Origin: Syncephalis fuscata
Taxonomy: Eukaryota; Zoopagomycota; Zoopagomycetes; Zoopagales; Piptocephalidaceae
Direction of reading: 5' to 3'
DNA length: 64,000 nucleotides
Assembly (NCBI GenBank): GCA_025786725.1
Contig: JAHLTZ010000014.1
Span: 496,001 to 560,000, forward strand
The translations under genes and the position numbers were made by a program. Numbering within the stretch: the first letter of the stretch is position 1; every line of letters starts with the position of its first letter. The notes under the pieces are model-generated. The model was not told the DNA's origin, made no database searches, and saw only the letters and a list, made by a program, of their open reading frames with translations. Positions 1-64,000 of this stretch are shown in pieces.

Positions 1-147
1 ACACACATTAATTGCAGTAGCTATTTTCAAAGGGGAACAGAGTGCATGCGTCATCGCTTTCTCGCCCATTGACAGCTCGGTCTCCGCCATTCGCTCCGCA
101 GAATCGAAAGTAAGGAGTGGTACTCGATAGTGTAGCACTTGCTGCAT
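1..147 (-). CDS. N-terminal end of an unidentified gene, cut by the window edge
   Basis: An open frame of 49 codons on the minus strand starts at the ATG complementary to 145-147 and runs off the left edge without a stop. It begins MQQVLHYRVPLLTF and continues with SAERMAETELSMGEKAMTHA. Base composition is richer in G+C than the AT-rich flank to its right, as in the other exons of this window. I do not recognise the family. No intron signal is visible inside this piece. It may equally be a chance frame, since only a short part is available. Confidence 0.35.
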   Translation of the reverse strand, partial: MQQVLHYRVPLLTFDSAERMAETELSMGEKAMTHALCSPLKIATAINVC

Positions 148-1746
148 GTTAACCCGTACAATTTGCGATGTTGGTTCATGTAGCAAACTCGAAACTTGGT
201 TCGGCTAAACTAAGCAATAATGCTAACCAACGATTCATTGTTAATATGCTTTAAAATGTAACATATCAACAAGCGAAGACAGCTAGACTATTGTCTTAGT
301 AAACCATAAATAATTACTATTTAATCATTATAATCATGATTTGATAAAACTTGACTAATACCAATAAGATGGTATTAATGCAAAAACCCATACTTTATTA
401 GATAGTAGACAGCCATTTATACTAGGTGTATGTTACCCATATAATTAATAATGGGAATTCGTATACCTTTTAAAGCTCAGTGGCCAGTGAGTCTGAAAAT
501 TCAATTTAGCTCATGACAATATTACAATTAGTTACATTCGATAAAACTACACTTTATTCATTTAAGCAATAATACCAACCGTTTACTTGGTTAATTGCCT
601 TATTTAATTATGTTACCATTATTGCACTAATAACGTGTGTTATTTGTTATCCAACTTTTTAGCTTTTAATTTGAAAAACTGATGGACCCTGACATTTATT
701 CATTAGATTGAATGGCATTTCTAACTACATAGCATGTTATGTGGAATGCCACAATATTATACAGTTTATTAAACATTTAATATAATTTGGTGTACAATAG
801 CTATATTTAATAATATTTGTTTAATTAAACTAAATAATCGCTCTATTAAAGGTGGAGCTGGATGGTAAATAACAGCAGATCAAAATAATCATCTATAGAT
901 TTATAATCACCACTATAATACTACATGTATATATATCCTTTATCCATACATATCATTAACAACAACAACGACGTTCTATTCGCTATAATCTTTAATGTAT
1001 TTCATTTATTGAGTTCTATACACAACATCAATTCAATACAGCTATTTATAAACTTTTCATTGTTTGTCTATTGTAACGTGTATCAGTTTATTGTTCATGC
1101 ACAAATATTAGCTCAACACAACGATCCTGAACTCCGCCTTCAACAAAAGGAAGGCCTATGCGTTACTTTAGCTATTCACTGTCATCCACGATCTTTTACT
1201 ATTCTTTTGGAATCATCTTTTCCACTAACTATCCAACCTTGTTTATTACTGTCAATCTGTATTGGTAGTAGCAGTAACAGTTGTACTAGTAGTACTAGCA
1301 GTATAATAGTAGAAAATAGTAAAAAAGTAAGCACACCACCTTCTTGGTGCTTGTATATGGTGGATGAGTGGTTGTCTTTGCGTTACACTCGACTTGCTTT
1401 TTGACGCCTTGTTCTATCGCGTCTTCATCGTTATTCCATTCAGTTGATTGCTTGATTGTTCTGCTGTCTGTTTGATGTAAGTAATCTAAAGAGTATAAAT
1501 AGCCAATACTGACTTTGAACAAAACATAGTACTTGCCAATTACTCATCGCTTTTAATCGCTTGGCGGCTACATCCGGCTATTGACGCCACCTTGACGCCC
1601 TCTCTCCCTTCCCCTCTGATCCCTCTCTACTCTGTTGCACGTATACTATTCTTTCTGTGACCAGAGAAAACAGCACTGTAATCAGGAGTGGTAGTGGCGT
1701 TTGGTACGGCTGACGCTTATCGTAACATTGCTGCTGATAACTAACG
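148..1746. other. AT-rich intergenic stretch upstream of the LUFS-WD40 gene
   Basis: No gene is supported here. The first 800 bases are AT-rich without structure. A 159-codon frame at 925-1404 is rich in Ile, Phe, Ser and Asn with no recognisable domain and I do not accept it. From about 1400 to 1740 the composition becomes more mixed and pyrimidine-rich (TCTCTCCCTTCCCCTCTG near 1600), which resembles the promoter/5' leader regions ahead of other genes in this window. Confidence 0.4.
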
Positions 1747-4700
1747 GTGGCGTCATTTACCGTTACGAGTGGGGCGCGGGGGCGCACGTCCGCAATAATC
1801 AATAACAGTGATAGTAGCGGCAGCCATAGCCACCAACGGGCGGCAGCTGTAGCAATATCTAATCCAGGTTCAGCTTTTGCCCTGGATTCTTATATCGACG
1901 CATCATCCATAGCGGCCTCCATACCGCTTTATCTTGGTACTAATCATAATCATAGTCACAGTGTTGGAAGTGGACTACTAGCAAGCAACGCTAGTTTGTT
2001 AAGTGGATTTGACGTATCAAGTGTATTAAGTGAGTTTAATAGCCAACAGCAAGCTCAATTGCCTCCAACGGCAGACAATAGTAATAACAACGCAACAACG
2101 ACGACGACAACAACAACAGCAGCAACAGCGTCCTTGCTAGTCAACACAACTGCATCGCCTTACTTGGCGAATAGCGTGCCTTTAAGTCCTTCGATTAGTG
2201 TTAAACCAGCCATTACTGGTCCAATTACGCCAGAACCTTCTTCTATAGCGTTAAAATCATCCCCATCTACATCTAGTGTACGTTTTATAGAAAACGGCGG
2301 AAAAGTAGATACACCAAAATCACCACGACCTTCATCGTCTAAAACACGACGTACAAAAGAACCTCGTGTACGTAATCGCAATACAAAAGCTGCAACTTCT
2401 AGTTCAAACACTAATAGTACCGAATCATCATCCAATACAACCACAGCTACGACAGATCAATTAAAAATATCACCTCCATCTCCATCACCGGCTATTATGA
2501 TGAATAATCATATGCAAACGTTTTCGCTTCAACAGCAACAACAAGTACAACAACAACAACAACGTATACTACAGCAACAACAACAAAACTCCCCAGCTAT
2601 ATCACATGCCTCTATCAACTCGCCAATTAATGCTAATATTCAACAACAACAACAAGCGATGCAGGCGTCTATGAATACTACAAATTCGTCTAATCTCATT
2701 TCTGGTAATAATATAACACCTTCTAATTTTACTGGAATGAGTGGACGCAATACTACTATACATAATACTGCTTCAACTATCGCACCACCATGGTCAGGCA
2801 ACGATAATGTATTCAATTTATTTATTCACGATTATCTTGTCAAACGAGGATGGCAACGTACAGCAGATGTGTTTAGTGAAGAAGCGGCCGCTTTCCTAAC
2901 CAGCTCTACAGATATCAATCAAAACACGCCAAAGAATGCCAGTAAACCGATATTAACACCACCCATCGATGTACCATATGCATTTATGTTTGAATGGTGG
3001 TGTATATTCTGGGATGTTTATTCTACTACAGCAAATAAAGGTGGATCTAATGAGGCTCAGTTATTTTTAGAGGTATGTTTATTTAAATAAGCATCATTGT
3101 ATGCAAATACTAATATTAATATTAATTATTTATATTAATTATTTACTATTTAGGCATTAAAGGCTCGTCGATCATCTATAGGCCATTCTACCACTAGTAA
3201 TAACACCATGAATAATGCAAATAGTAATTCAAATAATGGTAATAATAATCACAGTTTTAATAGTAATTTCAATCAGCCACAACATCCACCCAATGCAGTT
3301 ATCCCACAACCAGCACTATTAATGTCACCATCACAGACATTTGCATCTACTGGACAGATATCCACACCTATAGGACTACGTCATTCTGTTCAGCCAACAC
3401 AGCCCAATGCATCAATGATTATGACATCACCAGGCCCATCAAATATTGTAACGGGCACTGGATCAGTACTTGACGCATCTCAAGTGCCCAATTCGGCCAC
3501 AGCCACGCCTACCAATCCTATGGGATCTCCCTTATTTACACCACCTCCACAACATGCCCGTCTACCATCGGAGGCAGCTAGTGTTGCTAGTGCAGCGGCA
3601 GGAGGAATAATATGGATCGATCATCGACCACGCCTATGAGTCCTATGATGAATAACAATGGCAATAATCCAGCAGGTCCTTCATCTGTGCCATCACTACC
3701 ATTTAATCCAGCAGCATTAATGAATATACCCAATGCACATATGCTTCCCCTTCATATTCAACAGCAATTGGCACAACAAGCAACCAATCCTAATAAAGTG
3801 CCTGATCGTTTTCTTCAGCATACACTTCAATTAGCGGGATTTGGTGATCGGCCATTAGCTTCATTGACCAATGAGGAGAAGGTAGTGTATTTATTTGCAC
3901 GTAATAATGAATATACTAACAACTGATTAAATAGGCCAAAATGGTAGAATATATTCGCCGATTAACAACCTTGCCCAATATGCAACGACCTATGCAACGA
4001 ACAGGCTTTCCTGCTAATGCCAATGTTTTTTCTAATATAGCGATGTCTGCTGGTCAGCCACCTCCATTACAGTCACCACTACCTCAGCCAACGACTAATC
4101 CAGCTATGGCTCAACCGGCACAATACCTCCACAACAACAACAACAGCAACAGCAGCAACAGCAACAGCAAATGCAGCAAATGCAACAGCAGCAACAACAA
4201 ATACAGCAACAGCAAATGCAACAAAATCAGCCACCTCAACCACATTTAAGCCAGTTTATGCAAGCTGTAGCCAATGAAAATCCAAGTATTGCTGCTTTAG
4301 CATCTACTGCTGCCTCTGTATTGCATGGTAATAAAAAATCAGCCAATGAATCGGAAACAATGTCACCACAGAAACGACCCGAACCTAATGTAGCTTCAAC
4401 TGGCATGGTAAGTTTACTAGTATTGTGCAACGATAACAGATACTAAATCAAATAGACCAATGATCCGAGTTTAATTACTAAGAAGCAACGTACAGATGCT
4501 GATTCACCTCATCTATCCAGTTCTACCACAGATAATACGGCATCAGGTGCTTCAGTGGTAAGCCATTATATATAACTATAAGTATAGTGCATTATTTTAA
4601 TTTATTACTATAGGAAATTGCATCCAATGCTACTGGTATGCCACAAGGTGCATTTAATCCTAATATAGCTACTGAAGGTACCTATTATAGTAATCTCTTT

Positions 4701-7390
4701 TTCCTATGCTAATCAACGCCAATAGGTATTAATGCACAGCTACTTAAAGCATGGGGACATCCTATGAGCTGGACACCACAAGTAAGTGTTTATTAGTTAA
4801 TCAATAATATCATTAACTAATGGTATAATTAGCAATTACAAATATTTCAACAACAGCAACAACAACAACAACAATTAAATAATCAACAAATGCAACAAGC
4901 CCGTCGACTTATGCAAGCTGGACCGGGCATGACCTTCAATGGTATGCCCAATGTAAATAATGGTCTAGCACCCTCCACTACTGCCGCTACTTCTAATACT
5001 ACAACGACAATGACCTCAGCCGCCAATAGTAATAGTAGTAATAACGGCAATAACAATATGATGAATATGATGCAAAATACAAGCAATCCATCTAATGGCG
5101 CTGTTACTAACACCGAAGAAAATGGTCTAAATACGCCATTACATAATGCTAATGGATGGCGAATGTTACACGATTTAACACAAGAGATTAAACAAGGACA
5201 GCTATCGCATTCAGGCGTTCAGGATAATCAAATATCTGAGCCAGTCAATAGCAATGCAACGGATACTGCACATCTTGTTGAAACGCAAACAATACCGAAT
5301 CCAAATAAAGTAGTATCAGGATCACCGGTTATTATACAAGCATCGGTTGGTGACTCAGCTGCTAATATAGCATCACCACCATCAGGACCACCACCAACAT
5401 CGGCTAAATCAGGTAAAGGCAGTAGGCTGCTAATTCTAAAGCCCGAACACCAAGTAAAAAGCAATCGAAAAAGGCCCAGAAGGCAGCATTGGCCAATACA
5501 CCTACAGCTACAACTGTAGAAAGTAACACGACCACTGCTCCAATGGTAAGTAATATGGATACTTGCTAATTAACTAACTAATATGAATTGAAATAGTCAC
5601 TATCTAGTAATCCAACTACAGAAACAACGCCAACAGCAGCAGCACCTGTACTAGATACAACAGCCATAACAGCAGCCACCACTACTACAACGACCTTACC
5701 TGCTACTGTCACAACTATTGCTACGGCTACGGCTACTACTACTAGTACTGCTAGTACTACCACTAGTACCGTACCTATGATGCCCGACCACGCTATGAAT
5801 GCCGCCGTTATGCCATTTAATATGCAAGGCACCAATCAACCTGATGATCGATCGATGGATGTCGACGAACTAGAACGGCTTATGATGGGCGATCCTGGTG
5901 ATGATCATGGCGGATTTGATTTAACGAACGATATCGATATGGATGCCTTGGCTAATAGCGGATTCTTTTCAAATTTTAGTGGGTTTATGGGCTCAGGTCA
6001 GTAGTGGGAGAATACAATGTAAAGGCCAATTGATACTTTATACAACGATTTGCTAATATACGCTAATAAATATAGATGCTCAATTATCACACTCGCTTCC
6101 GGCTCAAGTGCTCCGGCCGAAAGCGACACTTTCGGGGCACACTAACAAAGTCGCTACCTGTACATTTTCCACGAGTGGGCGTTGGCTAGCCAGTGCCGGT
6201 CATGACAAAAAAGTAAGCCATAGTTTATTGATATGGACGTGTGTATTAATGGTAGCTTATTAGGTAATGATTTGGTCGTCTACGGGCGGACAGCTGCAAC
6301 ATACATTGACGGGTCATTCAGGCCATATTAATTCGGCTCGCTTCAGTCCAGATACACGAGATTTATTAGTGACGGCCTCTTATGATAAAACCGTACGCGT
6401 ATGGCATGCTATTAACGGACCACAGCCCGAATGTGCTATCACCTATAGTGGACATCAAGGCAGCGTCACCGCAGTTGATTTCTGTCCTGTACCCAATAGT
6501 GATCAGTGTTATTCGGTCGATGCAGAAGGTGAACTACAAGTATGGAGTATGCTAATGGTTTACGCACCAAGACCATTAAACTAGTAAGTAGCACACATTA
6601 TATATATATACTGTGTCAATCAGTATTAATATATGTGGTATGAATAGCAACCCAATGGATCGTCCAAGTATTCCTCCTATTCTACTAATCCATTAAGATC
6701 ACGTCCAGGCAGTGCATCTGTAGTGGCTGTTGCTCAAGCTACTATACTCATGATTATTGATGTTAATCTATGTCCAGAAGGGCCAGTATCATCATCAACG
6801 GCATCGGCCCGTGTACTTCCTACACCCACCAAAAGAATATCGGCCAGCTGGACTGGTCACCGGATGGTATTTATTTGGTAACGGCCAGTGAAGATGCTGT
6901 CTGTGTATGGGATGCTGCTACACTAAAACCACTGCATACCCAACCAGCTCAAACGGGTAAAATTGCCAGTTGCTGCTTTGTCTCCGATCCTATTATGAAT
7001 AATAACAATAATAGGAGCAGTAATGGACCAGTACCAATCCCATCCACATCAAGGATTGCTTTTGGTGAATATGAATCTATTTATTTATGGCGATTCCGTG
7101 ATACATTAACATCATCGGCCCAGCACTCATCTACCGCCTCCACTAACGGTGTCTACATGAATGGTGGAGGACAGGCCAGTGATATGAAAGATAGCCGTGA
7201 CACACCGGCACTTACGCTAACTACCGTCCAAAGTGGTATGGTTAACTGTTTAGCGCCATTAATCACTCTATCTGAAGATGGTAGTGGTACATTGTCTATA
7301 TGTTTAGCCAGTGGTAGTGGTCATCGTGATTCAAATCTAAAACTTTGGGATGTACTTGATCATCAGCCAGTACCAATAGCTTCTTCTTAA
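1747..7390 (+). CDS. LEUNIG-type LUFS-domain WD40 transcriptional corepressor
   Basis: This is a large nuclear protein of the Groucho/Tup1 style. The first exon carries Ser/Thr/Gln-rich sequence and then a LisH/LUFS domain at roughly 2800-3190 (NVFNLFIHDYLVKRGWQRTA, later MFEWWCIFWDVY), the domain shared by plant LEUNIG, yeast Flo8 and animal SSBP. A long Gln/Asn/Thr-rich middle follows, then WD40 repeats from about 6090 (SGHTNKVATCTFSTSGRWLASAG). Introns read by eye: 3073-3153, 3882-3934, 4408-4455, 4558-4613, 4678-4725, 4782-4832, 5546-5596, 5997-6075, 6213-6263 and 6584-6647. The frame jumps by one missing base near 3600, 4125, 5424, 6550 and between 6750 and 6830. No ATG is in frame before 2494; an in-frame stop lies at 1738-1740, so the true start is in an upstream exon or unresolved. 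By family it should recruit histone deacetylase/Mediator complexes through DNA-binding partners. It converges on the phosphatase gene. Confidence 0.85.
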
Positions 7391-7697
7391 TGGATCCCTT
7401 CTATTCCGTAAAAGTAATCTATTTTCCATCATGCTTATTTATCGTTTCTTTATCGTCTTACCAGACACTCACTCATTCACTCACTCATCCATTTATACAT
7501 TCATTCGTTCATTCATTCATTTATTGATCCATTCATTACCACTATTACCATCATTTCGTTCAGTTTATTTAGTTAGCTTTGTGCACATATTTTCATCCTT
7601 ATTTCTTGTGAAAGCATTAAATTCAATGTTATTCAATGTTGCTATTACCGTGTAGATGAATAATATCAATTTATTTTATTTTATACAATCACCTTAC
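7391..7697. other. Short 3' spacer between convergent genes
   Basis: The stretch between the stop of the LUFS-WD40 gene and the stop of the minus-strand phosphatase holds TCATTCATTCATT-type simple repeats (7460-7540) and T-rich sequence fit for the two 3' UTRs. No gene is seen. Confidence 0.5.
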
Positions 7698-8706
7698 TTA
7701 TGAATGATTCGCAGGTGTTGTCGCCTCTGCAGTAGGGGTAGGCTTTAACAATGCTAAATGTTGAGTATCATTAAGGTAGACCGATTCAAATCGGTAATCT
7801 GATAATGCTTCACGTGCACTACTTGGTGACTGTCGACCAACAAATGATCGTGGTGTTGAGCGGGTGGGATCGTGATAGACTCGAATCTCGTTAATACAAG
7901 TATTTCGATGTTGGTAAATACGCATACGATCAAGTACACCGTCCAGCAGTGAACTAAGAAGAATGCGTAGTAGTCGGCCATGGACTTCAAATGGTCACAT
8001 ATAAATAAATAAAACTATGTAATATATAGATCACTTACCAACAATGACTAAATGCTCATTATGGCCGCCATGTTCCTCTAATAGTCGATGGATGGCTGGC
8101 AATGCCCGTTTCTCAACTTCGGCGGCTGATTCACCACCAGGTGGACGTGCATCGAAATTACCGGCATTCCAACTATCCATTAATTGTGACAAGTCTTGAT
8201 TGGCCTTGCCATCAAAATCACCCCAGCTGATTTCTGCCAATTCCGGTACAGTCTAATAGTAACAAGTAGTAAGCACTTGGATTTCTGTAAGAATAAAATA
8301 AAGTTGTTGTTTATAAATTACCAGAAAAGGCACGGTGTATGATAGGCGTGAATTTGTTGCGCTGTTTCTTGTGCCGCTATTAATATGAATTCCTAATTAA
8401 TACTGTACAAATCAATCAATGAGAATGCACGCTTACCTGCATAGCACTTGCTACGACTAGATCAGTACGTTCACGCGATAACCGCGCACCTAACAAACGG
8501 GCCTGCTCCTTACCAATATTGTTTAGTGGGTAATCAACTAGTGCTCCTTGCAGTATATCCTTTGCATTAAGTTCCGTCTCCCCGTGGCGAATCAGTAGTA
8601 GTGTGGCATAAGGTGGAGGCGACGATGACAACGGCGATGAAGACGACGCAGAAGGAGAGGATACAGCATCGATAGCTTGTACAGAGGACGGTGAATCGGG
8701 CATCAT
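7698..8706 (-). CDS. Histidine phosphatase superfamily protein (phosphoglycerate mutase-like)
   Basis: The protein starts MMPDSPSS with a Ser/Pro-rich lead of about 30 residues, then the phosphohistidine motif LLIRHGETELN, which marks the active-site histidine of the branch that includes cofactor-dependent phosphoglycerate mutases and broad phosphatases. Further on come ELAEISWGDFDGK, PPGGESAAEVEKR and the second catalytic histidine in VVHGRLLRILL. These fit the small fungal PGAM-like phosphatases rather than a true glycolytic mutase, so the substrate is unknown. Introns in minus orientation lie near 8390-8440, 8265-8320 and 7985-8037. In the short second exon the frame is restored only if single bases are missing twice (near 8380 and 8345): this gives a natural MQRAQETAQQIHAYH and TVPFLTVPEL. 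The C-terminal 90 residues are conserved-looking but low in motif content. Confidence 0.85.
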
Positions 8707-9509
8707 GTTTTGTTGTGTAGTAGCAATAGGTGAAAGCGCTGAAAAGGGTGTTAATATATTATGTACAAGTCATATGGATAGTTACCAAGATATAATTGCT
8801 AACGGCGACTACATCCAGCGACCAGAAATCAGTGTAATTTAGGATTTAATGTGCAGTAACAGCAATAAAAGATGTTTGGTATAGTCAAAAGATGATGAAA
8901 GAGAATGAAAAGCACGTATAGTAACAGAGCAACAATAATGGTAATAGTAACGATGTAGTGGTAATGGCAATGGCAATGGTAAAAATAATGCACGTAAAAT
9001 ATAGTGTGTTTTTGGCAGTCATTATATTGCGATTCCATATCGTATTGCACATTTGGCACTAACGTGCATGCTGTACTCTATGTATTGATCAGGTAGTCGC
9101 TATGTTGGCCAGTGTTGTAGTTGTTTTACATTTGTTACAAATATGACTTGTCAAAAACATCAATGTAAATAAATTTAATAAGACCATTAAAATCATTAAT
9201 GGTTTTGCATTAAATGAATTCAGTGTTATTCTTTATTATTATTTTATAATAGTATAATGATGTTTATTTAACATAGTGGCCTGTATTGTAAAAGCATTAG
9301 ATGAATACATATACTAGAATATTATTAATATGTATTGCTAAAAGTTTGCTCTATGTATAAAACATATCAATTTGTTGTAATTTATGCTTCAATGAATACA
9401 TACAACGATGTAAAAAATGTACTAGTTGGCAATATAATAGAAAAGATAATAATTGCAAACACCAGTAACTATATTGGTTATTTATTAATACAAGTAATTA
9501 TGATAAATA
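8707..9509. other. Non-coding stretch upstream of the phosphatase gene
   Basis: Upstream of the phosphatase start, with TGGTAATGGCAATGG-type simple sequence near 8940-8980 and AT-rich sequence beyond 9100. Small open frames here have no domain or splice context. A possible acceptor (AAATAG at about 9505) leads into the decayed gene that follows. Confidence 0.4.
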
Positions 9510-10237
9510 GCAATGAATTGGAAGCAAAATATACTTAGAAATGAACATTCCACTAATTTATCGACTACTGTATTTCTAAAGAACTGAAATGGCCATTCCA
9601 TATTGTTTAAACATTGCAATTCAAACCAAAATTCATACAGAGAAAATACGCTTAAGCATTGTATGGAATATACAATAGTATCAAAACACGTTATTAATAA
9701 AACATTCAATTGCACACTTTTATTATTTGTACTTGACAAACTTTTATCTAATAATTCGGTGCAATCAGTATTTGACGCCAGAGATTACGAATCATTACTG
9801 CCAATTGATGGTTCTGATCAAGGACGTGTATTATGAACTAGACCTATAAATAGCGGTAAAATTACGCCATTATATAGCGAAAATTTGATTGTCATCAAAG
9901 AAGAAGAATTTAACGTAATAGATGCTTGAAATGGAAACTTACTACGTTCAATTATTTATCGCTATGACTATAAACTTATTTGTTTCTTGAATCTTTATGC
10001 GTAGTGCTTTATGTAGAAAAAGAAAAAAGTTATTTAGTTGATTGCGCACTAACCGCACCTACAATCCACCAAGCTGTTTTATCAGTGAACAAACCAAAGA
10101 TGGTAAAGAAACAACCAGAGAAGACGTTGAAACAGCAATTTAACATTTTTGAACAATATTTAAACTTTAAATCTATCAAATACTGTGTATCCAATGCAGT
10201 TATTAGCCAAGTTGGTGTAAACAGTAGCAGGATTTAG
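9510..10237 (+). pseudogene. Decayed F-box/WD-like gene with three in-frame TGA codons
   Basis: From about 9513 (MNWKQNILRNEHSTNL) one frame reads as protein for some 150 codons, interrupted only by three TGA codons near 9588, 9834 and 9929. Tryptophan fits at each: KN-W-NGHSILF, VL-W-TRPINSGKI and DA-W-NGNLLRSI. The last two have the look of WD/PQQ blades, and the start resembles the region after an F-box. Near 9985 the frame moves by one missing base and continues as LCVVLYVEKEKSYLVDCA to a TAG/TAA end at 10237. I see no F-box itself. Either the gene is dying through G-to-A changes at TGG, or the stops are sequencing artefacts; a nuclear code with TGA as tryptophan is not supported because other genes here use TGG throughout. 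Confidence 0.45.
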
Positions 10238-11389
10238 GAAGCATATATGTTATAAATAAAATTATAATTACAAAACTAATACAAGTTATTTAAATATAAA
10301 ACTAAAAATAAATATCGTTACATGAAATAATTTGGACAGTAGAATAGCATATATGACAACAATAGAAAGATCATAATAACATTGCACGCTATAATAAATT
10401 ATGTATGTCATTTGGCTATGCAAATACTTATCAATTCTTTACGAAATATAGAATAAAAGAAGCAGTGTTTCTATAATTTTAAAAATAGCCTGAATGCTAA
10501 AAGCAGCAACTTTAAAAAGAATGGCAATGTTCCAATACAATCATCATCGAAAAACTGCCCCAATGTGAATTGTGTGATCGAATCAGTATTATTGCTCTTG
10601 CTGCTTATTAACACTGGGGATATGATTTTAAACTAGATATACACAATAAAGTTCATTTAATTCAAAGATAAGAGTCTAGCCATTCATGTGACGAATACAG
10701 CTTTTTGCGTCACTTTATTGTAATGCATCTTTCTATACCCCTCACAATATGCCGAGTTATAAAGTACGACATGCGACGACGTACAGTAGGGTGAGTTGTA
10801 AATAAAATATGTTTATTCAAATTGTTATCATACATATTACATAATAAAAGCGCGATTATTGATATGCAACAACAACAACAAGCAGCTATCATAGCATATC
10901 TTTTTTAAACACGCTTATCAATTGTATTCTTTCATTAATATGGTGCCGCTTTTGCTATTGCTTCCTTTGTCAACCAGGACTCGGCCTGATCATATGATCT
11001 GTTAGCAACAACGACTATCGTAATTTCCGAATCACCTGACGGACGTGGTGAACCAATTTGATACCATGACAACGGCGGTGATGCTCGTACCGACAGATGC
11101 CGCCGTTACCCCATCTCCGTTTCCGTTTCACGTATACACACCCACTCATACAACAACTACCCCAAAGTACGATCGGGAAGCCATCATAGGCAGACAGCGT
11201 GCCCCCAACCGGATGAGATGTACAATACTATAGCTCATCGAAACATAAACGTTTTATCGTCATCGTCATTTGTATTCATGGTTTATAATCCCCATCATTT
11301 ATATAGACCAAGCTACTAGCCGGCTCTTTTTCATTAAGCCTTTTTATTATTACTGTACCAGTTTGTGTGGTTCGTGTGTAGGTGAAACA
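10238..11389. other. AT-rich non-coding stretch
   Basis: No gene is supported. A 62-codon frame at 11045-11233 lacks any domain. A short CAACAACAACAACAA run lies near 10868. The composition rises in G+C after 10930, approaching the promoter of the MSP-domain gene. Confidence 0.4.
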
Positions 11390-12447
11390 CTTAGTCCGCT
11401 CTCTTTATTTCCATCCTTCTTTCTTTCTCACTCGCTCTCCTACTATCTCTTACTTTCCTTCCTACGACTGACTCGCCCATTCTCTTATTTCATATACTAA
11501 CCGGTTCAGAAACGACGACTTGGTTGTTGTTGTTGTTGTTGCGTTTTTGCTATAGCTGGACCAACTTTTGCTACTGCTCTCACTACCACTACCATTCCAC
11601 TTCTTTCTCTCTGTTACAACAACGCTCAGCCTGCCAACTTACTTTCTCCTCTCCTTTTTACTTTGTCGGCTCGTCAGTCTTAGCCTCTCTTTCCTGCGCT
11701 CCCTATTCCAGTCCCGTCTGTCAGGGGTTTAGCCTATTTTTTTGCTAGCATTAGACGTAAAGTCAGCGGTCACACATCTTATACATTTCACAGTCTACTA
11801 TTACTACTACTACTATCATCACCGCTAACAAGTATTACCAGGTAAGTTGGTGTAAATGAGTGCACTTTTATTACAAGTAGTGTATTATCGGCGATAGTAG
11901 TGGTGGTAGTTATAGGCCTCAGTGTCTATACGGTATAGCACGATAGGTGGCTACACTAGTAGTTGTTGACAAGTACGGCGTTGTCTTTGTGTTGTCGCCA
12001 ATATCTTGCCTTTGCACGGTGTAGTGCTCTTTTTTCAAAATACTGAGTCACAGCTCTATGGTGTGTTATATAATAATGAGGACATAGTTATCAGTTGCAA
12101 TACTGTCGGACATAATTATGTACCGGCTCCGCGTTGACTAATATGGTCTATGAGGGGGTTTGATTCCAATCATGGAAAAAATAGCTGCAGCGTATTATTG
12201 ATAGGCTGTGGTGGTGACAGGTGTGCGTAAATGATAAGAAAGATCAGTAATAATCATATAACTGCACTTTCACATGTTGATGTACAAACAGAAACAGTTT
12301 GCCCAATCAATTACCACATCTAAATATATTAACCATAGTATTTTCACAGGCTTAGATTCTTTGGTCTTTCTTCTTTCTTTCTAACTATTGGCACGCCCAC
12401 AAACAAACCATCGCCAATTCATTTGCAAGCTATACACCAGCAATACT
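11390..12447 (+). promoter_or_regulatory. CT-rich promoter and 508-nt 5' UTR intron of the VAP gene
   Basis: The plus strand is strongly pyrimidine-rich from about 11395 to 11760 (TTCTTTCTTTCTCACTCGCT), the typical transcription-start context of fungal genes. A perfect donor GTAAGT at 11842 and an acceptor TTTTCACAG ending at 12349 delimit a likely 508-nt intron inside the 5' UTR, far longer than the 60-90 nt coding introns of the same gene. The leader then resumes with more CT-rich sequence up to the ATG at 12448. Intron limits are inferred from the signals only. Confidence 0.5.
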
Positions 12448-13793
12448 ATGGCCGATACTTCTAATCGTCGCTCAGCTAGTCCAGTTGCATTGTCGCGTCC
12501 AATTACCCCGCCTACTTCGGCCACTATTCGGGTATCACCATCTGAATTTACCTTTCAAAGTGAGTGCCAACCACTTGATTATCGGTCATGCACAAATGCT
12601 AACCTATTTTCTATTTACATAGCGTCAAAAACACATCCACAAGTACTTGTAGGTCGTGTTTCGCTAAGGATCGTAGCGGCCGATGCCCCTATTGGATTCA
12701 AGTTTAAAACAAATGCCCCAGACCGTTATAGTGTCCGACCAGTCCTCGGTGTGCTATCACCATTAGGTGAAAGCGTCGAAATATTTGGTATGTAGCTATA
12801 TGTATATAGATATATAATTATACGTTTATTAATCTATCCCAATTAGCGAGATGCGAGGGTGCAATTCAGCCAGATGATCGCTTTATGATTGAAAGTATTA
12901 CGCTGACCGAGGAAGAGGCACAGCAATTTGATTCGAAAAAGGTAAATTAAATTACAATATTTGGTGACAATCGGTAATGTGCTAATATCTTTATTATGAT
13001 CATTAATTAGCAATGGAAAAGTTTTGATCGTCGTCGTATTGTAGAAAACTTCATCCACTGCCGTATGCCTTCGCAACCCAGCAGCAGCAACAGTAGCACT
13101 ACATCTTTCCATACCGTTTCCCTTGCACCAAATACTAATGCTTCATGGTCGACTTCGGCTTCACCTCGCGTACGCGGTCATTTATCACATTCAAGAGCAC
13201 CATCGCTTGAATTGCCTATGTCGCGTCGTAGTAATCACAATAATACAAATCATGCTACGTCTAATGCGGCAGCGGCTGTTCAACGATCGGCCTCACCTTC
13301 TCGTCGATCGTTGGTAGTGGGCAATCGTGTATCTCATCACTCCTATGCAGGCAGTGATGTTGAAGCAGACCTAGATAACGATGAAAAGGTAAGAAATAAT
13401 TAAAAGTATACTATTTGATCAACCAATTAACCAACCAATTAATTAATATTGATATTGATGATACTTTGATTATTTATAGCGTGAACGTACAAATCGTTAT
13501 TCAATGAATTCCGTTGTCATCCGAAAACAACAACAACACATTATTCAATGTCGCGTCATCCAGTTGACAAGGGTCTAGTTGATCTATTACCACAAATTCT
13601 AATATTCCTACTTGCTTGTGTTATCGTTACCTTCTGGTTACCGATATCACGATGGATTGGTGCATTACTGTTGCCTCTATTTGGACATGGTAATGAGCAT
13701 CTAGGCGATCATTCACTACATACCGGTGGATACGACACGAATACGAATGGCATACCTACCACTGGTAATCCACTGGTTATGGCTCATGCGTAA
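12448..13793 (+). CDS. VAP/Scs2-type MSP-domain protein with C-terminal membrane anchor
   Basis: VAP proteins sit in the ER membrane and bind FFAT-motif partners at contact sites. The start MADTSNRRSASPVALS is chosen because it is the first ATG after the leader intron. After intron 12560-12622 the MSP domain reads FKFKTNAPDRYSVRPVLGVL, the core VAP signature with the basic binding face, followed after intron 12788-12846 by ARCEGAIQPDDRFMIES. Introns 12942-13010 and 13389-13479 follow. A Ser-rich linker replaces the usual coiled coil. The last exon needs one missing base near 13525-13545, after which comes a single membrane segment (LVDLLPQILIFLLACVIVTF) and a short hydrophilic tail ending TAA. 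The anchor followed by about 45 residues is longer than in most VAPs. The gene converges on the PH-FYVE gene. Confidence 0.88.
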
Positions 13794-14437
13794 TATCAAA
13801 TGACATACAACACATGCAATTTACTGCACTTTGTGCCTCGTATTATTTTCTCTTTTCTCTTTTAACGTCTTGCACACGATGAATACTGTGCAATTGCTAT
13901 GGGTATTCTTTTCTTTTTTATTTGATTGAACGTAAATTGTCATGTTACTTCGTATCATATAGACCACAAACTACAATATCTATAATGACTGATAGTAGTA
14001 GCAGTAGTATTGAATTCTCTATATTGGTTAAACGATTAACTTTCCATTTTGTTCTTTGTTGTTATTGTTGCTGCGGTTGTTATATGGGTAGACCTTAATT
14101 AAAGGTGATGTATTTTAGATAGTATTTGCATAATGGTTGTCTAATAGTGTTAGTATTATTATTATTGCTATTGTCATTGCAGTATATTGTCATAAGCTAT
14201 TATTCTTATATAAATAAAATATATAATAAATAAAATATGAATAAAATATAAATATTGCTTTAATGGCCATTAGTATATATTAAAACAAAATCCAATACAG
14301 TTTATTCTCGTAAGTAGACTAGAAGAAGAAAAATACAATCGATATACATGTGTCAATTAAAAGAAAGCATTATTATAGATTGGGATACAAATAATAAAAG
14401 AAAGTAATGACTATAGTAGTATTCAGTATCCTAACGA
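13794..14437. other. Intergenic spacer between convergent genes
   Basis: Holds the 3' regions of the VAP and PH-FYVE genes. T-rich and AT-rich, with AATAAA-like signals near 14210-14235. No gene is seen. Confidence 0.5.
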
Positions 14438-16973
14438 CTATAAATCAGATTTGGCCGTGTTGTTCAGTGTGGTTAATGTGTCGCAAGAAGCGTCAAGTGT
14501 ATCTTTAGATGATGACAAGCTTTGCCCTTCCGAATCTACCTCTTTTAACTTGGCTTTGTCTTCTTCAAATGGTTTCGTTTCTGGGTTGTTACGGCTTGTT
14601 GGTGAGTCAAATTCTTTTTCAGGCGTATTAACAATTTGCGATGTAATAGTGCCATCGCGTGGCTGATCGTCTTGACATTCAACGGCCATCCAGCCAGTGC
14701 CATCACAAGTGGCAACACAATCAACGCAAGTGCGTACTTTGCGTTCTGGCTGTGAAATGGATCGGCGCATTTCGGAGCAATTCCAACAAATAACAAATCC
14801 ACACCGACTAATCGATTCATTGATTAGTATTCATTACTACACGGCTATTCCCCATTTTACTTACCGACAATGATGTTTGCGTACCATCATACCAAATTTA
14901 GTCTTTTTACATACCATACACGTATCCACCTATTAATAGTATTCTATGGATTAGCCTTTTACTAATACCTATTCATAATTTTGTAAACCTACCATTTCAT
15001 CGGGTACCCATGCTACACCATCCAGATCACTTTGACGACTAATCTCACTGCTCATACTATCCTTGCGTTGTAATACACGAGGTGTTTGCCAAAAGCGCAG
15101 TGAATCATAAACGCCCGAGGATCGTTCACCCGAATAAGTCTTTGGGTCATTCGGATTAGCGGTATAGGTGTTATTCGCTGTATTGCCAGTCGTTTCAGTT
15201 GAGAGTGGCGATTTCGTTGAAATAGATAATGTATGCGAGACAGTTGAACCGGCCCATGACCGACGGAATCCATCATCCATTGTACGACTGCGATGGCCTG
15301 GATGTCGATTAGATCCCATAGCCGCATTGGCGCCAGCACCACCACGACGAACTACTGTCGTTAGATCTGGTGTTTGTTCACGTGCTCGACGTGCTTGTAA
15401 TTCTCGATAGCCTGTTAGTGCATCGGTAAATGCCTTATACCATTCATCTCGTTCGGCCATGCTACGTGCACGTATGGAAAAGCTTTCTTTTCCCTTAGTG
15501 ACACTTATAGTATAATCTATACCAAACAATTGCATTAGTATATAGTTATTTGTATCTATCATTGTTTTAGTTACCATCGCCTCCAACAAGATTAACCATT
15601 AGACTGCCTAAAGATATAACAATCTGACGTTCAAATAGTGGTGTACAAGGAGCGGCCAACGGAATAGATCCACTAGTGGTGCTTGCATTACCGGCAGAAG
15701 AGGAACGACTTAGTGAACACGCACTAACAGCACCAGATGGTAATGCCAAATGCGTACTTTTCTCGGCTGATTTACTTTTAATCATATCTGCCTCAATGAA
15801 TTGAATGTGCTGTGAAGATGATGTTGGTGGATTTGATGCTGTTGATGTTGTTGTTGCTATTGTTGCATTTGTAATAGTTGTCGATGGTAATGACAATGAT
15901 GATGATTTTAAATGATCCGACGACGATGATGCCGATCCAATCTTTGCTGTTCCTGTAGTTAATGTTGGCAGACTCACTGATAAAGCAGTATCACTACCAT
16001 TTGGTGTAATATTTGTTGAAATAGTAGATGCAGTTGATAGCATTGATAATCTCAATTTGCGATTAGTAGATTTGATAGGCGCACCACACACTAAAATATC
16101 TGAAAATAAAAAGAACTGCATAATAACATTGCTAGTCAGTAAATGATATCAATTTAATTATAATATTACCTTTCGCATACTTGGTAATTTGTTTGGTGCT
16201 TCTTTCATTAAATAGCCTTCTTTTAATAGAGTACGGCCTGTTGAGGTAAGTGACCGGCCTCGAGTAAATTGATATTCAACCGATAACAATTGATGCAGAT
16301 CCTCAAAAGAAGTGGGCCATCTTAGACGAGCACGTGCTCTAGCGCGAGCTGCAGCAGTCGCTCCAGATCGTTTACGAGCTAGACTGCTATGATTAGCACT
16401 GCCATTTTCCGATAGATTCGGCGATATAAGTTCAGCTGACGACGATGACGGTGCCGCTAATGGCTGGTCCTTACTGGCATGTTCGCCGTGTTCAGCTGTT
16501 AATGCATGGTTGCCTGCACTGCTGCTTGGCGCAGTCGGTGCAGTTGTAGCAGTACCAAAAAGGGCACCGCCACCAAACCGTGGTAGGCCTGCAGCAACTA
16601 GTTTGTCAAGTGAGTTAAGATACGAAGGAAACCGTGACGGACTAGGCCGCGTGCTGGATGCTGGCAATGACTCAGTATTATTGTTACTGCTATTGCTACT
16701 TATGGTTGTCATGGTAGAAGCTCGTACACGAGTTGCTACTGGTGGAGGGGCTGTATAATCAGTAGCGCTGGTGGTTTTTGTACAAGTATTAGTAGTAGTG
16801 ATAGTAGGCGTACTAGTAGGCGTACTAGCAGCAGTAGCAGCAGTAGTAGTAGAAGCAGAAGTAGTAAAAGTAGAAGGGTCTTTCAAGCTATCGTCAAGAG
16901 TTACTGCAATAGTTGTAGTGGCTAATGCTTTAGCAGGTATTAGCGTTGGCTCCATCTTGGTTGGGACCGACAT
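14438..16973 (-). CDS. Phafin-like PH-FYVE phosphoinositide-binding protein
   Basis: Such proteins bind phosphatidylinositol 3-phosphate on endosomes. The ATG complementary to 16971-16973 opens a Ser/Thr/Ala-rich region of about 230 residues absent from animal Phafins. The PH domain begins at LLKEGYLMK, crosses intron 16116-16169 into FFLFSDILVCGAP, is interrupted by a Ser/Thr-rich insert of over 100 residues, and finishes in SFSIRARSMAERDEWYKAFT. The FYVE finger follows: WVPDE, CMVCKKTKFG, RKHHCRRCGF (joined across intron 14808-14864), CWNC and CVDC, so the WxxD, R(K)HHCR and cysteine pairs are all present. Another intron is 14930-14992. Near 15570 the frame changes; a 19-nt stretch with GT...AG ends would restore it, or an indel. 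There is no RhoGEF domain, so it is not an FGD-type exchange factor. Confidence 0.88.
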
Positions 16974-17566
16974 TAAGCTCACTTGCCCGTAGTCACAACA
17001 CTTACAGCAGTTGACTTGATGCGGGAACAAGAATGTAAAGACAAAAACGTATATTCAATGATATTACCGCTAATGAAATAAAGTGGAATAGAAAAAAGCA
17101 AGAAGTAGCGTTTGACGACTAAGGTCACAAGTATTGGTTTATTATTGATAAATTGAAAGACTGAGCGAAAAGTATAAAGTGAGAGCAAGACTGAGTGTAG
17201 GAAAAGTGTGTGCGTTTGAGTGAGATTGAGAAAGGTCAAGCGGTGACAGCAGTAACACGAGCAGTAATAGCTGTATTAATAGTGTGTTGATACTATATTA
17301 ATAATATTAATAATGTTGATAATGACTATCAATACTATTGCTATTACTATTACAGATTAGACATGTCCTATTGGTCTTTAAATTTACGTATTTGCTTGCT
17401 CGTACATGCATTGGATGTAATTGCCGCCAGCTGTCATCGTCATATCCAAGACAGCACTTGGATTTCTTCTCGCCCATTTCTGTACTCTCTTCCGCATAAG
17501 TGCTTGTTGTTGGCCGGCTGATCGGTGTTAGAATGGGTGCCGAACAAGTCACGTGGTACAGCGTGA
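16974..17566. other. Spacer upstream of the PH-FYVE gene
   Basis: Lies between two minus-strand genes. On the minus strand it is CT-rich around 17040-17240 (reads as TCTCACTC and CTTTCTC runs), consistent with the promoter of the PH-FYVE gene. A frame 17307-17552 has no domain and is rejected. Confidence 0.45.
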
Positions 17567-18659
17567 TTATTCAAGAGTGGCAGCAGGCTTTAGGAACTTC
17601 ACTTGACCGTACAGTAGCCGATCAGAAGACCATTGGTCAAATGCCACCAATTGTCGACGAGTATGACGCACCAGGAAGGCCAGCTCTTTATTGAGTGGCG
17701 ATAGATTGGGTACATTTCTAACGATTAAACACATGGATGAATAAGCAATGGTGCAGTTTGGATTGGCAAACACGCTTACCGCCAAATGGCCGCAGCTAAA
17801 ACTGCATCTGATTTGCACATGCCCTCGTCATAGGCAAGTACGCCGCCACGGAAAGCATCAAGACGCTCCTTGACCATTTTATTAATAATGCTGTTTTGAT
17901 CAATCTAATAAACCAATAGTTAATTAATTAGTTGGTTAATAAGCATTATAATTGTTAAAATGATACTTACACCATGAGCACGAATACGGTCTTCAATATC
18001 TTCAAAGAACCGATTGATCAGTTCTTGAGCATAGGCTTTGCCGTGTGTTTCTGGCCGTAGACGCACCATTAACATCCAGACATGCAATTGCGTAATTGAG
18101 AACCAAGTGTTGAAATTATCAGGTAATCCACAAGCTATGCAGATGGCAAATGTTATTAATGCATCGTATTAGTAACGCCAAGTATGATAAAATGACAAAT
18201 AATAGCATACCATGAACATAGAATGCTTTGTCATCGGCTGCTTGTACACATGCAGCGTATAAATCACGGCTAGCTCTGATTGATAGCGAAGAAGGACGAT
18301 TGTAGCCTAAAAGTTTGGCCATAGTAAGTGCAGCACGCTCTTTCCACGATAAGTTTTCTGTAGGCTGATTTAATGGCATGGCCGTGCCAAGTGGTGCCGG
18401 TTCATTCGACCAGCGGGCAACTACCGACGACTTTTGAACGTTTTATTAGTACAGCAGCGACAATACTACTCATTATGTAGACAATAATACTTACAGTCGA
18501 TAGTGCGCGATTTTTTATAACACTAGCTCCTGCTTTCCACTAGTATCCAGTTAATTATTGACGTGTAATTTGACCTATACTTACTTGAGCCGTAAATACT
18601 GGCTGGTAAAAATACAAAGCACGCTGCGTTAGATAGCGTCTGTACGTTAGAGCATTCAT
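17567..18659 (-). CDS. CBP3: Ubiquinol-cytochrome c chaperone (Cbp3/UQCC1 family)
   Basis: Cbp3 acts in mitochondria with Cbp6 at the ribosome exit to help synthesis and assembly of cytochrome b in complex III. The start MNALTYRRYLTQRALYFYQP is basic and hydroxylated, in keeping with a mitochondrial targeting sequence. The family core is clear: WFSITQLHVWMLMVRLRPE, then ELINRFFEDIEDRIRAHG and GGVLAYDEGMCKSD. Introns read by eye on the minus strand are 18540-18594, 18431-18494, 18135-18210, 17905-17970 and 17718-17779; all junctions keep the frame with no missing base, unlike most genes here. The protein ends KFLKPAATLE with TAA. It lies head-to-tail behind the seven-span gene. Confidence 0.93.
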
Positions 18660-19126
18660 TGCGGCAACAAAAGAAGAGAAGAAGAAAAAAATGGGCTCTA
18701 TCAATTGGCTATTAATAGCAACTATTGTTATTATCGTAGATTTATTATCATTATTATTCTGTACACATATCTCCTTTATCTTCTATACCATTTTCACAGT
18801 GCTGTATTATTATTATTATTATTATTATACATATTGTTTATGTATCGAGTTGTTGCTTTTATTTATTCATTTGTCTTAATCAAGGCTAATAAAGTTTATT
18901 AAATTTATATTAAAATAACTTTAAAAGCAGCTTTTATCGTAAATAAGGCGTGGCAGATGAATTTGGACTTGAAGCTGAGCCTTCAACCAGAAAGAATAAT
19001 TATCGACAAATGAGTTTCAAAAGAGTCGGCAGTCTGCACACTAGAATAAGTAGCTGTAATGTTTGCATTAACTTTGTCGGTGTCAGCACAATGTTGGTAA
19101 ACAATAGATTATTCCATGTGCGCAAA
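18660..19126. other. Spacer with a TAT microsatellite
   Basis: Upstream of the Cbp3 start and downstream of the seven-span gene. A run of TAT repeats lies at about 18806-18830. Two overlapping small frames across it are by-products of the repeat. Nothing else is seen. Confidence 0.4.
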
Positions 19127-20108
19127 CTATAGGAATAACATACTAGGATTAGTTATAATATTCACTTTTTGTTGAACCTGAACGGCATTGGGCATAACAA
19201 CAGGCATGCAGTTGGTAAGATCTGGCTCTTGGTCAAATCCTGCTAAGGCTTTGCGTGTATAAACACCGACACCTAAAACAAGAATACTGAAAGCGCAACC
19301 AGCCGTGGTGTAGATAAGAATGTAGCACAGATCAGATATAAATATTAAAATACAATGGGCCATTAATACAAGTAGCTGTCTACGCTTAAATCCCAGTCCT
19401 GGAACGCCACTGCGTTTGATTTCCACGAATTGCCAGACAAACAAACCGATGAGTAAAAGGCTGCATGTCAAAGTTATTCCATAGCCAATGTGCAGTAAGG
19501 TAAGTACTGCATCGATCGACGACAGTTTAATAAAATCAGTGTGAATTAAACAGCTACCAATAACCAATGCATTGCCAGTACTATAAGCAGCTATTCCAGC
19601 AATGCCAAATCCACGAACCAATCGAGCTCGTTGGATAATTGCTTTTCTCATAGACCGGCTCCTATTGCACAAATTTAGTTAATTACATGTTGTTATTTAA
19701 TGATAAAGTATTTTTAGTAGATTTGCGCTAATTGAATAAAACAAAATACAAAATGACCTACCAGACTGTTACTAAATACGTTACAATAACCTTGATTATC
19801 CATCCGTAAAGCATAAGAAATGGCGCCGAGTGAAGTATAGCCGTATTGTCAAAGGTATAGACACCAGCAATGCACATAGAAAAGCTAATTGCAGCACTCA
19901 ATGCAGCACCAGCTATTACAGCATGATATTTGGTGCTTGTTTGACAATAACGCCAAAAATGGAGACAGCCAAAATCAAAGAATAAAATTAAAAAAATAAA
20001 TTCTTTGATCGGCACATATGTAATGTTTGAAGATTCTGCTGCGGCTATTCTAGCAACATAATCCACATCAGAATTGTAGGTGGAGTTTAAGTTGTAAGTG
20101 ATTGTCAT
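19127..20108 (-). CDS. Seven-transmembrane protein of unknown family
   Basis: Two exons joined across intron 19662-19761 (donor GTAGGT, acceptor AATAG) give about 295 residues. The N terminus MTITYNLNSTYNSD has N-glycosylation sites (NST, NIT) and no signal peptide. Seven hydrophobic stretches can be counted: FIFLILFFDFGCLHFW, a second near IAGAALSAAISFSM, a third around LMLYGWIIKVIVTYLVTVW, then GIAGIAAYSTGNALV, LTLLHIGYGITLTCSLLLIG, LLVLMAHCILIFISDLCYIL and CAFSILVLGVGVYT. Basic loop residues after spans 3 and 5 (RSRSMRKAIIQRARLVR, EIKRSG) suit a receptor-like topology with N terminus outside. I do not recognise the family; a fungal GPCR-like receptor is possible but the usual class motifs are not evident. 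Confidence 0.65.
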
Positions 20109-22296
20109 GATGATGTAGCGGTTTATAGAAGGTTTCGTTATTCTGTAAGAAGAGTCTTGAAAAATGCGCGATGCTATAAGAGCTAGTAGCTGTAATAACA
20201 GATTATACCAAAATAAAATAAAGTTAGCTAGATATTATTTATCAAGAAACATAATTACATTTCGTTATAGAGAAAGGTATCGGACTATCAAAGCACGAGT
20301 TATAAATATAGAGGAAGGCGTCAGGCTATCAAAGCATAAATCGTGAATATAGATTAAGATAGAATCGGTTGTTAGCTTAAGCCTTTATAGCATAAGTTTA
20401 AAATCTATTAGCTGCAAACCTTGAACACTAGGAAAAAAAGAAAATCCCATGAAACGGGTAACAAATTGGCATGCATCCAGCTTAATGGATAACGCACCTC
20501 GAACCCGCACGTTAACATACAACGTACACTTACATTGTGCTGCTAGAGTGCGTAACACTGTTTTATTATTAACTGATATGCTACAAATGCGTAATCTACC
20601 GAAACATTGTTTCTAAAGTTTAGGCCTATTCTAACTACGCTATATCCAATGGACTGCTGAACGACAATATTCGTCGTTGTTTGCGCTTAAATTGCCGGTA
20701 TTGAGTTTTAATTACTTTGTTAATACTTAAATACAATACTAATATATATATATTAATTATTATAGAATACTATTAAATAGCTTAATTTGCACTGGTTTAA
20801 ATGCAATAATAATGAAACAAAAATAGTGGCTTGAATATTAGATGCACACTGTCACAAGTTAAAACAAGGAACTTATGTAATCTAAGGCAATTTATTTGAA
20901 TGCTATCGGCTTGAGCAAGCCATAAAATGTGGTAAACAATTTTTGTACAAATACCATTGCACTACCACGTGTATTTTGTAATTGATTGTCAGTAGCTTTA
21001 GTTCAACAATTAGCCTTGACCAATATTTGTGTAAATATAATTTTAGCGGGCCCCTACTGCGCTATGTATACATCGTGATTACACCAAATACAGCTAATAA
21101 TTATATTAGCAATAGTTACAATTTCATTTGCCGAACTGCTGTTATACTAGGGTTGTCCGTTAAGGTTGTTTTTGCACGGTATTGAACAGCAAAAACCTTT
21201 AGGGTAATTTATTTGGTATAGATGAAACGCGCCATTGTAGTTGTTACATCGGCATAGCAATCATAGTTGTTTCGAGTATTTATCAGACACTGCCTCGTCC
21301 AACAATAACTTTTGAACCAATATACTGTTGGTTGCTTTATTGTTCAATATTATAGAGATATTAATCATATTTTTGCTTATTTCTAAAATATTGTAGATAT
21401 GAAGACTTTATCATTGTATTATCATAAGTACTAATATACCGATTACGGATTCTTGCATAGTAGAGCTTTGCCCTAGTGTATATACACTTGCCATTTTACA
21501 TCTAATAAGAATCTACAATTTCTACTAATATTTCTTTCACTCATACATTTTGAAACTATTTTATACAGAACGCGCCTTATTTGCTACATGCTTCAGTAAA
21601 TTCTATTTACTTCACTAATTATAACGCATTGCCACCAGCATGAGCCAATTCAATAACAGAAGGCATCATTAGATAGAGGAAGACAAGTAGAGCATAAAAT
21701 GAAATAGATGAAATTGAACAGCTGAACATTATTTAATTGAATATGTGGTATAAAAGTAGTTGCTACTTACTAATTACTATGTTCTGTTTTCTCATGCAAG
21801 CATTGCTGGATGCATGGTACAATTTGGATTAAATACTTGAATCAACAACACTGCAACAAAATTTAACTAAGCAATAACAAAATATAGCATAAATACCAAT
21901 GCTATATTAAGATAGTCATATGCATAAGTATTTGTGTGCATATCAATGTATATCTTTTATGGCCAGTAGTCATTTGGGCTGAAGACTTAGCCTACGGCAT
22001 ATCTAAATTATTTATATCATAGTATTACTTTTATTAGTTTTTTGATAATTAAATAAAATTAATATTCTGTAAATCTACATACATATTATCATTTCTGGTA
22101 TATGGTTTATTCGTTTTATTAATAAAATAAAAATAAAAGTTTGCTAGTAAATCTGATGGTCTCTTTGTTGTTTGATAGAAATGTGCGTATATCTATATTT
22201 GAAACAAAATAAAACTTAAATTTAACTAAATTAGAGCTTCCACAGCATGTGGCCTAAACGTGAAGAGTAAAGCAAGTTAATGCTTGATGCGTGTTG
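20109..22296. other. AT-rich non-coding stretch
   Basis: No gene is supported over about 2.2 kb. Short frames (20164-20346, 20982-21185) lack domains and splice context. A tRNA-like half is noted separately near 20473. Confidence 0.4.
20473..20511 (+). other. tRNA-like 5' half (relic)
   Basis: The sequence GCATCCAGCTTAATGGATAA followed by CGCACCTCGAACCCGCACG resembles the 5' half of an arginine-type tRNA: AGCTTAATGGATAACGCA is a D arm with an A-box. No anticodon arm, T arm or B box follows at the right spacing, so it is not a working tRNA. Confidence 0.3.
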
Positions 22297-22746
22297 CTAC
22301 AGCTGTTTATAGCTGTAAGGTTGGCAGATAGTTGTGATGATATTAATAAATTCGTGGTGTAATTTCCATATTAAAAATAGATTGTAAAAAATATTTTGCT
22401 TAGCTTTTGGAATATTTTGACTGCATCGGTTGCACTCCAGTTGACAAAGATGGTAATAGTTTATAAACATGGAATACGCAAATAGCACCCAAATAACATG
22501 AGCAACTAACGCTTGGATGGTTTTAGCTATTTGCTTGTTTTTACAAATGGATTTTACTCTGGTCTTAACTACTGAAGCACTGGAAACTTTATACTTTACT
22601 TTGCCGGTGAGCATTGATGCTTTTATGCCAATGTTTCTAGTGTAATTACAATATTATAAACATATTTAATTAGTTTTTTATCTAAATCATTACATACCTT
22701 TTTTAGCTTTGCTTTTTTTACAGGCTGAACTGGATTTACGCTTCAT
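22297..22746 (-). CDS. Small basic protein with one membrane span, uncertain
   Basis: A possible two-exon gene. Exon 1 begins MKRKSSSACKKSKAKK at the ATG complementary to 22744-22746, then a donor GTATGT and an acceptor CACTAG lead to NIGIKASMLTGKVKYKVSS and a run to TAG at 22297. The middle holds ALVAHVIWVLFAYSMFINY, a likely membrane span, followed by a CxxC pair (LECNRCSQ). The phase across the intron needs one extra base, which the A7 run at the end of exon 1 could explain. No family is recognised. It may be chance in AT-rich DNA; the basic start next to good splice signals is the main support. Confidence 0.3.
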
Positions 22747-24057
22747 AGTGTCGATACAAGCGCAAATATACAAGAGTGTTTACAATATTTATGAATTTGT
22801 ACTTATAGTGTGTACAAATAACAATAAAGGTAGAACGTGTAGCCTTTATTTTATTAAAATAAACCATGACATTTATGTAAGGCAGTTACGCGTAGAATAG
22901 CAGAGTGAGCTTGTACTATATTCTTGCATCTACTGTTCCATGTACTACTGCATTATTTGATCCTCTTATTACTACATCTCTATTTTCATTTTCACATCAA
23001 CTTGCTAATATGCAAAACCAAAGCAGTATTTGTCTTATATAGTTTAATAGAAATGTATTTTATTTATATTGAGCACAATGACAATAATTGAGACGATTAA
23101 ATTAATTTATTTTTAGTCGCTATTTGTCATTTGCATCCACTCTTATTACACTTGGTTCTTTTAACCAATTCTTTTATTGTGCTTCTAGCTTCATTTATCT
23201 TCCGTTTTTCTACTATCATTTCTTTATAGTTTTGTTTATTTCTTGTAGAAAATTATAAATAACACAATGCTTAATTGATGCATAATGATTTTTAATGACT
23301 TGAACACTCTAGTATCTGTTGGATTTAAATACTTGAAAACAGCTGCCGTTTTCCTTACATAATACTAATATTCTTCCAAAAGGTTTGATAGGATAATTGG
23401 CACAATGATAGCGCGCAATTAATAATGTTTGATATAATTACAGTACCATCAAAACAAACCATTCGGATCAAGTATTCGAACTGCTGCTATACGATTTATT
23501 TGTCTATTTATAATAAAATCGTTATTTTAATCTATAAATTTAAAATTGGTTTTTTATTATATCCATGTCTTTAGTAATACAAAATATTTGGCTATATGCT
23601 ACAATTTATATAAACAGTGTAATGTTTATGGCACAGTTTTTAGCAATAATCAATTTTATTTGCTTTTTTGGATATTTATGCTTGCAAAAATAATAGCCAC
23701 ACAAAGATGATAATGCTACAATAAACCACAAGTGTATTTTGCACAATTCAATATCTATAGATAGAAATGAAAATGTTGCTTTAAAACATTTGTAGTTTCA
23801 GGATCTTATTGAGATGTGGAGATTAGTTGCTTATGATCTAATCCATGTGCTCCTTTCACGTTTTTCATACATAAATGTATATACCATATTTTTCCAATCT
23901 AAGAGTAAATGCATCGGCTATTGCGTGCTATATTTTGCTATAAATATCTGCATTTTCTGCAATTTATTTGTCTAATTATCACATCATACTTTTCTTCTCA
24001 CGTACTAACTTTATAAAAAGTATAGCCTTTTAATCGAAAATTGAACCTTGATAAGAC
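22747..24057. other. AT-rich non-coding stretch upstream of secreted gene A
   Basis: About 1.3 kb with very low G+C. Nothing beyond isolated short frames is seen; the last 100 bases before 24058 would hold the promoter of the secreted gene. Confidence 0.4.
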
Positions 24058-25225
24058 ATGTTTACGATAAAGTTCATTTTTGCTATCACTACCACTGCAC
24101 TCATGCTAGTGTCGATTACTCAAGTCACACCCGCTAATGGCATGTCAGGTTTATTCAGTTCCGGACCCACTGACAAGTGCTTATTACAATTCATCTGTAT
24201 TATTTACTAACGGTATTATTCATGTAGAGTTTATGACGATTAATTGGATGGCAAAACTGATCCATTTGCCATGCATAATCTCAAGCTTATAGGCAAAGAA
24301 TCCAATATTAGGGGCGTACATTATATTGACGGAATGCAAAGAGAAGATCCGATTCAACTTGCATGTGGATCAACTTCAAATACAGAAAACTACGCCCTTC
24401 AGGTATACGAGGCAAGTCTTATAAAGCAGCAAACATACAAAACTGACGAGTATAATCAATTACAGGATTTATTGAAATCCAAATTGTTATACAAACCCTA
24501 CAAAGATTTTGAAGTTTTGTTACCTAAAGGGCAATTTATATTACCTGGATATGTTAAATGCTATATTTTACCATATATGAAATGTGAATCAAAATACGAT
24601 CCTGTTTCTCAAGACTTTGGAAGGTATGTCAAATTTAATAGCCATCGCTTTTACATAGTAATAGTTATTCTAAATTTTCAATTAGTCATGTGGTTAGTAA
24701 CTTAGAATATCTAAATCATATATGGAAAAAAATTGAAGAAGGTAAAGGCTTGGATTATCTATACATTGTAAACTAAACCATGATTAGCGCTAGATATTAT
24801 AAAAAAAGAGGGATGGTACGCCAACGGGGATATTGGAAGTAAGTAAAGCATATTGCTGTTGCTGTTATTTATATTAATGTTACTGTTAGATATTTGCTTC
24901 ACTGGGAAGGAAGAAAACTCCAAAATGCTCTTTACCGGATTTGATTATACTTTTCCAGCAAAAAAGCTTACTGAATTTCAAGAAAGTGATAAAATCCGAG
25001 AAATCAATGAGCATATTACAGGACAAACTTTAGATAAACTCTCTCTCTTTAAGATACGAATTTATATATGCGCTTGGAAAAAATAGAGATATAAAACGGA
25101 AACACTCTTGGGGTCCCCCCAATAGCCGTGAACGCGAATCAATTTCGGTACTGATGTCATTATACAGGTACACTAAGTATCTAGAGCCATTTAACAATTT
25201 GTTATTGCCTTTATATGAAGAATAA
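24058..25225 (+). CDS. Secreted degenerate kinase-like protein A
   Basis: Exon 1 encodes a signal peptide (MFTIKFIFAITTTALMLVSI, cleaved near TPANG). After an intron ending near 24228 comes a kinase-like core: DGKTDPFAMHNLKL, strand-3-like IQLACGS with no lysine, a helix-C-like ENYALQVYEA, a hinge-like KCYILPYMKC, then after intron 24625-24686 NLEYLNHIWKKIEEALDIIK and the loop GWYANGDIGNICFTG, and finally FTGFDYTF. NGD..N stands where HRD..N is expected and FDY where DFG is. Introns also near 24752-24788 and 24841-24890. One base is missing near 24243 and one extra near 25055; with these the protein ends LLLPLYEE at TAA 25223-25225. Paralogues B and C lie at 36.6-39.5 kb and share the exon plan. 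Function is unknown; a secreted effector is an inference. Confidence 0.7.
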
Positions 25226-26848
25226 CGAGTTTTACAAATAATTAATGTTTGTTCAATAAAACAATATCATGTTATGATTCAATTGCTACAGCTGTGTAAT
25301 ATTCTAATGTTGATTATTTGTTTATTAAATAATGGCATTTCATGACTTTTGTAGAAACTATGGATATGTAATTGTCCGTATTTTTGTCTGGTTTAATCGA
25401 GTCGTCACACTGCATAGCTAGTTTCCAAAAAAAGTTTGCTTGTCAACTATAATGTTTTTGGACTGAATACTATATATGTGTGATAATGTAATATGTACGC
25501 GAAAAAGTTATATTTTTATAAAATAAAGGGACATATATGAACTTTGTTGGAGATTTATTTAAAATAACTACGGAGAAATATTTGTTTATTCCACTCATTA
25601 TGCCATGCGCAATGCAATTTCAACACTGCTATCCATACTCTTTTCATAGTATATTTCTTCTATTGTATATCAGTATATCGTTTAGTGGGCATAATCTAAT
25701 GATCAAACTACGTTTATTTCCAATTGTACCTGTTATAGGTTTGATTCATTGCACTCGATTCACTGTCATGTGCAGTATAACTTTACTATCATTATTATTT
25801 ATTTCATTCTCTATTATTCTACATTCTATTAGCTATATTTTATTAGTAAAATTATTTATTTGCCGCTAACTATATCTGTTATATATTTCAATATAATTAA
25901 TTTAAACATATAAATTACATTGCTTATTAATATCTATGCACTTTCTAATAGTGTAGCTATTTATAACATTACCTTTATTCAATATAATCATCGATATGAC
26001 TAATCTTTAAACACGTATTATCACAATAACTATAACCAACTTAATCTTTATACAACTGCCAAATAACATTTTAATAAACAGCAACTAAAAATAATAATTA
26101 ATTTGCTTTGGACGGTCCTTTTAAATAAAACAAAAAAGTCACAAATGTAATCGTTCACAGAATCATGGTCGATGTGATGTGTATGTGTGTGTGCAGTGTA
26201 AAGAACCCCGTACAAACGAGAATGGCCTTAACAACAGCAACAAGTCGTGTCACCGCGCAAAGGGGAGGGGCGGACAAGCCGTTGTTGGTTAATTAGTTTG
26301 TACTAGGTAAAAAGAACGAAGAAGAGGAATGATGATAATGATGAGGAGGAAGATGAGGAAATAAAAAGACTAATAACAACAATGGTATAATTAACACCAG
26401 TAGTAGCAATAGTAATAATAATGTTATAGGGAATCAAAACAATGTGAATGCAATTGGAAAGTAAAGGAAGCAAAACATCAAAGATTGATATGCTGTCAAA
26501 GAAAAAAAATAACCAACAACAAAAATAAAATAATTGTCAGCATACCAAAATCTTAATGAAAATTACAACCATGTCTATATAATTATACATAGAAGTGTTG
26601 TTGTTGTTGTTGTTGCATCTGTGAGCATGGCATTAAATAGGATTAAAACGATCTATGCTTATCGTCATATACTAATAGCAATGAATAAAAGGCTTAGTAA
26701 TAGATATTGATCGAGCCAGCGTAATAAAATTAAAAAGGAAAAAAAACAAAAAAGACCTTTGTATTCATTACCATTACTATAATAGACTATTAGTAAATAA
26801 ACGTATATATATATATATACGTATATCTAGCCTGATCTACGGTAACAA
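25226..26848. other. AT-rich spacer, 3' side of the WNK gene
   Basis: A hydrophobic 110-codon frame at 25537-25869 is treated as chance: it has no signal, splice context or family. From 26300 to 26600 the plus strand is purine-rich, so the WNK transcript would have a pyrimidine-rich 3' UTR. A TGTTGTTGTTGTTGTTG run lies near 26598 and a TATATATATATA run near 26805. Confidence 0.4.
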
Positions 26849-29800
26849 CTATGTTGCCGTATTAGCAGTGATTGACGGGGTCGACCGGTCAGTAACTCGT
26901 TTCTCGCGTAGATCTTGCACTAGTTGTTCCCATTCTACCATATGTGTACGGGCCATTTCCTCTGCTTCACGGCGTTGCTTCTCCCATAGTTCAATAAGTT
27001 TTGGATCACTTACATCAACATCAGCAACTGTATCATTGTTGCTATTACTATTGTTATCCACACAATTAAGTGGTGATATTGGATAGGTGGATAGATCGGT
27101 GCCATTAAGCTGTGGTATACCAATCGATAGACTATTAGCATGGCTATTGGTGCTACTATTACTATTCAAGTTATGAGTGAGTGACTGAGGGTGTGGACGA
27201 AGTGTAGGATCATTGCTTAGTGACAGTGAATCTATACTCGAATCCATTACCACTACACCAATACCGGCTGTAGACGGTGAACGGGCGACTAATACTTCAG
27301 CAAATCCTGAACTTGATTTGTTAGTAATTCCTATTTCCTTTAAATCACCTGGAGATGATGCTGATGCTGATACTTCATCATCAAATCGTGGTGATCCAAA
27401 TAGCGGCGATATAAGTGAGGTATCACCGGTAGCCACTGTACCATCAGTTGTTAAATCACCATGTTCACTCCTAGGTGATGATGCAAATGAAATGCCACGC
27501 GCTCGAGCTAGATGTAACATGGACGTCTCATAGGCATGTTGTTGCTGTTGCTGTTGCTGTAAAACGGCTCGACCTGATGTACTAGCAGCCATTTGTTTCA
27601 CCTTGGCGGCAGCTAAACTGGCTAATTGATGTTGTGAATGCGTCGAAGTACGACGTGACATTGGCGCAGCAGCTTCACGATAGTCTACATACACATCATT
27701 AGGCGTCGTTGGCGTTTGACCACGGCGTGAAGAGAAAAATGCATCATTCATATTTCTATCGGTTGTATAAATTGGCGCTAAATGGGACGATTCACGATGA
27801 CCAGCCATGCTCATAAATTCATGATTTAATCGAGGATCACCTGCATAAGACCGGCCTCGTGGTCGCATCGATGGTAATTGCGGCGAATAGTTGTCAATAT
27901 CTGATAACGATGCTGATAATGGGGTGGGACTAGGAAATGATGAGCTTAAATGACTATGTGAGAATGATGATCCATGCTGCAATAAATCAAAAGGTATAGC
28001 ACCCGATGACGCTGACCGTCTATGATGGGCATGTGGATGATGACCGGGTACTGGCTGTGGTAGTAGATTTGAATAGGGTGACATACTCATAACATCAGTG
28101 GGCGAGTGATGTAGATGCGGTAACATACCATTGGCTGGATAATGCATAGAACCAGCAGTGGCTGCATTAGATGATGGAATACCATTTGACATAGCCGCTA
28201 AAGCTGGTGACACCAATTGATGATATGCGTGATATCTCGCTAGTTGTGCATGTACATCATCTGGTTGACTTCTACCTGAAGATGTACGTCGCATGCCTAC
28301 CAGCGATGAACATGACGATGACATAGGACCGCTTTCAGATGAGTTGTGTGAACCAATTACTGCGGTGTTAATTGCCAGCTCTGAGGCAAGACGGCCACGT
28401 TCAACAGCACAGCGAATATTGCACACAGCAAGATCGCGGTCATCTTCATCGAGTACTTGTTCGCGTACCATTTCATTTACCACATCTTCAGGTGTGTCCT
28501 GTTCAAGTATAAACGGAAACTTGATACACTTATGCTTAGTTTCACCTGGTCGTCTGCTAATCATTTTAAGCAGTAGACTACCTGTATCGATGCGCTTTAC
28601 AAAGTCTACTTGACCATGGGAAGGAGCACCTGGTGTACCAACTGTGGATGCATTTTCAGAACGCGTTCCAGCTGCTGTCTGTCCCACTAATGAATGTGCT
28701 AGTCCTGGAATAGGACCTGATTGACGAAGAGTAGATGGTGCACTCATCGACTCGTTCAGTTCGGCAGCTGTCATAGCATCTGCGGCCATAAGTGACGTTT
28801 GAGCCATCTGCTTCGTAATATACGATTGGGCCAGTTGCAGTGGATCCATCGTACCGCTATGACCTGGGAGCGTATAAATTGACCCGGGCCTAGTGAGGAC
28901 GGTCTGTTATGGTCGCTAGAGGCCATTGAAGATGCCGATAAATCCGGCAACTGTCCACTATGATACATGCCAGTGCTGGGCTATGATTATTCGCCACGTC
29001 AGATCCAGTACCATGAGAGATTAGACTGGCTGATAAAGCACTGATATGGTTGTTGCTTGCACGCTGTTGTGCCAATCCCTCAAGACTTGCCTCCATACTA
29101 TTGGTGAAAAAGCTACCAGCATCGATAGAACAACGGCGTAGATCTGGTGATATAAGCCCAAGACACGTTGTGCTTTCAGATGATGTGCAAAGATCCACTG
29201 TTAGAAATGGATGATTCAGTAGATCGGCCGCTGATGGGCGCTCATCAGGATTAAACCGCAGACAGATGTTGATCAATTCGCGTAGTGGGCCGGCTTCGAT
29301 CTTTTCAAGGGCCAATGGCTTAATGCCGTTTGTAACTTTCTTGTAAATTTGTGCCTGATTTGAACATTCACTATATGGATATTCTTTGGTTACCATTTCG
29401 AGTACACACATGCCAAATGCGTACACATCAACTTTTTCGTCATATTTCTCGTCATATAATTCAGGTGCCATGAATTCGGGCGTTCCAATAACGGAGGTAA
29501 CATGACGAAATGGTTTTACGGTAGCCAGACCAAGATCACCCAGTTTTACCTCGCCTGTATTGCCATTGACAAATATATTCTCGCATTTAAGATCGCGATG
29601 AATAACCGGTGGCTGGCAGGTATGCAGATAGGCAAGGCCGCTTAATACTTGACGACAAATGTGTTTAAGGAACTTTGGTCGAATACTGCCGGTTGTCTTG
29701 CGTAAATATCGCTTAAGTGTCCCCGATGTCATAAGTTCCGTGACAAAATAGACGGTTTCACCGCCGTTAGAGGCTCGTGCCGCCCACGCATGATGTAATC

Positions 29801-30116
29801 GAATCACATTTGGATGGCGAAGTGCACTAAGCAGCGCAACTTCTGCACGTAGTTTACCGGCATCCAAATCGGTAAGATGATCAACACGTAGTTGATTCCA
29901 GGCCACTTCTACGCCTTCATCTTCATCAAAGGCCCGCCAAACACTTTTATAGGCTCCTTTACCTAAAGGTTCAGCATATCGCACAAAGCGACCCGTTGGA
30001 TCGCGGTCAACTACCTTTGGTGGCGGCTCGTCGTCATCATCCACCTCCTCTTCCTTGGCGTCACGTATTCGATCCTCTTCTGTCGTATGACAAGAAGAAG
30101 CATCACTGCGAGGCAT
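26849..30116 (-). CDS. WNK-type (with-no-lysine) serine/threonine kinase
   Basis: WNK kinases sense chloride and osmotic state and act on cation-chloride transport. The start MPRSDASSCHTTEE is the ATG complementary to 30114-30116. The kinase domain (residues about 45-310) has the diagnostic WNK arrangement: the glycine loop contains the ATP lysine (GKGAYKSVW) while strand 3 lacks it (EVAWNQLRV). VIHRDLKCENIF, LGDLGLATV and GTPEFMAPELY complete the active site. A PF2/CCT-like domain follows at about 28370-28575 (HKCIKFPFILEQDTPEDVV), the site in animal WNKs that contacts RFxV-type peptides. The remaining 550 residues are Ser/Pro/His-rich with a Gln run (27535-27560). Single bases are missing near 28960 and 28870, joining three frames. 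No coding intron is seen. A possible acceptor (TTGAATAG) just upstream of the start suggests a leader intron. Confidence 0.9.
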
Positions 30117-33100
30117 ATTGACCACTAAAGCCTATTCAAGTTGTTCGAGTCAATAAACGGTAGTTAGAAAGCAAAAGTATAAAACAATGAAAAAATAGTA
30201 ATAATTGGATACTAGTAACACTAATAACTAGTGCACGTGTGTACTGCAGCTATTTCACACGCAGATGATGTAAAAATGACTTTTGCCAAGCTAATAAATG
30301 GTGCAAATAATCTATTCAGCAGTCACTTTACATTAATTAAATTTATATTTATAATTAATCATATTAAACATACCTTTTGGGTGTACGCGTGTGTGCTGTG
30401 TTGATTATTCAGCTTATAAATTGCCACTTATAACAATCACAAATCCTATCAATATCAATATAAAATTAATTAATTGAATATTACTTAGTAGCTTTTTAAC
30501 ATTATTGTTACAAATGTTATTTACCTATATAGATGTGCTATAGAATAAAGGTGCAAATTCAAATGGCGTTGGCTACAGTTTTTTTATGTCTCTATATAGA
30601 GACTACGTCGTGGAAATAGTAAAGCTGTTGCCAAGAGTGCGACAACGAACGATAAGACTGTCGAAAATCTACGTTTGCCTGCCACTTATTCATACCAGGC
30701 AGGTGTGGCCAATGATAAAGAAACCAATCAACGACAGTAAAAATACCCGCTTGGATCGTGTAGTCAAGCAGTATTCACACGTTCGATTAGAAGAGATCTC
30801 GCTACGCCTGCAACTGGCTACTACTGTCAAACAGTGACTTTTCCTAAATCATACTGTAAATATCGTTTCTTATATATTGACTGTTGTATGCCAATAGCAA
30901 GTGCATTATCGACTTACCAGACAGTACTAATAGCCAGTAATTGACCTGATTGCCACAATTACTTGCTAATAGGTAATAATCGGACCAAGTGTGTAAGAGA
31001 GAGAGTGTGTGTTATTAGACAAAAGTCTGTATTTGATCGACAAAGAATAATTGAAATTGATGGTCTTTAAATATTGTAAATTACGTCTTATCAAATAACA
31101 ATATCCGTAACTGTTCAGTATATTGCTACCAATAGAAATACTTTAGAAATAGCCAATGAGCAATCAATAGGTGATTATACGAGGCCTGTGTAAAAGAATT
31201 TAAATACGAAGGCCAGTCGTGTAGTAGCAAAGGTAGTCGTTTCTGTTAGAGAACAAAGTGAAATGACGATATTCTAATAGTAAACGGAGGTGCTGCTATT
31301 GTGTCAAACGTAAGATCAATAATAACAAAGAAAAATAAGGCTGAACGTATTGTGCTGCGGTTGTTATTGCTGATATGGTTATTGTGTGGAGTAGTTGATG
31401 AGTATGAAAGATGTGCAGATGACACGGTAATTGCTTGCGAAGAAAAAGCGATGCTTAGAAAAGATGAATAGGCGAAAGTAAGAAGGGCAGCGAGAGAGCG
31501 AGAGAGCACGAAAGATAGGTAGGAAAGAAGGAGTAGAAGGCGACAACAGTACTGGTAGAAGCAGCGAAAGCAGTAGTAGTAATAAGCGTGGTAGGAGCTA
31601 AAAGAAAGTAGATAAAGAAAATAGGCGCACACAATAAAAAGATCTTCAACGAAAGTTTAGTATGTCGATTGCGCGTGTAGCTCGGTGTGTGCGTATATAT
31701 ATGCGCCCCACTATAACAAGTTTGATAGGTAGCTTAATAGTTAGTACTGTATGTGATAAGGTGAAAATTGGAGGCGGAGATGAGAGGCGTGTGTATGACA
31801 ATAGATAGTCAGGCTGTATAGCGTAGACGCACGTACAGGCACGTACACACGCGTGCACACGCTTATTCGTTCAGCTATACACGACGCACTCGAGTGGTGA
31901 TAATAGACGCAGAATAGAAATCAGTGTTAAAGTTGGTTGGTCAATAGAAATGAGGAAAAGAGAAGTTGAGCGGTAAAAGAGTGTCGTTTGTTTTACTTAC
32001 ACTTTTTTGTTAACAAATTTGCTGAAAATTGAAAAATATAAATGGCCGTTTCCTTTGAGTGAGTAAGTGAAAGTGAGAGAGTAGCTATGAATTAAGGAAA
32101 ATGATCCCAATTCTTGTGTGTGTGTGTGTGATGAAGTAGAGAAGAAAATTTGCTAATTTGGAAGAATTCACTTCCGAGCGGGCTTTTTAATAACCCAGCC
32201 AGTTTATGACGATCTTGGACTGCTTAGTGCATGAAGTAAATAAGAAAGATAGACAGTGAGTCACTGTTAAGATTGATGACCATATAGCATGTCAATGATC
32301 TGTAAAGACGTTTAAGAAAGATATCAAGTACCCAGTATTTATTGTGTAGAATGAATAGCAAGCTAGTAGACATGTTTAAAAGAACAATCGAAGTATCAAA
32401 CGGACTGACGCAAGAAGGATAAAGAGAGCTATGTGCTTCTATGAACAATCGATGCAATGGTCTAACAGGATTGACATAGTTATTATTATTATTTGACAAT
32501 CCTTGAACAATAATCGATGATTCTATTTTCACTATTTTTGGCATATTTCTGTTACAAAATGTATTTCTAGTGCTTATCAATGCCATGACCTTGATAGGTG
32601 CATAGATGTAGCTACATAACAATGCATTGAGGTGCAGCACAATGGCCATGTAATACAACATCATTTCTACATTATAATAAAATTACTAATAGATTACTAA
32701 TAGTAGTAAAAACCATTTAACTAATTAGTTATTATTAATTTGTAACGTCTAATTACAAAGTATGACCAATCGTCTATGACTTGAATACCATCTATTTCGT
32801 TTAATATATATTAAAATACAACAGTATTGATTGGAATAGTAACTGTAATAACCGTAACAGCCGCAATAGTATAGTCAAGGTGGAAAAGTCATATATTTTC
32901 AAGTTGACTTGAAGAATTTTCTTTACCACGTGCCAAATGCTGTTCAGAATCAACATGATGGGCGCTGACTTTTATCGAAACAATGTAAAAGTCGCCTAAG
33001 CGTACAAATCATTGTTAGGCATGATCGGTAAATAGTCGCCGATATTGGCTTGTGAGCGTGTACATAGCTTATACCTTGCTCACTAGTATAGCAAACGGCT

Positions 33101-34678
33101 TAAAACGGAAATACAATACAACTGCGCGCTTGTACAATTACTTCCCCACACCATTAATTAGCCAGCCAACCAGCCAACCAACCATTTACTTCTCCGTCTT
33201 GTTTCGCTCAAAAAGTAGCCCGAACTGTTTGTCTATTCATAACATTGGCCACACGTGAATGATAATTTTTGTCGTGACTGATCTATCCTTGGCTTAAGAC
33301 ATAGTCCATCGGCTATTGTGCCATACATTAACTTTTGCCTATAAACATCATGATATTGAAACTTTTCGCTATTTACTATCTTTATTTTTATTATAACGTG
33401 CTCGAGTACCCCTTACTTTTTGTTTGTTAACATCGATTTTATTCTATTGGCAAGTATACTATAGTAAATATTTACTATAGTTTATTGATTTCAGCTATTT
33501 AATTTGATTACGTATCCTGGTTAATCATCCAATAGCCAGTCATAAACTTGTTAACAGCAAGGGATATTAATTAGCGTTGCCAATCTTAATAGCTGTGTTG
33601 TGTTCACAGTACAACTTTCTGCAATAATCGCTGTCATTATTGTGTGTGTTGTCATCGTTGTCATCTCTATTTACTGTCGTTCTTTCTTTTTCCCTTGTTC
33701 ACTTTAGCACACACAACACACAACACCACACTTTCATTCACAATAAGCCTTTCTCGTTTATATTCTCACGACCGCTCATCTGTTCTTTATTGCTATTAAG
33801 AGAGCCATCGACCGGTTCAAAGGATCATTATTCTTGGTACAGCTAGTTGGTGAACTATTCGTATAACATATTAGGTATGTGGGATGGAAGAAGTGGTTTG
33901 CAAATGGAGTCATTTTATGTTAGCAACTGCGGATATACAGTAGAATATTTATAGGCACGGTTTAAATATCGGTATACTACTTTGTTCTACAGTAATATAG
34001 TTGAATAGTAGAGGTACTTTTACTGTAGAGATACAGTAGACGGTCTATCAAATTGACTTGCACTTTAGACATTGTAGTATATTGTAGTAGTATCCATTAT
34101 GATATGTAACAATAGCCTATAGTCCCCTTAATATTGCCATTCAAGTAGCCTCTACTTGCAGTTACTTGTTTTCAATAGAGCTTTGCGTATTTATCGTGCA
34201 TATCTTTATCTATCATTTATTTTACTGGTTAATTTGCTGTAAATTGGATGATTCTATATTGTTTTATTTATTTTTAGCTGTAGTGACATGTGACAATCTA
34301 TCCACCATCAGTTAACGTTTTTTAAGGGAGATGCCGACTTTGCATTTTGCCTATTAATATTATAACTGTATAACTATTGATGTGTCATTGACTTACAGAT
34401 CTATTAGTCTTGTATGGATAATTAATGACTGCTAGTCAAATAACTATATGCTTTAATACTGTTATTAACGTTATTGTTATTATTGTTATTATTGTTATTA
34501 TTATTTGATTGTATGATGTTATTGTAGTACTAAGAACAATAGTGGCCTTGAAGTAAAATAGGACAAAGATTGTTGAACTGCGTCTCTCACTAAAGTGCTC
34601 TACTAATACACTGATGCTAAAAGGTCATTAATAGCATAACGCTCGTTATTCGATACTTCACCATCAATATCAGGCAAT
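30117..34678. other. Long intergenic region between divergent WNK and bHLH genes
   Basis: About 4.5 kb with no accepted gene. On the minus strand 31250-31950 is pyrimidine-rich (reads as TCTCTCGCTCTCTCGCTG), a likely promoter/leader for the WNK gene. On the plus strand 33640-33800 is CT-rich and probably the bHLH promoter, followed by a GTATGT donor near 33872 and candidate acceptors near 34276, so a leader intron is likely. A TG repeat lies at 32117-32131. Frames at 30586-30837, 31246-31632 and 32224-32664 are without domains; the second simply reads the CT-rich promoter. Confidence 0.45.
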
Positions 34679-36079
34679 ATGATCAATACACCTGCCTTTA
34701 CAAATGCTGAACTAGATCGTTCCTCGTTGCCGTTAAATACTTGGATGCAACACGGCCAGACTTATGGTCACCAACAATCATATAGTCAGCACTCAAATAA
34801 CTTGTCGGTTCATCAACAGGCACACGCGTTATTGGCACAAACGGCGCAGTCACAACCAAGTCAAATGCCTCAGTCAAGAAAGCCCATCTGGATGACATCG
34901 GCCGCTATTGTCGATTCACTACCACTTGGTGTAGCCGAAGTTGTGCGATCTGTATCACCAACAGGTTCTATATCACCGCCACCACCACCTACTAGCACTG
35001 GATCGCCTGTGGTAAATGCGGCTATGTTTAATGCGGCAGCGGCTCATCTAATGGCTTCGGCAACATCTGTACCACCGTTTTCTGAAGATTCTCCATTTGC
35101 CTCACCAAATACACCACTTGATTCATTTTTCCGTTCAAACGTAACAATAGCATCGGCCAAGGATGCTTCTACAGGTGCTATATCCAATAGCAATAGCAAC
35201 AATAGCAATAACGGCGACAGTAACAACGATAGCAGTTTATTTAATCCATTTGAACAGCGCTATTTTTCCGATTTTTTAAACAAATTTGCCTTTGATAGTC
35301 CTGAATCACCGTCAAATGGCGAAGCAACAAAGCCATTAACGGAATCACACCAGCCATTGCCATTAAACACGGATAAATTCAACGACGCTGCATATCCCAG
35401 TCCTGAACCTACTCGCTCAGAACGATCGCTTATGTTATCAACTACTGCTGCATCGTCCATATTATCTACATTGTCCAAATCTACCGATATTAACTTGACA
35501 AAAAATGGCGCATCTAAAGTAGCAAATACTACGACAGGTAAAGCATCATTTGATTATGCATCGGATGTAAAGGTTGAAGCGCCAGCATCTCCTTCTATCA
35601 AGAATGCAGTGTCTGCACCATCATCTACAAAACGTAAAAGAGCACCTGTCGATACAACTAAACGGAAAAGAAGCCTGGTGGACTCGAGTATAAGCTGCAA
35701 TGTCAATCAAACAGCCTATTTATCACCAACCATATCTGAATCTATCGTACGTCGATCTTCCTGTCCTAGTATTGAAGAAGGCGATGCCAACGATGATATG
35801 AGCTTACTGGACGATAAGTCAAACTCATCATTTAAAAAAGAGCTACTGTCAGAGGAACAGAAACGGATAAATCATATTCGTTCAGAACAAAAGCGACGCG
35901 ACGCTATTCGTACTGGCTTCCAAGATTTAGGCGAAATGGTGCCTGCATTACGTGGTGTTCGCTATAGCAAAAGTGTAATGCTTGACGAAACCGTCTCGTG
36001 GATTGCCCAACTAGAGGCAGATTGTCAACAACTACAAAAAGATATTAGCCTACTTGAAGCCAAGTGTGCACAACAGTAG
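34679..36079 (+). CDS. bHLH-leucine zipper transcription factor
   Basis: A single uninterrupted exon of 466 codons from MINTPAFTNAELDRSS to TAG. The C terminus is a bHLH: basic region INHIRSEQKRRDAIRTGF, helix 1 QDLGEMVPALRG, loop RYSK, helix 2 SVMLDETVSWIAQLEADC, continuing into a short leucine-zipper-like coil ending LEAKCAQQ. H-x3-E-x2-RR residues for E-box recognition are present (HIRSEQKRR). The spacing resembles Mlx/Ino4-type factors more than SREBP, as the usual tyrosine of SREBP is absent. The N-terminal 380 residues are Ser/Pro/Asn-rich with a basic patch STKRKRAPVDTTKRKRS that may be a nuclear signal. It converges on secreted gene B. The target genes cannot be told from sequence. 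Confidence 0.88.
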   Translation: MINTPAFTNAELDRSSLPLNTWMQHGQTYGHQQSYSQHSNNLSVHQQAHALLAQTAQSQPSQMPQSRKPIWMTSAAIVDSLPLGVAEVVRSVSPTGSISPPPPPTSTGSPVVNAAMFNAAAAHLMASATSVPPFSEDSPFASPNTPLDSFFRSNVTIASAKDASTGAISNSNSNNSNNGDSNNDSSLFNPFEQRYFSDFLNKFAFDSPESPSNGEATKPLTESHQPLPLNTDKFNDAAYPSPEPTRSERSLMLSTTAASSILSTLSKSTDINLTKNGASKVANTTTGKASFDYASDVKVEAPASPSIKNAVSAPSSTKRKRAPVDTTKRKRSLVDSSISCNVNQTAYLSPTISESIVRRSSCPSIEEGDANDDMSLLDDKSNSSFKKELLSEEQKRINHIRSEQKRRDAIRTGFQDLGEMVPALRGVRYSKSVMLDETVSWIAQLEADCQQLQKDISLLEAKCAQQ

Positions 36080-36559
36080 TGTTGACACTAGGCGTTCAAA
36101 CAAATCTGCCTACTCCAGCCTGGATTACCAATAACCAATTATTTATTTGTGCTACGAGCATTGTCTAATCCAGACTACTTTTGAATCAAAATTGCTTTAA
36201 TTTTACGATATCTTTTTGTTTATCATACATTTCATAACGGCTCCATTCTATTTGTCTATTTCTTTTAAAAGCCGACTTTTTTATTTTAGCTTTATAATTA
36301 GCAATTTTATTTTAGTAAATTTTATTTAATAATATTTTGTACAATTGTTATAATTATTTTACGATTAATAGAACACTTTAATGAAACTATTAAATAAGTT
36401 TGAAACATTGATTGTATTTGCTAATGCTGAACTATTTTATTAAAAATATTATAAAACTATGATTGTAACTATCGCATCCAAGTATAAATCAGTACTTGTT
36501 ACTGACTACTACATTAACTATGATGCATCAGTGCAATGAACTGTAGCCAATGCACTAAA
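36080..36559. other. Spacer between convergent genes
   Basis: T-rich and A-rich 3' regions of the bHLH gene and secreted gene B. No gene is seen. Confidence 0.5.
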
Positions 36560-38082
36560 TTAAGGCCGTAATGGCGATTGTGGAATCTCACGTGCCTGTA
36601 TAGAGGAATCATAAGGTGGTGGCGGTGGCAAGTTTTGCATTGTAGTAAATGAACTAGGATTAAATTGTTGATGTTGATGTTGCTGCTGTTGCTTAAATGT
36701 CTTTTCATCTACATATGGCGGCAAAAATTCAAATTTTAGTGATGAAGTACTCCAAACTCGATTTTGAAATTCTAAATCGCGATTAAGAGCTCGCTCGTAA
36801 AATCTAGAATATTCTTCAGCTGAAAGAGGGCCCTCTGGAATAATATCCTCTGGATCCATATTTTGGAGTTCAGCTTCTGCTAATAGATCCCTAATAGGAG
36901 CTGGAGCTTTCCAAATGAAATCGGCTGGTGTTGGCAGCAATATTTCTCGAATTAGATTGCTTATAGTTCTATGCGTGTCTACAAGTGTAGCTGGTCTTAA
37001 ATTGTTTTCATTTTTCATGTAAAATCGATCAAGTACATTCTTGGCCTCTATACGATAGTAATCTTCATTCACTACTAACACTCTAAATCGAGGACTAAAG
37101 CCGAATCTAGCACTATAGCTGATAGTACGTCGAGATGGGTCTTGCGCATGAATAACATTTACATCTAAGTAAAGAAAGAGAGATGTTATAAAAATTATTA
37201 CAATCATTTAAGCAGCTTACTATAGCCATAACTAGAATCGTAATAGAATCCAAGTTTCGTCGCATAGTTTACGCCTAATAATTAAAAAAGTCAATATTGC
37301 CATTTAATATTTCAGACTATAAATACCTATAATGACCTGTTTTGCCAAATCATCTATTACTGCTTTTACCTGCTTCTCTGGAGGAGGAGCCCAGTAAAAG
37401 GAAGAAAAGGGGAGCGTTTTCGATAGAATGGTAGGCATTCTGGACCGCATTATATCTGTGTTCATGCGACGTATGGATTTTAGATTTGGTATAACATAAC
37501 AGACATGTCCCCAGCCTGTAGGATAATGTTTGACAGGACATCCAACAATATCCCTAGCTTGCTTGTATTGTTCAGTGTTAAATCTGGTGTTCATACAACT
37601 CTATAGTAAATCATGTTATTAGCTATAATATACTATAAATTGCATGATACATACATAATAAAATAAAATAGATCTATCGTCATAGACGGATGGCAGACTT
37701 TCAAATTGTCGATGATCTCCACATTCAATACTAACTTTCTGAGATCCAAGCAATCCTAGTGCAGTATAAATTCTGCTATCGTACACTTGATGTTGCTCGG
37801 TAATCTTGAGCTGATTATCACCAAATGCACCCCATTTTCCTATTTTTTGCTCATAAAAGGTATTTTGTTCTATAAAATCCACCGCTGTTAGTACAATATT
37901 ATGATAAGCAATATTCCACATACTTCTATTGTAGCCAATTGAATTTGCAGATGAAGATGCAAAGCCTCGGTTTACGCTTGCACTTGAACTTTGTGGCGCA
38001 GCTTTAACATGGGTATAACACTTGCTACCAGTACTAGTGCGACTGATGTAGCAATAAGCGCAGCTTTGTTATTAAGCAGCAT
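36560..38082 (-). CDS. Secreted degenerate kinase-like protein B, with Pro/Gln-rich tail
   Basis: Starts MLLNNKAALIATSVALVLVA, a signal peptide; the frame is then kept only with one missing base near 38010, giving PHVKAAPQSS. The core resembles proteins A and C: KIGKWGAFGDNQLKI, strand-3-like KVSIECGD (no lysine), then after an intron near 37600-37660 CPVKHYPTGWGHVCYVIP and a helix EKQVKAVIDDLAKQVI. The loop region is GFYYDSSYGY joined across an intron (37158-37208) to NVNVIHAQ, then ISYSARFGF. Catalytic residues are lost more fully than in A. About 170 residues follow, including FIWKAPAPIRDLL, matching FLWTEPLP in C, and a Pro/Gln-rich end (QQQQHQHQQ, PPPPPYD). The hydrophobic frame start at 37207 belongs to an intron, so the last exon is not a gene of its own. 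Confidence 0.65.
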
Positions 38083-38419
38083 TATAATACGATTTAACCA
38101 CTAATTCGTAGAACAGATATGTCTTGTAATAGCACATAAAAATCTAGTTTAGTTGAATTTAATTGAAAATATTGCGGGAAGAGTAAAAGTAGGAAAACTT
38201 TAAAACAGCTACTCCAAATAAATAGCTGTCCCTTTTTAGGCTATCACGCCGAAGCTAATATGTTTAGGGAATACAAAAAAGGATTTGTACACGTGGGCAA
38301 TTATACAATTGAATGGTTTCACCGAGTATCAGCTAGCAAGAATAAAAATAGTATTTTATTGGAAGAAATGGCTGGTTTAATCAAGGCTTGCGCCCATCTA
38401 TTTATACTCTGCACCGAAT

Positions 38420-39516
38420 TTATTGATATGGTGGCGGTTTATTGTTAGATTTGGAATCAGAGCTACGCGAGGACGATTGTACCTGGCCAGTAGATTTGCC
38501 GTTTTGAACACCGCGATCTAATAAGCGATCATTTCCAATAGTTTTATAGTTTGGTAAAGGCTCTGTCCACAAAAAGAAAGTTTTAAACTCGTTTGCAATA
38601 TTATCATGAATTTTGATAATCCATCTTTTGGATTTATGTAATGGTAGATGTTAGTTAACGCATCCAAAATGCTATTATTCATTTGGTGCATGACCCCTTC
38701 CCTGTTATCGGGGCTTATCTCGGCTAAACTGTTTGTAAATGTGCTTTCAAATCCTGTCAAGAGTACAGATGCTCCGTTGTTGATACAAATATCTAAAATG
38801 TAGAAAAAATAAGTTTAAAGTAAACAATTAATAATCTAGCTTACTTACTTTCCATATCGTATTGATAAAGCCATCCTAGTTTTTTTAAATCACTCATGGC
38901 TAGATTGAATAATTGTTAACATAGTGTGACATGCACATGTTAAAACCTACCCTTTTTAACATCACTGACTACCCTATTGGCTATATTAATGCCATTTGCC
39001 ATTTTGACTGAAGAAAGATGATCGCCAAGCTTATTTAAGCGTACATCACACTTATAAGAAGTGACATAGCAAACAACACTGCCTACTGAGAAGCTGATAC
39101 GAGGTACGTCAATTTGTATATCATCATCGTAGATAAGATGCCCCATAAGGCCCTATTACAAAAGCAATTAAAATACATAGCCAATACTATATGGAGCTTA
39201 CCTTGTATACATCGAAAGCTTGATATTCTGGATAATTTGCTTTGTCATTTCCACATGTAACTTTAACATCATCCACTCCATAAAGTGCATGAGCGTACTT
39301 CAAATGGTTGTTACTAGGCAGCTCTTTGATAAAATGAATATGAAAGTTTTTAAATTGCTCTGCGATTGACGGTTGATTAAAAAAACCTTTTATTGCGATG
39401 CTATCTGAAAAAATTAGCTGGATAATCCGACATAGCTATTACGTTTACTTACTTGCAGTGTATACTACGGCCAGCAATAATAGCGCAATAAAGCTAGACT
39501 TGGTTTTAGAACACAT
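38420..39516 (-). CDS. Secreted degenerate kinase-like protein C
   Basis: Exon 1 encodes MCSKTKSSFIALLLLAVVYT, a signal peptide, followed by intron GTAAGT...TTTCAG. Exon 2 has IAIKGFFNQPSIAEQFKNF and the strand-3-like VKVTCGND without a lysine, then PEYQAFDVYK in the helix C position. After an intron near 39155-39205 come FSVGSVVCYVTSYKC (hinge-like) and INIANRVVSDVKK, then after another intron AMSDLKKLGWLYQYDMEN joined to ICINNGASVLLTGFEST. The aspartate and asparagine of the catalytic loop remain (YDMEN) but the DFG-like site is FES. One missing base near 38610 restores FKTFFLWTEPLPNY and an acidic/Ser-rich end PPPYQ at TAA 38420-38422. It sits head-to-tail 340 bp ahead of B. Confidence 0.65.
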
Positions 39517-40062
39517 TTTAGAAGATCGCGCTTAATTGAAGGTAATAAAAAAGATAATTTCGTAAATATGTGGCGTTTTATTTAGATGTTTACTAGCATT
39601 TTATAAGCACTTGTGCGGGCGATCATGATAAAAGCCATTTATTTAAAACGGAAATAAAGGATATAATTGAGCTGACTACTAAAAGAAATAATTAAAGCGC
39701 CGATTTATAACATGTCTATAGTGGTAAATATTAGGAGTAGAGCTAGTATTGTTTTTAAATGTTTACATGGTTTCAATACAATTTAACGGTTTATATTTCA
39801 ATTTTATAGCCTAAACTATCTGGCCGTGTTTATTTTAGTATTAAGCACATGCATATGGATTATAATAAAATTACATTTTCTTAAAATTTACTAGCCTTCA
39901 ACAAGTTTTTTAGTATTTAGTTATTAGCTGTTCAGTTAACAGTGGTTCTAACTATTGGCTTAAATACATATTTATTAATAAACAAATTTGCTAAAAATAC
40001 TTAAACGTTATGATTAAAATTATTAATAATTATGCTTACAACAAAAAGCGATAACAGTTAAG
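39517..40062. other. AT-rich spacer
   Basis: Upstream of gene C and downstream of the Gag-like gene; no frame of interest and no obvious LTR-like repeat. Confidence 0.4.
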
Positions 40063-41262
40063 TTATCGACAAGCTCGCGCTATAGCTTCTAATAAAGCGG
40101 GAGCTGTGCGTTTTGGTAGTCTACAGCTATGTTTGCGATGTCCATTAAGACCACAATTAAAACATGAGATCAGTCTAGATGGGATCAAAACATGTGACTG
40201 GTTACAAAATTGCTGTTGCTGGTCACAATAGGATTGATCTGAATGCTCATTTTCATACAAACTATTACTATTTACGGTTTCTAAATTAGCGGTTGATGGC
40301 CGGCGAGCATGCGAGAGACTTGCTGGCCTGGGTCGAAATTGCTCAAATTGGCGAGACAGATCGTCAAATTCATGAATTAATTCTTGAATACGTTCTACGT
40401 ATCGTTGATGAAGTCGACGGCGCTGTTGAGTACGAGGATGAGCTAATGGTGAAACGGGATTTGCAGGACTGCTTGGTGATTTTGCCATGGCTATACCTTC
40501 AACATTTGAACGTAATGCAAATCGTGGCGATATTGGCGACGATTGTACGCGGATTGGATAGCCCAACAATCGGGGAGAAAGCACTAGCGATGAAGGACGA
40601 TATTTGTCCTGCTGTCTAATACTGGCCACTCGATTTCCGGAAACGTGGTTCCCAGACGTAACGTCTTCGCTGTTATTACTATTTTGATCATGGCTTAAAT
40701 CGAGCAATTCGTCAGATGTACAGCGTGCAAGACGGGAGACATCTTCAGAAACAAAAGCACAAAACACCGCCTTTCCTAACTCCGAACCTACATCATCCAC
40801 TACAGCGCGTGTTTTTCGGTAGATCACTACAAGATAGCGATCCAGAGGCTCGGTTCTGTTTGCTTCGGCCAGTTGGCCGAGCAAAGACGAGTAGAATCGG
40901 TGTGCATGGCTATGTGCATTCTCTTCTGGTTTTTGCACAAATAATCTCCAAGGACTTATTAAAAGATGGTGACGGTTAGGCGGCCCTACTGCACGGGAAA
41001 ATTCACGGCGAAAGACACGCCATTTGCCATCAGCTAGTTCAGTATGTGCGCTGAACCAAGCCTGCCATGTCTCAGAAAGATAAAGATATGCTAAACGAGA
41101 CCAGCTGTTGCGAGGCCATTTATTATACTTGGCACACGATTCAAAATGGCCTAGCCATTCTTCCACATTGTCCTCGTGTTCTCCCTGGAAGATGCTTGGC
41201 TTTTGAGTTATATTGAGTCGCAGTGGCACTGTAGTTGATGATTTACGATAAAAGGCAAGCAT
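40063..41262 (-). CDS. Intact orphan Gag-like protein (Ty3-type capsid plus zinc knuckle)
   Basis: A single open exon of about 400 codons. The likely start is the ATG complementary to 41260-41262 (MLAFYRKSSTTVPLRL). The capsid-like part reads PSIFQGEHEDNVEEWLGHFE with LAYLYLSETWQAWF, the usual pattern of retrotransposon Gag N-terminal capsid domains. A basic Ser/Pro linker and a coil (ERIQELIHEFDDLSRQFEQF) follow, then one CCHC knuckle, CFNCGLNGHRKHSC. No protease, reverse transcriptase, integrase or tRNA-primed site is seen on either side, and no matching flanking repeats were noticed. The reading frame has no stop or shift, unlike most long genes here, and it is more G+C-rich than its flanks. 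It could be a domesticated Gag or the surviving part of an element. Confidence 0.7.
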   Translation of the reverse strand: MLAFYRKSSTTVPLRLNITQKPSIFQGEHEDNVEEWLGHFESCAKYNKWPRNSWSRLAYLYLSETWQAWFSAHTELADGKWRVFRREFSRAVGPPNRHHLLISPWRLFVQKPEENAHSHAHRFYSSLLGQLAEANRTEPLDRYLVVIYRKTRAVVDDVGSELGKAVFCAFVSEDVSRLARCTSDELLDLSHDQNSNNSEDVTSGNHVSGNRVASIRQQDKYRPSSLVLSPRLLGYPIRVQSSPISPRFALRSNVEGIAMAKSPSSPANPVSPLAHPRTQQRRRLHQRYVERIQELIHEFDDLSRQFEQFRPRPASLSHARRPSTANLETVNSNSLYENEHSDQSYCDQQQQFCNQSHVLIPSRLISCFNCGLNGHRKHSCRLPKRTAPALLEAIARACR

Positions 41263-42709
41263 AATCACCTGACCTAATGGTAATAGCAGCGATGGTTCAA
41301 GTAACAACGCAGTTACAATAATAAGACTAACTGAGTAGTTTAATGCAATGGATTTATAAAATAGATGCGCACCCTGGAGCTCGGGTCATAAACTGGTGCT
41401 TTAATAGTGGATTTGCTCTGGTCATTCAAAATGCTAATGCTTTTGTTTGATGACATTTATACTCACGCATAAGTAGTGCTCATCAAACCGTTACGGTTTC
41501 AATTACGTTTTAAAAGTAAAGCACACGCAGATTTCAATTGACAATCTGACCTTTGACCTGATTCACACACCTTATGCTGTCTGTGCGCTATTCCTGGTCA
41601 GCAATATAAACGTCTACACACGGTACAAGCTTATGCAGCAGGTTTTGCATGTATGTGTAATCTAATGCAAAAGTGGGCGACGCATCTTCATGCATATTCT
41701 TATTTCTCAAAACTTGAACATAAAAAGGTTTACTTGTATTGGCAAAGCTTTTATATTATCAATATGTCTAACGAATACAACCAAAAATATCTACATGCTA
41801 AATCGAGATATATTTAAATCATTTCAACTTTTAGTATTGTTATTGTTGTTGTATTAAATAAAACTTTAGTATAATTCTAGTATTAATACTTATATATTTA
41901 TTGTTAGACAAGCTATTCTAGATTATATTAAAAGCAGTACATACTGTACGTCTGATTTCGACAAACATCATTCTAAATGCAGTCAATTTTATGGGGCATG
42001 CAGCAATATGCACAAGTCCAATGTCATTGTAAATTGAATGCACTGCCATTTCTGCACTAATAGTCATAATATCATATTGAATCCATATGCAAACCAACTA
42101 GTATATTTTTATGGTTCGTAAATCGCATTCAGTTTATGAACAATGATAGATACCCGTAGCAGCTACCTATTTAATACATCAATTCTGATGCAGTGTAATT
42201 AAAAACCTTTATTTAAATATATGTAACTATTGGCTATTATAATTATCGAAAAGACAAAAACAAAAACAAAAAACGTTATTTTATAACACCAATGCACCCA
42301 TGTCCACCATATGGTAGACTATGTAGCAAAAATACGAATTACTATGCACGCCTGTACCAAATATGCACTGAATAATTGATATTATCATATCGATTGTGTA
42401 AATTTCAAACAAGTTAAAACAAATAACAAATTGAATAATATTAGTCTATCAATATATTGTTATACGCGTAATTCAGAGCATTGTGTATATCTGTTGTTAT
42501 TGATTCACATTGCACATAAACAGCATAGCCTATACACATAGCATATTGGTAGCTCAGCATAACCATCGACTTAAGTAGCCCACAAAAATATACACAACTA
42601 ACCAGTGGTAGTATCATCACATTCTACTTTCTGCTAAACACTCACTACTACCTACTTTATACTACTGCACTTTATTGTCTATTCTACTTGTTTATCTTGA
42701 CAAATCAAT
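41263..42709. other. AT-rich non-coding stretch
   Basis: No gene is supported. An ACAAAAACAAAAACAAAAAA run lies near 42256. The last 150 bases before 42710 are CT/AC-rich (TTCTACTTTCTGCTAAACAC) and could be the promoter of the signal-peptide exon. Confidence 0.4.
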
Positions 42710-42968
42710 ATCACCATAAAGCTTTCTATTGCCGTCATTTGCACCGTCGTTGTGGTTTTGATAGTCACCACAACTATAGTGGATGCTAAGCCAAACCGAA
42801 TAAACTGTGGTATGTTGAAACTATAATAATTTGTTACTCATTTAACCAAATACCGTTTGTATCATCAAACTAATGCTACTAGATCGTTAGTAATACTGTA
42901 TTTTAATTAACTATAATCTAATCACATGCTATACATTGTGCTTAATTTTCAGAATACAATAATAGCCG
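42710..42968 (+). CDS. Signal-peptide exon and second exon of a microexon-like gene
   Basis: The frame ITIKLSIAVICTVVVVLIVT followed by TTIVDAKPNRINC is a plain signal peptide resembling that of secreted protein A (FTIKFIFAITTT). It ends at a GTATGT donor at 42810; intron 42810-42952 ends TTTTCAG; a 16-nt exon 42953-42968 gives EYNNS and leads straight into the intron array. No ATG is visible between the in-frame TGA at 42698-42700 and the hydrophobic core: the candidate positions read ATC (42710) or ATA (42716). The start may be lost, miscalled, or in an upstream exon. What the mature protein is cannot be told. Confidence 0.45.
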
Positions 42969-43794
42969 GTAAGTAGTATTATACATTGATCAGTTATTCG
43001 CTAATCCAATGATATGCATCATGTGCTTTTGATAATTGAAACTAATAGGACGTAAGTGGAATTGCATATTGATCAACCATGCGCTAAACATATGCTATGT
43101 ATTACGTATGCCTAATAATTTGAATTAATAGGTTGTAAGTGGCACTTCATATCAATTAATTATGTATTAGATGCGCGCTATGTGCTTTGTATATTTAACA
43201 ATTTGTATTGATAGTTTGTAAGTATTGGTATATTAACTAGCTATATACTACTTATGTGCTATATTATCTATGTGTTCAATAACTTGTGCTAATAAATCGT
43301 AAATTTTATTGTATATCAAATACCTATTCAATAATTATGTACCATGCTATCTATGTGTTTACTGATTCGTGCTAATAACTTGTAAGTGGTATTTATATTA
43401 ATCAACTACATGTTAATTATATGCCACGTATTGTGTATATTTAATGCTTTAATAACCTGAAATTAACAGTTGGTAAGTGACATCAGATATTAACTAGTTA
43501 TACACTATTTATGTGCTATGCATTGTATGTGTTTACTAATTTGTGTTAATAGTGCGTAAGTGATAGTGTATATTAATTGAATATACGCTAATAGCATGTC
43601 ATGCACTATGTATACCTAATGACTTTTATTATTAGCTTGTAATTAATATTGTATACTAGCTAATCTATACACTAAACATATAATATTCACTGTATGCATT
43701 TGATGATTTATACTGATAGGCTGTAAGTAGCATTACATATTATTAATTTATACATTAATTACATGGTTTGCGTTGCGTATATTTATAAACATAG
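42969..43794 (+). repeat. Tandem array of ten 80-nt intron-like units separated by 3-nt spacers
   Basis: Ten units each begin GTAAGT (twice GTAAAT or GTAATT) and end near TAATAG/GATAG, and are separated by exactly three variable bases. Donors lie at 42969, 43052, 43135, 43218, 43299, 43382, 43473, 43556, 43639 and 43723, a period of 83 in most steps. The spacers read CCG (before the first), GAC, GTT, TTT, ATC, CTT, TTG, TGC, CTT and GCT. Units share an AT-rich interior with ATATTAATTA and TATGTGCTATGTATTGTG-like blocks but are well diverged. Units 4 and 5 end TAATAA rather than TAATAG, so those acceptors are broken. The last unit is 72 nt and ends CATAG at 43794. See findings. Confidence 0.75.
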
Positions 43795-45007
43795 AACAAC
43801 GGAATCTCTCAAGACATTAGCATTGGTGATATAATTAAACTGCTGTTTAGATATATTTTAGATATACATTCAGCAACAAACAAGATTATTTGACAGCTAC
43901 CGTTTAGTCCACTCAAACATCAAGTCCTACCCAATGCCTTAGTCTATCCATTCTCACTCAATGGCACCATTGTATTACCAACAAGCCTATATTTAGTTGC
44001 TTATTTAGCTATGCAAACTCATAGTAATAAACACATGGTTCCATATTAATTAAATTTAATCAAGTTGCTATATCTACAATCACGTATCATTTATATTCAA
44101 TAAATAATAAATATTAGTCAAGTAGGGATATTAATAGCGGATACATGCAAGTATGATATATCGATTATCAACATAAATTTGCTTAATTTTAGTAATATTA
44201 TCATTCAAGTAACAATTTGATATTTAGATATTATGACTATACGTATTCGCAATGTAATCCATTATATTTATTTACCATTGTGCCGTAAATAGTAGTTAAA
44301 TTATTATCATCATACAGTCGGGATAATCTCATATTGGGATTAGCATAATAGCAGTCTTTAATTTCCAACAATTGAACAACACATTTTGCCGCTCTATTAA
44401 GACTGAAGCTTACTTTGCATCTCCCAGAGCAGTAAAGCTTTTTATAAATTGATCGTAAAGACTTGATTCAATTAATTGATTTGTATTTTAAACATTTAAG
44501 TAAATAATGTAACATACTATTTGATTTTTTGAAACATTTGAGGTCGATCATTGTTGTTGTTGGCCATGTGTAGAAAGATTGATCGAATATTAATAAAAGC
44601 CATATGATTGATTTCATGTCATTCGCATTTGTTGTTGTTGCATCTATGTACAGTGTGAGTTATTGCATCTGAATGGTCTGTTCTATTTTTCTAATATTCT
44701 ACTATTGTATTTTGGGCATATTTGTGATGTAAGATCAGTATTAATATAACTATTATAAAAGTCGTTTATTAAACAGCCACTTTTCCTATAGCCACCCTGA
44801 CTAAGTAAATGGCATTTTGAACAATTAATCTTGGATGTGATATTATACATGTTATAGTGATGAATAGATGTTTAATTATATCTAAAATGTTAAGAAAAAG
44901 GAAGTGAAATGAATAAATAAAAAATATGCGAGTACAATAATTTTAATGATTTTTTTAAAAAAAGAAAAACAGCTCATTTAATTTTCTATTTTGTAACAAT
45001 TCATTCC
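43795..45007. other. Region after the intron array and upstream of the Nop8 gene
   Basis: The first 40 bases after the array could be a terminal exon (LTTESLKTLALVI then stop if the phase is 2). No other gene is supported. A dispersed repeat lies at 44485-44740. The last 70 bases are AT-rich leader of the Nop8 gene. Confidence 0.35.
44485..44740. repeat. Dispersed repeat, copy 1
   Basis: About 250 bases match the stretch at 63555-63805 in the same orientation, including the blocks ATAATGTAACATACTATTTG, TTGTTGTTGGCCATGTGTAG, AATATTAATAAAAGCCAT, AATGGTCTGTTCTATTTT and ATTTTGGGCA, with differences and small indels between them. A weaker match may run on to about 44820, where copy 2 enters the coding end of the gene at the right edge. 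It looks like an old duplication of a 3' flank. Confidence 0.7.
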
Positions 45008-47374
45008 ATGACTGAAAAGATAGTAACAGGTAAGTAATAAAGCTTAGAAGAAAGAAGATAAATTATATATTGGCTTGATCTGTCTGATGAGCATTCCATA
45101 TTATACTCGCTACATGAGATTAATTATACGCTTTAATGCATTTTATGTTAATAGAAGCCGTACCCTTGCGTCAGCGTCTGTACGTGAGCGGGCTAGTCCA
45201 CGATGTGAAGCCGGAAGATATTGAGCAGCGATTTAGGCCATTTGGTGTATTAGTGATCTCTCTATTTCCTACGATTCGACTGGCAGTAAGTTGACAAGTT
45301 GAGATCGCGTATTCCATACTTATGCAATTCAATTCTACAAGAATACTGTCGCGGCTTTGCCCACGCCACACTAGATACCACCGACAAGAACTGGCAACGA
45401 TGTAGGCGTCTAATAAAGTATTAAAGCGTATTTATTAATGAAAAGTATTTATTCAGGCGTTACTATGTTAAATGGCGCAAAATGGAAAGGTGCAAAATTA
45501 CGTATTGATAAAGCAAAAGATGACCATGTAAAACGGTAAGCAATATAAGTTAAATAAAATTAACAGTTAGCTCCCTCTCTCTCACACACAGAACGAAACT
45601 AATAGTCGAGAAACTGAATTGGAGAATATAAAAGCCAGGAACATAAACAGTTACGACAATTAAAACGAAAGGCAATGGTACGACACGCTGCCGATATGAG
45701 TTTAGTGACGGATCGTAATGTTGAAGCTCGACCCGGTTGGAAACGAGGTCGCTATGGCGTGCCGTTCGAGTAATGCGTGTTCGCAAGCCTGATGGTACTA
45801 TGCTCGTCTACGATCCTGGCATGTACAAAAATAATTTGGAGAAACTATTTGGTTCAGAAAGACCATTACCAGTACAGCAACTGACATGGTTCTATCCAAA
45901 ACAAGAGTCATTAGTAAATGAGAATAGATTTAGCCAAATAGTAGCTATTAAGGAAATAGAAACAGATAATGAGCAAATGGACATTCAAAAGCAGTTCATT
46001 GAACCACTAGATACACCATTAGACCTTTCTAATGAATTCAATGAGGAATCCAATGAGAATTCAATGATGAATCTGATAATGATGTTGAAATGGATGCTTC
46101 AGATCAAGTAAGTATTTATTAAACATATGTTAACTTAGTTACTAATGTTATATATTAAAGAGTCAATTAGATACGAGTAGTGATCAAGAATTGGATTTAG
46201 TATCTATAGAAGCTGATCATCATGTTGAAGATGAACAACCAGCTCATTTACACCGTCTATTGCAGCTGATACGCCAGATATTACAGAAGAAAAGAATCGA
46301 TCATTAAATATATTAAATGCAATGTTTGGCGGATCTAATTCTACAATTTCAAATACAACAGCACCCACACCATCACAGGACATTAATACGAATCAAATCA
46401 ACAATAATAGTATTAATAATAATGATTATCAATATAATCGATTTATGTGGCGTGATATGACACAATTTGATCCAGATAATCCAGATTCTCTAGATTTACT
46501 CATTCATCCCGATGTCCCTATTATAGCACACCCTCTGATGAAGGTATTTATCTTTTATTTATATACATTGATATAATAACAAGGACAACTATGTATTTAG
46601 AGGAACAAGAAGAAGTCAAGGTGTCTAGTATTCAAGAATCAGCCATGCCGGAAGTAGGCGATGACAAACACTTTACAGTAAAGGGCGATTTGAAATCAAT
46701 GTTTAAATCAGCAGCTACACTGTCTAGCGCTTTAATAAACAGTAAGTCAATAACACTATTATTCAGTATAGCTTAACATTAATGAATAACAGCTCAAGAA
46801 GGTAATAAGCAACCATTTATGTTATTTGGTCAACAAGCAAATGAATTGGAAGAAGAAGAAGAAGAAGAAGGTGACAATGGATTCAACTTTGACTTTTCAG
46901 CCATGATTGTAAGTATTCATCATCTATTGATACGACCTCGTTATTAATCATTATATTCATGTAGCCCACAACACATGTGTCAACAAAGTCAATCGACAGA
47001 CAAACTACGGATACTTCTTTGCCAGCAACCTTCTTTTTTGCTCATTTCGATCAACCATCATTATTAAGACGGTAAGCTTAATTAACTAGAATAATACAAA
47101 TATTTATTTTTATAACACACACAATATATATATAGATCGGTCTATCGAGAGCAGAATATATTTGTGCGCACTGGTACTATGTAAGTCCATTTATCTACAC
47201 AGTGTAAATGGTATTAATTATACTATTACAATATCTATTAGTGAAAATGTAACGAAGAATTGGGAGAATATGCGACAGAATCTGACCCGTGACTTTAAAC
47301 AACGACATAAACATGCAGTCCGTCTTCATAAACGACAACAACGAGGATCACGTCGAGTAGATACGAGAGACTAA
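45008..47374 (+). CDS. NOP8: Nop8/NOL8-like nucleolar RRM protein
   Basis: Nop8/NOL8 works in the nucleolus in 60S ribosome assembly. MTEKIVT at 45008 is followed by intron 45030-45154. The RRM has RNP2 in RLYVSGLVHDVKPEDIEQRF and RNP1 in KYCRGFAHATLD, linked by YDSTG once a missing base near 45265 is allowed. NGAKWKGAKLRIDKAKDDH closes the domain. The next exons give EHKQLRQLKRKAMVRHAAD and GWKRGRYG-RAVRVMRVRKPDG, again joined across missing bases near 45625 and 45755; this block is typical of the family. Acidic linkers (EEEEEEEGDNGF at 46850) lead to a final exon with ENVTKNWENMRQNLTRDFKQ and a very basic end HKRQQRGSRRVDTRD, TAA at 47372. It converges on the Prp4 gene at 165 bp. Confidence 0.88.
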
Positions 47375-47538
47375 GCGTATACACATATACACATATCTAT
47401 ATATCTATATTATATAGATATAGATATAATAAAACTAATTAAGCTGTGGCTATCATTGCACACTTTACTATAATGATGATGCTGATTATTATTACTACTA
47501 CTACTATTATTATTAAGTAATGCTATCTATTGTCAATT

Positions 47539-49490
47539 TTAATGAGTTGATTCGTGAGCCCATAGTTTAAACGTGCGATCAAAACCAGTAGATGCAATAA
47601 ATTTAGTATCTAATGTAATGACCAATATTAATAACGTTATTACTATTGTCTTCATTGCTATTTACCTTGTCCAATGGCTACACTCGTTACACGTCCTTCA
47701 TGTCCCACTAAAGTTTTCTGTAAACGCCAATCACCAGCTGACCATAGTTTAACTGTTCCATCATAGGATGATGATGCCAGAAACAGTCCCGAGTGTCCAC
47801 CTGATTGATATGGTTCTTGAGTATGATAGAATTTCACATCCGATACGAGTGATGTATGAGCAGCTACTGTATAAATAGATTGTAATTTACGCACATCAAA
47901 CACTTTAATTGAATGATCACCACTACCCGTTACAATTTGATGTCTATTCAATAATATTAATAACATGATTAATAGCCCCATTAATACTTACCCATTGGGT
48001 GACCATGCAATTCCCAGTACTTCTTTGACGTGTCCTTCAAGCACCATAACGGATCGACCCGTTCTTAAATCCCATACTCTACCCATGGCATCCAGACCTC
48101 TAATATACATAGTTATTAATTTTACTGGTGATTTATAGTCTGGTTGGTTAATCAGTTACCCGGTGGCTACTAAGGCACCATCTTCTTGGAAGTCAATAGC
48201 ATATACTTCGTGCGAATGACCCTCTTGTAGGAGTAGCTCATCGCCTCGTTCAACATCCCAGAGACGCCATGTAGTATCGAAACTAGCTGAGCCAAGAAAT
48301 CTACCTGAAGGATGATAAGCCACTCGACACACGCGATGGGAGTGACCTTGTAGTGTACGCAGTGGCTTCTCCCCTTCCAGTGACCATAGATGAATAGTGC
48401 CATCGGCGCTGCCTGATGCCAAGTTGGCGCTACTTGCTTCAAGTTGACGGGTAGCATAGGGATGAAATGCCACCGATACTGCTCTATCTGTATGACCACG
48501 ATACGTTTGTAGCGATGTACATAGCGGTACTTGCCATAGTTTACACAGGCCCGTCCATCCAGCTGTGGCTAATAACGAACCATCTGGCGATAGTGCACAC
48601 TGAGCCACTGTTCTATCATCGCCTACTTGTGAACTGTAATTGACATATTCCTATTATAATCTATAAGTACTGGTTTCTTATTATATTGTTGATAGGTCTA
48701 TTTACCTGAATGTGTTTAAAAAAATCATGTCGCGTTGTCTTCAATTGGCGCAATGGTAATTCATAGGCCTGTCGTAGTTGGTCCATTCGATCGCGAGCAC
48801 TAGTATTAACTAGTTAGATCCTAGTAGTTATAACCATATATAACCTACCGAGGTAGCGAATATTTGGCTATCCATTGACGCGCTTTTAATAGTGCAGCTG
48901 ATCCTTCAGTATAGAATTCTTCACGTTCATCTTCATCCATAGCCGCTGTATCATCAGCTTCAGGTTCCAGAATAATATCTTCTTGACGAGACATGATATC
49001 ACGAAGACGATCTCTTCGTTCTGCCGGCTATTCTCATTCAGTATTAATCATATTAATTATTATTATTAGGCTCTTATATACTTACACCTTCTGCAAATAG
49101 ACAAATAGGCTGGCCCAATTCACGTAACTGTGCTTTAACGCGTGCATCGTCGGTTGGAACGGCCAATTTACGAGCACGTTCCCGTTGATCAAAATGCCTC
49201 ATTAGATCACTTTGTTCTAAACGGGCCCGTTGTGAAGATTCCGGTAGATCCTCATACAGACTATCTTCGGCTATTGGTTACAAGTTAGTTAAATACACGC
49301 GTTAATATAAGCTATACTTGCGCAAATTCTCCAAATGAACGCCATTGCTTTCATCGTCACTCTACAAGTATTGCTTAGTATAATTACTACCAATGTTATA
49401 GGTAAATACCAAAATATTTGACTCAGTTAGACGAACCCGTTTAGATTCACGTTCTAACGCAGCATTTCCAGTATTCGTCGGACTTGCCAT
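47539..49490 (-). CDS. PRP4: U4/U6 snRNP protein Prp4
   Basis: Prp4 is a WD40 protein of the U4/U6 and tri-snRNP particles, partner of Prp3, needed for spliceosome activation. The ATG complementary to 49488-49490 gives [19 protein letters not shown]. After a short exon the SFM (splicing factor motif) is clear: [20 protein letters not shown] joined to [12 protein letters not shown]. Seven WD40 blades follow, among them [72 protein letters not shown] and [14 protein letters not shown], ending [14 protein letters not shown] at TAA 47539-47541. At least seven introns of about 50-70 nt break the gene, with frames mostly continuous. It shares a 710-bp divergent upstream region with the Pmt4 gene. 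Confidence 0.94.
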
Positions 49491-50203
49491 CGTGTTAAAT
49501 AAGATAGGAAAGTAAAAAAAAAACACTGGCCAATATAAAATAAAATATGGTTAAAAGATTCGTTAATTAATATTTCCAATATTAGAACATTAATTAATCA
49601 AATGAGTCTAATTAGTTGCTTAATGATTTGATACTGAGTCGATAAATCAAATCTATTTTAATAGACATCTATTATTATCACAACCATCGTTGCCATCCAT
49701 TCTTGGCATTAGTACTTTGATCCAAGGATAATCGTTCGGTCGATCAATTAGTGCCATGGATGGGTTACCATTTAATACAGTATAATTAGTGTTTAATTAT
49801 AGACATTTATTAACAAGGATGCCCATGACTTCTTTATTAAGCAAGATGAAAGGCATTATTTATTGTCCACTCATACGTTGACACACACACACACACACAT
49901 TTATACTATACGCACAGGACAGCACAACACAAATAACTACTTCTTTTTTGTTCATCCCTTCCATACACACAATACACATAGTCGCGTCAACTGGATATTA
50001 GGCACTGACTCGTATTCATTATTGTTACTATCGTTGGTACTCTTGCTACATTCTACTATTCTTAGTATATACTAGGAGAGTAGCATTATTGGTGACTAGG
50101 TATTCAGGTCGTTGATACACTGAACTACAGTATATACTAGTCGTATATCGCCCTTTGAATACCGACGCGTCTCAAGAAGTTAAGCTTAGGCTTCTTTGTT
50201 TCA
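49491..50203. promoter_or_regulatory. Divergent intergenic region between Prp4 and Pmt4 genes
   Basis: About 710 bases between the two start codons. It holds an ACACACACACACAC run at 49879-49897 and CT/AC-rich sequence from 49900 to 50060 on the Pmt4 side, the likely core promoter of that gene. A TATATAAAA-like box is not evident. A 70-codon frame here is an artefact of the AC run. Confidence 0.4.
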
Positions 50204-53108
50204 ATGACAAGTGCTAAGGCCACAACGGCAGATCCACTGCCGCCAGAGAAGAAGGAAAATAAAGTAAGTATAGATATAATATAGAATCTTGTCTAATAAT
50301 AAATAGCCAACGGTAGTTATTTCATCCAGGTTCACTAGCAAGGATTATTTGACACTTGCTATTGTTACGGCTCTAGCCTTTTTAACACGCTTTTACAAGC
50401 TATCTGTACCCGATGAAGTAGTGTAAGTAGTAGCAGTTATGTTAATAGACGTATCTAATACTGATGATATACTATTTATTGCGGTATGCTAATAGATTTG
50501 ATGAAGTCCATTTTGGCAAATTCGCCTCTTATTATTTAAGGGGTACTTATTTCTTCGATGTACATCCACCACTTGGTAAAATGCTACTTGCTGCAGTTGG
50601 CTGGTTGGCCGGATATGATGGTGCTTTCTTGTTTGACAATATTGGTGACAACTACATAGCCAATAATGTGCCATATCTGGCCTATCGTAGTTATACCGCT
50701 GCTTGTGGTGCTTTGGTCATTCCTGTATGTTTTGGTATTATGCGAGAAAGTGGCTACAGTCTGCTATCTACCTTGATGGTGGCTATATTGCTGGCATTTG
50801 GTAAGCATAAGTGAATTGATGTGTATGGCTATTGTATTTAATATTTACACTGTATATACCGTATATACTATAGATAATGCACTTATTACACAATCTCGTT
50901 TAATCTTGCTTGATTCTATGTTGATGCTATTTATAACTGTATCTATTTACTGTTATATTCGCTTCTACAAGCAACGTCACGCGTAAGTAGATTGTAGTAT
51001 AGACTAACTATAGTGTACTAATAGCAATTCAATATAGACCATTCACCAGAACGTGGTGGTTCTGGATGGTGGCCACTGGCGTCAGTCTTGGCTTGACAAC
51101 GAGGTAGGTTGTTAAGGATTAGTCAATTGGATTGTATATTGAGTTGATTGTATATTATAGTGTGAAGATGGTAGGATTGTTTGTAGTGATACTTGTTGGT
51201 CTATGTGTGATATGGGATTTGTGGAATAAGCTTGATTATCGTCAAGGATTAACCATGGTAAGTTAATGAATATACTATAATTAATAGTTAATGTAATGGC
51301 TAATGTCGTATTTGTATGTTTATTAGCGTCAATGGACACGACATTTCTTTGCACGAGTTATTGGTTTAATCTATGTGCCAATGCTTGTATATTTGTTTAC
51401 ATTTTACATCCATTTCATGGTACTTAACAAAAGCGGTCCAGGCGATGACTTTATGAGCAAGGCATTCCAACGTACACTTATTGGCAGCACAATATTGAAA
51501 CACTCGCACTGTAGGTCAATTAATTAACGGTTTATTTAATTTAATCTAATTTGATATGGCGCAATTAGCCATTCGAGATAATGATGTCATTAGACTACAA
51601 AACAACGAAAATCCTGGATTTTTACACTCTCATTTCCATAACTATCCTTTACGTTATGATGATGGTCGAGTTAGTACTCAAGGTAAGTTGACTGTTATAT
51701 AATAATACAAATATAAATATTAATAGCAATGTTAATTGATTATTATAGGTCAACAGATAAATACCTATCAATTCGCTGATAACAATAACGAATGGCGCAT
51801 TCGACTGGCCTATCGTACTCCAGAAGAGCTTAGAATGTTCCGTGCTCCACCCAACAAGTCACTACCACCATGGCGCTACTTACCACGGCCTATACGCCAC
51901 GGTGATGTTATTCAATTTGATCATATAGTTACGAATAGAACCATTATTACCCATGATGTGGCCTCTCCATTGACCACTACGAATACAGAAATTACAGCAG
52001 TTGATTTGGGCGACCCAGCACAGGCCCATCGTCTTAAAGACTCGCTATTTACCATTGAGATTGATGATGGCGAGGATGCAAAGACTAGCAAGACTGGATA
52101 TGCTACGCCTTGGAAATCACACGATCAATTAGTGCGTTTTGTTCAAGTAGAATGGGTGTTACATTGAACTCGCATTTGGGCAAGTTACCTGATTGGGGAT
52201 TCCAGCAATACGAAGTCAACGGCGCCAAGATAAAGACCGCACGAGGCAGTGCATGGACTGCTCGAGACATTATTGGTCAAGTTAGTAAGTGGCAGCCATA
52301 TTTATATTTAAACATTCTATTAACATAGAGCGATAGCTGTTGGCAAGAAGAAGGAACGTAAGCCAGCCGAGTTACCATTTATGGCCAAGTTTATTGAATT
52401 GCAGTCGGCTATGATTATCCATAATGCCGGTCTAACTGAAAAGCATCCTTATCAGTCAGCAGCACATACATGGCCACTTGTTTTGAATGGTATTAGTTTC
52501 TGGACTAAGAATGAAACAAAACAGCAAATCTACCTATTGGCTAATCCATTTGGATGGTGGTTAAGTGATTTGGCCATATTTATCTATCCAGTATTAGTCT
52601 TGGCCGATCTGTTGGTTAATCAACGTGGCCTAGCGGCAATCGATGAACGTAAGTACTAATACAGCTACTATAGCCATATATTTTAGTTACTAACGATAAT
52701 TATAGCGGTACGAGGTCGCTTCTATCGATCTGGTGGCTATTTAGTACTGGCTTGGGTATTTCACTATATTCCATTCTTCCTTATGGGTCGCTCACTATTC
52801 TTGCATCATTATTTACCAGCCTGTATTGTTGGCTATATGATCATTGGTATTATTCATCAATTTGTCGGTATTGACGGCATTGATCAGCTGTACAAAGTGG
52901 TGCCCAAGGGCACTGCTCCCTCAAAGGTGACATTCCAGCGAGGTACACCAAATATAATAGCTTGGATAGTGCTGCGGTTATTATCACGGTTCATCTCGGC
53001 TGTTTCTGGTATTTCAGAGCACAGACTTATGGTGATCTACCATTGACACAAGATGAATGGACGGCACGTAAATGGCTATCAGGTTGGAATTTCCATTTTG
53101 CACGCTAA
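50204..53108 (+). CDS. PMT4: Dolichyl-phosphate-mannose protein O-mannosyltransferase, Pmt4 type
   Basis: Transfers mannose from dolichyl phosphate to Ser/Thr of secretory proteins in the ER. MTSAKATTADPLPPEKK opens the protein, then AIVTALAFLTRFYKLS and the catalytic-loop motif PDEVV/FDEVHFGKFASYYLRG and FFDVHPPLGKMLLAAVGWL. LFDNIGDNYIANNVPYLAYR is characteristic of the Pmt4/POMT1 branch. Several membrane spans, then the luminal MIR region (about 51560-52170: VIQFDHIVTNRTIITHDV), and C-terminal spans (WVFHYIPFFLMGRSLFLHHY) follow. The end is FRAQTYGDLPLTQDEW to SGWNFHFAR, TAA 53106-53108, reached by allowing one missing base near 52960. Introns of 45-70 nt occur about every 150-300 bases. 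The start-proximal junction at 50262-50331 is not fully resolved. Confidence 0.92.
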
Positions 53109-53269
53109 CCATCATAGCAAAAATAGCAATACAGTAGCAGTAGTAGTAACAGAGGCAATGTTAATCTAATAAAAAGATTTGCATTTAAGTGTGTGTCTAT
53201 TGGTAATTAATTCACATTGTTGCAAATGTATTTATTAACAATAAAACAATTGGTGTTTATTATATTCAG

Positions 53270-55234
53270 CTATTTAATCGATACAGGATGTAAAGGTAGG
53301 AATCCGACAGTAAATCCTGGAAATCCTACACGACGAGAAGGCGGCAATGCACGTGAGCTGGCATCCAATGCTTCGGTTAGAGCATCACACCATTTTGTAT
53401 GCAGTGTCATTGTTTCAACTTGCTTATTTGTCTCCCAATTTGTTAATAATCTAAGTAGTATAAGTAAATAAGAATCGATAAAAGATAAATACTTACGATT
53501 TAGATGTCACATTCGATGCGGTATTTAATGATATTTTACAATACAATAACTTGATCACTAAGTACAATGTAAATGTTTTATTTGTTAATGGTATAACACT
53601 ACACTTACCTTCCCAATATTTAGGCAAATGATTTGTTGATTCAGAATCAGCCATGGCTAATTGTAACGTATTTGTTAATAGTTGAGTGGACCAATTTAAG
53701 ACCCAAATCTATTATTACTATTATTACCATGTTCATGATTGTTATTTATAAACTTGTATTACTTGCCATAAGACGTGTTTGTTTTGTTGTTTGCTCTTGT
53801 ACTAATATACGATAACCAGCATGTGCTCTGCCCAACTCAACTAAATCTACGGCAAAATAACGAATAAATGATATTGGTGGTATCCTGTTATTTTCATTGG
53901 CCATCTTGTTTTGTGTAGATAAAGCCCATTTATCCAACTTGGCTTCTATAATATCATCTATCGTATAATTGAATAAATAGCACTAATATGCTACAAGTTA
54001 CCTACCATTATCCAATCTTACGTGTCCTAAAGGTGATTTACATGCACAACACTCTAATAATGACCACCAATGTGTATTGGCGTTATTCGTATCCTAGTAT
54101 TCAATCATGTCAGTACTATACATTGCTGTATCGATTATAACACCGCCATAGTGATATTATATGAATAGAATGATAATGTTGACAAACCAAGTAGCCAATA
54201 TAAAGACTTAATCTATATTGGGTGTTCTGTAATTGCTTGTCTACTAATTGTATATTATACCGAATTTAATGGTAACAATCATTATAATAACAATGGCGAC
54301 ACGGGTAATACCTTTAAATAAAGGTTAACCAACGTGTTATTGCCATTACCATTATAATTATCATTATCAATATAAACGATATTACAATTATGTTTAATAT
54401 TGGACTTGAGTATCGACCATAAATATAAATGAATCCATTATATCTACTGGCACGCCAATTCTAATGACGCGGGCCTTCTTTAAGTCCGAGTATAACATTA
54501 TCTTTATAGATATAAAACTAATGCCAATATGGTATCTCTTTCTCTCTCTCTTTCTCTTATTGTATGTAACTTACTTTCACTACTTTTAATTTATCCAGAC
54601 ATAATTGGCTTGGATGAACAAATAATCGAGATGCGGATACAAGCAATTGGTCACTGCGTGTCTTTAAAAGCTCCTCGGCCTTTGGTACAATCTTGTATTC
54701 TTCTCGGTGACAAATCCAGAAATCAACCATTTCCCGCCAATAATCCGATGGCATATCAAGAACACGTTCAAATCCTTGTCCATTAGTAGTGACAACACAT
54801 TGATTGCATTCAATACAATGAACACTTATGATATCGCGATATATGCTTGCTGGCATTAGTGATGCTGTCGTTGCATCCAATGATATTGGTCCTTGCCATG
54901 GTATTTTAATATGAACATGATCATCCGTTTGTTGTTGTGTTCTACGTGATATATCGACTACACCTTTAGGTAATGGAACAACAATAATCCGCTGTTGCTG
55001 ATTTGAATCAGATACAGCCAATGTAGCAGTATAATCAATAGCGTTCAGTGTTATACTGCCATTGAATGAGAATGCCGTTGGATTATTGGCACCAAAGACG
55101 GTCAAGTCTACCAATTGAATATTGGGCAGTAATTCAACTGTATAGTATATAGTAGACGATGTTGCCAATGGCTCATCTAAACAAAGACAAGAAGATATAG
55201 GCGAGGAAGGTATTGGCGTATCAGTCGTGGTCAT
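53270..55234 (-). CDS. UBE3D-type HECT-like E3 ubiquitin ligase (Ipa1 family)
   Basis: This family (human UBE3D, yeast Ipa1) binds E2 enzymes and in yeast and animals supports the mRNA 3'-end machinery. The ATG complementary to 55232-55234 starts MTTTDTPIPSSPISSCLCLD. The cysteine pair VHCIECNQCVV and the block LDMPSDYWREMVDFWICHRE are the family signatures. Middle exons include KLDKWALSTQNKMANENN and ISFIRYFAVDLVELGRAHAG, and the end reads ALPPSRRVGFPGFTVGFLPL before TAG 53270-53272, matching the family's closing VGFL-type motif. Introns fall near 54095-54545, 53940-54005, 53700-53770 and 53470-53600; the piece between 54070 and 54545 holds few supported exons and could contain an expanded intron. 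The gene converges on the Pmt4 gene. Confidence 0.87.
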
Positions 55235-55529
55235 CGGACAAAAGGTAAAGAAAAGAAAAGAAAAAACTTATTATTATTTGTCTAGATTTTACAGATTAAT
55301 CTATTACAATAAACCCTACTTTTACTAATAAAATATAATTAACAAAGGATCAAATAATAGAGGATGAATAAATAATAATAGCGAAAGGAGAGTGCATATA
55401 ACAATGAATTGAGTGCATTGAGTCAGACTTTGTAATAAATACAGTTAGAAATAAGCTGATAGTTTTATTATTAAATTTGTCCATTAAACGATATACTGGT
55501 ATACATATATACAATATAATAAATATACA

Positions 55530-55775
55530 GTGATGCTAGTATAAAAAGTAGCGTTAAAGCTATAGTGCATATAACGTAATAAGTGGAATGATAGGGTGTG
55601 TTGCAGCATATAAACAATAAAGTGTGTCTAGTATATCGTAGAATGATATAAGTAAATGGTGGATACATACATATTGGATAACGAATCTATGATGATGAGT
55701 ATGTAATGCTTGATGTCACTCACCACTCATCAGCATGTTCAATAGATTGGGTGTTATTAAATATTAGTCATTTGT
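55530..55775 (+). repeat. Left arm of a long inverted repeat
   Basis: Reads in inverse orientation against 58985-59272. Shared blocks include GTATATCGTAGAATGATATA/TATATCGTAGAATGATA, GATATAAGTAAATGGTGGATA, AATGATGAGTAT-like sequence, GCTTGATGTCACTCACCACT and CATGTTCAATAGATT. Two further diverged copies of the last 100 bases follow in tandem near 55815-55915 and 55935-56010 (each with CATGTTCAATAAA and CGAATGTTATT/CGAATGCTGT). Confidence 0.7.
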
Positions 55776-56239
55776 TCCCAAAAAAGCAATAAGTGTGATG
55801 ATGTAACGATTAAATAAAACTCACCACTTATCTTTATGTTCAATAAAACGAAACTGTAGTTCAATTGCGCGAATGTTATTAAAAATAATTATTTGACCTC
55901 AAATCATAATATAATCTAATGATTTGATGATTTAACAAAAATGATTACCCGGCCCCATGTTCAATAAAATAAACGTTTAGTTTGACGGCACGAATGCTGT
56001 CAAACAAATCAATTGGCGCCAATTATAATATTGTTTATTCATATTACATCAGCACTTGCACCCACACTATAAAAACAGTCTGCCGATCGCATAACACACG
56101 ATTTACGTCACACTTTCCTCTTCCTCTTCCTCCACACTTGACAGCGCCTATCCATTAGCCACTCTTCCTCACTTCACACTCGCTTCTATAAATTTGGTAT
56201 ATGCTTTGTCTAGTATATGTCGTGGTTAGTTTTATTAGT

Positions 56240-56560
56240 ATAAGTATGCCTCGTCTCGGTACTACATACCGCCCTGCTGTATGGCGCCGTACAGCAGTGC
56301 TAGCGGTGTCGTTTTACCTTGTGGGCAGCTGCTAGTATGCTAACTGTGATGGATATATGCTACCAAGCATATACTGTTCTCTTTCTGCTATAGCCACCAT
56401 TGTTGTACGGCTGGTATGAGTATGTCCCTCCTGGCTTTGCATATCATCCTGCTATACAGTTGTATAGCAGTGCTAGTGGTATCGCTCTGCCTTGCGGACA
56501 GCCGCCAGCACAATGACTGTGTTGACCATATGCTGCCAAACTCTTTCTTTTTTCTTCTTT
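56240..56560 (+). repeat. Duplicated segment coding a signal peptide-like frame, with a conserved hairpin
   Basis: Two tandem copies of about 130-160 bases: the first near 56245-56370, the second near 56410-56545. The second is open from ATG 56416: MSMSLLALHIILLYSCIAVL then VVSLCLADSRQHNDCVDHML, a good signal peptide followed by a cysteine-containing mature start. The first copy carries a TAG in the equivalent position. Both contain a hairpin: CTGCTGTA...TACAGCAG in copy 1 and CTGCTATAC...GTATAGCAG in copy 2. A donor-like AGTAAGTAAC at 56654 and an acceptor near 56745 may link the second copy to a small exon MDTSLTHNTLDLRAAAYQAI ending at 56822. No family is recognised. Confidence 0.4.
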
Positions 56561-56869
56561 CCTTTAACTCTACATTGCTCTCCTCCTCTTTTCTTTTTCT
56601 ACGTTTAAATAATTTATTTACTGGTATTTCCCTATAGTGCACGATCAGTGCAATAGTAAGTAACTAAATTAAATTTGTCACTAACTTTTATATTCAATAA
56701 ATTCGTACTTTAAACAACTAATTATTGACTTTATTGCTATTATAGATTATACCATGGATACTAGCTTAACACATAATACTTTAGATTTACGGGCGGCCGC
56801 TTATCAAGCTATTAATGTAGTTTAATTATTTAACCTACAGACAGTCAGCTACTAACATACTAACCTGCA

Positions 56870-57950
56870 TTGATTAGTATAGAGTTTAGATTACAGAAAT
56901 TAAAGTTACAAGCTTATTTTATTGTGTTAGCGGCCGGCTACCCAAGACTAAAAAATACTAATTTATTAGACTTAGATTTTAGATGGTTATCGTTAACGTA
57001 CTAACTTGCATGAATTATTATAAAGTTTAGGTTACAGAAATTAAGATTACAAGTTTGTTTTAATGTGTTAGCGGCCGGCTACCCAAGACTAAAAAAATAC
57101 TAATTTATTAGACTTAGATTTTAGATGGTCGCTACTAACATACTAATTTGTTATATTTAGATTTTAAATGGTCGCTATTAACCTACTAATTTGTTATATT
57201 TAGATTTTAGATGATCGCTACTAACCTACTAATTTGTTATATTTAAATTTTGGATGCTCATTATTAACATATTAATTTATCATTTAAATTTTGGATGCTT
57301 ATTATTAGCATACTAATTTGTTATATTTAGATTTTAGATGGCCACTATTAACCTACTAATTTGTTATATTTAGATTTTAGATGGTTGCTATTAACCTACT
57401 AATTTGTTAGACTTAGATTTTAGATGCTTATTATTAGCATATTAATTTATCATTTAAATTTTGGATGCTTATTATTAGCATATTAGTTTACTATTTAAAT
57501 TTTGAATGGTCGCTATTAACCTACTAATTTGTTATAGTTAGATTTTAGATGGTCGCTACTAACATACTAATTTGTTATATTTAAATTTTGGATGCTTATT
57601 ATTAGCATATTAATTTATCATTTAAATTTTGGATGCTTATTATTAGCATACTAATTTGTTATATTTAGATTTTGAATGGCCGCTATTAACGTACTAATTT
57701 GTTATATTTAGATTTTAGATGGTCGCTACTAACACACTAATTTGTTATATTTAAATTTTGAATGGCCGCTATTAACGTACTAATTTGCTATATTTTGGAT
57801 TTTTAGGTAGCCGGCCGCTAACACATTAAACAGCATTAACTTTAAATTTTAGGTAACTATATGCTAACACACTAACTTATAATATTTAGATTTAGATAGC
57901 CGGCCGCTAACACACAACAACGACAATTTCAAAATTTAAGTAACTATATA
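56870..57950. repeat. Inner inverted repeats around the 43-bp array
   Basis: GTGTTAGCGGCCGGCTACC occurs near 56926 and 57066, each within a direct repeat of about 130 bases that also has TACAGAAATTAA and ACCCAAGACTAAAAAA. The inverse, GGTAGCCGGCCGCTAACAC, occurs near 57806, and a close form (ATAGCCGGCCGCTAACAC) near 57897. The GC-rich core stands out in AT-rich DNA. The 43-bp minisatellite lies between the two orientations. Confidence 0.65.
57125..57800 (+). repeat. 43-bp minisatellite
   Basis: About fifteen tandem units. One form begins ATGGTCGCTATTAACCTACT and continues AATTTGTTATATTTAGATTTTAG; a shorter 41-bp form begins ATGCTTATTATTAGCATATT and continues AATTTATCATTTAAATTTTGG. The two forms alternate in a higher-order pattern. 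No open frame is kept through the array. Confidence 0.8.
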
Positions 57951-58164
57951 CTAACATACTAACTTTGAGCTATTTTAGATTTTAGATAGCCGTTTATCAC
58001 TGTTTGTAGTAGCCATGGCTATGGTGGCTGCAGACATCATAGCCAATCTGCTATGGACAGTGCAAGTGGCTACATTGTGTCCCCTTTGTTTATTATGTAC
58101 ATAGGGTGGCTACAGCGTAGTTTACAAGATATATTAAGCAGTCCGAGTATGCGTTTACGCAGAA

Positions 58165-58235
58165 AGGCTGCGTGTGAAGTATACTTAACCGTGTATACTT
58201 GTGTATACTACGGCCCATACTTCACACACATTTAT
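58165..58235. repeat. Hairpin with 12-base arms
   Basis: GTGTGAAGTATAC near 58169 and GTATACTACGG.../ATACTTCACAC near 58220 form inverted arms, with a second nested TATAC/GTATA pairing in the loop. It lies just upstream of the 14-bp minisatellite. Confidence 0.5.
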
Positions 58236-58326
58236 ATTTCTTTTTAGAAATACATATACAATCATAACTGCTATGAATAATAACAGCACCATTCCGATAT
58301 TACCAAGCAATACCAGCACAGGCTAC

Positions 58327-58768
58327 CAAATACAAGCAACACAACACAAGCAGCCAAATACAAGCAGCCAAATACAAGCAACCAAATACAAGCAACCAAA
58401 TACAAGCAATCAAACACAAGCAGCCAAATACAAGCAACCAAACACAAGCAACCAAATACAAGCAATCAAACACAAGCAATCAAATACAAGCAACCAAATA
58501 CAAGCAGCCAAATACAAGCAACCAAACACAAGCAGCCAAATACAAGCAATCAAACACAAGCAACCAAATACAAGCAACCAAATACAAGCAGCCAAATACA
58601 AGCAACCAAACACAAGCAGCCAAATACAAGCAATCAAACACAAGCAACCAAATACAAGCAGCCAAATACAAGCAATTAAATACAAACAGTCAAATACAAG
58701 CAGTCAAATACAAGCAATCAAACACAAGCAACCAAATACAAGCAGTCAAATACAGGCAAATACAAATA
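58327..58768 (+). repeat. 14-bp minisatellite open in many frames
   Basis: About thirty tandem copies of a 14-base unit, AAATACAAGCAACC with AGCAGCC and AGCAATC variants and AAACACAAGC in some copies. As 14 is not a multiple of three, each frame cycles with a 42-base period. A plus-strand frame 58201-58788 reads KYKQPNTSNQIQA-type repeats; the minus strand reads hydrophobic LVACIWLLVFGCLYLAACI-type repeats. The upstream ATG 58273 (MNNNSTIPILPSNTSTGYQI) could begin a Gln/Asn/Lys-rich product, but I see no independent sign that it is a gene. Confidence 0.85.
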
Positions 58769-58853
58769 CACAACTACTAAATAAATAGGCGCAAAGGTTC
58801 ATACCTTTGCATCTTTTAACTAACAGCAATATAATCAATATATTTTATTGCAT

Positions 58854-58887
<34 letters not shown>

Positions 58888-58984
58888 AAATATTATATTT
58901 GTACATACTAACTAATCATTAATTAATTAAAATTTACAAACATTGAATAATTTTTTAATAGTTTAGTGTAATTTAATGCTCAAA

Positions 58985-59272
58985 TGATCAAATCTAATAA
59001 CATTCGCGTAGTTAAACTGCACATTTAATCTATTGAACATGATGATGAGTGGTGAGTGACATCAAGCATCAAATACTCATCATTGTAAATTTATTATCAG
59101 TATCCATATATCCACCATTTACTTATATCATTCCCATTCTATTTCACACTATTATGTATCATTCTACGATATAATAGACATATTCTATTGTTTATATGTT
59201 TCATTGCACTTCACTCATTCCACTCATTGCATTATATGCACTATAACTTTAACATCGTTTTATATGCTTTTT
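58985..59272 (-). repeat. Right arm of a long inverted repeat
   Basis: Reverse complement matches 55530-55775 along most of its length, with a small insertion near 59150-59165. A further partial copy in left-arm orientation lies at about 60262-60347 (ATGTCACTCACCATCC, CATGTTCAATAGATTAAGTG, TGTTATTAAAAATAGTCATT). Confidence 0.7.
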
Positions 59273-59368
59273 TTACTGTACATTTATCATTCTACATATC
59301 ACTCTATACTCGTATAGCCATGCTTTATCGAAAACTACTTTTATTTTTGTTCTAGCACCATGATTAAT

Positions 59369-59736
59369 AAATGTTAACTAATTCCGCTCATCTGGATTAA
59401 ATGTTTCAGGGGGGAGGCGTGGTGGCCTAAACGGTCAACGCGTCTTCCCTAAAGTAGGAAAATGTTGGTTCGCCTAGTTCGAATCTTGTTTTCAGGAAAT
59501 GCGTGATGGGATCCTTCCGTAGAAGAAATGGTCGATATTCCAACACGTGAGGAGAGCCACCAACGGTTTCAGTTGTAGATGGCAGGTTCTGCGTTGCGCG
59601 CGGATAGGTTCGAAATGAACCGTCTATTCTCCTAGGGGTGGCAGACAAATGCTGCAAATGCGCGGTTAGGTCCTACGGACCGTTGTCTCACTTAAGCTAA
59701 TAAATCCAAATCCAAATGTTAACTAATTCCGCTCAT
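59369..59736 (+). mobile_element. tRNA-derived SINE with 23-bp target-site duplication
   Basis: The element spans about 59392-59713. Its head GGGAGGCGTGGTGGCCTAAA continues CGGTCAACGCGTC and resembles a class II (Ser/Leu-type) tRNA: A-box TGGCCTAAACGG near 59421, B-box AGTTCGAATCT near 59478. A unique body of about 200 bases follows and the 3' end is the short tandem tail AATCCAAATCCAAATG. An identical 23-base sequence (starting AAATGTTAACTA, ending TTCCGCTCAT) stands at 59369-59391 and 59714-59736, directly flanking it. No protein is coded; a partner LINE is not in the window. The perfect duplication means a recent insertion. Confidence 0.8.
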
Positions 59737-60606
59737 TGATCATGCATATATGCTCAATAATTTAAACATAACTAATCGTCATTTCACACCGTATATTATT
59801 TATAGTGTATAATATTTTATTGTCTAATAGTTACGCGCTAGCTATTGCAATTGTCCTTTTTGTTCTAGCTCTATTATTAAGAAAGTTTGACTAATGTCGG
59901 TCATCTGCTCATGCATATATGTTCAATAACTTTAACATTGTTAATCTCGTTTAATATTGCATATTCATTATAGTATTTATTGTTTTATTATATATTGGCC
60001 ATACGCTGTCTATAACCGTTGTCGGTATGGTCCCAACTCTTTAATTAATAAAAATTGACATATCGCACTTAGTTTGTTCACTGAGTTATATTGGTAGAAC
60101 AAATGATATGAATATGAACGGAGTTATGTTTTATTAAGATTATTTATAAACAAACTAGATCATGTCAATTAGTTATGATTTTAATGCTACTCAAGCAAAA
60201 TGACGGGTATATATAGTAATAACACATACTATGATTATATATGCATACTATATAATTAATCTATAATGATGAGTGTTTGATAACTGATGTCACTCACCAT
60301 CCATCGTCATGTTCAATAGATTAAGTGTTATTAAAAATAGTCATTTAACCACCAAGTTATACTAAACAGTTAATAAATGTTTATAAAACGGTAATGATAA
60401 CAATAATGTGAAATGACACAACATGTTATATTAGTGCAATAACTATTTTATTGTTTAATAATAACATCAAAGTTATAGCACTGGTATTTACACTCGTAGT
60501 ATTTTATTTAATTAGCAAAATATAATATATATGATATTATAATCTTTATTTTGTATAAAGCATGTACCAGTGAATAGTAGCCTGATACATACCATCACAA
60601 TATGAC

Positions 60607-62061
60607 TTAAAGCTTGCTATGTTGTATAGTTGTCATTGGCAGTTGACGAATACGTTTTTGAATACGAGCAACCTTACCCTTAATTTCAAAGTCCAATTGA
60701 TGAACAGACTTGCTTGAATTGAACGATTGCTTATTAAATTCAGAGTGGCGCCAATCTTCTTGTAATACAGCGCAAAAAGTTTTGTCTGATAAGTGGTGGA
60801 ATTCCGGTGAATAGGTAGGAATTGGTCGTGCATTTAGTTGTCGTTCAATATCAGTTATTTTGGATATTTGGCTAAGTTCTTCAAGCATACACCATTGAGG
60901 TGGCATAAGATTAAGACGCCCCGTAGGATACTCAGTTAACGCTTCTTTGGGTGTGTACCAAGCACTTGCAACCGTCTCGCCACCATCATGATATTGTCGC
61001 GAGGTCACTGTGTTTTTATCAACATCTGTCGATTCAATACAGGATGCCGAGTCAAATACACCCAACTGACGTGACTCCGTCTCATTCAGGGCAATAAGAT
61101 AGAATCGCGTGTCAAATCGACGCTTTTCAATCTTGGGTGTAATCCATCGCTGGAAACAAACGAGTCGATCAACAGCTGGTTTTAATTGATGCTCTTTACA
61201 AATATTAAAAAAAGCTTGTGGGTCTGCGTAAACCTGGTTAAAATAAATCAAATACATTACATTATAGTGTGATTAATACAGATAACTAGTATAATGATGG
61301 AATGCACTAAATATACCTCTTTTCTCCATTCAACTAGTTGCTCATCGGAAAATCGACCAGCAATCGATGGTTCAGTAATTAGAATGCCTGATTCTTCAAA
61401 TGTTTCACGTAAAGCACAAATACGATATGCCAAATCCATAGCGTCTGTTATCTTTGACGTAGTCATTAATGCTGACCAGTTGTCATGCTGATCGGCCAGT
61501 TCCATAGCACCACCTAGACACTGTGTTATTATCAGTTAGTCAACCAGTTGATTGACTATTTACCTGGAAAGGCATGCATATTGCTAAACGCACCACGCGC
61601 CGATCTATAGCCATTAGGTCAATATTGACATTAAAATGGTCATTTGCTAAATACTTGCCGTTTTAACATTAAAATACGATAGTTTGTCTCTATGGTTGAT
61701 GAATGGTAAGTCTTGTTCTGCCAGGGTGCAGCAATCAATAGTCTAGGTGCATATTTAAATGCGTCATTATAATTCATATTAACATTATTATTGTTGAGTA
61801 ATTGACAAGGATAGTAATAATGCAGCCTGTACATCAAACTTACGAGGCCGATGGTCGTGGCAATGGAGCCTTTGTCGTGTCAATTGTACTAGACGACATG
61901 TTAGGAATATAGATAATACCGCGTAAAAATGTTAAAAATGGCTTTGCTGGACGAGTAGCAATAAAGGGAGACAATAGTGAATGTGTTAGCAAGGGACGAG
62001 AGATGCAGTTAGTAATAGCAGCGCGACAATGAACAGTCCTGGGTCCGATAGTTGTCCACAT
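60607..62061 (-). CDS. NUDT19-like Nudix hydrolase, probable acyl-CoA/CoA diphosphatase
   Basis: The N terminus (MWTTIGPRTVHCRAAITNCI, no acidic residues for over 50 positions) looks like a mitochondrial presequence; an internal ATG at about 61899 would give a form starting MSSSTIDTTKAPLPRPSAS. The Nudix part includes SARGAFSNMHAFPGGAMELA, and the Nudix box ends RETFEESGILI with the REx2EE metal-binding core present. After an intron near 61257-61300 come FQRWITPKIEKRRFDTRFYL and LNLMPPQWCMLEELS, as in NUDT19-type enzymes. The C terminus is IQHSKL, a canonical type 1 peroxisomal signal. Known relatives cleave CoA and its esters in peroxisomes or mitochondria. Exons are split near 61510-61565 and again between 61580 and 61840, where the reading is less certain. 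Confidence 0.87.
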
Positions 62062-62403
62062 GAGAAAACGGCAATATATAGAGAGAGTAAACTAGGATAT
62101 ATAAGAAAGAGCAAGTACGTGTGGGGAATTAACCAATATTTCCACGCCTACGGGTCATATTACATCCGACCATTGTAATTAGAAATGTATGCGTGTAACC
62201 ATTACTAGATTTACTTTGGTCTTGCATCTCCATATTTTTGAGTCATAATGAAAACCAATGAGACATTTTTCGTTATATGATGATACTTCATTATCGTCAA
62301 CTGGTTAAATAGAGCTAACTTTATGGATTAATAATTTAGAACAAGCATACGTTATTAAATATTTGTTGATTTGTCTTCGTTATTAGTTATTTCTCTTACA
62401 AAT
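62062..62403. promoter_or_regulatory. Divergent promoter region
   Basis: A 342-bp region between the Nudix gene start and the ATG at 62404 on the other strand. TATATAGAGAGAG (62077-62090) lies near the Nudix start on the minus side. No specific operator is recognised. Confidence 0.4.
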
Positions 62404-63307
62404 ATGACTGTACGTAAAAATAGCGGAAAGGTATGTTTTACACTAAATATTAATAATAAATATTATTATTTACACTGTGCATTATTTTAGCCGATGGCGG
62501 CTGGTAGCTCTGCAATCTCGTGTTCATCCGATGTGGCTTCACGTAAAAAAAATTGTTCATCCGACAAGCCAGTGTATGTCAATATTCCTACATCCACTGT
62601 AACACGTAAAACTTCACCACAAAATGACAATCTATCTCATATGAAAGTGTCGACCAACTACAGTACATCCGATGGATCAAGTGACATTCTAGCCTACAAT
62701 GACTATCTGCCTTATAAGTTTCATACTATCCAGACGCATCAACGTTCTCGCCCAGTCTTATCGCTCGTATTGCGGATCAATATATGATCGACAAGAAAGA
62801 TCAATGGGAAACATTTCGGTAATATTAGCTTGTTTTACTAATTATGCCATTGTATTAACACTGTTCATTACACTTTATATATTTTATATAGAATGCCCAT
62901 ACTTGAAATGTCTGCTCAAGACATTTATTTAGAAGAGCGCCATACACGCCATGCACTGCGCTTAGATCTGGTGCTATTTGAAAAGGTATGGAATCCGAAT
63001 AGCTAGCTAGCACGTTGACATGCTAATTCGCCACTAAACTTAATAGAATTTATCGATTTCCCTCCATCAGCTTTATCATCTACAATTCACTAATTATATG
63101 GATGTTCAGAAGATGTGTGATCAATATCTATCTGAACAGTTAACAAGACTATTTGCGATCGAATGGAAGATTGATTTGCTCAGCCAACCCAGTGTAGGTA
63201 GAGCAAATAACGCTTATCATCGATACTGATATAAAATACAGGCACCTACACCGCGTGATTCGCTGTTGGATACAGCATTTGGCAACATGGAATATCCAAG
63301 CTATTGA
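62404..63307 (+). CDS. Unrecognised protein of about 230 residues
   Basis: Starts MTVRKNSGK, intron 62431-62491, then a Ser/Lys-rich stretch (KPMAAGSSAISCSSDVASRK). The conserved-looking part begins ILAYNDYLPYKFHTIQTHQR and, after one missing base near 62745, continues FSPSLIARIADQYMIDKK and DQWETFR. After intron 62809-62890 comes MPILEMSAQDIYLEERHTRH with ALRLDLVLFEK, then after another intron LYHLQFTNYMDVQKMCDQYL and RLFAIEWKIDLLSQPS, ending TAFGNMEYPSY with TGA at 63305-63307. The two helical blocks suggest an all-alpha scaffold or complex subunit. I do not recognise the family. Splice junctions keep the frame, which supports it as a real gene. Confidence 0.65.
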
Positions 63308-63835
63308 TCTATAATCTAGTAGAATAAAAAAGGGAATTGTAATACAAAGGTGTTGCTGGTGTAGTAACAGTAGTAGTAGGCTAATATTTACTTTGATTTC
63401 CCCAAAGCAGCAAATCTTTTTACTCAATCAATTGTAATGATTTGAATAGTTGAATTATGTTTAAATGCCATCTACAATAAACACTAATGTTAGTACATTA
63501 CATTACCATTTTCATAAAATAAAATGTAACGGAGCATTGTATCGCTAGCTGCTATTTTAAACATTTAAATAAATAATGTAACATACTATTTGATTCCATT
63601 GAAATGTTTGAGGTTGATCATTGTTGTTGTTGGCCATGTGTAGAAAGGTTGATCAAATATTAATAAAAGCCATTGATTGCAATTCCATAACGTTCCGCAG
63701 CTGTTATTGTTGTTACTATGACAGTGTGGTTTCTTGCATCTAAATGGTCTGTTCTATTTTACAATCTTCTAATGTTGCATTTTGGGCAGATTTACGCTGT
63801 AAGATACTCGCCTATGGTGACAAAAGGTAGAATGA
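63308..63835. other. Spacer holding dispersed repeat copy 2
   Basis: Between two convergent genes. It holds repeat copy 2 (see separate entry); the rest is AT-rich 3' sequence. No gene is seen; a frame 63149-63427 overlaps a real exon and is rejected. Confidence 0.5.
63555..63805. repeat. Dispersed repeat, copy 2
   Basis: Matches 44485-44740 in direct orientation. It lies just beyond the stop codon of the minus-strand gene at the right edge, so it is probably the 3' UTR and downstream flank of that gene, and copy 1 an old duplicate of it. Confidence 0.7.
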
Positions 63836-64000
63836 TTAGCATTTCTGATGTTCACCATTTTCTTGAGCATTTTTGATATCAACTTGGTAGGCGCAGTTTA
63901 TTTGCCGACCACTGATCAAGCAAATGGCCTCCCCATATGCAATAATGATAGGTTGAGTGTCTTCACCAGGAAGATCTTGTGGCGGCAGTTGTAACCAGAA
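63836..64000 (-). CDS. C-terminal end of an unidentified gene, cut by the window edge
   Basis: On the minus strand an open frame enters from the right edge and ends with TAA at 63836-63838. It reads FWLQLPPQDLPGEDTQPIII followed by AYGEAICLISGRQINCAYQV and closes KNAQENGEHQKC. The composition and lack of stops mark it as coding. I do not recognise the family. The dispersed repeat starts about 30 bases past the stop. Confidence 0.6.
   Translation of the reverse strand, partial: FWLQLPPQDLPGEDTQPIIIAYGEAICLISGRQINCAYQVDIKNAQENGEHQKC

Follow-up and report, generated by a model that had tools for sequence, protein, structure and literature searches.

At the ratchet points of recursive splicing, an acceptor is directly followed by a new donor, which allows stepwise removal. 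The micro-exon genes (MEGs) of schistosomes, as presented in PMC10526429, code for variable, secreted proteins that carry a signal peptide, and contain many small exons, mostly multiples of three in length. According to the body text of that paper, these exons span 6 to 81 bp (3 to 81 in its abstract), mostly 15 bp, and the introns 100 to almost 5000 bp (PMC10526429). The bicycle genes of aphids are described as forming large families that evolve fast. They have about 17 exons on average; many internal exons are unusually small, and nearly all share one phase, starting at codon position 2 (PMC9168663). Introner-like elements and stwintrons of fungi are described as multiplied, mutually similar introns (PMC4457414, PMC8469720).

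The array considered here is found in Syncephalis fuscata (Zoopagales, Piptocephalidaceae), a member of a genus called mycoparasitic (PMC10386755). It lies in a window of 64,000 nucleotides, the whole stretch of DNA that was analyzed, and very probably represents a member of a large S. fuscata gene family for small, apparently secreted peptides; almost every codon for the mature part would be split by a separate intron, about 80 nt long. What the DNA sequence demonstrates is the gene architecture and its reading frame, selection within this frame, and the homology of one product to an intronless paralogue. The window copy has the following predicted features.

42562..42715 (bounds approximate), plus strand: family-conserved upstream region and 5' leader, delimited by eye against the upstream regions of other array loci and intronless members; a TTAAATAGCCCAC-like box near 42570, then the leader with CAATATCACC at its end
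42716..42809, plus strand: exon 1, 94 nt, ending in phase 1, with a leader resembling a signal peptide; in this copy, neither an ATG start nor a terminal Arg-Arg is present
42810..42882, plus strand: intron 1, from GTATGTTG to CTACTAG
42883..42885, plus strand: microexon ATC, weak donor GTTAGT
42966..42968, plus strand: microexon CCG
42969..43794, plus strand: the ten introns and nine triplets of the initial annotation
43049..43051, plus strand: microexon GAC
43132..43134, plus strand: microexon GTT
43215..43217, plus strand: microexon TTT
43296..43298, plus strand: triplet ATC after the lost acceptor TAATAA, probably skipped
43379..43381, plus strand: triplet CTT after the lost acceptor TAATAA, probably skipped
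43470..43472, plus strand: microexon TTG
43553..43555, plus strand: microexon TGC
43636..43638, plus strand: microexon CTT, weak donor GTAATT
43720..43722, plus strand: microexon GCT, whose last base forms a stop (T/AA) with the first 2 bases of the last exon
43795..43990 (end approximate), plus strand: last exon, with the junction-spanning stop and then a 3' part homologous to other members, including intronless ones

The initial annotation had recognized ten donor-acceptor units separated by three varying bases, and all nine triplets were found again with exactly 3 nt between neighboring units; two additional triplets, ATC and CCG, lie between exon 1 and the ten-unit array. Eight of the ten donors read GTAAGT, as previously counted, and the remaining two are GTAAAT and GTAATT. 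The donor-to-donor steps are 83, 83, 83, 81, 83, 91, 83, 83, and 84, so that the 83-base step occurs in six of nine cases rather than in the seven listed earlier. Both of the TAATAA acceptors noted at that time are present, directly before ATC 43296 and CTT 43379. With exon 1 devoid of an ATG start and of Arg-Arg, two acceptors lost, and several donors weak, the window copy looks like a decaying family member, probably not a working gene, in line with the early suspicion that part of the array may be dead. Unlike it, other array copies are intact with respect to the ATG start, Arg-Arg, acceptors, and donors.

Elsewhere in the window, a kinase has its nearest named relative in Thamnocephalis sphaerospora (84% over 74% of the query). 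An open frame at 40063-41307 on the minus strand contains a zinc-knuckle-like motif, recognized by eye and perhaps belonging to a retrotransposon gag; a Pfam search with it gave nothing at E ≤ 0.001. Two tandem repeats, with units of 43 bp and 14 bp, occupy 57097-57803 and 58325-58759, respectively, and the open frame 58201-58788 runs through the latter. The 64-kb window has no Rfam match at the gathering threshold.

A search of the S. fuscata genome with the window array returned at least 115 matches (40 of 310 candidates scored). Further arrays, which the initial annotation had proposed to look for, are abundant: TAATAG-NNN-GTAAGT occurs 2716 times genome-wide versus 5 times for the reversed pattern used as a control, and the same two motifs at spacings 4 to 24, pooled, occur 383 times versus 251 in the control. 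In 20 loci (L009 to L028, both strands), AG-Nk-GTAAGT has 406 occurrences with k = 3, versus 0 to 17 for any other single k between 0 and 30. The 17 instances of AG-N6-GTAAGT, the top count among the other spacings, perhaps include a few two-codon exons. The 3-nt exon length is required by the gene models, and the independent support for it comes from these two sets of spacing counts. The same unit in the form of a plain satellite without splice-site conservation, named at the outset as evidence against microexons, was sought in the S. fuscata genome and not seen. The start of exon 1 has 237 copies genome-wide at up to 2 mismatches (control, 0), intronless members included, and at least 86 first exons end in a canonical donor (control, 0). 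The modeled array genes have 6 to 51 exons of exactly 3 nt each, and the genome is estimated to hold about 4600 such exons (2716 x 782/457, near-duplicate contigs included). P0122, the one annotated array-gene protein compared in detail, consists of L016 exon 1 spliced to the first microexon, followed by intron read-through, and misses its array.

Several contigs carry family genes as inverted near-copies on the same contig (C57, at about 418553 and 474767; C1, at about 475893 and 531562; C275, at about 3971 and 4907), which might be palindromic duplications or assembly artefacts. At C19:3862-4836 and C24:513729-514230, a repeat with a step of about 158 bp has 15 nt between TAATAG and GTAAGT; this is either an exon of 15 nt or, behind an inner AG, a CAG triplet. 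Three arrays carry inside one intron a similar insert some hundred bases long: L036 (plus strand, after about 2300), L068 (minus strand, after about 1560), and L070 (plus strand, in the long stretch preceding the first modeled triplet at about 1520). By eye, this insert looks like a short interspersed element of tRNA origin, and its target site is perhaps repeated.

The introns show spliceosomal features, namely, a GTAAGT donor, a branch-like CTAA at positions 33 to 36, and an AG acceptor. Of 748 modeled internal introns, 708 measure 57 to 93 nt. Their end conservation and length are partly built in, because the models demand AG and G[TC] and favor steps of 62 to 96 nt. The CTAA motif, which is not imposed by the model, is the best-kept inner element of the 80-nt introns, at 80 to 97%.

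A signal-peptide-like leader was recognized by eye in exon 1, which ends in phase 1 in 31 of the 34 modeled loci and is out of phase in L012, L015, and L017. Arg-Arg forms the last full residues of exon 1 in 26 of these 31 loci; one further codon follows it in L029, L034, and L037, in L018 the first microexon completes the second Arg, and the window copy, the fifth of the others, has none. Given the phase-1 end of exon 1, every codon is divided between two 3-nt exons, taking N3 from one triplet and N1N2 from the next (N3/N1N2). The exons described earlier as single-codon ones do have the length of a codon, 3 nt, but the triplet is not the codon itself. In the N3/N1N2 frame, 645 codons from 27 of the 34 loci (seven near-duplicate, out-of-phase, or decayed loci, among them the window copy, left out) contain 2 stops, versus a mean of 23.0 for order-shuffled triplets; none of 5000 trials was as low. 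An earlier count in the phase-1 frame, over 19 of 21 loci, gave 3 stops in 386 codons versus 10.6 after shuffling. Both remaining stops come from TCT GAG in the related loci L023 and L027, and a third is found in L028, which was excluded as a near-duplicate. The alternative N2N3/N1 frame, with 44 stops in 645 codons, was rejected.

The last exon has the form AG-NN-TAA in 21 of the 28 loci that have it in view, the others being L012, L014, L015, L033, L037, L067, and the window copy. Of these seven, L033, the window copy, and L012, whose first exon is not in phase, have a stop spanning the last junction. The last triplet already makes a junction-spanning stop in 13 of the 28 loci. The TAA of the array last exon and the sequence downstream are similar to the stop and the 3' sequence found in intronless members. 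Some units have lost splice sites, and 3 of the 34 first exons are not in phase, so that a part of the family is dead or mis-assembled.

The annotated proteins P0121 and P0123 are coded without interruption. Among the intronless reading frames inspected, 27 of 28 have TAA as their stop, and the 3' sequence behind it is mostly the one that the array genes have. The virtual product of L033 (49 microexons) matches contiguous DNA on C79 (71%, residues 12 to 47, E = 2.6e-8); in a local comparison it reaches E = 6e-18, whereas 100 order-shuffled sets gave 1.5e-4 at best. Two blocks were compared with its intronless partner: 14 codons are identical, 8 synonymous, and 1 nonsynonymous, and all 23 of these L033 codons are drawn from two exons each. 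This partner is indirect evidence that the introns would be removed from RNA. L033 is the one of three spliced products searched in the S. fuscata genome that matched; those of L037 and L034 found no contiguous intronless match there. In the local comparison, the strong match is confined to 1 of 31 products, and the other four matches at E ≤ 0.05 are no better than those of shuffled sets (219 hits in 100 sets). A database search with the L022 leader plus product retrieved 7 proteins, mainly via the leader, all 7 from S. fuscata. Among 136 candidates, a 7-member family profile had 16 matches at E ≤ 0.1, all of them S. fuscata proteins and none pointing to homology with MEG or bicycle proteins; such a search reaches only those relatives that have short words in common. 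For five family members, Pfam gave nothing above the cut-off.

The triplets and their flanks evolve differently. Among 76 unit pairs with near-identical flanks (at most 1 of 80 sites differing), drawn from 384 units of 17 loci, 22% differ at N1, 5% at N2, and 25% at N3, and the N2 differences are transitions only. Such low, transition-only divergence is expected if N2 is the third codon base, and given N3/N1N2 codons, diversifying selection on codon positions 1 and 2 would produce the excess at N1 and N3. This excess over the flanks also suggested a targeted mutator of triplets, but in four recent gene pairs the triplets exceed the rest hardly or not at all, with 0/66, 0/48, 1/42, and 3/42 triplet bases differing versus 0.5 to 1.4% elsewhere. 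Between L020 and L021, 34 of 122 triplet bases differ versus 3.0% elsewhere, a value that unit misalignment may inflate. As the four recent pairs have no clear excess and the L020/L021 unit alignment is doubtful, diversifying selection with homogenized introns is preferred over a mutator, though it is not proven.

Copies that are otherwise almost identical can also be set apart by entire units of intron plus codon. L009 and L022 are separated by a 162-bp gap, equal to two units, the gaps between L020 and L021 measure 80, 81, 162, 164, 235, and 244, and L068 contains three GGT triplets whose introns are almost the same. In a tree built from the 5' region of 33 of 34 array loci and 25 of 28 intronless ones, the array and intronless forms interleave, with about 7 structure changes (6 to 9 in bootstraps), at least 2 of which are required by branches with good support; the bootstrap had not yet converged.

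The literal reading of the initial annotation, a gene with a series of 3-nt microexons that follows an exon for a signal-peptide-like leader, is favored by the spacing, frame, stop, and intronless-paralogue tests. It has to be weighed against a tandem satellite inside one large intron, in which only the first donor and the last acceptor would be used, the inner ends would be repeat consensus, and the skipping of all microexons would leave the leader, one residue, and a stop. The units are tandem repeats with similar interiors, and their wholesale skipping preserves the frame since each microexon is 3 nt, but neither the order-dependent stop avoidance in the exon-1 frame, nor N2 acting as a third codon base, nor a 49-triplet L033 product with an intronless paralogue and mostly synonymous changes is predicted by such a structure, which is thus very improbable. 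The N2 pattern, the stop avoidance, and the L033 codons place the variable bases under coding constraint, so that a plain satellite was rejected. It can hardly be credited, either, that the triplet itself is the codon (phase 0). Read in this way, the triplets hold 2 stops in 672 (0 in 454 in the earlier set), and the pyrimidine-rich N2 would yield hydrophobic residues; however, exon 1 has a phase-1 end in all but three loci, N3 would be a mostly silent third base and yet is among the most variable sites, and the products match one paralogue only (11 of 11 hits are to L044, with E = 0.001 at best), a locus not in frame itself. The phase-0 reading was rejected on these grounds.

Two other alternatives concern the state and the origin of the arrays. 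That they once coded and are now mostly dead, with the intronless members doing the work, would account for a window copy without a start, for the lost acceptors, and for three first exons out of phase, and intronless members are numerous; but the frame, nearly stop-free over 27 loci, is cleaner than that of a mostly dead set, although very young copies would look alike, and this possibility is rated as unlikely. Somewhat less unlikely, though still doubtful, is an origin by intron gain rather than loss, with an intronless gene filled by introner-like insertions inside codons. The interleaving of the two forms on the 5'-region tree speaks for it, but dozens of insertions exactly 3 nt apart and in one phase are hard to obtain by independent events, unit duplication is more directly visible (the GGT repeats of L068 and the L009/L022 gap), and loss via cDNA accounts for the intronless copies as easily.

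In the favored microexon reading, exon 1 would provide the leader, mostly terminated by Arg-Arg, and the first base of the next codon, each 3-nt exon positions 2 and 3 of one codon plus position 1 of the following one, and the last exon the stop. A recursive-splicing ladder, also raised in the initial annotation and acting stepwise, would be the likeliest mechanics: the introns would be removed one by one from the 5' end, each splice setting the growing exon directly against the next GTAAGT, in a ratchet that would avoid two splice complexes on one 3-nt exon. The peptides might be secreted, processed at Arg-Arg, variable, and directed towards host fungi. The array is also a unit of evolution, the gain or loss of an intron-plus-triplet cassette adding or removing one amino acid in frame. 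A tentative extension would make the intron-plus-codon cassette a diversity device, combining variable splicing isoforms, unequal exchange between like introns, cDNA-derived intronless copies, and a cycle of array and intronless forms. Because every microexon is symmetrical, any subset of them could be skipped in frame, so that variable splicing could provide a single gene with very many peptide isoforms; unequal exchange between similar introns would add or remove single amino acids, and spliced products would re-enter the genome via cDNA as intronless genes.

If confirmed by RNA, these would be among the most extreme gene structures known, with about one intron per amino acid, and the S. fuscata spliceosome would remove dozens of successive introns three bases apart, which bears on the minimal exon size and on whether splicing must run in order. 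Since array and intronless forms of one family share one genome, they offer a natural test of intron gain and loss. The peptide could be changed by one amino acid at a time through recombination within introns.

A literature search, with preprints and most subscription journals outside its coverage, found no description of such 3-nt-exon arrays. Like the MEGs, the S. fuscata genes have many tiny exons, and with the leader recognized by eye they may specify secreted variable products, but their exons are 3 nt long, their introns of about 80 nt are alike within an array, and intronless members exist. The exons of bicycle genes are longer than one codon. The S. fuscata 3-nt exons resemble them in being all of one phase with a start at codon position 2; however, bicycle genes belong to insects, not fungi, and the passages of PMC9168663 consulted do not mention tandem arrays of like introns. 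For introner-like elements and stwintrons, the descriptions consulted do not mention tandem arrays with three bases between copies (PMC4457414, PMC8469720). Introner-like elements place one intron family at scattered positions in unrelated genes; the loci analyzed here all belong to the one peptide family. As in recursive splicing, the S. fuscata acceptors adjoin the next donor, so that stepwise removal is possible, but here three coding bases would be kept per step, over dozens of steps at intervals of about 80 nt.
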